This document shows, piece by piece, positions 1 through 42,398 of a stretch of 42,398 nt of DNA. The notes under the pieces are model-generated. The model was not told the DNA's origin. It made no database searches and saw nothing but the letters and a program-made list of their open reading frames with translations. Source of the stretch: Deltaproteobacteria bacterium (GTDB lineage Bacteria > Desulfobacterota > Desulfomonilia > Desulfomonilales > Desulfomonilaceae); NCBI GenBank assembly GCA_021777225.1, contig JAJYDQ010000036.1, forward strand, positions 1 to 42,398, given 5' to 3'. Position numbers and translations under genes: made by a program. Within the stretch, counting starts at the first letter, position 1, and each line of letters begins with the position of its first letter.

Positions 1-767
1 GCCCTCTGGCCATCAAAGCCACTGAAAATTTCCGTAAAAACAAGAAATATTATGACGAAGCTACGCAGGCCTTAGTCCACCAGGGATTCGATCCCTTCGA
101 CATGCCCAATCTGAAACTAACGCCGACTACAAAAGAATCCATGGCCATTAACGAAGTGAACGGTCCAGCCATCATTATCTCTGCCAACGGAATGTGTTCA
201 GCCGGGCGAATCAAACATCATCTGAAGCATAACCTTTGGCGACCAGGAGCAAGCGTCATTATTGCAGGGTTCCAGGCACAGGGAAGCACTGGAAGGCAAA
301 TCGTCGATGGAGCCAAAACTGTGTCAATTTTTGGGGAAAAAGTAGCGGTAAGGGCAAAAGTATTTACCATTGGTGGCCTGTCCGCTCACGCTGATCAAGC
401 TGACTTACTGGCATGGGTAGGTCATTTCTCCGAAAAGTCGAGTCCCACCATCTTCGTAACACACGGTGAGCCGACTTCCAGCCAGGCTTTGGCGGCAAAG
501 ATTGAAGAGAAATTTAAACTCTCGGCCTACGTGCCCAAGTGGCGCGAAGTCCTAACGCTGGATCATGTAGAAGCTGTTCGTGAGATAGTCCCAGAGCCCG
601 TATCCGTAGATTTACGTCAGGATATGCTAACTCTGGCAGAAGAGATTGAAGCGGAAATCTCGAGGTTCAAAGAACAAATAGCGATTAAAACTCCAAAGTT
701 TTCCGAGGAGGACCTTGAAAAGCTCAAAGACATTCATGAAGAACTACAATCTGTTATCTCCGGATAA
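1..767 (+). CDS. MBL-fold (beta-CASP) RNA-processing hydrolase, C-terminal part
   Basis: The reading frame is already open at nucleotide 3, so the gene starts before the window; about 254 residues are visible. They match the second half of the beta-CASP metallo-beta-lactamase family (CPSF73/RNase J-like nucleases). The stretch ISANGMCSAGRIKHHL is the typical strand-turn-helix after the beta-CASP insert. GGLSAHADQADLLAW supplies the motif-B histidine and FVTHGEPTSSQAL the motif-C 'HGE' of the RMMBL domain. The HxHxDH metal-binding motif should lie in the missing N-terminal half. A glutamate-rich helical tail follows residue ~190 of the visible part. Family members are zinc-dependent RNases. 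The frame ends with TAA, followed by hairpins but no T-run. The family call is firm; the RNA substrate is unknown. Confidence 0.9.
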   Translation, partial: PLAIKATENFRKNKKYYDEATQALVHQGFDPFDMPNLKLTPTTKESMAINEVNGPAIIISANGMCSAGRIKHHLKHNLWRPGASVIIAGFQAQGSTGRQIVDGAKTVSIFGEKVAVRAKVFTIGGLSAHADQADLLAWVGHFSEKSSPTIFVTHGEPTSSQALAAKIEEKFKLSAYVPKWREVLTLDHVEAVREIVPEPVSVDLRQDMLTLAEEIEAEISRFKEQIAIKTPKFSEEDLEKLKDIHEELQSVISG

Positions 768-774
768 CATACCA

Positions 775-808
775 GTTTCGCTCAGAGTGAAACGTCACGT
801 GATCACGT
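775..808. other. Two adjacent inverted repeats between convergent genes
   Basis: A 7-bp stem (GTTTCGC / GTGAAAC, one G-U pair, 5-nt loop) at 775-793 is followed by the perfect 12-bp palindrome ACGTGATCACGT at 797-808. They sit just after the stop of the MBL gene and 68 bp from the end of the convergent gene. There is no T-run on either side, so intrinsic termination is uncertain. The palindrome could instead be a protein-binding site. Confidence 0.3.
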
Positions 809-876
809 CATCTCGATGAAGCACGGCGAGGAGAAATCACTCCCCGTCGCAAATGAATACAGGTTGGCAAGTTTTA

Positions 877-1614
877 TTATTTCATGCTTCTCAGCCGAAC
901 GTCGATCCCCTGAACGCCTTTCATGAGATTTGTCAGCTTGGACAAATCTGTGTCGCCAGTATGATAAGGATACAAAATCTTCGGTTTGAAAGCCTTGGTA
1001 GCGTCAGCTACCATTTCCGGAGTCATTGTGTAAGGTAGATTCATAGGCAGAAATGCTACGTCAATGTTTTTAAGGGCCTTCATCTCAGGAGTATTCTCGG
1101 TATCGCCAGCTACATAAACCCGTTTGTCTCCAAAAGTGAAGATGTAGCCATTTCCAACTCCCTTGGGATGATAAGGCACCCCCGGGGCCCTCATGTGAAC
1201 AAGATTGTAGGCCGGAACCGCCTCTATCTTAATCCCTTCCACTTCTTTCGTATCACCATTGTGCATGATGATTCCACCCGGAACGGTTTTCGCGCATGTT
1301 TCGGTGAGAACGACCACAGTATTTTTTGTCCGGATTTTTTTAATTGCGGCCGGGTCCAGATGATCCTGATGTTCGTGAGTAAGGATTATGACGTCCGCTT
1401 TCGGTAATTCTGAATAATCAGCCAACTTACTCCAAGGGTCTACATGAAATATTTTTCCGCCATAGTTGAACATCAATGTTCCATGACCAATAAAAGTGAT
1501 TTTCAGATCACCACCGGATGTTTTGATCACATCCGTTTGAAAGGGCTGCCCCGCCATGGCTGCAGAACCAACCAGTAAAAACATTAAAGATGAAATCAGG
1601 TATACTTTGATCAC
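877..1614 (-). CDS. Exported MBL-fold metal-dependent hydrolase (UPF0173-like)
   Basis: This is a 245-residue single-domain metallo-beta-lactamase-fold protein. The first ~21 residues (ISSLMFLLVGSAAMAG) form a signal peptide, so the enzyme is probably periplasmic. Metal ligands are visible in order: H80, H82, D84 and H85 in THEHQDHLD, D171 in AGDTENTPEM, and H218 near the C-terminus. It resembles the 'beta-lactamase superfamily domain' group (UPF0173/UlaG-like), whose substrates are mostly unknown. The start is GTG at 1614, six bases after a perfect AGGAGG, which makes GTG more likely than the internal ATG. It appears to be a single-gene unit convergent with the gene at the window edge. Confidence 0.88.
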   Translation of the reverse strand: MIKVYLISSLMFLLVGSAAMAGQPFQTDVIKTSGGDLKITFIGHGTLMFNYGGKIFHVDPWSKLADYSELPKADVIILTHEHQDHLDPAAIKKIRTKNTVVVLTETCAKTVPGGIIMHNGDTKEVEGIKIEAVPAYNLVHMRAPGVPYHPKGVGNGYIFTFGDKRVYVAGDTENTPEMKALKNIDVAFLPMNLPYTMTPEMVADATKAFKPKILYPYHTGDTDLSKLTNLMKGVQGIDVRLRSMK

Positions 1615-1688
1615 GCAGGTCCTCCTTGAATCGATTCAATTAATAATTTTGGGCCAGTGAACGTTCTGGCGCTCTCTCAAAGTCGAAT

Positions 1689-1708
1689 GGCCGGCTTGCG
1701 CGCCGGCC
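1689..1708 (-). terminator. Possible terminator hairpin after the Gly-rich gene
   Basis: A perfect 7-bp GC stem (GGCCGGC / GCCGGCC) with a 6-nt loop lies ~50 bp downstream of the stop codon of the minus-strand gene ending at 1757. Read on the minus strand it is followed by ATTCGACTTT, which is only weakly T-rich. It may end that transcript or stabilise its 3' end. Confidence 0.4.
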
Positions 1709-1756
1709 TCCTATGAAAATCCATAGAACTACTTTAGGCGTAAAATCCACGGCAGC

Positions 1757-3067
1757 CTATAGGGCAGGACTTGACGCAGCCTCGTTTCCCTTAGCTGGCG
1801 GTTCTTTCAAACGGATCATTAGCCATTCCTGGGTCTGTTCTTTACCAAAATGCACCAAAACACCCGTTTCGTCCTTAGTAAGATTGTAAATCCCTGTCTC
1901 CATTATCACGGCATTTTTATTCTTATCGGCAAAAGTCCACACAGCACGCTCAGATTCTTTGTCAACCATACCCTTGATGGGTTTGGCTTTGTTGTCTTTG
2001 CTGTTGAAGTATGTTCCCTGTATGGCGCCTTCCTTGTTAACAGCCAGTTGAAGGACCATGTCCGAAGCTTTGCTGGCGTCCTGAGTGACGGCGAAAACTC
2101 CTAACGGCATCCATTGATCCTTGTTATTTGTGACTTTGGGCGCCTTGTCTATTATCTGGACCGCCTGGTCATAATACTCGGGGGCAGAACAGAGACGTTG
2201 ACCATTTAGATAAACGTAATTATCAGCATAATAGAAATTGGAGCCATAGTCATAGTACATTGGCGCTCCCCAACCCCATGGGATCCATGAACTCAGCGCA
2301 AGCCATGAAGCCGGTCCCCACCAATAACCCCAACCGTAGCCACCCCATCCGCCGTAGCCACCATAGTTGTTGATGATGTAAGGGTGGTTACGCCACCAAT
2401 TTCTATTAAATGCGTTGCCATACCGCTGTGAGTAATTGTTTCGGAGTTGCTGAGCCGTTTGAGGATTTATCCGGTTGCTAAAGCTTGTCCCTTGCACGGG
2501 GGTGTGCCCGCCCACTGAGTTTAAGCCGGCTGCCGATCCACTCTGAGCAAAGTGATGCAACGCCATAGCTCCGGCGGTAGCTCCCACGGCTGCGGCGCCA
2601 ACTCTGCCCATACCGGTCCTCGTTTGAGCAGTTCCACTATTGGGCATGTTGAGGAAACGCTGAACTTGACCTCGCGAAGGATTGCCCTGTCCGGTTTGTC
2701 CACGGAACTGTCTTTGGCCCGAAACTGTAGGCTTGGAATATCCACCACCTCTGCTTGTGCCTCCACCTCCACGGTAAACACTACCACCTCGGTAAACTCC
2801 ACCATTCCCACCGAAACCTCTGACAGCGCCAGATCCTCCAAAGCTTCTATAGGCGCCACCGTAACCACCGCCTCCTCCGAATCCGCCACCCCTGTAAAGT
2901 CCGCCACCGCCTCCTCCGTGCCATCCTCCACCTCCACCATGAAATCCACCGTGACCACCGCCTCCTCCGTGCCCTCCACCGCCTCTGAATCCAATGGCGT
3001 CAGTCGAAGGAGCCAACATGGCGACGACCGATAAGAAAGTTATTATAAGGTATGATATCTTTTTCAT
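1757..3067 (-). CDS. Secreted Gly/Trp-rich protein with conserved C-terminal domain
   Basis: This 436-residue protein has a signal peptide (residues 1-24, cleavage probably after STDA). Residues ~27-125 are extremely glycine-rich, with GGGG, HGG, YRGG and WHGG repeats. A Gln/Asn/Ser-rich linker follows, then a Trp/Tyr/Gly stretch around 230-290 (YGGWGGYGWGYWWG). A globular C-terminal domain from ~320 begins WMPLGVFAVTQDASKASDM. From memory, that domain matches proteins annotated in planctomycetes and deltaproteobacteria as 'mu-protocadherin/cell-surface protein', of unknown function. The gene has GAGAGG six bases before ATG. It is probably an envelope or extracellular structural protein. The low-complexity GGN codons create long open antisense frames that are not genes. 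Confidence 0.85.
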   Translation of the reverse strand: MKKISYLIITFLSVVAMLAPSTDAIGFRGGGGHGGGGGHGGFHGGGGGWHGGGGGGLYRGGGFGGGGGYGGAYRSFGGSGAVRGFGGNGGVYRGGSVYRGGGGTSRGGGYSKPTVSGQRQFRGQTGQGNPSRGQVQRFLNMPNSGTAQTRTGMGRVGAAAVGATAGAMALHHFAQSGSAAGLNSVGGHTPVQGTSFSNRINPQTAQQLRNNYSQRYGNAFNRNWWRNHPYIINNYGGYGGWGGYGWGYWWGPASWLALSSWIPWGWGAPMYYDYGSNFYYADNYVYLNGQRLCSAPEYYDQAVQIIDKAPKVTNNKDQWMPLGVFAVTQDASKASDMVLQLAVNKEGAIQGTYFNSKDNKAKPIKGMVDKESERAVWTFADKNKNAVIMETGIYNLTKDETGVLVHFGKEQTQEWLMIRLKEPPAKGNEAASSPAL

Positions 3068-3211
3068 TATTGCCTCTCTTTAAGAGTTCGATGCGGGACC
3101 TAGTAGCATTACCTGGATGAGACAAGTTTCTCGCGAATATGTTCTGCCCAATCATTTCGCAGTGAGGCTTCAAACAAGCGCCTGTTAGAGGCATTAGAAT
3201 TTTAGGAGGGA

Positions 3212-3250
3212 TATGGCGCACAAATGGAGTTGCGCCATAAACTGCGCCAT
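3212..3250. repeat. Three copies of TGCGCCAT upstream of the Gly-rich gene
   Basis: The octamer TGCGCCAT occurs inverted at 3213-3220 and direct at 3231-3238 and 3243-3250. The first two form a 9-bp stem with a 10-nt loop; the two direct copies start 12 bp apart. The cluster lies ~145 bp upstream of the minus-strand Gly-rich gene and ~30 bp after the TauE gene ends. The minus strand shows no T-run after the stem. The arrangement fits either a multi-copy operator or a TauE 3' hairpin. Confidence 0.4.
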
Positions 3251-3277
3251 TAATGATATCCTTCGACGAAATCTGGT

Positions 3278-4075
3278 CTAGATCAGCTTAAAGAGCACAT
3301 GAGTTCCCATTACTACCAGCAAGACAGCAAACACCTGTTTAAGTCTTTTTACGGGCAAACGATGGGCGAGTTTTGCTCCAAAAGGCGCTGTCAAAACACT
3401 CGCGCAAACGATGCCGCCAAACGCGGGCAGGTATACATAGCCTAATGAAAGAGCCGGCAGTGCAGCCGCATGCCAACCCGAAAGCACGTACCCTAGCGTG
3501 CCCGCTACCGCTATAGGAAACCCAATCGCTGCGCTTGTTCCTATGGCGACATGCCCTCGGACGTTGCACCAAATCATGAACGGAACGGACAAACTTCCGC
3601 CACCAATCCCCACGAAGCTCGAGACTACCCCAATCAAGTTTCCAACTCCGAACATTCCAAACTTACCTGGAAGGCCCCGTGATGCGATTGGCTTCTTATC
3701 CAAGATCATCTGAATAGCGACATAGTAGAGAAAAACTACAAAAAAAGCGCTTAAGATGGCGGTTGGCATTCTTGATGCGACACAGGAACCGAAAAATGTC
3801 CCAAGCAGGATCCCCAATACGACACCTCGAAAAATGTCCCACCTTACCGCGCCGACTCTATTATGGGCCATGAAGCTGGATACTGATGTAAGCATTATGC
3901 TCGCCATTGATGTTCCAAGGGCTAGTTTCATGATCTCTTCATGGGAGACGCCTTGTCCAGCGAAGCAGTAGACAAGTGATGGCACAATTATTATGGCGCC
4001 CCCTATCCCAAGTAACCCTGCAAGCATCCCTGCAACAATCCCCACAACTACGTAAGTTAACATAACAGTGATCAT
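3278..4075 (-). CDS. TauE/SafE-family sulfite/organosulfonate exporter
   Basis: This is a 265-residue polytopic membrane protein, the usual length for the TauE/SafE (DUF81) family, with about eight predicted membrane spans. The two family repeats are visible: GIVAGMLAGLLGIGGAIIIV near residue 12 and GVVSSFVGIGGGSLSVPFM near residue 150. Members are thought to move sulfite, sulfoacetate or other anions across the inner membrane. The substrate here cannot be told from sequence. The ATG at 4075 follows AGGA by seven bases. A 61-codon open frame just upstream overlaps this start as ATGA, but it lacks support as a gene. The gene is divergent from the SNF2 helicase gene. Confidence 0.92.
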   Translation of the reverse strand: MITVMLTYVVVGIVAGMLAGLLGIGGAIIIVPSLVYCFAGQGVSHEEIMKLALGTSMASIMLTSVSSFMAHNRVGAVRWDIFRGVVLGILLGTFFGSCVASRMPTAILSAFFVVFLYYVAIQMILDKKPIASRGLPGKFGMFGVGNLIGVVSSFVGIGGGSLSVPFMIWCNVRGHVAIGTSAAIGFPIAVAGTLGYVLSGWHAAALPALSLGYVYLPAFGGIVCASVLTAPFGAKLAHRLPVKRLKQVFAVLLVVMGTHVLFKLI

Positions 4076-4315
4076 CTCAATTCCTGTTCACAATTTTCAA
4101 AAATCAGTCGCCAAATTTTGCAGACAAATTTCCGGACTTGACTACGTGTTAGCGCTTTGTTAAGCCATTGTTTCACAATATATACGAATCGTGAGAAATC
4201 AAGGCCAAGCTTGGGCTCATTACTCAAAAATTCGATCAACGTCTGTCGGCGCCGCATCTGTGCTGCGGCCCTGCGCTCTATGCAATCTTCATACGTTCGT
4301 TAAAAGGCGCTTCTT

Positions 4316-7300
4316 ATGATTGTCCTACACTCTGGAATAAATGAAGATCAGCTCTTTGTGTGGGGAGAAACCGGGGAAATTCCTGAAGCGAAGAAAGCTC
4401 TTGGCAAGGGCCTCAAAATCGCGACCAATGTCCCGCTTCAATATCCCATGGATTTGGGGCCTAAGCCTTTGCTTGACCTTATGAGGACACTTCCGGGCAA
4501 TTTTAAGCCCAACAAGACATTTTTGCGACAATTGTCGGCCTGGCTTCCGACACAAGGACACAAGCCTGTCCCCAGTCCTCTTTTCGGAGACATCCCCAAC
4601 TCACGGCGCAAATTCCAAATAGGCCCGTGGAGTGTGACTGCGTACGAACTCAGAAAGGACGAGACAATCGACTTGCTTTGTTCCTGTCTCCAACGACACA
4701 CTCTGGCTCAAGGTTTAGTAATCGGCGATGATCTGGCATACTGGGCAGAAGCGTTGCGATTTGCCGGGAGCATGGTTGCCCGTCAACGCTATATTCCCGA
4801 AGTGATTAGGAACAATGAAGAGTTTTACGCTAGATGGGGGGCCATATTCTCCGCGGAAGATTCTGAACACGTAACAGCGATGGCAAAGCGTATGCCTCCG
4901 GTCGCCCGATGTCTCGGTGGTATAGACTCGGAGATTCCTCCACAATCCAACCCAATCGGCCTGCTGAAACGGTTTGTGTTTAACACCGTAGATCATCTTG
5001 TTCGGTTCTCTGCTCCTGATCGTTTTTCCGGCCCAATAATCAGTAAAGGAACTACTTTTGACAGCGTTCACGACGCGTGGCTTCATGCGTTGCAATCTCC
5101 AGACAGCTTGATCCATGGTCAAAAGTCTGAACTGAATCAGCTTTGGCAAACAGTCCGTAACTGGAATAGACCAATTGCGGTAGCGGAATCATCTCCATTC
5201 CGTCTTTGTTTCCGAATTGAGGAGCCTACTTCTCCGGAGACTATACCGAGGAATCGTCGCGTCATCCCCGATGAAAAATGGCGCGTCCACTATTTAATCC
5301 AGTCTTGCAGTGATCCAAGCCTTATTGTCCCGGCTAAGGACGCTTGGAAACCCAAGCCCAAGATGTTGTCCGCGCTTAAAACAAACCCTTCCGACCTTCG
5401 GGAGTATCTCCTGCTGTCCTTGGGCCAGGCTGGCAGTATATGTCCTAACATCGAGAAAAGCCTTAAATCCACTCAGCCGGATGGGTACGCGCTGGACACC
5501 ATTGGCGCTCACCAATTCCTCACAGAGAAGGCTGTCTTGCTTAAACAATCCGGATTTACGGTTATGTTGCCGGGCTGGTGGACCAGGTCCGGGACAAAAG
5601 AAGGGCTATCCCTAAGGGCCACTGTAAAAAGCCCGAAATTAAAGGCCTCAAGTGGCTTATCCCTGGGCGCTATCGTTGACTTCGATTGGGAAGTCGCCCT
5701 CGGTGGCGTCAAATTGAGCCTCCCTGAATTAAAAGCTCTGGCCAAATTGAAATCTCCACTGGTTCAGTTGCGTGGACAATGGGTGGAAGTCAGCGTGGAG
5801 GAAATCCAGGCTGCTGTTGATTCGTGGAAAAAGAAAGAATTGTCTAAAACAACAGTGGGAGATCTGATTAAAATGGCTGTCGGAGCAAAAGATTCGCCTC
5901 TTGGATTTGAGTTCGAAGGGGTTACTGCTAGGGGTTGGGTAGGTGACCTTCTCCAGCAACTAGAGGGTAGTTCCCCATTAGAACAACTATCTCCGGCCGA
6001 TACCTTCAATGGAACACTCAGACCCTATCAGACTAGAGGTTTTTCCTGGCTCGCATTTTTGGCCAAATGGGGAATGGGCGCATGCCTCGCCGATGACATG
6101 GGACTTGGAAAAACTGTGCAAACTTTGGCGCTTATACAGCGCAATCGATGTTCTAACGAGAAACGGCCTGTCCTGCTAGTGTGCCCTACTACAGTGGTCA
6201 ACAACTGGCAAAAGGAAGCTGCTAAATTCACTCCGGAACTCCCTGTGCTGGTTCATCATGGCATCGGGAGGAATAAGGAAGACGCATTCAAGAAGGAGGT
6301 CATGATTCATGCGATCGTCGTCATGAGTTATGGGCTCCTCTATCGTGACCTGAAGTTCTTGCAGGAAGTGGATTGGGCGGGTCTTGTCCTTGACGAAGCT
6401 CAAAACATTAAGAACCCTGAAACCAAACAGGCCAAGGCCGCTCGATCTTTAAAAGCGGACTATAGAATCGCCCTAACTGGGACACCAGTAGAGAACAATA
6501 TAGGTGATTTATGGTCCATAATGGAATTTTTAAATCCAAATTTTCTTGGAACACAAGCGGAGTTCAAACGAACATTTTTTGTTCCAATTCAGGCTGAACA
6601 TAGTCAGGTAGCCACTGAGCGACTCAAGCGCATAACCGGACCATTTGTTCTTAGAAGATTAAAAACAGATAAATCCATTATTTCAGACCTTCCCGAAAAA
6701 CTTGAAATGAAAGTAATGTGTCCCCTGACAAAAGAGCAGGCATCCCTATACACCGCAGTGGTCAAAGAAACTGAAGAGGCTTTGAAATCTTCTCAAGGCA
6801 TCCAGCGTAAAGGGCTCGTCCTGGCCACCCTCTCGAAGCTAAAACAGGTTTGCAACCATCCTGCCCAGTTCCTTAAAGACAACTCTTCGATCCCCGGACG
6901 GTCTGGCAAGCTGTCACGGCTCACTGAAATGATCGAGGAAATCATAGAAGTTGCTGAAAAAGCATTGGTTTTCAGCCAGTATGCGGAAATGGGCAAGCTA
7001 CTGCAGAAGCATTTGATGGAAACATTGGGCCGAGAGGCCCTTTTCCTTCATGGAGCTGTGACAAGAACTCAGAGAGACCGGATGGTCGAACGTTTTCAGA
7101 ACGATGGAGACGGCCCGGCCATCTTTATTCTATCGCTCAAAGCTGGGGGGACCGGTCTTAATCTCACAGCCTCAAATCATGTTTTCCACTTTGACCGATG
7201 GTGGAACCCGGCTGTGGAGAATCAGGCTACGGATAGGGCTTTTCGTATTGGCCAAACTCGAAATGTTCAAGTCCACAAGTTCGTCTGTGCAGGGACTATA

Positions 7301-7444
7301 GAAGAGAAAATTGACGACATGATTGAAAACAAGAAAGAACTCGCCGATCAGGTTGTAGGCGCTGGGGAAGGATGGATTACAGAGTTGTCCAACGAAGATC
7401 TGAAGGAACTCTGGAAACTTCGCAAAGAAGCTATAGGAGATTAA
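4316..7444 (+). CDS. SNF2-family DEAD/DEAH-type helicase (bacterial HepA-like)
   Basis: This 1042-residue protein is a bacterial SNF2-type double-stranded DNA translocase. The N-terminal ~400 residues match nothing I recognise. Residues ~420-545 (from GFTVMLPGWW onward) look like the SNF2-associated DUF3670 domain. The ATPase core starts near 565. Its motifs are motif I DDMGLGKT (593-600), motif II DEAQ (693-696), motif III LTGTPVENN, motif V GGTGLNLT and motif VI QATDRAFRIGQ (970-980, arginine finger region). All key residues are present, so the motor should be active. The downstream SWIM zinc-finger gene starts 1 nt after the stop, so the pair is one transcript and probably one functional unit. 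The ATG at 4316 has a modest AAAGG nine bases upstream. Repair, transcription recycling and defence are all possible roles. Confidence 0.93.
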   Translation: MIVLHSGINEDQLFVWGETGEIPEAKKALGKGLKIATNVPLQYPMDLGPKPLLDLMRTLPGNFKPNKTFLRQLSAWLPTQGHKPVPSPLFGDIPNSRRKFQIGPWSVTAYELRKDETIDLLCSCLQRHTLAQGLVIGDDLAYWAEALRFAGSMVARQRYIPEVIRNNEEFYARWGAIFSAEDSEHVTAMAKRMPPVARCLGGIDSEIPPQSNPIGLLKRFVFNTVDHLVRFSAPDRFSGPIISKGTTFDSVHDAWLHALQSPDSLIHGQKSELNQLWQTVRNWNRPIAVAESSPFRLCFRIEEPTSPETIPRNRRVIPDEKWRVHYLIQSCSDPSLIVPAKDAWKPKPKMLSALKTNPSDLREYLLLSLGQAGSICPNIEKSLKSTQPDGYALDTIGAHQFLTEKAVLLKQSGFTVMLPGWWTRSGTKEGLSLRATVKSPKLKASSGLSLGAIVDFDWEVALGGVKLSLPELKALAKLKSPLVQLRGQWVEVSVEEIQAAVDSWKKKELSKTTVGDLIKMAVGAKDSPLGFEFEGVTARGWVGDLLQQLEGSSPLEQLSPADTFNGTLRPYQTRGFSWLAFLAKWGMGACLADDMGLGKTVQTLALIQRNRCSNEKRPVLLVCPTTVVNNWQKEAAKFTPELPVLVHHGIGRNKEDAFKKEVMIHAIVVMSYGLLYRDLKFLQEVDWAGLVLDEAQNIKNPETKQAKAARSLKADYRIALTGTPVENNIGDLWSIMEFLNPNFLGTQAEFKRTFFVPIQAEHSQVATERLKRITGPFVLRRLKTDKSIISDLPEKLEMKVMCPLTKEQASLYTAVVKETEEALKSSQGIQRKGLVLATLSKLKQVCNHPAQFLKDNSSIPGRSGKLSRLTEMIEEIIEVAEKALVFSQYAEMGKLLQKHLMETLGREALFLHGAVTRTQRDRMVERFQNDGDGPAIFILSLKAGGTGLNLTASNHVFHFDRWWNPAVENQATDRAFRIGQTRNVQVHKFVCAGTIEEKIDDMIENKKELADQVVGAGEGWITELSNEDLKELWKLRKEAIGD

Positions 7445-7445
7445 C

Positions 7446-8375
7446 ATGAGTCGCTGGGATTATTACGGTCACTACACTCCTTCCGTCCCGATCGAAGTCA
7501 AGGGCGGAGTCAAATCCCAGAGCAAGCGGGGAGCATTCGGACAGAGCTGGTGGGCGAAACGCTGGATATCCGTTCTTGAAAGTTTCAATATTGGGGCCAG
7601 GCTCCAACGAGGGCGTTCTTACGCCCGTCGTGGTCAGGTAGCGTCTGTAGACATCTCAAAAGGCTTAGTTACCGCCAAGGTTCAAGGCTCCAGAAAAACC
7701 CCATATTCTGTAATCATAAACATCAAAACCCTCTCAAGACCTGAATGGGAAAAGATCGCCGCAGCCCTCTCGTGTCAGGTGTTCTTCATAGCTAAACTGC
7801 TTGCTGGCGAGATGCCTCAGAATATTGAGGATGTCTTCAAAGAGGCCAGAATCAGCCTTTTCCCTGAGAAATTAAAAGACCTTGAGACGAATTGTTCGTG
7901 CCCTGACTGGTCCAATCCCTGTAAGCATATAGCCGCCGTGTATTACCTGTTGGGTGAAGAGTTCGACAGGGACCCCTTTTTAATTTTTAAACTAAGGGGT
8001 ATGGACCGTGATGAACTTGTGGGCATGATGGATATTTCATCGGTTCCTGATGATATCGCTCTGGATGAATGCCTGACGGAGTCTGATAAGGAACAGGAAG
8101 CTGATACTCTGTTTCCACCGGAACCACTCCCTTGTGACCCGGAATTATTTTGGCGACTGGTCAAAAGCAGCGACCCAGATACCACCGAGGTCTCCATCCC
8201 AACAAGTCCAGGGGCGCAGGTCAAGAGGCTTGGAGGTTTTCCACTCTGGCGTGGTAAGGAGAATTTCCTTGAGTTCCTCGAGAGAGCCTACACCAAAGCG
8301 TCTCCCGTCGGACTGGAAATATTCCTTGGGCAAAATAGAACCAACGAATCACTTGAAAATCAACAAGCTCGTTGA
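7446..8375 (+). CDS. SWIM zinc-finger protein, partner of the SNF2 helicase
   Basis: This 309-residue protein has a clear SWIM zinc finger: C150-x-C152-x6-C159-x-H161, followed by the usual hydrophobic IAAVYYLL helix. The N-terminus (SRWDYYGHYTPSVPIEVKGG, then GQSWWAKRWISVLE) matches the conserved start of bacterial SWIM proteins encoded beside SNF2 helicases. Residues ~205-240 are acidic and low in complexity, and a small C-terminal region ends in a Gln/Asn tail. SWIM domains bind DNA or proteins. Here it probably targets or regulates the helicase encoded 1 nt upstream. AGGAG seven bases before the ATG lies inside the helicase stop region. The last 16 bp overlap the convergent YheT-like gene. 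Confidence 0.9.
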   Translation: MSRWDYYGHYTPSVPIEVKGGVKSQSKRGAFGQSWWAKRWISVLESFNIGARLQRGRSYARRGQVASVDISKGLVTAKVQGSRKTPYSVIINIKTLSRPEWEKIAAALSCQVFFIAKLLAGEMPQNIEDVFKEARISLFPEKLKDLETNCSCPDWSNPCKHIAAVYYLLGEEFDRDPFLIFKLRGMDRDELVGMMDISSVPDDIALDECLTESDKEQEADTLFPPEPLPCDPELFWRLVKSSDPDTTEVSIPTSPGAQVKRLGGFPLWRGKENFLEFLERAYTKASPVGLEIFLGQNRTNESLENQQAR

Positions 8376-9331
8376 TTTAGGAAAGCCACGGCCCGAGTTT
8401 CGGACCAATACTCTCCATTGTGATCAAACGCCATGAATCCAACATGCCCTCCATGTTTAGGGACTTCAAGGAACAGATTTGGGTTGGCTTTCGCTTCTGC
8501 AAAAGGATAACAAGAGGCTGAAAGGAATGGGTCATCCGCCGCGTTTATCAGTAGGATAGGAACTCTGATGTTTGGAAGAAACGGGCGGCATGAAGACTTT
8601 TCATAGTAATCATAAGCGTCCTTGAACCCGTGCAAAGGGGCCGTATACTTGTCATCAAACTCCTTTAACGTCCTGATTTTTTCATAACCTCTGAGATCAA
8701 TTTTTTCAGGGGCCATTAAGGCTTTGGTTTTCATTTTTTCATGCAACATTAGCAGAAATCTCTTTAAATAGAGGCGATTCATCAATGCGCTTATTCGTTT
8801 CGAACTCGCCTTGAGGTCACAAGGCACAGATATCGTTACAGCCGCTTTGATAACTGGCGGTGTCGCTTCGCCCTGTTCACCCAAGTATTTCAAGATTACA
8901 TTACCACCTAGGCTCGATCCCACGAGCGCCAGCGCCGAATACCTATCGTTTCCGGACACATGGCGGATGACAGTTTGCAGGTCCCCTGTTTCACCGCTGT
9001 GATACATCTGCAGACGCCTGTTCGACTCACCTCCACATCCCCGAAAATTAACGGCAAGAGCGTCCCATGCTCCCCGGTTTAACGCACTAACCATACCCAT
9101 CATGTACGACCGGGTGGAATTACCTTCCAGACCATGCAATACAATGGCCAGTCGCTTTGAACCAACTCTGGACCAATCCAGATCTAGAAAATCTCCATCC
9201 GGAGTATCGATTCGGTCTCTTTGATAGGTTACGTCCGGGACCTTTCTAAAGAGTGTCGGAATGACGGTCTGTATGTGAGTATTTGAACAAAATATCGGCG
9301 GTTTGTATGTGGATTTAGCAATTACAGGCAT
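8360..9331 (-). CDS. YheT-like alpha/beta hydrolase
   Basis: This is a 323-residue alpha/beta hydrolase of the YheT/ABHD (UPF0017) family. The nucleophile elbow is GSSLGG, with Ser140. The oxyanion region LHGLEGNSTRSYMMG is typical of the family. The acid is probably in NAADDPFLS and the catalytic histidine in HGGHVGFM. Family members act as esterases on short acyl or lipid esters, but the bacterial substrate is unknown. A longer frame opens at TTG 9334. ATG 9331, nine bases after GGAGG, is the better start. It follows the HNH gene by ~40 bp on the same strand and is probably the last gene of a three-gene operon. Its 3' end overlaps the SWIM gene tail-to-tail. Confidence 0.9.
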   Translation of the reverse strand: MPVIAKSTYKPPIFCSNTHIQTVIPTLFRKVPDVTYQRDRIDTPDGDFLDLDWSRVGSKRLAIVLHGLEGNSTRSYMMGMVSALNRGAWDALAVNFRGCGGESNRRLQMYHSGETGDLQTVIRHVSGNDRYSALALVGSSLGGNVILKYLGEQGEATPPVIKAAVTISVPCDLKASSKRISALMNRLYLKRFLLMLHEKMKTKALMAPEKIDLRGYEKIRTLKEFDDKYTAPLHGFKDAYDYYEKSSCRPFLPNIRVPILLINAADDPFLSASCYPFAEAKANPNLFLEVPKHGGHVGFMAFDHNGEYWSETRAVAFLNQRAC

Positions 9332-9373
9332 CAATCCATGCCTCCGTGGTTTTGTTTAGGTCAAGAAGTTTGG

Positions 9374-9742
9374 TCATTTCCTGTCCTTGAGTAAAGATTC
9401 CAGACAAGCGAAAGGTTTGTATGTGGAAGAGGACTCATTGCCCTCGTGAAGAACGTCCTCCTCGAGATAACGCTGGTGCTCCATGTCATGACAGTAAATG
9501 CAAAGAAGTTCCCAGTTGCTTCCGTCAGGAGGATTGTTTTCATGGTTGTGGTCTTTATGATGGACCGTAAGCTCGCGAAGTTTTTTCCCCGAAAACTCTC
9601 GTCCACATCGAGCGCAAATCCGGGGGAACATGTTGAGAGCTTTCTCCCTGTAAGTAGTCTCTCGTAGTTCCTGGCTGCGCCGGGCTTCCGAAATAACCTT
9701 ATCTAGCCTGCCCGCTTCAGCTCGTGGCTTTCTAGAAACCAT
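9374..9742 (-). CDS. yajD: YajD-family HNH nuclease domain protein
   Basis: This small (122-residue) HNH protein closely resembles E. coli YajD as I remember it. Shared blocks are YREKALNMFP, RELTVHHKDHNHENNPPDG, SNWELLCIYCHD and MEHQRYLE. The zinc-binding pairs CARC and CIYC and the catalytic HH...N...H residues are all present. The N-terminal ~35 residues are basic. No phage or restriction genes are nearby, so it is more likely a housekeeping nucleic-acid enzyme than a toxin. The frame extends to GTG 9748, but ATG 9742 is nine bases after GGAG. It lies between the 4Fe-4S gene (~50 bp upstream) and the YheT-like gene (~42 bp downstream). Confidence 0.88.
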   Translation of the reverse strand: MVSRKPRAEAGRLDKVISEARRSQELRETTYREKALNMFPRICARCGREFSGKKLRELTVHHKDHNHENNPPDGSNWELLCIYCHDMEHQRYLEEDVLHEGNESSSTYKPFACLESLLKDRK

Positions 9743-9792
9743 GTCCACACACTCCAGTCCAAAATTTTTCAGACCTGTTCCTGCAAGAGTTG

Positions 9793-10332
9793 CTATAACA
9801 ATGGCCGTTTTAAGACTATTAAGGATTCTAATTGCTTAAGCTGATCGCCATATTTGGCGTCCCCAAAAATCGGGCCGCATTCTTGAAGTTCAACCATGCC
9901 GGCTGCCAGTTTCAAGGCAAAATTGAAACAGGAGCTTTCCCCGCAGACTTTACAGTTGGTTTTTGGAAGTAAGCGGTAAAGTTCCAGCGGCTGGAGGTTT
10001 TCGTGAGTTACCGTATCCGGCTCGATCCCGGAGCGTCGCGCCCAAATATCGTTAACCAGTTTGACGAGGCGATCTATTACATCTTTAGCCTGTTCCCGAG
10101 TATCAAGATGGTCCGCGGCTATGCGGTCATGCCAAAATCCAACTTTATGGTCATCAAGACGCCATGAAAAAACCGGACCATCGACGAAATAGGTCCCATT
10201 TTTAAATGTAGAATTCAGATACGGCAGGACTTCTCTAATATCTACGGGGAGATGCGCTATGGCTTCATATTCAAAAACTTCAGCGCTGTGGTCCGCCACC
10301 TCAATTTCAAGATCGTATGATTCTATAAGCAT
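9793..10332 (-). CDS. 4Fe-4S domain protein of corrinoid-protein type
   Basis: This is a 179-residue soluble protein. The C-terminal third carries C127-x2-C130-G-x3-C135 ... C152 (in KTNCKVCGESSCFNFALKLA and QECGPIF). This is the 4Fe-4S domain (PF04060 type) seen in the corrinoid iron-sulfur protein of acetyl-CoA synthase and in RnfB. The first ~110 residues form a separate alpha/beta domain that I do not recognise; it contains a DGPVFSWRLDDHKVGFWHD block. It probably transfers electrons. The gene is divergent from a B12-type radical SAM gene, sharing a 176-bp intergenic region, which hints at a common cofactor theme. CAGGAG precedes the ATG by six bases. Confidence 0.8.
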   Translation of the reverse strand: MLIESYDLEIEVADHSAEVFEYEAIAHLPVDIREVLPYLNSTFKNGTYFVDGPVFSWRLDDHKVGFWHDRIAADHLDTREQAKDVIDRLVKLVNDIWARRSGIEPDTVTHENLQPLELYRLLPKTNCKVCGESSCFNFALKLAAGMVELQECGPIFGDAKYGDQLKQLESLIVLKRPLL

Positions 10333-10508
10333 GAAAACTCCTGAAATCCAAATTAACCAAATGTTTAATTACTTCCACCGTGTTTTGTAATACTCGCCCG
10401 CCTGCTGCGAAACATGAATCTATACGGTCTAATGATTCTTGATATGTTATATTATAATTGTGTCTGAAAGTTAATAGGCCAATTACCGGCGGAAGATGAG
10501 GAACCAGG

Positions 10509-11783
10509 ATGAGGGCCCTACTAATATCAGTTAACACTCAGGAAATATATATGCGCACATGGCCGCTAGGGTTGGCTTGCGTGGCTGAATCCGCAAGAGT
10601 GGCCTCTCACACGGTAGAGTTTTTGGATCTCATGCACGCCGATGACCCGACCGCTTCCGTCCAAAAAGGTATCAAAGAATTTCGGCCCGATGTGATTGGC
10701 CTATCTGTACGAAATATTGACAGCCAGAAAATGACTGATCAAGGCTTTTTCATAGACAATGTTAAAGGCGTTGTTGAGTGCTGTAGATCCGTAACTAAAG
10801 CGCCTGTAGTTTTAGGAGGAGCTGGCTACAGCATTTATCCGGATAGTCTACTGGAATATCTTAAAGCGGACATGGGGATACAAGGAGAAGGGGAAACAGC
10901 GTTTGTCGAGCTAATTAATCGACTTGAAGGGGGCACTGAACTTGTAGGCGCTCCTGGACTGTACCTCCCCAGACTGGGCCTATCTGGGCCAACGCATTTC
11001 GAGAACGACCTCGACCACCTACCCCTACCGAATGTTAGTTCATTCTCCGATTCAGTTTCAAAAGGAGATGATTTCTGGCTGCCTGTTCAGACCCGTCGGG
11101 GTTGCCCAATGAATTGTTCCTATTGTTCGACGGGTTCAATCGAAGGACGCCTTCTTCGAAAGCGCTCTCCCTGGAAAGTTGTGGACTGGCTACTGGAATG
11201 GCGCAAAACAGGGATTTCACAATTTTATTTCGTGGATAACACCTTCAATTTACCGCCTTCTTATGCCCGAACGCTGTGCGGAGAGATGATTTCGAAGAAT
11301 CTTGACGCTGCATGGCGCTGTATAATGTATCCTGCTAGAACCAGCGAAAAGCTCATTCGCTTGATGGCCGAATCAGGATGCAAAGAAGTTTCCATTGGAT
11401 TTGAGAGCGGTTCCACGCTGATCCTGAACTCAATGAACAAAAAATTCACCAATGATGATGTTCGTTACACATGTGACCTGCTGGCAAAATATGGTATAAG
11501 GAGAATGGGATTTTTGCTTTTGGGCGGTCCTGGCGAAACCAAAGAAACTACCCTTGAAAGTTTGCGTTTTGCCGATTCGTTGAATTTCGAGGTCCTCAAA
11601 CTGACCGTGGGAATTCGAATTTATCCACAAACTATTCTCGCCGAAACCGCTGTAAAGGATGGAATAGTATCTCCGGATGACAACCTACTCGAACCTCGAT
11701 TCTACCTGGTCCCAAGTTTACAGGGCTGGATAAAAGGTGTCGTAGATGAATGGATGTCTTCACGTACCAACTGGGTAAGCTAG
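10509..11783 (+). CDS. B12-binding-domain radical SAM protein
   Basis: This 424-residue protein has an N-terminal cobalamin-binding-like Rossmann domain (residues ~1-150), without the DxHxxG base-off histidine motif. A radical SAM core follows, with the 4Fe-4S motif C199-x3-C203-x2-C206 (RRGCPMNCSYCSTGSIEG). IQGEGETAFVELI is the conserved segment before the core, and VSIGFESGS and GFLLLGGPGET are later core strands. The architecture matches the BchE/P-methyltransferase-like class, which performs radical methylation, cyclisation or ring rearrangement; the substrate is unknown. GAGG lies seven bases before the ATG. A TATAAT at 10453-10458 is a candidate -10. The nearest functional neighbour is the divergent 4Fe-4S protein. 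Confidence 0.9.
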   Translation: MRALLISVNTQEIYMRTWPLGLACVAESARVASHTVEFLDLMHADDPTASVQKGIKEFRPDVIGLSVRNIDSQKMTDQGFFIDNVKGVVECCRSVTKAPVVLGGAGYSIYPDSLLEYLKADMGIQGEGETAFVELINRLEGGTELVGAPGLYLPRLGLSGPTHFENDLDHLPLPNVSSFSDSVSKGDDFWLPVQTRRGCPMNCSYCSTGSIEGRLLRKRSPWKVVDWLLEWRKTGISQFYFVDNTFNLPPSYARTLCGEMISKNLDAAWRCIMYPARTSEKLIRLMAESGCKEVSIGFESGSTLILNSMNKKFTNDDVRYTCDLLAKYGIRRMGFLLLGGPGETKETTLESLRFADSLNFEVLKLTVGIRIYPQTILAETAVKDGIVSPDDNLLEPRFYLVPSLQGWIKGVVDEWMSSRTNWVS

Positions 11784-11838
11784 GTTTCACATTTAGCAAT
11801 TTTGCCGTTCCGTAATTAAAAGGTGGTCTGTTCGAATG

Positions 11839-13410
11839 CTACTGTTCCTTTTGACGCTCGGGTTGATGGCTATGTTTGATTCCATAAAAGCAATAGATGC
11901 TGAATCCTAACACCAGCCAGCTTAAAAGCCTCAACCATGCTTCCCACGGAAGGCTTAGCGCAAGCAATAGGCATGATACCAACCCCAATACCGGCACAAA
12001 AGGAACCCAGGGGACCCTGAAAGGCCTGGGCATGTCCGGGTGTTTGTAACGCAGAACTAAAACGCCGGCGCATACCATGATGAAAGCGGCAAGCGTCCCG
12101 ATTGAAACGAGTTCGGCCAAAATGTCAACGGAGAGTAGGGAGGCCAGTATGCCTACAGCCAAGCCTGTGACCATACTGGTGTTGGCTGGAGTGCCAAAGC
12201 GAGGATGGGCTTTGGAAAAAAACGCCGGTAAGAGGCCATCATGGGCCATACTGAAGAAAATACGCGCTTGTCCCATCAAAAGGACTAAAATTACGGACGT
12301 CAAGCCGGCGATAGCTCCGAGTTTTACAAAAACGGCCAGCCAGCGAATGCCCGTAGCGTCAACAGCCAATGCCACAGGATTGGCCACGTTGAGTCTCGAA
12401 TAGTTGACCACCCCTGTCAAAACCAGAGCAAACAGAATGTACAGAACCGCACAGAGAGAGAGCGAACCTAAAATCCCTATCGGCATATGTTTTTGGGGTT
12501 CCTTGGCTTCCTGAGCCGCTGTTGAGACAGCGTCGAACCCCACATAAGCAAAGAAAACAACTCCCGCGCCTCTTATCACCCCAGACCAGCCAAACTGACC
12601 ATATTTACCCGTATTAGGCGGAATAAACGGAACCCAGTTGTCAGTCTGGATGAACCTTATCCCGACGATAATCACCGCCAATATTACAGCTAGTTTGACA
12701 ATCACTATAGCGGTGTTAAATATAGCTGATTCCCGAATACCCTTTACCAGAATAATAGTTACGAAGAGGACAACCAAAGAGGCGGGTAGATTAAATATTG
12801 CTGTGGTGCGAGGCAAGGTGTCTGGGGAGATGCCAACCTGCTGAAGGCGTTCGATATAAAAACCGAGCTGATACCAGCCCTCAGAAGCCAAAATGCCCAT
12901 CTGTCCTATTAGCTTATTTGATAAAAATACAAACTGTGTTCCCGGAGGCGCGGAAAATTCTGGGGGCACATTTAAGCCTACCTGATGAAGGAAACTAACA
13001 ACGTAACTCGACCAACCCACAGCAACGGCTGACGCTCCTATAGCATATTCAATGATCAGGTCCCATCCGATAAACCACGCGAAAGCCTCACCCAGAGTGG
13101 CGTAAGAATATGTGTAGGCGCTCCCGGCGACGGGGATCATGGAAGCGAATTCAGCGTAACATAGACCGGCAAGGCCACTTACTATCGCGGCCACAATGAA
13201 GGAAATCACAATCCCAGGGCCGGCGTATTGGGCTGCCGCCTGCCCGGTCAGAATGAATATACCGGCCCCGATAATAGCGCCGATCCCTATTCCCAAGAGG
13301 TCAATAACGCCAAGCGCCTTCTTGAGGCCACCACCGTGTTTCGCCTCCGCTTGAAGGGTCTCAATATCTTTTGTTCGGAGAAGTTTCTGGAATAAACTGG
13401 AAGACTTCAC
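11839..13410 (-). CDS. APC-family amino acid permease (CAT type)
   Basis: This is a ~523-residue inner-membrane transporter with about 12 spans. The APC signature GIGIGAIIGAGIFILTG begins near residue 40. FFAYVGFDAVSTAAQEAKEP, the hallmark of the cationic amino acid transporter subfamily, lies in the middle. The C-terminus carries MPRPFRVPWVPFVPVLG before the last two helices. The frame can be extended to ATG 13503. That would add a weakly conserved hydrophobic leader, and GTG 13410 (AGGT about five bases upstream) gives the usual family N-terminus (SSLFQKLLRTKDIE), so I prefer GTG. It is divergent from the NCS2-like permease. The substrate is probably an amino acid; which one is not visible. 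Confidence 0.88.
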   Translation of the reverse strand: MKSSSLFQKLLRTKDIETLQAEAKHGGGLKKALGVIDLLGIGIGAIIGAGIFILTGQAAAQYAGPGIVISFIVAAIVSGLAGLCYAEFASMIPVAGSAYTYSYATLGEAFAWFIGWDLIIEYAIGASAVAVGWSSYVVSFLHQVGLNVPPEFSAPPGTQFVFLSNKLIGQMGILASEGWYQLGFYIERLQQVGISPDTLPRTTAIFNLPASLVVLFVTIILVKGIRESAIFNTAIVIVKLAVILAVIIVGIRFIQTDNWVPFIPPNTGKYGQFGWSGVIRGAGVVFFAYVGFDAVSTAAQEAKEPQKHMPIGILGSLSLCAVLYILFALVLTGVVNYSRLNVANPVALAVDATGIRWLAVFVKLGAIAGLTSVILVLLMGQARIFFSMAHDGLLPAFFSKAHPRFGTPANTSMVTGLAVGILASLLSVDILAELVSIGTLAAFIMVCAGVLVLRYKHPDMPRPFRVPWVPFVPVLGLVSCLLLALSLPWEAWLRLLSWLVLGFSIYCFYGIKHSHQPERQKEQ

Positions 13411-13541
13411 AAAATACCTGAAAACAAAAATATGATGACCGTGGGAAGATAGAATTATCAAACACACGCGAGACATGATATTTACCATATGCTTCCAAAA
13501 CATGAAATATATTAAATTGCTTGTGGTTCAGGGCAACAGCC

Positions 13542-15152
13542 ATGAAATGTCAAAAAGTGAAGTACCAATGGTTCGGTGTTGGAGACATCAACGGTTTTTT
13601 TGGCTTGATGTTCGACAATATAGCCGTGCTTTCATTCCTTGCAGGCACGTTGATTCTTGGCTTTAAATTTCCTGCCGATGTCGTGTACACACGAATGATT
13701 CCAGGGACTACCCTGGGAGTGCTCTTTGGTGACCTTGTCTACACATGGATGGCTTTCAGGCTTTCGAAGAAAAGTCGGAACACGGCAGTTACCGCCATGC
13801 CACTAGGAATCGACACTCCATCGACTATAGGGCTTGCTATAACCGTCCTTGGGCCAGCGTTCATCGCTTTGAAACAGGCCGGAGAGACGGCTCAAAACGC
13901 AGCTATCATGACGTGGCATATCGGAATGGCGACAATGGTGATGATCGGCGTCATAAAAATTATAATGTCTTTCGGAGGCAATTGGGTTCAACGCGTGGTT
14001 CCAAGGGCCGGCTTGCTCGGTTCACTCGCTGGTGTAGGGCTGGCTCTAATAGGTTTTATCCCGCTCGTCGATATTTTCGGATTACCATTGGTGGGGGTGC
14101 TTTCTTTAGGCCTAATGCTCTACACTTTAGTGGCCAGGGCTTCTCTTCCTGGAAACATTCCCGGTATATTGATCGCGATCGTAGGGGGGACCCTTCTTTA
14201 CCATCTCACACAGTTCGTGGCTCCAGAAGCGCAGACTGCCCATACTTATATAAAACCCGTGTTACAATTTCATTTCGGATTACCATTACCCAATCTCGGA
14301 TTTGTTGATGGAATCAGCCCAGCCATTAAGTTTTTACCAATTGCTGTCCCGTTCGCTATTCTCACTGTAGTGGGCGGCATTAATGTTACAGAAAGCGCTC
14401 GTGTCGCCGGTGATAATTACAGCGCTCGTGAAATTCTTCTAACTGAAGCTCTTGCCACGCTGCTTTCCGGAGTTTGCGGAGGAGTCGCTCAGTCGTGCCC
14501 TTACATCGGCCATCCTGCGTATAAACGTATGGGAGCCAGGGCGGGATATACGGTTCTGACAGCCATATTTATAGGTTTAGGTGGGATTTTCGGCTATGTT
14601 TCGATGATCCTCGAATTTATACCGAGAGCTGTGCTTGCTCCCATACTTGTGTTCATTTCTTTGGAGATTGTAGGGCAAGCGTTTCTGGGGTGCCCTGCTC
14701 GCCACATCCCCGCCGTCATATTCGCCATTTTTCCTACTTTAAGCCGCTTATTGGCGATTCATCTGGAAATTCCCGAAATTGTTCCAATTCAAAATTTGGA
14801 GCGGCTTGTTTCACAAATAGGTGTCACGCTCCCCGAAACCCTGGTAATCATTGCTCTGGGCAACGGCTTTATCCTCACGGGAATGCTATGGGGATCGTTC
14901 CTAGCCGAAATGATAGACCGTCGCCTAAAGACATGTTCACTCTATCTTCTAATATTATCGGTTTTCTCCTTTTTTGGAATTATTCATTCAGCCTCCCCCG
15001 ACGCGAATATTTATCTTCCGTGGTTATTGGCTGGGACTTCACGGCTGATACCTTATGAGTTTGGGCAGTCCTATCTTGTTTTGGCTGTTATGATGTTTCT
15101 GCTTTCCTACACCAAGGGAAGCAAGGGGGAGGCGCCCTCAGTGGGCGCCTAG
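13542..15152 (+). CDS. NCS2-like (xanthine/uracil-type) permease, uncharacterised branch
   Basis: This is a 536-residue polytopic membrane protein. The N-terminal segment WFGVGDINGFFGLMFDN, the MPLGIDTPSTIGLA block and the long TM array resemble NCS2/AzgA-like nucleobase permeases. It belongs to a divergent branch annotated only as 'permease' in anaerobes. A conserved loop, GGINVTESARVAGDNYSARE, corresponds to the NCS2 region around TM8. The substrate could be a purine, a pyrimidine or something else. A frame opens at TTG 13521. ATG 13542, eight bases after AGGG, starts at the conserved MKCQKVKYQWFG. A strong hairpin (15130-15150) overlaps the stop codon. Confidence 0.8.
   Translation: MKCQKVKYQWFGVGDINGFFGLMFDNIAVLSFLAGTLILGFKFPADVVYTRMIPGTTLGVLFGDLVYTWMAFRLSKKSRNTAVTAMPLGIDTPSTIGLAITVLGPAFIALKQAGETAQNAAIMTWHIGMATMVMIGVIKIIMSFGGNWVQRVVPRAGLLGSLAGVGLALIGFIPLVDIFGLPLVGVLSLGLMLYTLVARASLPGNIPGILIAIVGGTLLYHLTQFVAPEAQTAHTYIKPVLQFHFGLPLPNLGFVDGISPAIKFLPIAVPFAILTVVGGINVTESARVAGDNYSAREILLTEALATLLSGVCGGVAQSCPYIGHPAYKRMGARAGYTVLTAIFIGLGGIFGYVSMILEFIPRAVLAPILVFISLEIVGQAFLGCPARHIPAVIFAIFPTLSRLLAIHLEIPEIVPIQNLERLVSQIGVTLPETLVIIALGNGFILTGMLWGSFLAEMIDRRLKTCSLYLLILSVFSFFGIIHSASPDANIYLPWLLAGTSRLIPYEFGQSYLVLAVMMFLLSYTKGSKGEAPSVGA
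15130..15150 (+). terminator. GC-rich hairpin overlapping a stop codon
   Basis: AGGCGCCC and GGGCGCCT form a perfect 8-bp stem with a 5-nt loop across the last codons of the permease gene. The stop codon TAG begins in the final base of the stem. No T-run follows on either strand. It may be a non-canonical terminator or a 3'-end stabiliser between two convergent genes. Confidence 0.4.
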
Positions 15153-15197
15153 CTACATCATTACACACAGAAAGCTCAGCCTTGCTGATTAAGGAAA

Positions 15198-15926
15198 TCA
15201 GAACCCTGCTTCAGCCGCTGTCTTCCCGCAAGCTTTCAATGCTGCGTTTTTAAGTCTCACAAGCCGTGGCGTCGCATCGTCCTGGTGTCGATCCCAAGAC
15301 CTGTTTAACTCCTTTACCCACTCGATAGCGGCTTTCCTTCCCGCCGCGGGCGCCTCGATCAGCCTGGCGGCATAAGATGTCCTGACTTCATCAAGCTTAG
15401 ATTTTCTCTCTTCCGCCTTGTAGCCTTCAATAATAGAGCGGCCTTTTCGCATATATTGAATGAGAGCGTCACATGGGCTGAGATTGGCTTCATTAACGAG
15501 CTGACCTTGCTCATCAGACCCTTCGAATTTATTCACATGGTCTGGATTTGGGGTTGCCTTTTTATTTAGCTCGACAATTTTCGCCGTCAATTCGTCTTTT
15601 TGTTTTTTGAGTTGAGCGACTGCCGCACCGGCCTGATCAGCCTTTTTCTCAAGGGCTTCGTTTTTTTGGAGCAATTCTGAGAGATTTTTCTTTAGATGAT
15701 CCAGTTCCGTCACCTTGGCCAGGTTTTGGTCCTTTAGTTGGGCTACTTCCTGAGTCAACGCCGACTTTTCATTTGCCAATGCTCCGTTTGCGTCTGAAAG
15801 TTTCTGATTCTTAGCTGTGAGGTCTGAAATCTCAGTTCTAGCCTTTTCCAGGTTCTTCTTGTCTGTTCCACAACTGGCCAACATTGCCAAGGACAGGCAC
15901 ATGACGACAATTAGATTTTTAGCCAT
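15198..15926 (-). CDS. Coiled-coil lipoprotein
   Basis: This 242-residue protein has a lipoprotein signal: a hydrophobic stretch and the lipobox LASC with Cys19. The next residue is Gly, so there is no inner-membrane retention Asp at +2. Residues ~25-130 are a long heptad coiled coil rich in Lys, Glu, Leu, Asn and Gln (ISDLTAKNQKLSDANGAL and similar). The C-terminal ~100 residues are a small Arg/Lys/Ala-rich helical domain with two cysteines. It is probably anchored in the outer membrane, with the coil spanning or organising the periplasm. No family is recognised. ATG 15926 is nine bases after AGGAG; ATG 15932 is only three away, so 15926 is preferred. A good promoter lies upstream. Confidence 0.8.
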   Translation of the reverse strand: MAKNLIVVMCLSLAMLASCGTDKKNLEKARTEISDLTAKNQKLSDANGALANEKSALTQEVAQLKDQNLAKVTELDHLKKNLSELLQKNEALEKKADQAGAAVAQLKKQKDELTAKIVELNKKATPNPDHVNKFEGSDEQGQLVNEANLSPCDALIQYMRKGRSIIEGYKAEERKSKLDEVRTSYAARLIEAPAAGRKAAIEWVKELNRSWDRHQDDATPRLVRLKNAALKACGKTAAEAGF

Positions 15927-15982
15927 GAACATTTACTCCTTTGTTCCAACAGGTTAAGATAATTTACTATAAAACAAATTAA

Positions 15983-16010
15983 ATTATACCAGTTACGATT
16001 TGATCCTCAA
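15983..16010 (-). promoter_or_regulatory. Sigma-70-type promoter with extended -10, for the lipoprotein gene
   Basis: On the minus strand TTGAGG (16005-16010) is 16 bp from a perfect TATAAT (15983-15988), which is preceded by TGG, an extended -10. Transcription would start near 15976, giving a leader of about 50 nt before ATG 15926. The surrounding DNA is A/T-rich. This is the best-looking housekeeping promoter I found in the window. Confidence 0.55.
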
Positions 16011-16158
16011 AGTCTTTTGGCAGATTTCATGGAGTTAAGTTACACATTCGTTCGTATTCATATAATTTACCCCCACTTCTCTCATTTTGGGAACAACATA
16101 CTACGTCTTTTTTGCAAGATGCCCTCCATCCTGATTTTAGAGGTTATGAGGCGCCCTA

Positions 16159-18882
16159 TTAATCCTTGTCAAGAACATTGCGAACATTTTTGAGAAGGTC
16201 CTTTATATCATATGGTTTGTCAACAAACGCCTTTGCTCTTGATAAGAATATTTCTTCCACTTTGCCATTCACCGAATGGCCGCTGGCAATAATGACCTTT
16301 GCTTTGGGGTCAATCCGGAGGACCTCATTCAGAAATTGTTTCCCATCCATCTCAGGCATTATTAAGTCCAGAATCACCAGGGCAATCTCCCTGTTCCGTC
16401 TAATGTATATATTTAAGGCATCTTTTCCATTGCTGGCCGTGATGACTTGATAACCGAAGTTGTCAAGAACTGCGGCGGCTAAATCCCTGACAACCTCGTC
16501 GTCATCCACCAGCAGAATTGTTTCAGTCCCGTGCGGAATGTCCGTTTCACTCTGGAGAATTTCTACGTCCTCATCGGTCTGTATAGCGTGGAAGTAAATC
16601 TTGAATGTTGTCCCTCGACCAGGTTCGCTGTGGCATATGATGTGGCCATCGTGATCCTTAACAATGCCGTAAACGGTTGCGAGCCCAAGGCCGGTCCCTT
16701 TCCCCACCCCCTTGGTAGTAAAGAACGGCTCAAATATATGTGACAGCGTTTCTCTATCGATCCCCTGGCCAGTATCAGAAACCGTCAACAACACATAACG
16801 CCCTGGTTTCGCTTCAATGTTAGTATCGCAATATTCCCGCCCCAGTTCCACGTTTGTCGTTTCAATGGTCAATGTTCCGCCATTTGGCATAGCGTCCCTG
16901 GCGTTGACCGCAAGATTCATTAAAATTTGACCGATTTGAGACTGATCCGCATGGATTGGTTTGATATCTCCGCTTAGACGCAAATCAATCCGGATGGTCT
17001 TGGGGATTGTTCGAGCCAGGAGGCCCTGGATCTGAATAATCTCCTGGTTTAAATTGATAGGTCGATATTTTGTCTCAAGCTTTCTGCTAAACATCAGAAG
17101 GCTTTTGACGAGTTCTGTCCCCCGTTTACCAGCCTGAAAGATTTTCTGCAAATCAGAGTAATCGTTTTCTCCTTCACTTTTTCGTCGAAGCATCAACTCA
17201 GAATATCCCAACACGACCTGAAGCAAGTTATTGAAGTCGTGGGCGATCCCTCCTGCAAGGGTCCCCACAGCCTCCATCTTTTGAGCCTGTATAAACTGCT
17301 TTTGAAGCAACGCTTCCTTGGTGACGTCCCTTGAAACCCCCACATAATTAATTATCCTACCGTACTTGTCCTTAATGGGCGAAATAGTTACCTCAGCTTC
17401 ATAAAGGGTCTTATCCTTTTTCTGATTTGTTAAACGCCCGCGCCAAACTTCCCCTCTGTCCAGGGTCATTTGCAGGTCTTCGTAGACAGCGGTATCCTTT
17501 TCGTTTCTCTCGATTAGTATTCTCGCCTTCTTCCCGACAGCCTCCTGACGGCTGTACCCATTAATTTGTTCAAACGCTGAATTAATGTACAGGATGGTTC
17601 CTTCAGTATCGGTTATCAGGACCGACTCCGCTGATTGCTCAATCGCAGTAGTAAGAAGAAGGCGTTCCTGATCAGCCTGCTTCCGATTTGTAATATCGTG
17701 AGCAAATACCAAAGATCCATTTTGACCCTTGAAAGTTATGGGTACAGCAGAGACCTCCACATCCACGGGCGATCCGTCCATTCGGAGAAAGATCTCCTCG
17801 GCCGCAGGGACTGCCTTCCTCTGGATGCTCGACAGTCGGATACGCTCTTTAACAGTTTTGAGAAAACCCGGATGTATGCAATCCAGAATAGGTTTGCCAA
17901 GAAGGTCCACTTGGGACTCTGCTCCAAATAGCTCCAGCGCACGCTTGTTCAGATAAGCAAAAAGGCCGTCCGTCTGGACAAAAACGGCGTCAGGATCACC
18001 TTCCACAATGGCCCGGAACATTTCCTCGTTCTGTTTCAACGCTGCCTGGGTCAGCTTGAGTTCAGTGATGTTACGATGAATCACGATGCTGGCAGTGTGC
18101 TTACCTTCCATGTCTCGGAGTATGGCCGTTGAAACTTGAATGTCCAGTAACTTGCCTTCTTTGGTCCAACGCTGGGTTTCGAATACAACGTTGGCGCCTC
18201 GTAGTGTTCTTTCCCACGATTGTCTGGTAATCTCGAGTTCCGATAGCGGAACAAAGTTATGTAGAGGTTTGCCGGCTAATTCTTCAACGGACCAACCATA
18301 AAGTTTTTCAAAAGCCCTGTTTGCAAAAGTCACCGCACGCTTGTCATCGTATACAATCAGAGCGTCTGGAATGGTTTCCAGCAGTGAGCGGAAGTGGCCT
18401 TCCCGTTCTTTTAACTCCCTCTCTGAGATCTTGCGCTCCGTTATATCGGTTATCAAGCAGAGGACCGCCCTCCTTCCCTCCCAAATACACACCGATGCAT
18501 TCATCTCTATCCATTTTATTGCGCCATCTTTGCCGACAAGCCTGAAATCGTATTTGCCTGGGCTTTCTTTACCTTCCATTCTCAAGGAGTGATATAGGGC
18601 GACCATGTCTCTGTCGTCCGGATGAACCAGGCCTGAAATGACGTCGGAGGATGACCATTTTCCAAAAGAATATCCTGTAATATCCAAACAGGCCTGATTT
18701 TCATACTTGATCACACCATCTTGAGCTATGAAAATTCCTTCGCCGGCCTTGCTGATTATCTCGCGAAATTGTGATGCCAATTGCCTGGAGATTCTTAGGT
18801 CACTTTCAATCTCGTGAATTCGAAGATCCATGTCCATCAATTCAGCTATTAACTGTTCTTTGGTCTTGTCTTGGCGCTGCAT
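16159..18882 (-). CDS. Cytoplasmic 4-PAS hybrid histidine kinase with receiver domain
   Basis: This 907-residue kinase has no membrane segment. A short coiled start ([14 protein letters not shown]) is followed by four PAS domains at ~40-152, 163-280, 286-405 and 408-525; several end in the typical DITERK-type motif. The HisKA domain has H548 in [12 protein letters not shown], and the ATPase has N660, DTGQGI and [17 protein letters not shown]-terminal receiver domain (787-905) has acidic DDD, phospho-acceptor D839 in [11 protein letters not shown], and K889. It has no DNA-binding output domain. The receiver probably modulates the kinase or passes phosphate to a partner encoded elsewhere. It is divergent from the RND efflux operon. 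A clear paralogue lies at 28623-31505. Co-sensing of redox or small molecules by the PAS domains is likely; ligands are unknown. Confidence 0.93.
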
Positions 18883-18945
18883 GGCATGAGGCTCCGTCCG
18901 GGCAATGCGGTCGGGGAGACAAAGAAAAGCAGATCGTTATACTTT

Positions 18946-18960
18946 TATTCTATCAGAATA
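18946..18960. promoter_or_regulatory. Palindrome TATTCT-ATC-AGAATA between kinase and efflux operon
   Basis: A perfect 6-bp inverted repeat with a 3-bp spacer lies in the 235-bp divergent region. It is 64 bp upstream of the kinase start and ~160 bp upstream of the adaptor start. Its size and position fit a dimeric regulator site. A TATAAA further toward the efflux genes is a possible -10. No regulator gene is adjacent. Confidence 0.3.
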
Positions 18961-19117
18961 GTGGCGAGTTACTGTATAAAAAATTGTGGTCCCAATGATT
19001 TTGAATTTAGTGGTTCCACTAATGACAGATTATCAAGACTATCGGATATCTGACCGCTCCCATTGTAGACTTTTCAAGAAATGGCAAGTCGCTAAAATTG
19101 CTGCAAGGGGTCTTACT

Positions 19118-20302
19118 ATGCACGCTGCTTTATGTCAAAAGATACATTGGCCTCTTTTGCTTTCTTTTCTGATTCTTTTTGGTTGTGGCCAGCGAACTGA
19201 AACATTCTCTCCACCACCCCCACCTGAAGTTACTGTAAACTTGCCGGAGATAAGAGATGTCACGGACTATCTTGAATTCACCGGCAACACAACAGCATTG
19301 GAATCAGTTGAGATCCGCGCGAGAGTTCAAGGGTTCCTGGACAAAATGAACTTCCAGCCAGGACAGTGGGTAAAATCGGGAGACCTTCTCTTCGTGATTG
19401 ACCCCAGGCCTTTCCAGGCAAGAGTGAATCAACAGGAGGCCAATCTCAAGGTAAAGGAAGCCGCTCTTAGCCTTGCCCAGGTAAAAGAGGAAAAATCAGC
19501 CAATTTACTCAAGACATCTTCTATTTCAGAAATAGCGTTCCTCGAAGACAAGGCTAATCGCGACATGGCGCTGGCTCAGAAGGGAGTGGCAAAAGCGGAC
19601 CTGGAAGAAGCGAAGCTCCAGCTCGATTATACTCAAGTAAAATCCCCCATAGATGGCATAGTTGGACGTAATATGGTTGATCTGGGAAATTTGGTCGGCG
19701 CCCAGGAAAAGACATTGTTAACCAACGTAGTTAATGACAGCTCTGTGTACGCCTATTTCAATCTCAGTGAAAATGACCTTTTAAGGCTGGCCCGAATTTA
19801 CGCTAACATAAACGACAGAAGCGATATCCATAGACCCGAAGCCCCTTGCTTTCTGGCCCTTGCTGACGAAACGGATTTCCAGCGCGAGGGCAAAGTTGAT
19901 TTTGTGGACAATCAGGTTGACCCAGGGACAGGAACTTTGACGGTTCGTGCGGTATTCCCAAACAGGGACGGGATACTGTTACCCGGTCTGTTTGTACGAA
20001 TACATGTTCCTCTCAAGAAGAGGGAGGCGCTGCTAGTTCCTAATCTTGCAGTGGGCATGGATCAGGGAGGCCATTATCTTTTTGTCGTGAACAAGGATAG
20101 CGTTGTAGAACAAAGGCCGGTTGAACTTGGTCAACAAATTAATCATTTGAGAGTTATCGAGAAGGGACTTACCAAAAGAGACCGGGTGATTATCAACGGA
20201 ATTCAGTTCGCTAGACCTGGAGCCAAAGTCACCCCAATTAAGTCATCTGGACAATCTTCAGAACCGGTACTACGTTCATCCGGCGCAGAAGCCGCCAAAT
20301 AG
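19118..20302 (+). CDS. RND efflux periplasmic adaptor lipoprotein (MFP)
   Basis: This is a 394-residue membrane-fusion protein. Lipobox LFGC (Cys23) predicts a lipid-anchored periplasmic protein. The biotinyl-lipoyl halves are visible as VEIRARVQGFLDKMNF with QWVKSGDLLFVIDPRPF and, after the coiled-coil hairpin, TQVKSPIDGIVGRNMVDLGN. The beta-barrel and membrane-proximal domains follow, with DPGTGTLTVRAVFPN and LLPGLFVRIHVPL. It links an RND pump to an outer-membrane channel. The frame extends to 18986, but ATG 19118, eight bases after AGGGG, starts exactly at the signal peptide. The pump gene follows after 13 bp. No TolC-like gene is in the window. Confidence 0.93.
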   Translation: MHAALCQKIHWPLLLSFLILFGCGQRTETFSPPPPPEVTVNLPEIRDVTDYLEFTGNTTALESVEIRARVQGFLDKMNFQPGQWVKSGDLLFVIDPRPFQARVNQQEANLKVKEAALSLAQVKEEKSANLLKTSSISEIAFLEDKANRDMALAQKGVAKADLEEAKLQLDYTQVKSPIDGIVGRNMVDLGNLVGAQEKTLLTNVVNDSSVYAYFNLSENDLLRLARIYANINDRSDIHRPEAPCFLALADETDFQREGKVDFVDNQVDPGTGTLTVRAVFPNRDGILLPGLFVRIHVPLKKREALLVPNLAVGMDQGGHYLFVVNKDSVVEQRPVELGQQINHLRVIEKGLTKRDRVIINGIQFARPGAKVTPIKSSGQSSEPVLRSSGAEAAK

Positions 20303-20315
20303 CGGAGGTCGCGCC

Positions 20316-23300
20316 ATGCTTAGCAGATTCTTCATAAATCGCCCTATTTTCGCATCCGTTATCTCCATTTTGATCGTGCTGGCTGGGGGAGTGTGTGTTT
20401 TCAACCTTCCTATAGCCCAGTATCCTGACATTACTCCTCCCGTCGTTCAGGTAAAGGCGTTCTTCCCAGGCGCCGATCCACAGGTTATAGCTGACACCGT
20501 GGCATCACCTATAGAACAACAAATTAACGGCGTCGAGAACATGCTCTACATGCTTAGCACCAGCGCCGCTGATGGTTCATACACCCTCAACGTGACCTTT
20601 GAGCTTGGTACAAACATAGACATGGCTACAGTACTCACTCAGAACCGTGTCACTACTGCTATTCCATCGTTGCCCGAAGAGGTTCAGCGTCAGGGAGTGA
20701 CTACGAAGAAGGTCTCGTCTGCGCTTGTAGCCATCATGTGTTTGTATTCTCCAGACGGTCGTTATGACGATTTATACCTGACCAACTATGTCAGTATAAG
20801 GATTAAGGATGAACTCAGCCGTATCCGTGGAGTAGGAAACGTCGATGTGTTTCCGCAAAAGGATTACGGTATGCGTCTGTGGCTGGACCCTAACAAGATG
20901 GAATCGCGAAGCTTGACTACTAACGACGTTGTCGACGCCCTGCGTCAGCAAAACGTTCAGGTCGCAGCGGGAAACGTGGGGCAACGTCCTAGTCCTAAAG
21001 GTGTTGATTTCCAGTTAAACGTTAACACGTTAGGCAGGCTCACAGATGTGTCGCAATTCGAGAACATAATTGTCAAAACGGCGGAAGGAGGCCGGGTAAC
21101 AAGAGTAAAGGACATCGCCAGAGTTGAACTAGGCGCTAAATCTTACGATACATTTTCCATCTTTAACGGAAAAGCCGCTGCAACCATGGTTGTGTATCAA
21201 TCACCGGGATCCAATGCATTACAGGTTGCCGACGAAGTGCAAAAGACAATGGAAAAATTGAAGCAAGAATTCCCTCAAGGATTGGAATACAAAGCCATTT
21301 ACGAGATTTCCAGTTTCATTCGATCGTCCATCCATGAAGTGATCAAAACACTTTTCGAGGCTTTTGTTCTGGTTTTCATGGTTGTTTTTATTTTTCTGCA
21401 GGATTGGCGCGCTACCATTATCCCGGCAATTACAATCCCCGTTTCGCTCGTGGGAACATTTGCCGTCATGGCATTGCTCGGTTTTTCAATCAATATGGTA
21501 ACTCTCTTTGGAATGGTGCTTGCGATAGGCATCGTTGTCGACGACGCAATTGTAGTAGTGGAGAACGTTGAACGCAATATGACCGGTTTTGGCCTCAGCC
21601 CTAAAGAAGGGGCAATTAGGGCCATGGAAGAAGTCACCAGTCCGATTATCGGGACAACCTTAGTTTTAATGGCAGTCTTTGTCCCTGCCGCTCTCATGGG
21701 TGGAATAACTGGCGCCCTTTACAGACAATTTTCTTTAACTATAGCTATAACTACTCTATTTTCCTCAATTAATGCTCTTACACTAAGTCCGGCGTTATGC
21801 GCTATATTGCTCAGACCATCTCAAGGACCAAAAAATATTCTGTTTCGAGGCTTCAATAGTGTCTTTGACCGTATAGCCAGCTCATATACGAATATTGTCT
21901 CTGTGTGTCTGCGTCGGGTTTGGCTGATGACTCTTATATTTGTAGTCCTTGTAGTTTGTACCGCAATGGGTTTCCTACGCGTGCCAACCGGCTTTGTGCC
22001 TCTGGAGGATGATGGGCTCATCCTTGTAAATGTTCAAATGCCTGACGGAGCCAACCTTGACAGAACTGAATCCACGGTAAAAAAGGTCGACGCTATACTG
22101 GAAAAAACTAATGGGATTGCCAGTTATGGCGTACTGGGCGGGTATTCCATGATAGACGGAGCCGCATCCAATCTCGCCGCCATATTCGCGCCTTTGACTC
22201 CATGGGATGAACGTGTCAGGAATGGCCGGAGCCGTGAATTCATCATTGCCGAACTCACCAGAGAATTCTCCAAGATTCAGGAAGGCATGGTTTTCCCTTT
22301 CACGCTACCGCCTATTTTTGGCCTTGGGACAGGTGGGGGATTTGAACTTCAACTTCAGGACAAATCGGGGCTGGGTTTGATTGCCCTTCAGAACGCCGGG
22401 ATGGATTTGGCGGCGGCCGCAAACGGCCAACCCAGCTTAATGAACGTTTTCTCAACTTTTCGAGCCACCGTGCCGAATGTTTTTGTCGATGTTGACAGGG
22501 ATAAGGTCTTTAATTTGGGAGTTCCACTTCAGAGCGTCTTTGACACGATGGCGGCGTACCTCGGATCAACATATGTAAATGACTTTAACAGGTTTGGTAG
22601 GACCTGGCAGGTTAAAGTTCAGGGTGACAGCGTCTTCAGAAGTAAACCGGAAGATATTCTAAAATTGCAGGTCAGAAACAGAAATGGCAAAATGCTGCCT
22701 TTAGGGGCATTGGCCAAAATTGTCGACTCCGTAGGTCCATTAAAGGTCGACCGATACAATCTTTATCCTACGGCCAAAATCATGGGAAACCCGGCTCCCG
22801 GATATAGCAGCGGCCAAGCGTTGGAAACAATGGAAAGGCTAGCTCGGTTCAGGCTACCTGTGGGTATGGGGTATGAATGGACCGCAATGGCTTTTCAGGA
22901 AAAGAAGGCTGGAAGTCAGGCTGGAATCATTTTCGCGTTGGCCATCCTGGTGGTGTTCTTGATTTTAGCGGCACAGTACGAGAGTTGGGCTGACCCTCTA
23001 TCCGTAGTCCTGGTAGTGCCGTTAGCAGTTCTGGGCGCAGTCCTGGCCCTTATTATTCGTCACATGGACAACAACATATATACGCAGGTAGGTCTTGTGC
23101 TGCTCGTTGGATTATCAGCCAAAAACGCCATCCTTATCGTAGAATTCGTCAGAGACATGCGCAAGAAAGGTGACGGACTAATCGAGGCAATAATTCAGGG
23201 CGCAAAGCTTCGATTTCGCCCTATTCTTATGACCTCATTCTCGTTCATACTCGGCGTGCTCCCATTAGTTGTGGCCACCGGCGCAGGCGCTGTTAGCCGG

Positions 23301-23429
23301 CAAGCGCTAGGAACCGCTGTATTTGCAGGCATGCTTGGCGTCACTATTCTCGGAGTATTTTTTACGCCAGTCCTATACCTGTTCCTGCAACGGATTAAAG
23401 AGGTTTTAAGCAAAGCTACAGATGATTGA
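20316..23429 (+). CDS. RND multidrug efflux pump, HAE1 (AcrB-like) permease
   Basis: This 1037-residue protein has the normal length for HAE1 pumps, with 12 membrane spans and two large periplasmic loops. The start LSRFFINRPIFASVISI is diagnostic. Proton-relay residues are D409 and D410 in GIVVDDAIVVVENVE (TM4) and K936 in GLSAKNAILIVEF (TM10), all intact. The porter-domain sequences FPGADPQVIADTVASPIEQ and GGFELQLQDKSGLG are typical. The pump should export hydrophobic or amphiphilic compounds with the adaptor encoded 13 bp upstream. GGAGGT precedes the ATG by seven bases. It is convergent with the LytTR regulator gene, with only 11 bp between stops. Confidence 0.96.
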   Translation: MLSRFFINRPIFASVISILIVLAGGVCVFNLPIAQYPDITPPVVQVKAFFPGADPQVIADTVASPIEQQINGVENMLYMLSTSAADGSYTLNVTFELGTNIDMATVLTQNRVTTAIPSLPEEVQRQGVTTKKVSSALVAIMCLYSPDGRYDDLYLTNYVSIRIKDELSRIRGVGNVDVFPQKDYGMRLWLDPNKMESRSLTTNDVVDALRQQNVQVAAGNVGQRPSPKGVDFQLNVNTLGRLTDVSQFENIIVKTAEGGRVTRVKDIARVELGAKSYDTFSIFNGKAAATMVVYQSPGSNALQVADEVQKTMEKLKQEFPQGLEYKAIYEISSFIRSSIHEVIKTLFEAFVLVFMVVFIFLQDWRATIIPAITIPVSLVGTFAVMALLGFSINMVTLFGMVLAIGIVVDDAIVVVENVERNMTGFGLSPKEGAIRAMEEVTSPIIGTTLVLMAVFVPAALMGGITGALYRQFSLTIAITTLFSSINALTLSPALCAILLRPSQGPKNILFRGFNSVFDRIASSYTNIVSVCLRRVWLMTLIFVVLVVCTAMGFLRVPTGFVPLEDDGLILVNVQMPDGANLDRTESTVKKVDAILEKTNGIASYGVLGGYSMIDGAASNLAAIFAPLTPWDERVRNGRSREFIIAELTREFSKIQEGMVFPFTLPPIFGLGTGGGFELQLQDKSGLGLIALQNAGMDLAAAANGQPSLMNVFSTFRATVPNVFVDVDRDKVFNLGVPLQSVFDTMAAYLGSTYVNDFNRFGRTWQVKVQGDSVFRSKPEDILKLQVRNRNGKMLPLGALAKIVDSVGPLKVDRYNLYPTAKIMGNPAPGYSSGQALETMERLARFRLPVGMGYEWTAMAFQEKKAGSQAGIIFALAILVVFLILAAQYESWADPLSVVLVVPLAVLGAVLALIIRHMDNNIYTQVGLVLLVGLSAKNAILIVEFVRDMRKKGDGLIEAIIQGAKLRFRPILMTSFSFILGVLPLVVATGAGAVSRQALGTAVFAGMLGVTILGVFFTPVLYLFLQRIKEVLSKATDD

Positions 23430-23440
23430 AGCGCCCCCGA

Positions 23441-24151
23441 CTAAACTTCCAATTTTTCCTTAATTTTCTTGAGGTATCTCCTGCTTACCGGCACGCTTTT
23501 CTTTAACCTGGTCTTGATTGCCGCCGCCTGATTCTCATGAAGAATAATCTCATCCACGTGGTCTATATTGACCAAAAACTGTTTGTGACATCGAATTAGC
23601 CCTGTCCTGGTCTCTAGCACCCTCAGAGTGATTTCCGTATAGAATTCTCCCTGAGCGCAAACCAGATAGACGCCGGAGACGTCGCTCCTGACATATTCTA
23701 CATCTGAAATGTTAATCAACTTGATACGGTTGGGGCCCACGCACGGGATTCTCTTTATGGCAGGAGCGATGAACGCGTTAGAGTATCTTTCACCCAGCCT
23801 CTTTTGGATCTTTAGGGTCGTTTTCAAAAGCCTTTGTTTTTCAACCGGTTTTAGTAGATAATCAAAAGCGCTCTCTTCGAAGGCTTTTAGAGCATATTCA
23901 TCATAGGCGGTTACGAACACTACGATCGGCATGATCTCTTGATCAATCATGCTCAACAATTCCATACCTGTGATACCCGGCATTTGGATATCCAGAAAAA
24001 CAACCTCTGGTTTTTCGCGCTTGATCGCTTTCAGCGCGTCTATGGCATTGTCACATTTCCCCACCACCCAAAATGATCCTGTCTCACCCAGAATGGCTTC
24101 AAGTTCCTCTCTAGAGTGAATTTCGTCATCCACGATTAACGCACGGATCAT
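23441..24151 (-). CDS. LytTR-type response regulator
   Basis: This ~236-residue regulator has a receiver domain at residues ~1-120, with phospho-acceptor Asp54 in VVFLDIQMPGITG and a switch Lys in LLKPVEK. A LytTR DNA-binding domain at ~135-236 carries the hallmark FLVNIDHVDEI and VPVSRRYLKKIKEKL. ATG 24151 is nine bases from GGAGG; ATG 24157 is only three away. The gene overlaps the sensor kinase gene by 26-32 bp, so the two are co-translated. It resembles BtsR/YpdB. In E. coli such regulators control CstA- or MFS-type transporters. A CstA gene lies just upstream of the kinase on the same strand and is the likely target. Confidence 0.93.
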   Translation of the reverse strand: MIRALIVDDEIHSREELEAILGETGSFWVVGKCDNAIDALKAIKREKPEVVFLDIQMPGITGMELLSMIDQEIMPIVVFVTAYDEYALKAFEESAFDYLLKPVEKQRLLKTTLKIQKRLGERYSNAFIAPAIKRIPCVGPNRIKLINISDVEYVRSDVSGVYLVCAQGEFYTEITLRVLETRTGLIRCHKQFLVNIDHVDEIILHENQAAAIKTRLKKSVPVSRRYLKKIKEKLEV

Positions 24152-25823
24152 ACTCATAATCCTCCAGTGGGATGGAAATGGTGACCTTGGTTAACTCATT
24201 CGGGACGCATGAAACGTTTGCGCCATAATTGTCGCCCGCCATTAGCCTGAGCCGTCTATCGACAATCTTAATGCCTAAACCATTTTCATTTCCGTTTTCG
24301 CAAAAAGTTCCTGCATTGTCTTCTATTTCAATAATAGCAACGTTGTTTTCTTTGTACGCTCGTATCTTGGCTACTCCTGGCCCCAGCATATTCGCAATTC
24401 CGTGTTTGATGGCGTTTTCAATAATAGGCTGAAGGGTGAATGCCGGTAGCTTCAAATTGAGAAGGTCGGGGTCTATGTCCATTTCCACCGTCAATCTGTC
24501 TTCAAACCTTGCTTTCTCAATGGCCAGATAGGAATTCACATGCGCAAGTTCCTCTGCCATTGTTGACAATTGACCGCTTTTCTTCAGGCCTTTTCGGAGA
24601 AAGGAGCTGAGACTCATTAGAAGTTCCCTTGCCCGGCCGGCATCTTTACGAAGTATTGCAATTATGGTGTTCAGAGAGTTGAAGAGAAAGTGCGGATTTA
24701 CCTGAGCCTGTAGCAGCTTCAGTTCAGACATGATCAAGAGACTTTTCTGCTGTTGGTATTTTGAAACAAGCAGTTGATTGGACAAAAGCCGTGCAATGCC
24801 TTCACCAAGTGATTTGTTCATGTTCAGAAATCGTTTGTTACTGGTTTCATATAGCTTGATAGTCCCAATCACCACATCGTCTACAGCCAGTGGCGCTACA
24901 AGAACAGAATTGAGCGGACATGTCGCAGAAATGAAACATGTGTAATGATCTTGGGCCCCATCAGCGAAGGCAACCCTGTTCTCTTTGATCGCCAGCTTGG
25001 TTAAGGGCGAAGAAATGGGAGTATCTGGAAGATGGTGTTCGGACCCCACACCGACAAAAGATAAGACCTTTTCGGTATCAGTAATCGCGACGGCACTGAC
25101 TCCAGTTTCTTCGCGAATAATCTTGGCCATTTCATCAGCCGTCTGCCTATTGAATCCCTTGGACAGGAGGCTGAGACTTCGTTCAGCAATATTGAACGCT
25201 CTTGAGGAGAATACGGCGGCGGCCCTATCATACATGTCCCGTTGATCTCTGATGATGCTCATAAAAATGGCGCAACCGCAGGAACTTGTCACGATCATCG
25301 GCAGGGCAATGACCTTGACCAAAGCAAGAGCGTCGAAGAATGGCCGGGAAACAGCAAGTATTATGATCATCTGCAACGTTTCAGCGGCAGCGGCCGTCAA
25401 AAAAGCCACTCCGGGTTTAAAGATATCCTGAAGTCTGTTGCGTCTCGTTAGATAAAGACACAGCAACCCACCGACCAAACCTTCGGTAGTTGTTGAAAGA
25501 CCGCAGGAGAAAGCTGTAAAGCCCCCCTGAAAATACCGGTGTAACCCACCGGTAAATCCCACTGCGGTACCCAAAACCGGCCCGCCTATCATCCCCGCCA
25601 AGACCGGGCCAATTGCTCGCGTGTTTGCCAATGCGCCATGTACGGGGTGCCCGAGGTAAGTTCCCATAATCGACAATGCTGAGAAAAAAAAGTACAGGTG
25701 CACTTTATCGCGGCGGTCAAGATTCTGATTAGTCAGAGGTCGAAACCACGGTGATTTGCAGTACAGATAACCGACAACCAGAAAAACCGCCATGGTTTGA
25801 AAAAGTTGTAGAAAAAGGTTCAT
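24126..25823 (-). CDS. LytS-type sensor histidine kinase
   Basis: This is a 565-residue membrane kinase. The N-terminal ~200 residues form the 5TMR-LYT sensor (DUF family of LytS/BtsS/YpdA), with a conserved GTYLGHPVHGALANTRAIGP stretch and NTR motif. A GAF-like domain at ~215-350 includes a TCFISATCPLNSVL region. The His_kinase domain has phospho-acceptor H378 in QVNPHFLFNSLNTI, followed by the ATPase with N470 (PIIENAIKHG) and ENGLGIKIV. GAGGA lies just before the ATG. It lies 271 bp downstream of the CstA gene, behind a terminator, so it probably has its own promoter. By analogy with BtsS, pyruvate is a candidate ligand, but nothing in the sequence proves it. Confidence 0.94.
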   Translation of the reverse strand: MNLFLQLFQTMAVFLVVGYLYCKSPWFRPLTNQNLDRRDKVHLYFFFSALSIMGTYLGHPVHGALANTRAIGPVLAGMIGGPVLGTAVGFTGGLHRYFQGGFTAFSCGLSTTTEGLVGGLLCLYLTRRNRLQDIFKPGVAFLTAAAAETLQMIIILAVSRPFFDALALVKVIALPMIVTSSCGCAIFMSIIRDQRDMYDRAAAVFSSRAFNIAERSLSLLSKGFNRQTADEMAKIIREETGVSAVAITDTEKVLSFVGVGSEHHLPDTPISSPLTKLAIKENRVAFADGAQDHYTCFISATCPLNSVLVAPLAVDDVVIGTIKLYETSNKRFLNMNKSLGEGIARLLSNQLLVSKYQQQKSLLIMSELKLLQAQVNPHFLFNSLNTIIAILRKDAGRARELLMSLSSFLRKGLKKSGQLSTMAEELAHVNSYLAIEKARFEDRLTVEMDIDPDLLNLKLPAFTLQPIIENAIKHGIANMLGPGVAKIRAYKENNVAIIEIEDNAGTFCENGNENGLGIKIVDRRLRLMAGDNYGANVSCVPNELTKVTISIPLEDYEYDPCVNRG

Positions 25824-26000
25824 GGCGTCCTCATATCAATAAATTCTCTCTGACTTTGTTAACCAAATTCCGCCGCTCCAAACTGTTCCAAGTGTGATTA
25901 GCTCCTGTTGAATTTTGACAGATCGTGATCTTTTGTGTTCACGTTTCTATTACAGTTTTTAGACTACATAGTAAATTAGGCGGTAAATTTTCTGAAGATC

Positions 26001-26056
26001 CCAAAAGAAAACCGGTCCAAGCCCTGCTCGCTTATGAGAGCGCGGCCTCGGACCGG
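26001..26056 (-). terminator. Rho-independent terminator of cstA
   Basis: CCGGTCC (26012-26018) and GGACCGG (26050-26056) form a 7-bp GC stem. An inner GCTC/GAGC helix extends the hairpin. Read on the minus strand the stem is followed directly by TTTTCTTTTGG. It begins ~38 bp past the cstA stop codon and should separate cstA from the downstream LytS-LytR genes. Confidence 0.7.
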
Positions 26057-26094
26057 AGATGGAAAATTGATTTTGGTTTCAAACTTAAAAGACT

Positions 26095-27903
26095 TTATGG
26101 CGCTACCGCGTCGTAATCCTTCTCTAGCTCCTCTACAGCCAATGAAGGAGTTTTATAAAGTTGATACCATTTCCTGAAAGCTTCAATAAAGACTTCCGCC
26201 ATGAGGACCATCAAAACTATCGAGAGCACAACAAGAAGATACAGACCTTTTGGCAGGAAGTTGTCCACAATATTCAGATATCCGGCCGACATAACGACCG
26301 GAACCATGAATAAACCGGGGACTGCCGTCACCCATGCGTACTTGGCCTTCCCCATTCTCATGATCATAGCAGTGCCCACGATCAGGGCGCAAGTGGCCAA
26401 GAGTTGGTTGCTCATACCAAACAGAGGCCAGATCGTGGATATGTTTCCCGTGTAAACAAAATAACCCCATGCGAACGTAAAAAGGAAACTCGTAGATATG
26501 ATCCCCGGAACCCATTTTTTTTCGTTGAACTTGGGAATAACTTTTCCAACCATTTCCTGGAGAAGGTAACGCCCCACCCGAGTCCCAGTGTCGACGGCTG
26601 TAAGGATGAATACAGCTTCGAACATGATCGCAAAATGATACCAATATGCCATCAATCCTTTAAAAAAGGGTATGGAACCGAAGATATAGGCCATTCCGAC
26701 GGCCAGGGAAACCGCTCCTCCCGGTCTTCCCTGTAGTTGCTCGCCAACGGCCTGCGACAGGGCCGGCAGGTTGACCGTGCTTAATCCCAGTTTGTTAAAT
26801 ACAGCGGCGGGGGCGTTGATCGCAAAATAGTCGGCGGGGATCAGCACGCATGCGGCCGTCAGCGCTAGAATGGCCACAACTCCCTCAACCAGCATGGCGC
26901 CATACCCAACAAATAAAACGTCTCTTTCGTTACCGATCATTTTTGGGGTAGTCCCGGTTCCGATAATGGCATGGAACCCTGAAAGGGCCCCACAGGCGAT
27001 CGTGATAAACAGAAAGGGATAAACTGTGCCCGGGATGATCGGTCCACCACCATGAACAAACTGAGTTATGGAAGCCATCTTCAATTCGGGTTGAACAATC
27101 GCAATACCTATTGCCAGTAAGCTGATAGTGCCGATTTTTAGGTATGTTGAAAGGTAATCCCTGGGACATAGAAGCAACCACACAGGGAGGGCGGAAGCTA
27201 CAAATCCATAGACCGGTATGAACAAAGCCAACTGGGGTTTCGTAAGCGTCAACATCGACGAAAGAGTTGGATTGGCGGCAATATAGGGGCCTGCCAGAAC
27301 GCTAAGGAATAAAAGGACAACACCGATGACGCTCCCTCCCTTTACATCTCCCGGCCTCAGCAGTTCCATATAAACTCCCATGATCAGCGCTATGGGAATC
27401 GTGCTGAAAACGGTCCATGTTCCCCATGGGCTTTGAAACATTGCGTTTACAACCGCTATTGAGAGACCAGCCAAGGTTAGTATCAGGATGAACAATATTG
27501 CGAAAGACGCTACGGTACCGGCCCTCTTGCCGATTTCCGATGTGGCGATGGAAGACAGACTCTGACCTTTGTGCCTTACAGACGCGAACAGCACCACCAT
27601 GTCGTGAACTCCGCCGGCGACCACTGCGCCAATAATAATCCATAACGCGCCAGGCAAGTACCCGAACTGAGCTGCCAGGACTGGACCAATTAAAGGCCCA
27701 GCCGCAGCAATGGCCGCAAAATGGTGGCCAAAAAGCACATATTTGTTGGTCACATGATAGTCATGGCCGTCTTCCATCACAACGGCTGGTGTAGGCCTTG
27801 ACGGATCAAGCCCCAACACCTTTCGAGCGATAAATAGGCCGTAAAACCGGTATGCGAGCGCAAATACCAGCAAAGCAACAAACACGAGAGTAAAAGCGTT
27901 CAT
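26095..27903 (-). CDS. cstA: CstA-family carbon starvation / pyruvate-peptide transporter
   Basis: This 602-residue transporter has many membrane spans. It begins with the family's typical YRFYGLFIARKVLGLDPSRP. Conserved blocks include KYVLFGHHFAAIAAAGPLIG, LPGALWIIIGAVVAGGVHD, ACGALSGFHAIIGTGTTPKM and TAVDTGTRVGRYLLQEM. CstA proteins are proton-coupled importers of pyruvate (BtsT, CstA) and perhaps peptides under carbon limitation. AAGGAG is six bases from the ATG. A terminator follows the gene, and a LytS-LytTR pair lies next downstream. No YbdD/YjiX-type small partner gene is adjacent, unlike many enterobacterial cstA loci. The 62-residue membrane protein on the other strand is unrelated to YbdD by sequence. 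Confidence 0.95.
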   Translation of the reverse strand: MNAFTLVFVALLVFALAYRFYGLFIARKVLGLDPSRPTPAVVMEDGHDYHVTNKYVLFGHHFAAIAAAGPLIGPVLAAQFGYLPGALWIIIGAVVAGGVHDMVVLFASVRHKGQSLSSIATSEIGKRAGTVASFAILFILILTLAGLSIAVVNAMFQSPWGTWTVFSTIPIALIMGVYMELLRPGDVKGGSVIGVVLLFLSVLAGPYIAANPTLSSMLTLTKPQLALFIPVYGFVASALPVWLLLCPRDYLSTYLKIGTISLLAIGIAIVQPELKMASITQFVHGGGPIIPGTVYPFLFITIACGALSGFHAIIGTGTTPKMIGNERDVLFVGYGAMLVEGVVAILALTAACVLIPADYFAINAPAAVFNKLGLSTVNLPALSQAVGEQLQGRPGGAVSLAVGMAYIFGSIPFFKGLMAYWYHFAIMFEAVFILTAVDTGTRVGRYLLQEMVGKVIPKFNEKKWVPGIISTSFLFTFAWGYFVYTGNISTIWPLFGMSNQLLATCALIVGTAMIMRMGKAKYAWVTAVPGLFMVPVVMSAGYLNIVDNFLPKGLYLLVVLSIVLMVLMAEVFIEAFRKWYQLYKTPSLAVEELEKDYDAVAP

Positions 27904-28279
27904 GTGTTTCTCCTTAGTGGAATACGCCTAATGAGCCGATGGCTTTATTGTACTAATGTTTGTCTAAACTGATGACTGTACGAACAATTAGTCAGCAGAC
28001 GATACTCTTTCAAGTCATGGCCCACTAACCATGAAAACTGCGACATGGGATGGCTGTCGGCCATGAATATGAAATCCCTAATCTTCTCTTTGTGATCATT
28101 AATAGGCGCTGTAAAGTATGCGCACAACAATTGGCCTCTCAAGCGGTTATATAATCTCGTTAGAGGTTCCCGAGACAGGATAACCGGTGCAAACAATTCC
28201 TTGTAATGAAAAGAAAAATCTTTCAGATCCTGATATTTTGTCTTTATAATAATGGAATAAAAATTCGGAGAGGCTGAAT
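27904..28279. other. Divergent intergenic region between cstA and a small membrane protein gene
   Basis: These 376 bp hold the cstA leader and promoter on the minus strand and the promoter of the 62-codon gene on the plus strand. A TACAAT about 45 bp upstream of cstA is a possible -10, with no convincing -35. I saw no clear LytTR direct repeats by eye. A 128-codon minus-strand frame (27945-28331) opens only at TTG inside the opposite gene, has no Shine-Dalgarno and no recognisable sequence. Confidence 0.5.
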
Positions 28280-28468
28280 ATGACAAAGACCCACCAGAAC
28301 CATTCAAAAACAAATAAACGCGAACAACCAAGCCAATTTGATTTCAGCTCTAGAAAACTGCACAAAGACTGGCGAGTTTGGCTGGCGGTAGGTGTAATGC
28401 TCGCTGCAATAATTATTTACGTCCTGACTCTCGATGATTCGATCGTGCCAATGACTATTCGCAAATGA
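28280..28468 (+). CDS. Small single-span membrane protein of unknown function
   Basis: This is a 62-residue protein. A basic, polar N-terminus (about 32 residues, rich in Lys, Gln, Asn and His) is followed by one hydrophobic helix, WLAVGVMLAAIIIYVLTL, and a short tail. The positive-inside rule puts the N-terminus in the cytoplasm. Good GGAGAGG about seven bases before the ATG supports translation. It lies alone between cstA (divergent) and the second hybrid kinase (154 bp downstream, same strand). It could be a small regulatory subunit or a stress-induced membrane peptide; no family is recognised. Confidence 0.6.
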   Translation: MTKTHQNHSKTNKREQPSQFDFSSRKLHKDWRVWLAVGVMLAAIIIYVLTLDDSIVPMTIRK

Positions 28469-28622
28469 TTTAGCTTTGACAACCGAGGAACAATTCACAT
28501 TTAGATCTCAACGCTGGGGTTTTGAAAATGATCTTTGCCGCATTGGAGACAGGTTAGTGTCTAGTTAAAACAACTTGATGAAATCTTCGCCTTCGCCACT
28601 ATTGTTTTACGGAGCACGGCTC

Positions 28623-31505
28623 ATGCAGGACCAGGACAAAACCAAAGAACAGCTAATCAGTGAGTTGAATGAGTTGCGACTCAGGACAACCTCATTGATC
28701 CACTCGCATAGTAAAATTGGCGCTACAGAAGAAGCATCTCACGACAAAAATTGTTGGGAAATGTATCGTGAACTCGTCGACTGCACGAACAGTATCATCC
28801 TTCGGTGGAACAGTGACGGCAAAATTACCTTCATAAACAACTTCGGCCAGGCTTTTTTTGGATTTGACCAGAATGAAATACTGAATCGAAACGTTATAGG
28901 GACTATTGTTCCGGAAACGGACCGTTCTGGAAAAGATCTGATAGCAATGATTCGCGACATCGGCGCTCGCCCTGAACGCTACGTGAACAATCAGAACGAA
29001 AACATGCGCAGCAACGGCGAACGGGTTTGGATTTCGTGGACCAACAGACCAATATTGAGCGAGAGCGGAGAGGTTCAGGAAATACTTTCAATTGGCAACG
29101 ATCATACTGACCTTAAGCGGGTAGAGGAACAATTACGGCAAGCAAAATCAGAGCTTGAAAACATGGTGGAAGAACGCACCTCAAAATTACGAGACGCCGT
29201 AGAACAGTTGGAATACAGGCTCCTGGAGCGCAAAAGAGTGGAAGAAGCCCTGCGGGATAGCGAACAAATGGTGGCAGGGATTTTATCCGCCTCACCTGTA
29301 GGGATAGGGTTCACATCTCTTTCCAGAGGTATGTTGTGGGTAAATCAGGCATGGCTTGATCTTTTCGGTTTTCAAGATGAGAAACAGGTACTTGGGCAAA
29401 ATACCGCAAAGCTTTATCCATTCCAACAAGAATTTGAACGTGTCGGAAACACTCTCTATTCAGCCCTCGAAACGGGAAAAGTCGCGGAAACTGACGCTTT
29501 GATGGTACGAACCAATGGGGAGGTCTTTTACGCCAGCATTCGCATGAGCCCCTTTGACACATCAGATCTATCAAAAGGTGTTATTGCGGCAATCTCGGAC
29601 ATAAGTAAGCATAGACGCCTGGAAGAGGATCTCAAAGAAAGGGAAGAGAGGTATCGATCATTAGTTGAGAACAGCTTCGACGGTATAATGCTGCAGAAGG
29701 GACTGATCATCGAATTTGCCAACAATCGGCTGTACGAGATGCTTGGCTATGAAACCGGTGAACTGGAAGGCAAGGAGCACTGGACAATTTACCATCCGGA
29801 TTACCAGAAAATCACGCGTCAACGGGCGCTAGCCAGGATTAGGGGTGAAAAGGCAGTTTCGCAATATGAGGTAAAGCTCCTGAGAAAGAACGGTACCTTT
29901 TTCAGAGGTGAAATTCTAGCTCGTGCAGTAAAAGTTCAGGGTGAACCGGGGGTACAGGTTTGGATCAGGGACATTTCCAAACAGAGAAGATCCGAACAGG
30001 CTCAAAAACTCTTGGCCACCGCTGTTGGACAGGCGACAGAAAGTGTTATCATCACGGACACAGAGGGTAATATCGAGTATGCAAACCCGGCTTTCGAAAC
30101 AATTACCGGTTACTCCAGAGATGAAGTTATCGGCAAGACCCCTCACGTTTTGCTGAGCGGATACCACGACAAACACTTCTATAAAGATCTTTGGGCTACT
30201 ATCAGATGCGGAGAAGCATGGAAAGGCCAGTTCGTAAACAGGAGAAAAGACGGAACTCTTTATCAGGAAGATTCGGTAATATCACCAGTTCGGAACTCTT
30301 CAGGACAAATTGTCAATTTTGTGGCTGTGGGACGCGACAGAACACTGGAGATCGAACTTCAAAAGCAGCTCTTCTGGGCCCAAAAAATGGAAGCTGTTGG
30401 CACATTGGCCGGAGGTATTGCGCACGATTTCAATAACTTGCTCCAGGTCGTTTTGGGCTATTCGGAAGTGATGCTTCAACGCAAGAAGAAGGACCAGCAG
30501 GACTATCCAGAAATTCAAAACATCTATGACGCCGGCAAACGAGGAGCAGAACTTGTTGATAGATTACTTACCTTTAGCAGAAAAGTTGAACCAAAGCTTC
30601 GCCCTACAAACATAAACCAGGAAGTAATTCAGGTTCAGGCCCTACTTGCTCGGACCATACCCAAAACTATCAAGATAGATCTACGCTTAAGTGGCGATTT
30701 AAAATCAGCGCAAGCAGACCCGTCGCAATTAGCCCAAATCTTGATGAATCTTGCGGTAAACGCGAGGGACGCAATGCCGGACGGAGGAACATTTATTATA
30801 GAAACCTCCAACGCTGAGCTGGATAGGGAATTCTGTCTCAGACATCTTGGAGCTAAACCTGGGCGATATGCCCTGCTGGCTGTTTCCGATTCCGGCCACG
30901 GTATGGATAAAGATACATTGCTTCATATCTTCGAGCCATTCTTTACTACCAAGGAAGTGGGAAAAGGCACCGGTCTCGGACTTGCCACGGTTTACGGAAT
31001 CGTCAAACAGCATAATGGCTACATAATCTGTTATAGCGAGCCAGGGCATGGGACCACTTTCAAAATTTACATTCCTGTTATTGCCTCGGCTCAAGATTCT
31101 GCTACAGCATCAGACGAAGCGCCTATTAAAGGCGGGAATGAGACCATTCTGTTAGTCGACGATGACCATTCTTTGAGAAGCTGGGGTGCTCGAATTCTGA
31201 GCGATTTTGGTTACGAAGTCAGGACCGCAGCAAACGGAAAGGAAGCTCTGGAGCAATATAAAAAGGAGAGAGACTCGACATCGCTAGTCATCCTAGACCT
31301 GATCATGCCCGAAATGGACGGTTGGCGCTGCCTGGCTGAAATTTTACAGATCGATCCAGAAGCTAAAGTGCTCATGGCCAGCGGCTACCCCGTAAATTGG
31401 GAGGACGAAACCGCTCTGACCAAAGGGGCGAGGGGATTTGTCCACAAGCCTTATGACACGAAGCAATTTCTGGCGACTGTAAGAGAAATACTGGATTCCG
31501 ACTAA
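28623..31505 (+). CDS. Cytoplasmic multi-PAS hybrid histidine kinase with receiver domain (paralogue)
   Basis: This ~960-residue kinase has no membrane segment. The start [15 protein letters not shown] copies that of the other kinase and follows GGAG by nine bases; in-frame ATG 28578 and TTG 28575 lie further upstream. It has four PAS domains (~45-165, ~212-332, ~340-455 and ~460-575). A Lys/Glu-rich coiled coil at ~168-210 ([20 protein letters not shown]) joins the first two. H601 lies in [12 protein letters not shown], and the ATPase has [18 protein letters not shown] and [15 protein letters not shown]. The receiver domain at ~840-958 has phospho-acceptor D892 in [11 protein letters not shown]. 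From the last PAS domain onward it is strongly similar to the kinase at 16159-18882. Output is unknown; there is no DNA-binding domain or regulator gene next to it. Confidence 0.92.
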
Positions 31506-31522
31506 TTACCCGGCCCTCGATA

Positions 31523-31726
31523 TCAAAAATATCGCCGCATTCTTCTCATTTTTTTGAGGAGTCTTTTTCTCGCCAATATAGACTTTTTCTTTTTCTTGAC
31601 GCTAGGCTTGTCATAAGCACGCCTCTTCTTGGCTTCTCCAAGTACCCCGGATTTCTGAAGTTGCTTTTTGAATCTTCTTATCGCATTCTCAAACGATTCG
31701 TCTTCTCTTACCACAACACCCGGCAT
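31523..31726 (-). CDS. rpsU: 30S ribosomal protein S21
   Basis: This 67-residue basic protein starts [20 protein letters not shown], has the typical [20 protein letters not shown] middle and ends in an Arg/Lys/Met-rich tail ([10 protein letters not shown]). This is a textbook S21, which joins the small subunit at the platform and helps start mRNA binding. AGGA lies ~11 bases before the ATG. It is just downstream of the RRM-protein gene on the same strand (107 bp, with a hairpin between) and convergent with the kinase. The usual dnaG-rpoD neighbours are absent. A small CGATAT/ATATCG stem covers its stop codon. Confidence 0.95.
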
Positions 31727-31772
31727 ATGTCAGCGTTCCTTTCCAAGAACAGTTCAGCTCGAGAAACTGTAA

Positions 31773-31802
31773 GGCCAGGGGTTGCGCTTGCTCGCCCTGG
31801 CC
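31773..31802 (-). terminator. Hairpin terminator after the RRM-protein gene
   Basis: GGCCAGGG and CCCTGGCC form a perfect 8-bp stem with a 14-nt loop, 32 bp past the stop codon of the RRM gene. On the minus strand it is followed by TTACAGTTTCTC, which is only partly T-rich. It may end most transcripts before rpsU or attenuate read-through into it. Confidence 0.5.
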
Positions 31803-31833
31803 CGATTTAAACTTTCAGCTTACAAACAGTGGG

Positions 31834-32130
31834 TTACCAGCGCGATCCGCCCGAGTTCCTCTGTCTGTCTCCGCCGGAATTGGTCTTGGGACGAGCCTCG
31901 TTCACTTTCAGATTCCGGCCACCAAGGTCCTTGGAATCCAGTTCCTGGATGGCCCGAAGACCTTCTTCTCGATTCTGCATTTCAATGAACCCGAATCCCC
32001 GGGAACGGTTCGTAAATTGGTCGACGATGATCTTGGCTGAATCTACCACTCCATATGGTTCAAAAAGCCCGTTCAAGTCGCTCTCGCTTGAATCAAAAGA
32101 CAGATTACCTACATAAATTTTAATACTCAT
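31834..32130 (-). CDS. Single-RRM RNA-binding protein
   Basis: This 98-residue protein consists of one RNA-recognition motif and a short Gly/Ser/Arg tail. RNP2 is IYVGNL (5-10) and RNP1 is RGFGFIEM (44-51), with the aromatic residues that stack on RNA intact. Such single-RRM proteins of cyanobacteria and deltaproteobacteria bind RNA and are often induced by cold or stress. AAGGAG eight bases from the ATG gives strong translation. A plausible promoter lies ~215 bp upstream, and the long leader folds into a nested hairpin, suggesting post-transcriptional control. rpsU lies downstream. A role in RNA chaperoning is inferred, not shown. Confidence 0.93.
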   Translation of the reverse strand: MSIKIYVGNLSFDSSESDLNGLFEPYGVVDSAKIIVDQFTNRSRGFGFIEMQNREEGLRAIQELDSKDLGGRNLKVNEARPKTNSGGDRQRNSGGSRW

Positions 32131-32251
32131 TTTCTAGCTCCTTTAGAAAGGCGCACCACACATTTTGTGAGAGCGCAGTTGACAGATACGAACAAGGGCT
32201 TTTTGTGAACGGGGATAAACCGGATGGTATTACGGAGTGCAGTCCTCGGCA

Positions 32252-32294
32252 CGGGCGCCTATGTCCCAGGATCTTAATCCTTGCATAACGCCCG
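32252..32294 (-). promoter_or_regulatory. Nested hairpin in the RRM-gene leader
   Basis: On the minus-strand RNA three helices stack in one rod. CGGGCG pairs with CGCCCG (6 bp), UAUG with CAUA (4 bp) and AGGAU with AUCCU (5 bp), with a UAAG tetraloop at the tip and short internal loops. It lies 120 nt upstream of the start codon and no U-run follows. Possible roles are autoregulation by the RRM protein, temperature sensing, or mRNA stability. Confidence 0.45.
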
Positions 32295-32343
32295 CAGTCC
32301 TTGACTAGAGGTCGACTGGAGAAACACAAGTTAAGTTTCGGTA

Positions 32344-32375
32344 ATTATAATGCGCCATCAATCCTTGATTGTCAA
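32344..32375 (-). promoter_or_regulatory. Promoter candidate for the RRM gene
   Basis: On the minus strand a perfect TTGACA (32370-32375) is 17 bp from CATTAT (32347-32352) and 20 bp from a perfect TATAAT (32344-32349). The 17-bp choice has the right spacing; the 20-bp choice has the better hexamer. The spacer contains ATCAA-GGA-TTGAT, a 5-bp inverted repeat that could be an operator. Confidence 0.5.
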
Positions 32376-32611
32376 GTGATCTGTGGCCATCTACAGGAAG
32401 TTATCTTATCAATGTTGTTGTCGACGATGGTTTTGATGATGGTTTTGCCCCTTGACAATAATGGAATCGTAAGCAATGTTAAGTTCACGATGGATGAAGG
32501 GACCTGTACCCTTTCCAAGAAATTTGAGAATGAGTCAAACAGTTCGAATTAAACTTTAATAACAATTTCCCAAATTTTCAGACTTCTCCCAAGTGAAGAA
32601 TATAAGGAATT

Positions 32612-32776
32612 ATGACTAATCTACAACTATTGACAAGACTCAAAGAGCTAACCGTTAAGGCAGGAGACCAGCTTCGACAGGACTCTACAGATAAGATAGA
32701 AGCCACGCTCACAGAGATTAATTACATCTTGGCTCTGGAGATAACCAGAGAATCAAGGGAAACCCCTCATCAATAG
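32612..32776 (+). CDS. Small helical protein, 54 residues, unknown function
   Basis: A 54-codon frame (MTNLQLLTRLKELTVKAGDQ...) ends at TAG 32774-32776 and stops just short of the convergent activase gene. AAGGA lies four to five bases before the ATG, a workable ribosome site. The predicted protein is polar and mostly helical, with heptad-like leucines and a DKIEATLTEINYIL segment. It has no cysteine and no membrane span. I do not recognise a family. Codon use looks ordinary for the window. The ORF is short, so coding status is moderate. Confidence 0.4.
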   Translation: MTNLQLLTRLKELTVKAGDQLRQDSTDKIEATLTEINYILALEITRESRETPHQ

Positions 32777-32802
32777 ACAATAAAAAAATAATCAAATGGA
32801 TG

Positions 32803-35800
32803 CTAACGGACCATGAACCTGCGCCAGAGAGCGCTTCCCTTCGAGGACTTATTTTCCACTTTGAGCCTCCTTTCCATGTGGTCGTGCGCTTGTTCCATAA
32901 AGGCTTCGATTCGGGTTTTTTCATTGGTCTTTTTCAATCCATCATAAACAAGCGTCAGCATGGGTATTTCGGGCCTGGCCTTGAGCGCTCTCATTAAGGC
33001 CGCCGTAACAACTGTCCCGTACGAACAATTGAGGGTCATTAGATTCAACACTCCATCTGCGCCCGTATTCAAATCTCTCAATGTAGTAGCTATAGGCGCA
33101 GTTATTCCCGCAGGCAGCTTGGTATGAGCGTAGTTGGAGGCGGTCTTCCACATGCCGATCCCCATCAGGTCCAGAGGGCTTTTTGTCACGTCTCTCGCGA
33201 CTTTTGAAGCTCTAACATTCAGCTCCAATATAGTCATCAAAGTATAGAATAGACCGTGGCGAGCAGCGTCTCTGGACTGGCCACTCAGCAGGCTCCACAC
33301 AAAATCCCTGAGTGTGCTGAACTTGAAACAATCCGATAAGGTCGGCGGAGACAAGATGCGTCCTCCGTTGGCTTCAATTTCACGAAAAACGTCATTGTTT
33401 GCAAAAGGGACTACTCTAGTATAGTAGTCACCGGTTACGGCAATTACAGGTCGTGGTTTGTCATCTTCTACAGGAAAAGTATAAAGACAGTGGAGGACTT
33501 CTTCCATTCCTTGTCTGACGCGTCCTGTCATTAGGGCATTATACAGTTTTTCCCGGCATGCCATATAAACTGTGTCGAGAGGTGATTCATCTTTTGCAAG
33601 CGGACGAATCTGTAAAAAGAGACTAAACAGTAGGTCATAGGCGTTTAGACCTTCCCACAACCGTAACAGGATACGCTGATGACTCAGTTTGGAAATCCGG
33701 AATTCATCAAGACCGCGTTCTATGTTTTGTATGACACCTAAAGATAGCCCTAGCTGGCGTCGAACTTTTTCTATGTATACAGGAAATTGCCCCAGACGAC
33801 ACACATCCGGATTAACCATGTAGAATCTGGACCTGTCGACAGAGTCTTCCGGTAGGGTTTTCGCCAGTTTGAGATAGTCGCCCAACACTAACACAAACGG
33901 GTGACATTCTCCTCCTACCATGTGAGGTCGGCCTAGTCTCTCAGACTCTTCGTCAGGAGATGGCAGCACCTTCGCATCGAGCCCAACAGACATTGCGGCA
34001 GCGGCAAACGCATAGGCATGGTCACCCCAATAGGGAAGATATATGGATTCAGCCTTGGAAATACGCCCGATTTTGCCATTCGGTCTGTTCTGAATCGTTG
34101 ATTGTTTTCGCTTCGATCCGTCAGCGATTACTCTATCCGAGCTTCGATGCACATGAATCACCCTTTTGCCTCTTTCCATACGCACTCGGTCCCAAAATGC
34201 TTCGATCCTTGTAATCACACCCGCTCTTGACGAATGTTCGTCCATCTCCAAAGCCAGCATAGGTTTATATGATAAGGCGTCCCTAACGTGACGCAAACTG
34301 AAAGAGTCAGGACCACATCCAAAAAAACCTATGAAAACTGGAAACAATCTTGGGTCTTGGGCGATTTCGCTAGCCACTTGAATCATTCTTGCCTGATACT
34401 TCCATGTGACAGGAGACAGGCTCTCGGAAGAAACAGGATAGAGATCCCCAGGCAGGGCCCTAATCCCCAGTCTCTGGAAAAGACTTCCGAGATTCATGTT
34501 AAGGAAAGTCTCCGCCGTATGATAGGGTTTACCCAGCACAATCAAGGCCTGATCTGAGTCACAAATGGATTTGAGAAATTTTTCCCCTTCTTGCCTGAGG
34601 TTGGCGTTGAATGCGTTTAGTTCCGATAAACCCCGATCGTACGCCGCTATTGCTCTTGAGTGAGAGAATCCCAAACTGGAGGCCAATCGAATATGTTCCC
34701 TGCGAAAAGATCCTGGATCAATTCTGCTGTTTACAATTGGCTCAATCCACTGAACCTCGAAGACTTCCCTGAAAAATTGTGAGGAAGCCTGAATGTATGG
34801 ACAGTAATCCAAGGGTTTTCCGCCAACATGAACTGGCGCTTCGCTCTGGATGGAGGGATGAAAAAGCGCTCTCACCCCTGAATCAATGACGGTCTTGATC
34901 TGCCCTGCCATGACCTTCATCGGAAGGCATGTTTCGACACGAAGTTTTCTCGAACCATCCTCAAACTGTCTCCTGTCTGGTCTAGGGACCACAACCAGGG
35001 AGATTCCAAGTTCATGCAGAAAGGCCTGCCAAAAGGGGAAATATTCATAAAACTGAGGAGATCGCATCATCGCCCAGCGATTGTCGAAATCTGGATGAAG
35101 TTCAATGGCCTTTTCCAACAAATCCCTCCTGAACGAAAAGAGATTTGAATCAGAACAATTCAAATGTGATCTCTCATCTGATTCCCACTTCTCGCACAGA
35201 CCACCATGGAATATGGTTCTCTCACCCGTCCTGTAACGGTTGACCCTGCACTGGTTAGTACAACCGTTGCAATTAAATTGGTCATTCTTTATCTCATTGG
35301 GGTCCCAGATAATTTCTTTACGGCCCTTGATCTTTATTTCTCCCAGGCTGATTTTGTCCAATGCTCTCAATGCGGCGCCTACCGCTCCAGAAACCTTGAA
35401 GAAAGGAGGAATATGAAATTCTCGTCCTGTAAACTGCTCAAATGCCGCCTTAACAGCAGGGGTAGCGGCAACTCCTCCCATAAATAAAACTCTGCCCCCT
35501 AGACCCTTATTGTTCGCAACTCTCTCAAGATAGTTCTGAACTATACTTATACAAACACCCGCAGCCAGATCATTAGAAGACGCACCGTTATTCTGGTGGT
35601 GAATCAGGTCCGATTCCATGAACACTGTGCATCTGTTGCCCAAGTCGGCCGGCGTCTTGGCTGCGAACGCCGCGTCGGAGAAAACCTTTCCCATAGACAG
35701 TTCCAGCCTCTGGCCCTGGGCCATTAGAAAACTTCCCGTGCCTGCGGCGCATACGCGGTTCATCTCAAAATCGGTCATTCGTCCATCTTCAAATGCTATC

Positions 35801-37083
35801 CATTTTGAATCCTGGCCCCCAATTTCGACGACAGTGTCAACCGTCGAATCATGATGCAAAGCTGCGCGGGACTGAGCAGTAATCTCGTTTACAATGAGAT
35901 CTGACTCCAGAAGTCTGCCTACAAGGTCCCGACCGCTGCCGGTAACCGCGATAGCGTCAGGAATAACACCATCGCCCAGGAGAGCGCCCAGCACCTCTGT
36001 TACCGCTTCCAGCGGCATGGATCTGGAGAGACGATAGTCCTCAGCCCTTATAACGCCGTCTGAGTCGATGATCACACCTTTTACAGATACCGATCCAACG
36101 TCCAGCCCCATTACGAGGGGTCGACGCCACGATCCCCGGTCAGACGGGCATACAACGCTAGGAGATATTTGGACCTGCGTCTGTGTGAGAGCCTGAAAGA
36201 AAGATCTTGCCGGCGGACTTTTCAATGCCCGTTCAGCCATATGCTTCATATGACCGAGGGTAAGTCGCAGCCTTAACGGCCGACGGGAGGCCAATTCCGC
36301 GCAACCGAGCGCCCCAAGCACCTTGAAGTGTGGTGGGACCACAATTTCTCCCGGCCCAAGCTGTAAAGCTTCCCTAAAGGCATGGACTACCGCCTGATTG
36401 CTCATCACCCCACCCTGAAGAGACACCAGAGGCCACGGCGTATCACCCTTTATAAGGGTAGATACAAAATTCCTTACAAGCGCGACAGCAAGGCCCAAGA
36501 GGATGTCGGGAATCGGGGTCCCTTCCTGAGCCTGGTGTATCATGTCCGTCTTGGCGAACACTGCACACCGGCCAGCAATGGACGCAGGGGTAGAACTCCG
36601 AAGAGCGATGGCGCCGAACGACTCGACACCAATGCCAAGCCGTTCCGCCTGTTCGTCAAGAAAAGCCCCTGTGCCGGCTGCGCATATTTCGTTCATTCTG
36701 AAAACAGGGACTCTCGGAATCCCGTTGTCCGGAGAAGGCTCGATTCGTATGTACTTCGAATCTTGCCCACCGATCTCAATGATTGTCCTGATTTCAGGGT
36801 TAACTTTATGAGCGCCGACAGCATGCGCCGTGATTTCATTTATTGCAGGAATTTCCAGTGCCTTCGAGAGAAGTTCTCTTGCGCTGCCAGTTACAAGGGC
36901 CCCTGCCAGAGTGAGGTCTCCCCCGCAGGAATCAGACATTTGGCCAAGCGCTTCAACAAATGTCTGAAGTGGCCGGCCGCGAGTGCGAAGATAAATCGAG
37001 ATGGGTTCATCTGAATCGTAATTTATCAAGAAAAGATTTAGGCTGACCGAACCACAATCAACTCCCAGAAATCTCCCTGCCAT
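32803..37083 (-). CDS. Double 2-hydroxyacyl-CoA dehydratase activase fused to DUF2229/HgdB-like domains
   Basis: This is a 1426-residue cytoplasmic protein. Two BcrAD/BadFG-type ASKHA ATPase domains lie in tandem. The first (~5-265) has GVDCGSVS, IEIGGQDSKYI, Cys134 in CAAGTGAF and Cys173. The second (~325-575) has GLDVGSVSVK, VEIGGQDSKWI, Cys445 in CAAGTGSF and Cys485. In two-subunit activators these cysteines hold one 4Fe-4S cluster at the dimer interface; here both halves are in one chain. A further cysteine set (C605, C608, C612, C630) opens the DUF2229 region, and the C-terminal ~450 residues resemble the dehydratase D-component. Activators use ATP to inject a low-potential electron into dehydratases or benzoyl-CoA reductases. 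No partner subunits are nearby, so the target is unknown. GGAG precedes the ATG. Confidence 0.92.
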   Translation of the reverse strand: MAGRFLGVDCGSVSLNLFLINYDSDEPISIYLRTRGRPLQTFVEALGQMSDSCGGDLTLAGALVTGSARELLSKALEIPAINEITAHAVGAHKVNPEIRTIIEIGGQDSKYIRIEPSPDNGIPRVPVFRMNEICAAGTGAFLDEQAERLGIGVESFGAIALRSSTPASIAGRCAVFAKTDMIHQAQEGTPIPDILLGLAVALVRNFVSTLIKGDTPWPLVSLQGGVMSNQAVVHAFREALQLGPGEIVVPPHFKVLGALGCAELASRRPLRLRLTLGHMKHMAERALKSPPARSFFQALTQTQVQISPSVVCPSDRGSWRRPLVMGLDVGSVSVKGVIIDSDGVIRAEDYRLSRSMPLEAVTEVLGALLGDGVIPDAIAVTGSGRDLVGRLLESDLIVNEITAQSRAALHHDSTVDTVVEIGGQDSKWIAFEDGRMTDFEMNRVCAAGTGSFLMAQGQRLELSMGKVFSDAAFAAKTPADLGNRCTVFMESDLIHHQNNGASSNDLAAGVCISIVQNYLERVANNKGLGGRVLFMGGVAATPAVKAAFEQFTGREFHIPPFFKVSGAVGAALRALDKISLGEIKIKGRKEIIWDPNEIKNDQFNCNGCTNQCRVNRYRTGERTIFHGGLCEKWESDERSHLNCSDSNLFSFRRDLLEKAIELHPDFDNRWAMMRSPQFYEYFPFWQAFLHELGISLVVVPRPDRRQFEDGSRKLRVETCLPMKVMAGQIKTVIDSGVRALFHPSIQSEAPVHVGGKPLDYCPYIQASSQFFREVFEVQWIEPIVNSRIDPGSFRREHIRLASSLGFSHSRAIAAYDRGLSELNAFNANLRQEGEKFLKSICDSDQALIVLGKPYHTAETFLNMNLGSLFQRLGIRALPGDLYPVSSESLSPVTWKYQARMIQVASEIAQDPRLFPVFIGFFGCGPDSFSLRHVRDALSYKPMLALEMDEHSSRAGVITRIEAFWDRVRMERGKRVIHVHRSSDRVIADGSKRKQSTIQNRPNGKIGRISKAESIYLPYWGDHAYAFAAAAMSVGLDAKVLPSPDEESERLGRPHMVGGECHPFVLVLGDYLKLAKTLPEDSVDRSRFYMVNPDVCRLGQFPVYIEKVRRQLGLSLGVIQNIERGLDEFRISKLSHQRILLRLWEGLNAYDLLFSLFLQIRPLAKDESPLDTVYMACREKLYNALMTGRVRQGMEEVLHCLYTFPVEDDKPRPVIAVTGDYYTRVVPFANNDVFREIEANGGRILSPPTLSDCFKFSTLRDFVWSLLSGQSRDAARHGLFYTLMTILELNVRASKVARDVTKSPLDLMGIGMWKTASNYAHTKLPAGITAPIATTLRDLNTGADGVLNLMTLNCSYGTVVTAALMRALKARPEIPMLTLVYDGLKKTNEKTRIEAFMEQAHDHMERRLKVENKSSKGSALWRRFMVR

Positions 37084-37346
37084 AAGTGTTCTCCCAGATT
37101 AATTTAAATAAGCAATTTATACTTACGCATAGTCTGAATTAAGAGTCGAAATCCGATAAAGCTATACTAAAATTGAATTATGTCAGTTTTTATTTTTGAC
37201 AAACATGACGCTTTAATAGTTCCTTAGCAAAATTTAATCCAACATGCGGTTTATTGAAAATACAACATCTAAATTTTATTCTAGGACAAACCGTATTATT
37301 ACGCTAACACTATCCGCACACATACTCGCTATGAGGCCACTCAACT

Positions 37347-38255
37347 ATGGTGCACAGACCGTCAGACAGGAAAAATGCGCTCGACCTTACCTCAGTCATA
37401 ATTTTGGTTGCGCTTTGCGCCAGTTGGGGCCTCCAACAGGTAGCAATCAAGGTCGCCGCCCAGGGTGTCTCGCCGATCCTGCAATCCGGTATCCGATCAA
37501 TAGGCGCCACAATTCTGATTGGGGCATGGATGTTTCTGCGTCGAGAATCGATTTTCGTTAGAGATGGCACACTTTGGTGGGGAATTTCAGCGGGTCTTCT
37601 CTTTGCCGGGGAGTTTCTCTTCATCTATTTGGGCCTTGGTTATACGAATGCTTCACGTGCGGTCATCTTCCTATACATGTCACCGTTCGTTGTCGCATTG
37701 GGCGCCCAGTTATTTATCCCAAGTGAACGCCTGCGGACAATTCAAGCTATAGGCCTTTTTTGCGCATTCTCCGGCATAGTTGTAGCATTCAGCGAATCGC
37801 TGCGGCTTCCTTCTCCCAGAATGTTGATCGGTGACGCCATGCTCGCCGTGGCTGCGGTCCTTTGGGGCGCAACTACGGTTCTTATCAAAGCGAGTCCTCT
37901 TGTACGGATCTTGCCGGGCAGGGTTTTGCTTTATCAGTTGGCTGTCTCCGCAGTGGCGCTGCCGCTGGGATCTATAGCAATGGGGGAACGAGGTGTTGAG
38001 CTTATGACACCGTTGATAGTTGGCAGCCTAATATATCAAGTTATTTGGATCGCGTCTGTCACTTACCTGGCCTGGTTTTGGCTCCTGCATCACTACCCTG
38101 CTTCCCGTCTTGCGGCATTTACCTTTCTGACCCCTCTTTTCGGCGTCCTCGCTGGTGGCGTATTACTACACGAACATATCACCACATGGCTGTTGCTGTC
38201 CCTTGTCCTGATAGGCTCCGGAATTTATCTTGTAAATCATCCAGGACCTCGATGA
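37347..38255 (+). CDS. DMT-superfamily (EamA) exporter
   Basis: This 302-residue protein has ten membrane spans in two EamA repeats. The first begins SVIILVALCASWGLQQVAIK, the second near MLIGDAMLAVAAVLWGATT. A PxxxxxxxxxxxGE-like motif occurs in the repeats, as in RhaT/YdcZ-type metabolite exporters. Substrates in this family include amino acids and other small metabolites; none can be assigned here. GAGG is ten bases before the ATG. It is divergent from the activase gene across 263 A/T-rich bases, with no strong promoter that I can place. Confidence 0.9.
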   Translation: MVHRPSDRKNALDLTSVIILVALCASWGLQQVAIKVAAQGVSPILQSGIRSIGATILIGAWMFLRRESIFVRDGTLWWGISAGLLFAGEFLFIYLGLGYTNASRAVIFLYMSPFVVALGAQLFIPSERLRTIQAIGLFCAFSGIVVAFSESLRLPSPRMLIGDAMLAVAAVLWGATTVLIKASPLVRILPGRVLLYQLAVSAVALPLGSIAMGERGVELMTPLIVGSLIYQVIWIASVTYLAWFWLLHHYPASRLAAFTFLTPLFGVLAGGVLLHEHITTWLLLSLVLIGSGIYLVNHPGPR

Positions 38256-38373
38256 ATCAAAGGACCTTATTATACATCTAAATAGTAGGTGAATTCGGAA
38301 CAAGTGTCGAATCACTCCAGAGGTATTGCGTCAAATCTCGCTATTGTGTCGAGACAGGCACGAGGAGGTCGAA

Positions 38374-38679
38374 ATGACGGATTGTAAATATGTAACTACA
38401 GACATGCTCAGCCACCCTGTGGCAATGCGTGTAGATAAAGGGCCGTTGGACTTTTCAAGCGCCAAAATATTGGCTGATGGCAAAGCCAGAGAGTTGTCTT
38501 CAGAACCTATGTTAGTGGCGTGGTTCGACAGGAAATCCGGGACATTTGCGCCGGATGTAATTTGCTGCGATCGCAACAAGCCAAGTTGGCTAGTGTACGC
38601 TGAATCTCGCGGCGCAGATATTTCGGTGAATATAAACAACTTGGATTACGTTTTTCTTTATAAAGACGCCTCACTGTAA
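38374..38679 (+). CDS. Small soluble protein, possibly AF1514-like (DUF5619)
   Basis: This is a 101-residue protein. The core LVAWFDRKSGTFAPDVICCD plus KPSWLVYAESRGADISVNIN is well ordered and resembles, from memory, the small family typified by Archaeoglobus AF1514 (DUF5619). That assignment is tentative. It has adjacent cysteines in the centre, no signal peptide and no membrane span. GAGGAGG eight bases before ATG 38374 fixes the start; an upstream TTG (38326) lacks support. The next gene (38776) follows on the same strand after ~96 bp. Function is unknown; a metal- or nucleotide-binding role would be a guess. Confidence 0.75.
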   Translation: MTDCKYVTTDMLSHPVAMRVDKGPLDFSSAKILADGKARELSSEPMLVAWFDRKSGTFAPDVICCDRNKPSWLVYAESRGADISVNINNLDYVFLYKDASL

Positions 38680-38775
38680 GGACGTGACATCGGCTGTAAT
38701 TGGACTTGTGATCATCATGCGCATTTTGTCCGATCAGCTGACGTAGAAGCGTCCATAGCAAAGGGGATGATCAAA

Positions 38776-39132
38776 ATGACTTCTAACCTGAATGTCGCCG
38801 AAAAAGTCGACGCTCTTTACGATATTGGAAGGGACTTTGTGGAACGAGCACGGGTAAACGGATCGGTCGTGGAAAATCAGTTCGATAGCTGTTCGTTCGA
38901 TAAATGGAGAAAGAGCGTCAACGATCTACTATACCGAATCGGGGGCTGCGAAGATCCTCATTACCAGAGGTTTTCGAAAAACGTAAGAAAACCTGACGTA
39001 AAAGATCTGCAAGAAGGTCTTAGGATACTTGCATCCATCAGAGATGAGATAACTTGCGCGTCGATTCGTTCCGGATCTGCAATGTCGAAGGGAAAACACG
39101 ACTGCGGAAGATTGAGTGTAAGCTATTACTGA
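38776..39132 (+). CDS. Small helical protein of unknown function
   Basis: This is a 118-residue, mostly helical soluble protein. The middle reads FDSCSFDKWRKSVNDLLYRI, then EDPHYQRF, and the C-terminal part has DVKDLQEGLRILASIRDEI. This pattern (W-R ... L-L ... G ... Y-x-R-F ... L-x-x-G-L-x-I-L) recalls a helical domain found at the N-terminus of several bacterial regulatory or defence-type proteins, but here it stands alone. That link is from memory and weak. ATG 38776 is about nine bases after GGGG; the upstream in-frame ATG 38767 touches the ribosome site, so it is less likely. The tail after residue ~100 is basic and low in complexity. Confidence 0.7.
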   Translation: MTSNLNVAEKVDALYDIGRDFVERARVNGSVVENQFDSCSFDKWRKSVNDLLYRIGGCEDPHYQRFSKNVRKPDVKDLQEGLRILASIRDEITCASIRSGSAMSKGKHDCGRLSVSYY

Positions 39133-39196
39133 AGTTTGCAGTCAGGGTACTTTAACAGGCGTTTTTGAATTGACCAATGAGGTTTTACATTTAATT

Positions 39197-39242
39197 CCGA
39201 CGACTCTCCGGGTCCTCAATTTTAAGCGCGGAAAGTCGTCGG
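39197..39242. terminator. Long inverted repeat between convergent genes
   Basis: CCGACGACT (39197-39205) pairs perfectly with AGTCGTCGG (39234-39242); after one mismatch TCCG pairs with CGGA. That gives 13 paired bases around an 18-nt loop. On the plus strand it is followed by TCCATTTT, and on the minus strand by AATTAAATG. It lies ~65 bp after the small plus-strand gene and ~42 bp after the minus-strand methyltransferase gene, so it is probably a bidirectional terminator. Confidence 0.5.
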
Positions 39243-39284
39243 TCCATTTTCAAAATAATGCATGTTTCAGGTTTACCAAACTGT

Positions 39285-40283
39285 TCACTTTCGACTGGAA
39301 ACGATCTGATCCATTCTGGCGCCTTGACGAATCATTTGAACATCGTGGAATCCTGCGGACTCAAGGTCCTCCTTGACCTCATCAAATGTATAGCAGTTTC
39401 CGCCCTGGGTGACTGCGAGCATATTTACGGCGAAGATAGCTCCATCAAGGGGAGAAGTTCTGCTCTTGTCCAGAAAGTGGTCCCTCAAAAGAACTCTTCC
39501 CCCTGAAGATAAACACGCATAAATCTTCTTGAATAATTCGCGGTTCTGGTCCCTGTTGTTACTGTGTATTGTAGCTGAAGCCCAAACCAGGTCATGGCCG
39601 ACTGGCAGTGGGTCCGTATTGTAATCCCCTTCGACAAACTGGGCCCGATTGATGAAGCCTTTTTCCTTTAGTCGTTTCTTTGCTATTTCGATAACATTTG
39701 GACGATCAAAAAGGGTGGCGGTCATTTTGGGGTTTTTATTCAGGAACGCTGCCGTGTATGTGCCAGGGCCACCTCCAAGATCCAGCAATCGCTCGAACCG
39801 TGCCAGGTCCACAATGTCAGCCACAATAGTGTCAGCTATTTTCCTGGCGATTACATCCATGGCCCCGATAAATGCGTCAATCTCTTTTTCGGACCAAGCA
39901 TGAGTCCCTGCCCCATAAAGAACTTTTTCACCTCGTACTATCTCCGGGAGATCGGACCAGCTTCTCCAAAGATGGGCCATATGCAGCAGCATTGGAAGAA
40001 CGCTATCATCCCCGTTATCTGCCAGCCAGTCTTGCACAGGCTCGGCCGTACTGTAACAGCCCTGTTCAGTTTTGTTTAACAGCCCCATGCCGGCAAGAGC
40101 GTCGAGGAGTATGCCCAATCCACGCTCGCTCCAACCTTGAGATTGGCAAAGCTCATCCACTGTCTTCGGTCCTGTGCTCAACTTGGAGAACAGGTTCAGT
40201 TCGGCGGCGGTTAGCAAGATTTTGTTCGCCCAGAAGGCGCTGCCAAGTTTAAGAATTTGTTCCCTGGTCCAATTTTCTGTCAT
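39285..40283 (-). CDS. SAM-dependent O-methyltransferase-like protein
   Basis: This 332-residue protein has the plant-type O-methyltransferase (class II) layout. An N-terminal winged-helix dimerisation domain (~1-90) carries ILKLGSAFWANKILLTAAEL and TVDELCQSQGWSERGL. A SAM-binding Rossmann domain (~155-330) has motif I DLGGGPG (168-174). ATLFDRPNVIEIA and FVEGDYNTDPLP are the next motifs, and GGRVLLRDHF matches the conserved post-motif strand. Relatives include hydroxyneurosporene, polyketide and acetylserotonin methyltransferases; the substrate is unknown. ATG 40283, six bases after GAGGT, is preferred over the frame opening at 40322. It stands alone between a convergent and a divergent gene. 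Confidence 0.9.
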   Translation of the reverse strand: MTENWTREQILKLGSAFWANKILLTAAELNLFSKLSTGPKTVDELCQSQGWSERGLGILLDALAGMGLLNKTEQGCYSTAEPVQDWLADNGDDSVLPMLLHMAHLWRSWSDLPEIVRGEKVLYGAGTHAWSEKEIDAFIGAMDVIARKIADTIVADIVDLARFERLLDLGGGPGTYTAAFLNKNPKMTATLFDRPNVIEIAKKRLKEKGFINRAQFVEGDYNTDPLPVGHDLVWASATIHSNNRDQNRELFKKIYACLSSGGRVLLRDHFLDKSRTSPLDGAIFAVNMLAVTQGGNCYTFDEVKEDLESAGFHDVQMIRQGARMDQIVSSRK

Positions 40284-40501
40284 TGCATTACCTCGGTTGT
40301 TGCGAATACTTCTAGCAGCCAATGCTGTCTCCAGTTTATAAGGACATGGGCTTCCCCCAAAAGTTCATAATTATAGACTGAGTGCTACTGGATTGTCAGT
40401 AGTTAGTCTGGTAAGCACTGAATCCGGCTACATTTTTGGTGTGGGATTTTCTAGCCTCGTCTTTATTTGATATAGTGTATGGAAAGAGGTAATTAAAGAT
40501 C

Positions 40502-41425
40502 ATGGCTCATCTATATTTATTCAGTGAAGCGTCTCCATCGAACTGGCTGGCTACGGGAAACGACGAAGCTTGGCGCACCATCGTCAATTTCGTATTTGAA
40601 TCGGACCTGAACCCACAAGAACAAATTGACAGAAGTGAGACGCATATGGAGGCACTGAGTCAAGACTCGCAATACGCTGGTTTCATTAAGGACCTCGAGT
40701 CTCACCTCCCAAATGGAACGTTACGCAAGTGGAACGCTCGCGGTGGATACAAATCCAGGCTGTGTTACGCGTTTGGTATGGTAATGTCTGAATACAGGCC
40801 TATAATTTCTGCGTGCTCGTTTCAGGAAAAGACTCTTCGCGCTTCGAAAGCCACGCTCCTGACGACGTATAATGGAAACATTGGCGTCGGGGTGGGCGAG
40901 GGAACAGGACCTGAAAAGATCAAGGACTCAAAATGGCGTTTACAGAAGAGACGATCGTCCACTAGTTTTCATGGTCATCAGGAGCTTCAATCCTCGGAAA
41001 ACCAAATGCTGGTCCTTTTATTTATGTCCTGGTTTATCGCTCGCCAGTACAGGTCCTATCGTGACAAAATTCTTAAAGGGGGGCATCCTGACGTGGACGT
41101 TACGGGGCTAACAATAGTCTCGGATAAACTGAGCGCGGACGATGACTCCCGTCTCAGACATCAACAAAACCTCAGAAAACTTATTGATCCTGAAGGTAAG
41201 GTGGTAAAAATAGCGCTAATCAGGTCCAACCTGGGGGTCCCACATTCAGGCGATCTGTTGGCGGACAACCTTACAGGATGGTTGAATGCGGCAATCAGTG
41301 ATCCTAAAGGAGAATTTGCACAAAAGGCAAAGGGCATAGACTACACTGGGGTCTGGGGCGATTGGAGCTTATTTTTGGGCTCAGTTGACAAACCGGAGTT
41401 CGTGCCCGCGTTGTCTTATTTGTAA
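40502..41425 (+). CDS. Hypothetical protein of unknown family, 307 residues
   Basis: I do not recognise this family with confidence. The protein is soluble, with a mixed alpha/beta composition. The start LYLFSEASPSNW, a central hydrophobic helix (MLVLLFMSWFIARQY) and the late segment SGDLLADNLTGWLNAAI give a pattern loosely like DUF3800 (RNase H-fold) proteins. Those begin with Tyr-x-Asp-Glu-Ser and end with a Leu-Ala-Asp-Leu helix. Here the first acidic residue of that motif is missing, so any such link would be remote and possibly inactive. A Ser/Arg/Lys-rich middle (KDSKWRLQKRRSST) could contact nucleic acid. The likely ribosome site, GAGGT, is 12 bases before the ATG, which is rather far. 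Confidence 0.75.
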   Translation: MAHLYLFSEASPSNWLATGNDEAWRTIVNFVFESDLNPQEQIDRSETHMEALSQDSQYAGFIKDLESHLPNGTLRKWNARGGYKSRLCYAFGMVMSEYRPIISACSFQEKTLRASKATLLTTYNGNIGVGVGEGTGPEKIKDSKWRLQKRRSSTSFHGHQELQSSENQMLVLLFMSWFIARQYRSYRDKILKGGHPDVDVTGLTIVSDKLSADDDSRLRHQQNLRKLIDPEGKVVKIALIRSNLGVPHSGDLLADNLTGWLNAAISDPKGEFAQKAKGIDYTGVWGDWSLFLGSVDKPEFVPALSYL

Positions 41426-41541
41426 CCAATGTTCACAGATGAAATTGTGGTTCATGCGGCCCTTCCCTATTGGGATTCGCCGTCACTTCGTTGATATTGT
41501 AGTGGGTTCAACACCCTGGAGTTATTTTTCATTTTACCTTG

Positions 41542-42351
41542 CTAACGACCTTGATTTATTGCCCGAAGAGCAATCCGGTCAACAACGCGTGGCGCAATCA
41601 GCTTCAACCACTGCCCTATTCGGCCCCGAAAACTCATAATTAGTTCTCTTTTTCGCTGCTCCATGGCTTGAATGATCATTTCCGCGCAAGTCTCAGTCGA
41701 CATGACTTCCTTTTCCCGTACCGGGCTTGTTCCCAACGGCAGGCCATCTGGACCCAATGCGCGTTCACGGACTTCCGATGACACAAAGTCAGGATAAATG
41801 GTCGTTACGTCTACACCATATTCTGCTATTTCAATACGCAACGAGTCAAAGAACCCAGCCATGGCATGTTTGCTGGCCGCATAGGCGCTACGGGTAGGGA
41901 TCCCTGTTTTTCCCGTCAGGCTGGAAACAGCGACTATCTGACCCTTCGTTTGCTTCAGGTACGGCAAAGCATAGTGTGTGCAGTAAACGCTGCCGAAGAA
42001 ATTTATCCGCATGATCTGTTCAACTAATCCAAGGTCCTGCAGGTCTTCGAATTTCGCCCACATTGTTATTCCAGCGTTGTTGACCAGCACATCTATTCGC
42101 TCATATTTTTTTACGGTCTCCTGGATCAACGATTCGCACTGCGATTGCTGACTGACATCGGTTTGAACCGGTATCGCTCTTCCTCCTCGGGTTTGGGACT
42201 CAGCCCTCACTTTTGCGAGGCGTTCCACATCTCGAGCTGCGAGTGAAAGCCAGGCCCCCTGCCCTGCAAGTTGACAGGCAAGCTCGCGCCCAATTCCGCT
42301 CGAAGCGCCGGTAATGACTACTACTTTGTCCTTGAACGTTGAACCGGCCAT
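41542..42351 (-). CDS. Short-chain dehydrogenase/reductase (SDR)
   Basis: This is a 269-residue classical SDR. The cofactor motif TGASSGIG lies at 14-21, NNAG near 91, and the catalytic set is Ser144, Tyr157 and Lys161 (YAASK). An Arg in LAARDVERL after beta-2 points to NADP(H). The C-terminal ~45 residues (RGRIGQWLKLIAPRVVDRIA) form an amphipathic or membrane-hugging helix, as in SDRs that act on lipids or sterol-like substrates. The reaction is unassigned. GGAGGT five to six bases before the ATG supports the start. No neighbour explains its role; the next gene upstream lies beyond the window. Confidence 0.92.
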   Translation of the reverse strand: MAGSTFKDKVVVITGASSGIGRELACQLAGQGAWLSLAARDVERLAKVRAESQTRGGRAIPVQTDVSQQSQCESLIQETVKKYERIDVLVNNAGITMWAKFEDLQDLGLVEQIMRINFFGSVYCTHYALPYLKQTKGQIVAVSSLTGKTGIPTRSAYAASKHAMAGFFDSLRIEIAEYGVDVTTIYPDFVSSEVRERALGPDGLPLGTSPVREKEVMSTETCAEMIIQAMEQRKRELIMSFRGRIGQWLKLIAPRVVDRIALRAINQGR

Positions 42352-42398
42352 GTGTGACCTCCATTTTGCGCATGTTTCCTGATTCTGCCTGGCATCAT

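Follow-up and report, generated by a model that had tools for sequence, protein, structure and literature searches.

Few biological reactions use ATP to drive reduction at very low potential. The window analysed here (the whole stretch of 42,398 nucleotides of Deltaproteobacteria contig JAJYDQ010000036.1) encodes a giant protein that an earlier note, made from the sequence alone, had described as a stand-alone double activase, and the question raised by this locus is where the electrons of such a protein would go. The 1426-aa ORF was confirmed at 32803-37083, with ATG as its start codon, and all eight cysteines named in that note (134, 173, 445, 485, 605, 608, 612, and 630) were found at their positions. 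The chain is laid out as follows:

32803..37083, minus strand: single-chain activase-activase-4Cys-A-B protein of 1426 aa (ORF, domains, and homologues of similar length)
36259..37083, minus strand: N-terminal ASKHA activase half, residues 1-275, with C134 and C173 (9gai_C and 7yyl_E matches)
35338..36120, minus strand: second ASKHA activase half, residues 322-582, with C445 and C485 (4eht_A, 1hux_A, and 9gai_D matches)
35164..35301, minus strand: 4-Cys element F, residues 595-640, with C605/C608/C612/C630 in the pattern CX2CX3CX17C (conserved columns and the L055 fusion)
34174..35127, minus strand: dehydratase-like module A, residues 653-970, with the triad C719/C761/C923 (DUF2229, 3o3m_D, hhalign, and triad conservation)
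32806..34056, minus strand: dehydratase-like module B, residues 1010-1426, with the triad C1060/C1095/C1353 (hhalign to A and HGD-D, PF06050, and the triad)

The activase domain models TIGR00241 and PF01869 scored above their curated cut-offs (265.6 versus 125.4 bits and 229.5 versus 31.5 bits, respectively). The BcrAD_BadFG/TIGR00241 matches fall on two stretches with one cysteine pair each (134/173 and 445/485), bearing out the claim of two activase halves in one chain. The curated class I benzoyl-CoA reductase (BCR) models all stayed far below cut-off: TIGR02259 (145 versus 578 bits), TIGR02261 (112.3 versus 312.85 bits), and TIGR03192 (102 versus 380.2 bits). Residues 6-275 of the N-terminal half gave a sequence-profile match to 9gai_C (MbdP, 2.8e-26), and the predicted structure of this half resembles 7yyl_E (DCCP-R; Z 22.5, rmsd 2.4, 242 aligned residues). 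The second half matched 4eht_A (1.2e-28) and HgdC (1hux_A, 1.8e-28) by sequence profile, and its predicted structure matched the solved activators 9gai_D (Z 29.0), 4ehu_B (Z 29.0), and 1hux_A (Z 28.3). Residues 1-640 were modelled with confidence (mean pLDDT 90.5, pTM 0.88). In a sequence alignment with positions counted by hand, HgdC has cysteines, which we take to be its cluster ligands, opposite C445 (residue 127) and C485 (residue 166). The earlier suggestion that one chain could mimic the normal homodimer fits a three-gene form of the system (L055), since the single activase there carries one cysteine pair.

Conservation was counted over 90 full-length sequences, namely the protein of the window and 89 homologues, which were first filtered at 1380-1470 aa and then supplemented with ORFs of at least 1360 aa. 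Fourteen cysteines are conserved in 87-90 of the 90 sequences. The activase cysteines 134, 173, 445, and 485 are present in all 90, and cysteines 605, 608, 612, and 630 in 89, 87, 89, and 89, respectively; two of the three sequences without C608 (L147 and L148) still have four cysteines, spaced differently. Since they are kept across this set, the eight cysteines of the earlier note are not a matter of chance. Of the second metal site proposed there, the 4-Cys set itself is real and conserved, with metal binding a putative role. The module A triad is complete in 90/90 sequences and the module B triad in 89/90. Six of the conserved cysteines (719, 761, 923, 1060, 1095, and 1353) are absent from the earlier note. 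One clade has lost the 4-Cys element and the module B triad jointly, with the activase and module A cysteines retained. A tree was drawn from 25 of the 90 full-length sequences and 15 single-activase rows, some of them identical. The sequence L153 lacks both the element F cysteines and the module B cysteines and was excluded from the A/B profiles, the spacing table, and alignments A2/A3.

Residues 640-1426, more than half of the chain, are non-activase and form a pair of dehydratase-like modules, A and B, each carrying a conserved cysteine triad. DUF2229 (PF09989) matched residues 677-880 with 134.8 bits (cut-off 29.4). HGD-D (PF06050) matched residues 1340-1398, covering only profile positions 282-341 of 342, with 31.4 bits for the protein against a cut-off of 28.4; in the genome scan the same place scored 25.3 bits, below that cut-off. 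The two modules are homologous to each other (hhalign E 8.7e-14), with all three cysteines in register. Both also align with HGD-D proteins (module A, E 6.1e-06; module B, E 1.9e-05), for which 30 of 33 ORFs were kept by length, including L195 and L196, which carry 1 and 3 cysteines only and may be wrong ORFs.

In the predicted model, the fold of module A is like that of HadC, DCCP, and BzdN, as in its superposition on the dehydratase subunit 3o3m_D (Z 15.2, rmsd 3.8, 269 aligned residues). A Foldseek search with the model containing module A gave nine matches at E <= 0.001, all of them BCR/HAD/DCCP chains, with low global scores (TM by target 0.46-0.54, rmsd 7.6-15.8). The VIA ranking placed ten BCR/HAD/DCCP entries at Z 11.6-15.2 and the next, unrelated entry at 9.0; it was restricted to chains that Foldseek had found, and the absence of other families from it is uninformative. 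Where VIA rows fall on module B (about 575-829 in the model), the folds are generic ones of the receiver, B12-domain, and CTP-synthase kinds, with Z <= 9.0. It is the hhalign comparisons with module A and HGD-D that point to module B as a probable dehydratase-like second subunit. Compared by sequence with solved structures, the A+B profile retrieved nothing related (best E 0.079, unrelated). The module B triad has a spacing of 35 and 258, close to the 33 and 252 of the BzdO cluster ligands Cys95/128/380 (PMC11971306).

Since A and B are dehydratase-like modules, the supposedly missing acceptor probably sits in the same chain, and the view of the electron acceptor as an unknown external partner is not supported. 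The protein would then be a counterpart, in a single polypeptide, of 2-hydroxyacyl-CoA dehydratase with its activator or of class I BCR. The related claim that the window has no dehydratase or BCR subunits is right for separate genes but not for this gene, in which DUF2229 (677-880) and the end of HGD-D (1340-1398) both lie. When the genome was searched for PF06050 in all six frames, the only match on the contig of the window (C24) lay inside this gene, and a Pfam scan (E <= 1e-5) of 20 further window ORFs, a part of all ORFs, gave no PF06050 match.

The DUF2229 family was present in 48 of the 60 genomes searched (own included) and, according to the names of the sequence records, is spread over many phyla. 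Where the protein is naturally split, the breaks fall at module borders and the cysteines are the same ones. In L055 the three genes are activase+F, A, and B, with the 4-Cys element fused to the activase and each piece keeping its own cysteines, and 14 of 80 loci have an NCFA chain and a separate B. Eleven stand-alone module B ORFs carry the full triad; six stand-alone B ORFs had no PF06050 match, and four match DUF2229 weakly, below cut-off. Among 14 control genomes, four had a DUF2229 match and two a PF06050 match, without overlap, in a scan that reports matches without ORF lengths. One of them, Thermus composti, has a DUF2229 match that is probably no giant, because the activase domain was not matched.

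The giant could also be read as an activase for a separate HGD-D partner, with the A/B part merely docking or regulatory. The genome of the window does encode four separate HGD-D proteins, but it has four separate activase genes too, two adjacent on contig C147 and one beside the HGD-D gene on C49. The triads of A and B are complete in 90 and 89 of the 90 sequences, as counted above, and no HGD-D match at E <= 0.001 was found in 22 of the 46 other giant-bearing genomes, a soft absence because many of these are MAGs. Matches were present in the remaining 24/46, one of which has a sub-cut-off match alone, located in an ORF of 1460 aa that is itself probably a giant. Because of the genomes without a match and the fusion of the modules, a separate HGD-D-family partner seems not to be required, and we consider this reading improbable.

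About as little credit is given to the reading in which the giant supplies electrons to a radical SAM enzyme encoded just upstream in some loci. In 15 of 120 loci around giants, a radical SAM gene on the giant's strand lies upstream of it at -40 to 383 bp (L117, with the gene 3303 bp upstream, is not counted), and two subfamilies are involved, with 7 loci in the family of the window and 8 in other lineages (Pfam, one member each). However, one member of each subfamily showed no significant blastp alignment to the other (E 3.3), and the radical SAM gene of the window genome lies on a different contig, without the giant. The radical SAM site lacked the giant in 6/6 genomes of the genus examined, and the radical SAM protein was found in 52/60 genomes (E <= 1e-60) versus 13/60 for the window-type giant (E <= 1e-250), own included. 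The functional link was marked down because of these presence/absence and empty-site checks.

The description of the gene as stand-alone applies to the genus of the window; in sister genera it sits in a conserved gene cluster. There the giant lies inside an operon, and the same operon occurs in the window genome without it; the 319-bp gap of contig C122 held no convincing giant remnants (best tblastn E 0.074). In some lineages, genes for RNase E/G, an ABC transporter, and a UPF0102 protein recur as neighbours (Pfam, one member each); they are not found around the window gene, and the 20 window neighbours covered by the Pfam scan include no conspicuous substrate-pathway genes. Finally, it is very improbable that the giant is a fusion of a double-cubane cluster protein (DCCP) with its own reductase: DCCP structures (6eno, Z 13.9; 7yzm_A, Z 14.0) belong to the top structural matches of module A, but A and B have three conserved cysteines each, not the six cysteine ligands per subunit of DCCP, and in the [8Fe-9S] cluster cysteines hold six irons (BzdN; PMC11971306).

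In the best explanation, which we consider likely, the giant is a self-contained BCR/HAD-superfamily reductase that works at low potential, is driven by ATP, and holds all of its components on a single polypeptide. In the proposed mechanism, the two activase halves would share one [4Fe-4S] cluster through 2+2 cysteines, which ferredoxin or flavodoxin would reduce. Both halves would bind and hydrolyse ATP, bending the cluster-bearing helices and pushing one electron to a three-cysteine cluster in module A and onward to one in module B, with three cysteines and one free iron site, where the substrate would be reduced or dehydrated. The 4-Cys element would most likely be another [4Fe-4S] relay, tied functionally to module B. 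By analogy, a CoA ester is our default guess for the substrate. More tentatively, and with considerable doubt, the family may be a large ancient BCR/HAD branch that combines pump, relay, and catalytic centre in one partner-free chain with four Fe-S sites and whose substrate is none of the known aromatic or 2-hydroxyacyl CoA esters; one derived clade would then have dropped relay and catalytic triad jointly.

In the literature searched, with most subscription papers outside its coverage, we found no description of the one-chain form and no substrate assigned to the DUF2229 family. A two-gene version is already in print, where it is suggested to be an acyl-CoA reductase for aromatics; it seems to be the same system, with B as a separate gene there and fused here. 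The giant has the activase fold and cysteine pairs in common with 2-hydroxyacyl-CoA dehydratase (HgdAB/HadBC) and its activator HgdC/HadI. In HgdAB/HadBC-type enzymes the two acceptor subunits are homologous and have three cysteines apiece (PMC11574389), and the giant resembles them in its two acceptor modules; unlike them, it is a single chain whose activase halves differ from each other and which has the extra 4-Cys element. With class I benzoyl-CoA reductase (BzdNOPQ, MbdONPQ) it shares a pair of unlike activases and likewise a pair of unlike acceptor modules, whereas it is a single polypeptide that falls below the cut-offs of the curated BCR models, and its counterpart of the double-cubane subunit has three conserved cysteines versus six. 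The likeness to DCCP and DCCP-R lies in the fold of module A and in the fit of DCCP-R (7yyl_E) to the N-terminal activase half, but the six-cysteine set is missing and the unlike A and B modules differ from the DCCP homodimer. Because the family is common and no assigned substrate was found, one successful assay would explain many genes. Expression, mutagenesis, and time-resolved work could also be simpler with all parts on one chain at a fixed stoichiometry than with enzymes made of four subunits or of two components that dissociate.

The 1426-aa giant protein, with the order activase-activase-4-Cys element-module A-module B, is a conserved, widespread and uncharacterised one-chain member of the benzoyl-CoA reductase/2-hydroxyacyl-CoA dehydratase (BCR/HAD) superfamily. 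Pfam and NCBIfam scans identified two activase stretches. The earlier note had described a stand-alone double activase with an unknown acceptor; instead, the acceptor sits in the same chain, as the dehydratase-like modules A and B. Analysis of the first full-length set revealed exactly 14 invariant cysteine columns (each 36/36, the window's sequence included), and the cysteine positions named in that note were all correct.

Features of the giant protein and of other genes in the window
Window 32803-37083, minus strand: giant ORF, 1426 aa
Giant residues 134, 173, 445 and 485: invariant cysteines of the activase halves
Giant residues 605, 608, 612 and 630: conserved cysteines of the 4-Cys element (595-640)
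Giant residues 719, 761 and 923: invariant cysteine triad of module A (653-970)
Giant residues 1060, 1095 and 1353: conserved cysteine triad of module B (1010-1426)
Giant residues 677-880: DUF2229 (PF09989; Pfam/NCBIfam scan)
Giant residues 1340-1398: HGD-D (PF06050), C-terminal end alone (Pfam/NCBIfam scan)
Window 10509-11780: B12-binding radical SAM protein
Window 9796-10332, opposite strand to the B12-binding radical SAM gene and adjoining it: protein of 179 aa bearing a putative Fe-S motif
Window 28575-31502 and 16162-18882: two large hybrid histidine kinases, both multi-PAS and carrying receiver domains

Residues 592-1426 were modelled with AlphaFold2 from 54 sequences (mean pLDDT 84.0, pTM 0.85). 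At E <= 0.001, Foldseek matched this model nine times, in every case to BzdNO, MbdON, DCCP or 2-hydroxyisocaproyl-CoA dehydratase, although the global scores were low (TM by target 0.46-0.54). In the VIA search, ten BCR/HAD/DCCP entries scored Z 11.6-15.2, followed by an unrelated entry at 9.0; most of the ten cover approximately model residues 62-379, corresponding to module A (protein residues 653-970), while the rows falling on the module B part are generic folds. Profile-profile comparison aligned module B with module A over 301 columns (E 8.7e-14), pairing C719/C1060, C761/C1095 and C923/C1353 in register, and by this sequence evidence module B is homologous to module A. Profiles of ordinary HGD-D proteins matched A at E 6.1e-06 and B at 1.9e-05.

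Across 90 sequences, the four activase cysteines and the A triad are present in all, the B triad in 89, and the 4-Cys columns in 89, 87, 89 and 89. Cysteine spacing is near-constant in 89 sequences (without L153), except for 761-923 (162-174) and 1095-1353 (248-280). The intramolecular cluster proposed in the earlier note fits the models and is plausible; the cluster types, electron path and substrate of the giant are what we infer. The third cysteine of B lies in CSYG (residues 1353-1356) in window-type sequences, and CMPG is commonest in others. Residue 454 (window 35722-35724), an acidic position of the second activase half, is Met in 9 of 10 window-type sequences, compared with Glu in 73 of the 79 others; in the window-type lineage the two ATP sites may have grown unequal.

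Among 80 homologue loci, 58 have the one-chain order, two have it with an extra activase piece, three lack the 4-Cys element and three are otherwise arranged or cut. In the remaining 14, activase-activase-4Cys-A is one frame and B follows as another (itself in two pieces in two of them). Although some split loci are MAG contigs, in which a frameshift could mimic a split, every one of them breaks at the A/B border. PMC11362221, which deals with hydrocarbon-degrading consortia, had already noted an apparent two-gene version in two Ruminococcus MAGs. Locus L055 comprises three minus-strand genes in the order B, A and activase with 4-Cys element, which jointly retain the same cysteines but only one activase pair. 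In the activase-half tree, built from 25 sequences, the C-halves group together without exception (98/97). The single L055 activase adjoins this group (94/88, not firm), and the three labels need three changes, the minimum possible being two. This tree suggests that the tandem activase arose early, ahead of its spread across many phyla.

Seven sequences (L131, L141, L153 and L214-L217) lack the entire 4-Cys element, and their B triad is replaced by Tyr/Glu(Asp)/Glu wherever readable (1353 is unread in L216, and 1095 and 1353 in L217), with all activase and A cysteines retained. The full 4-Cys element is present in all 26 other rows compared; their B triad is complete in 14 and readable at two of three positions in L230, and the other 11 give no reading of it. 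For nine of the 11 the available stretch stops before the triad, and in L231 and L232, perhaps two-gene forms, the frame itself stops after 994 and 977 aa. The seven sequences with the double loss group as a single clade (100/100), nested among intact sequences under midpoint rooting, and the loss may be a single event. The joint loss, with activase and A cysteines kept, suggests that the 4-Cys element works for module B, and the activase for module A; in this clade, module B is possibly dead or the metal site is possibly a different one.

Comparison with the own genome gave seven matches to the giant, itself included: two are giant-type relatives truncated where their contigs end (C41, C52), and another four are of activase size (C49, C144 and two on C147). 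This genome encodes four stand-alone HGD-D proteins and four stand-alone activases. Among 46 other giant-bearing genomes (46 of the 80 loci), an HGD-D match at E <= 0.001 was present in 24, one of which has its sole match, sub-cut-off, in a 1460-aa ORF; none was found at this threshold in 22, many of the genomes being MAGs. The giant thus seems not to depend on a separate HGD-D partner.

In sister genera, the giant has a radical SAM gene on one side and a Cache-HAMP-receiver-PAS gene on the other, after which a SpoIIE-type phosphatase usually comes; radical SAM is directly upstream in seven loci, and the radical SAM-giant-receiver order occurs in six. The window genome carries the same cluster on contig C122 (L203) without the giant, the gap lying between 29084 and 29404. 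In all six examined genomes of the window genus (of seven; the remaining one, G006, offers just a contig-edge fragment), radical SAM adjoins the receiver gene across 319-329 bp with no giant between them. The site likewise lacks the giant in G008 and G015, from other genera of the family, and the radical SAM gene of G012 has different neighbours. The window giant has an RRM protein on one side and a divergent EamA transporter on the other, a position common to two congeners and different in a third. The genomic place of the giant varies between genera and within the window genus; it may have moved out of the cluster in this genus or into it elsewhere. Same-strand radical SAM genes lie upstream of the giant in L058, L061, L064, L065, L096, L123, L132 and L142, at distances up to 381 bp (a 16-bp overlap in L123); that of L058 is weakly MoaA-like. 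A nearby gene that belongs to one and the same cluster occurs in 6 of 120 loci; by Pfam, its L058 member is RNase E/G.

PMC11574389 describes the two-component dehydratase and its activator, together with CX2CX3CX11-13C of another enzyme family, a predicted [4Fe-4S] binder; the 4-Cys element of the giant differs from this in reading CX2CX3CX17C. The double cubane has six cysteines, as described in PMC11971306, whereas each acceptor module of the giant has three, the same number per acceptor module as in the dehydratase (PMC11971306 and PMC11574389).
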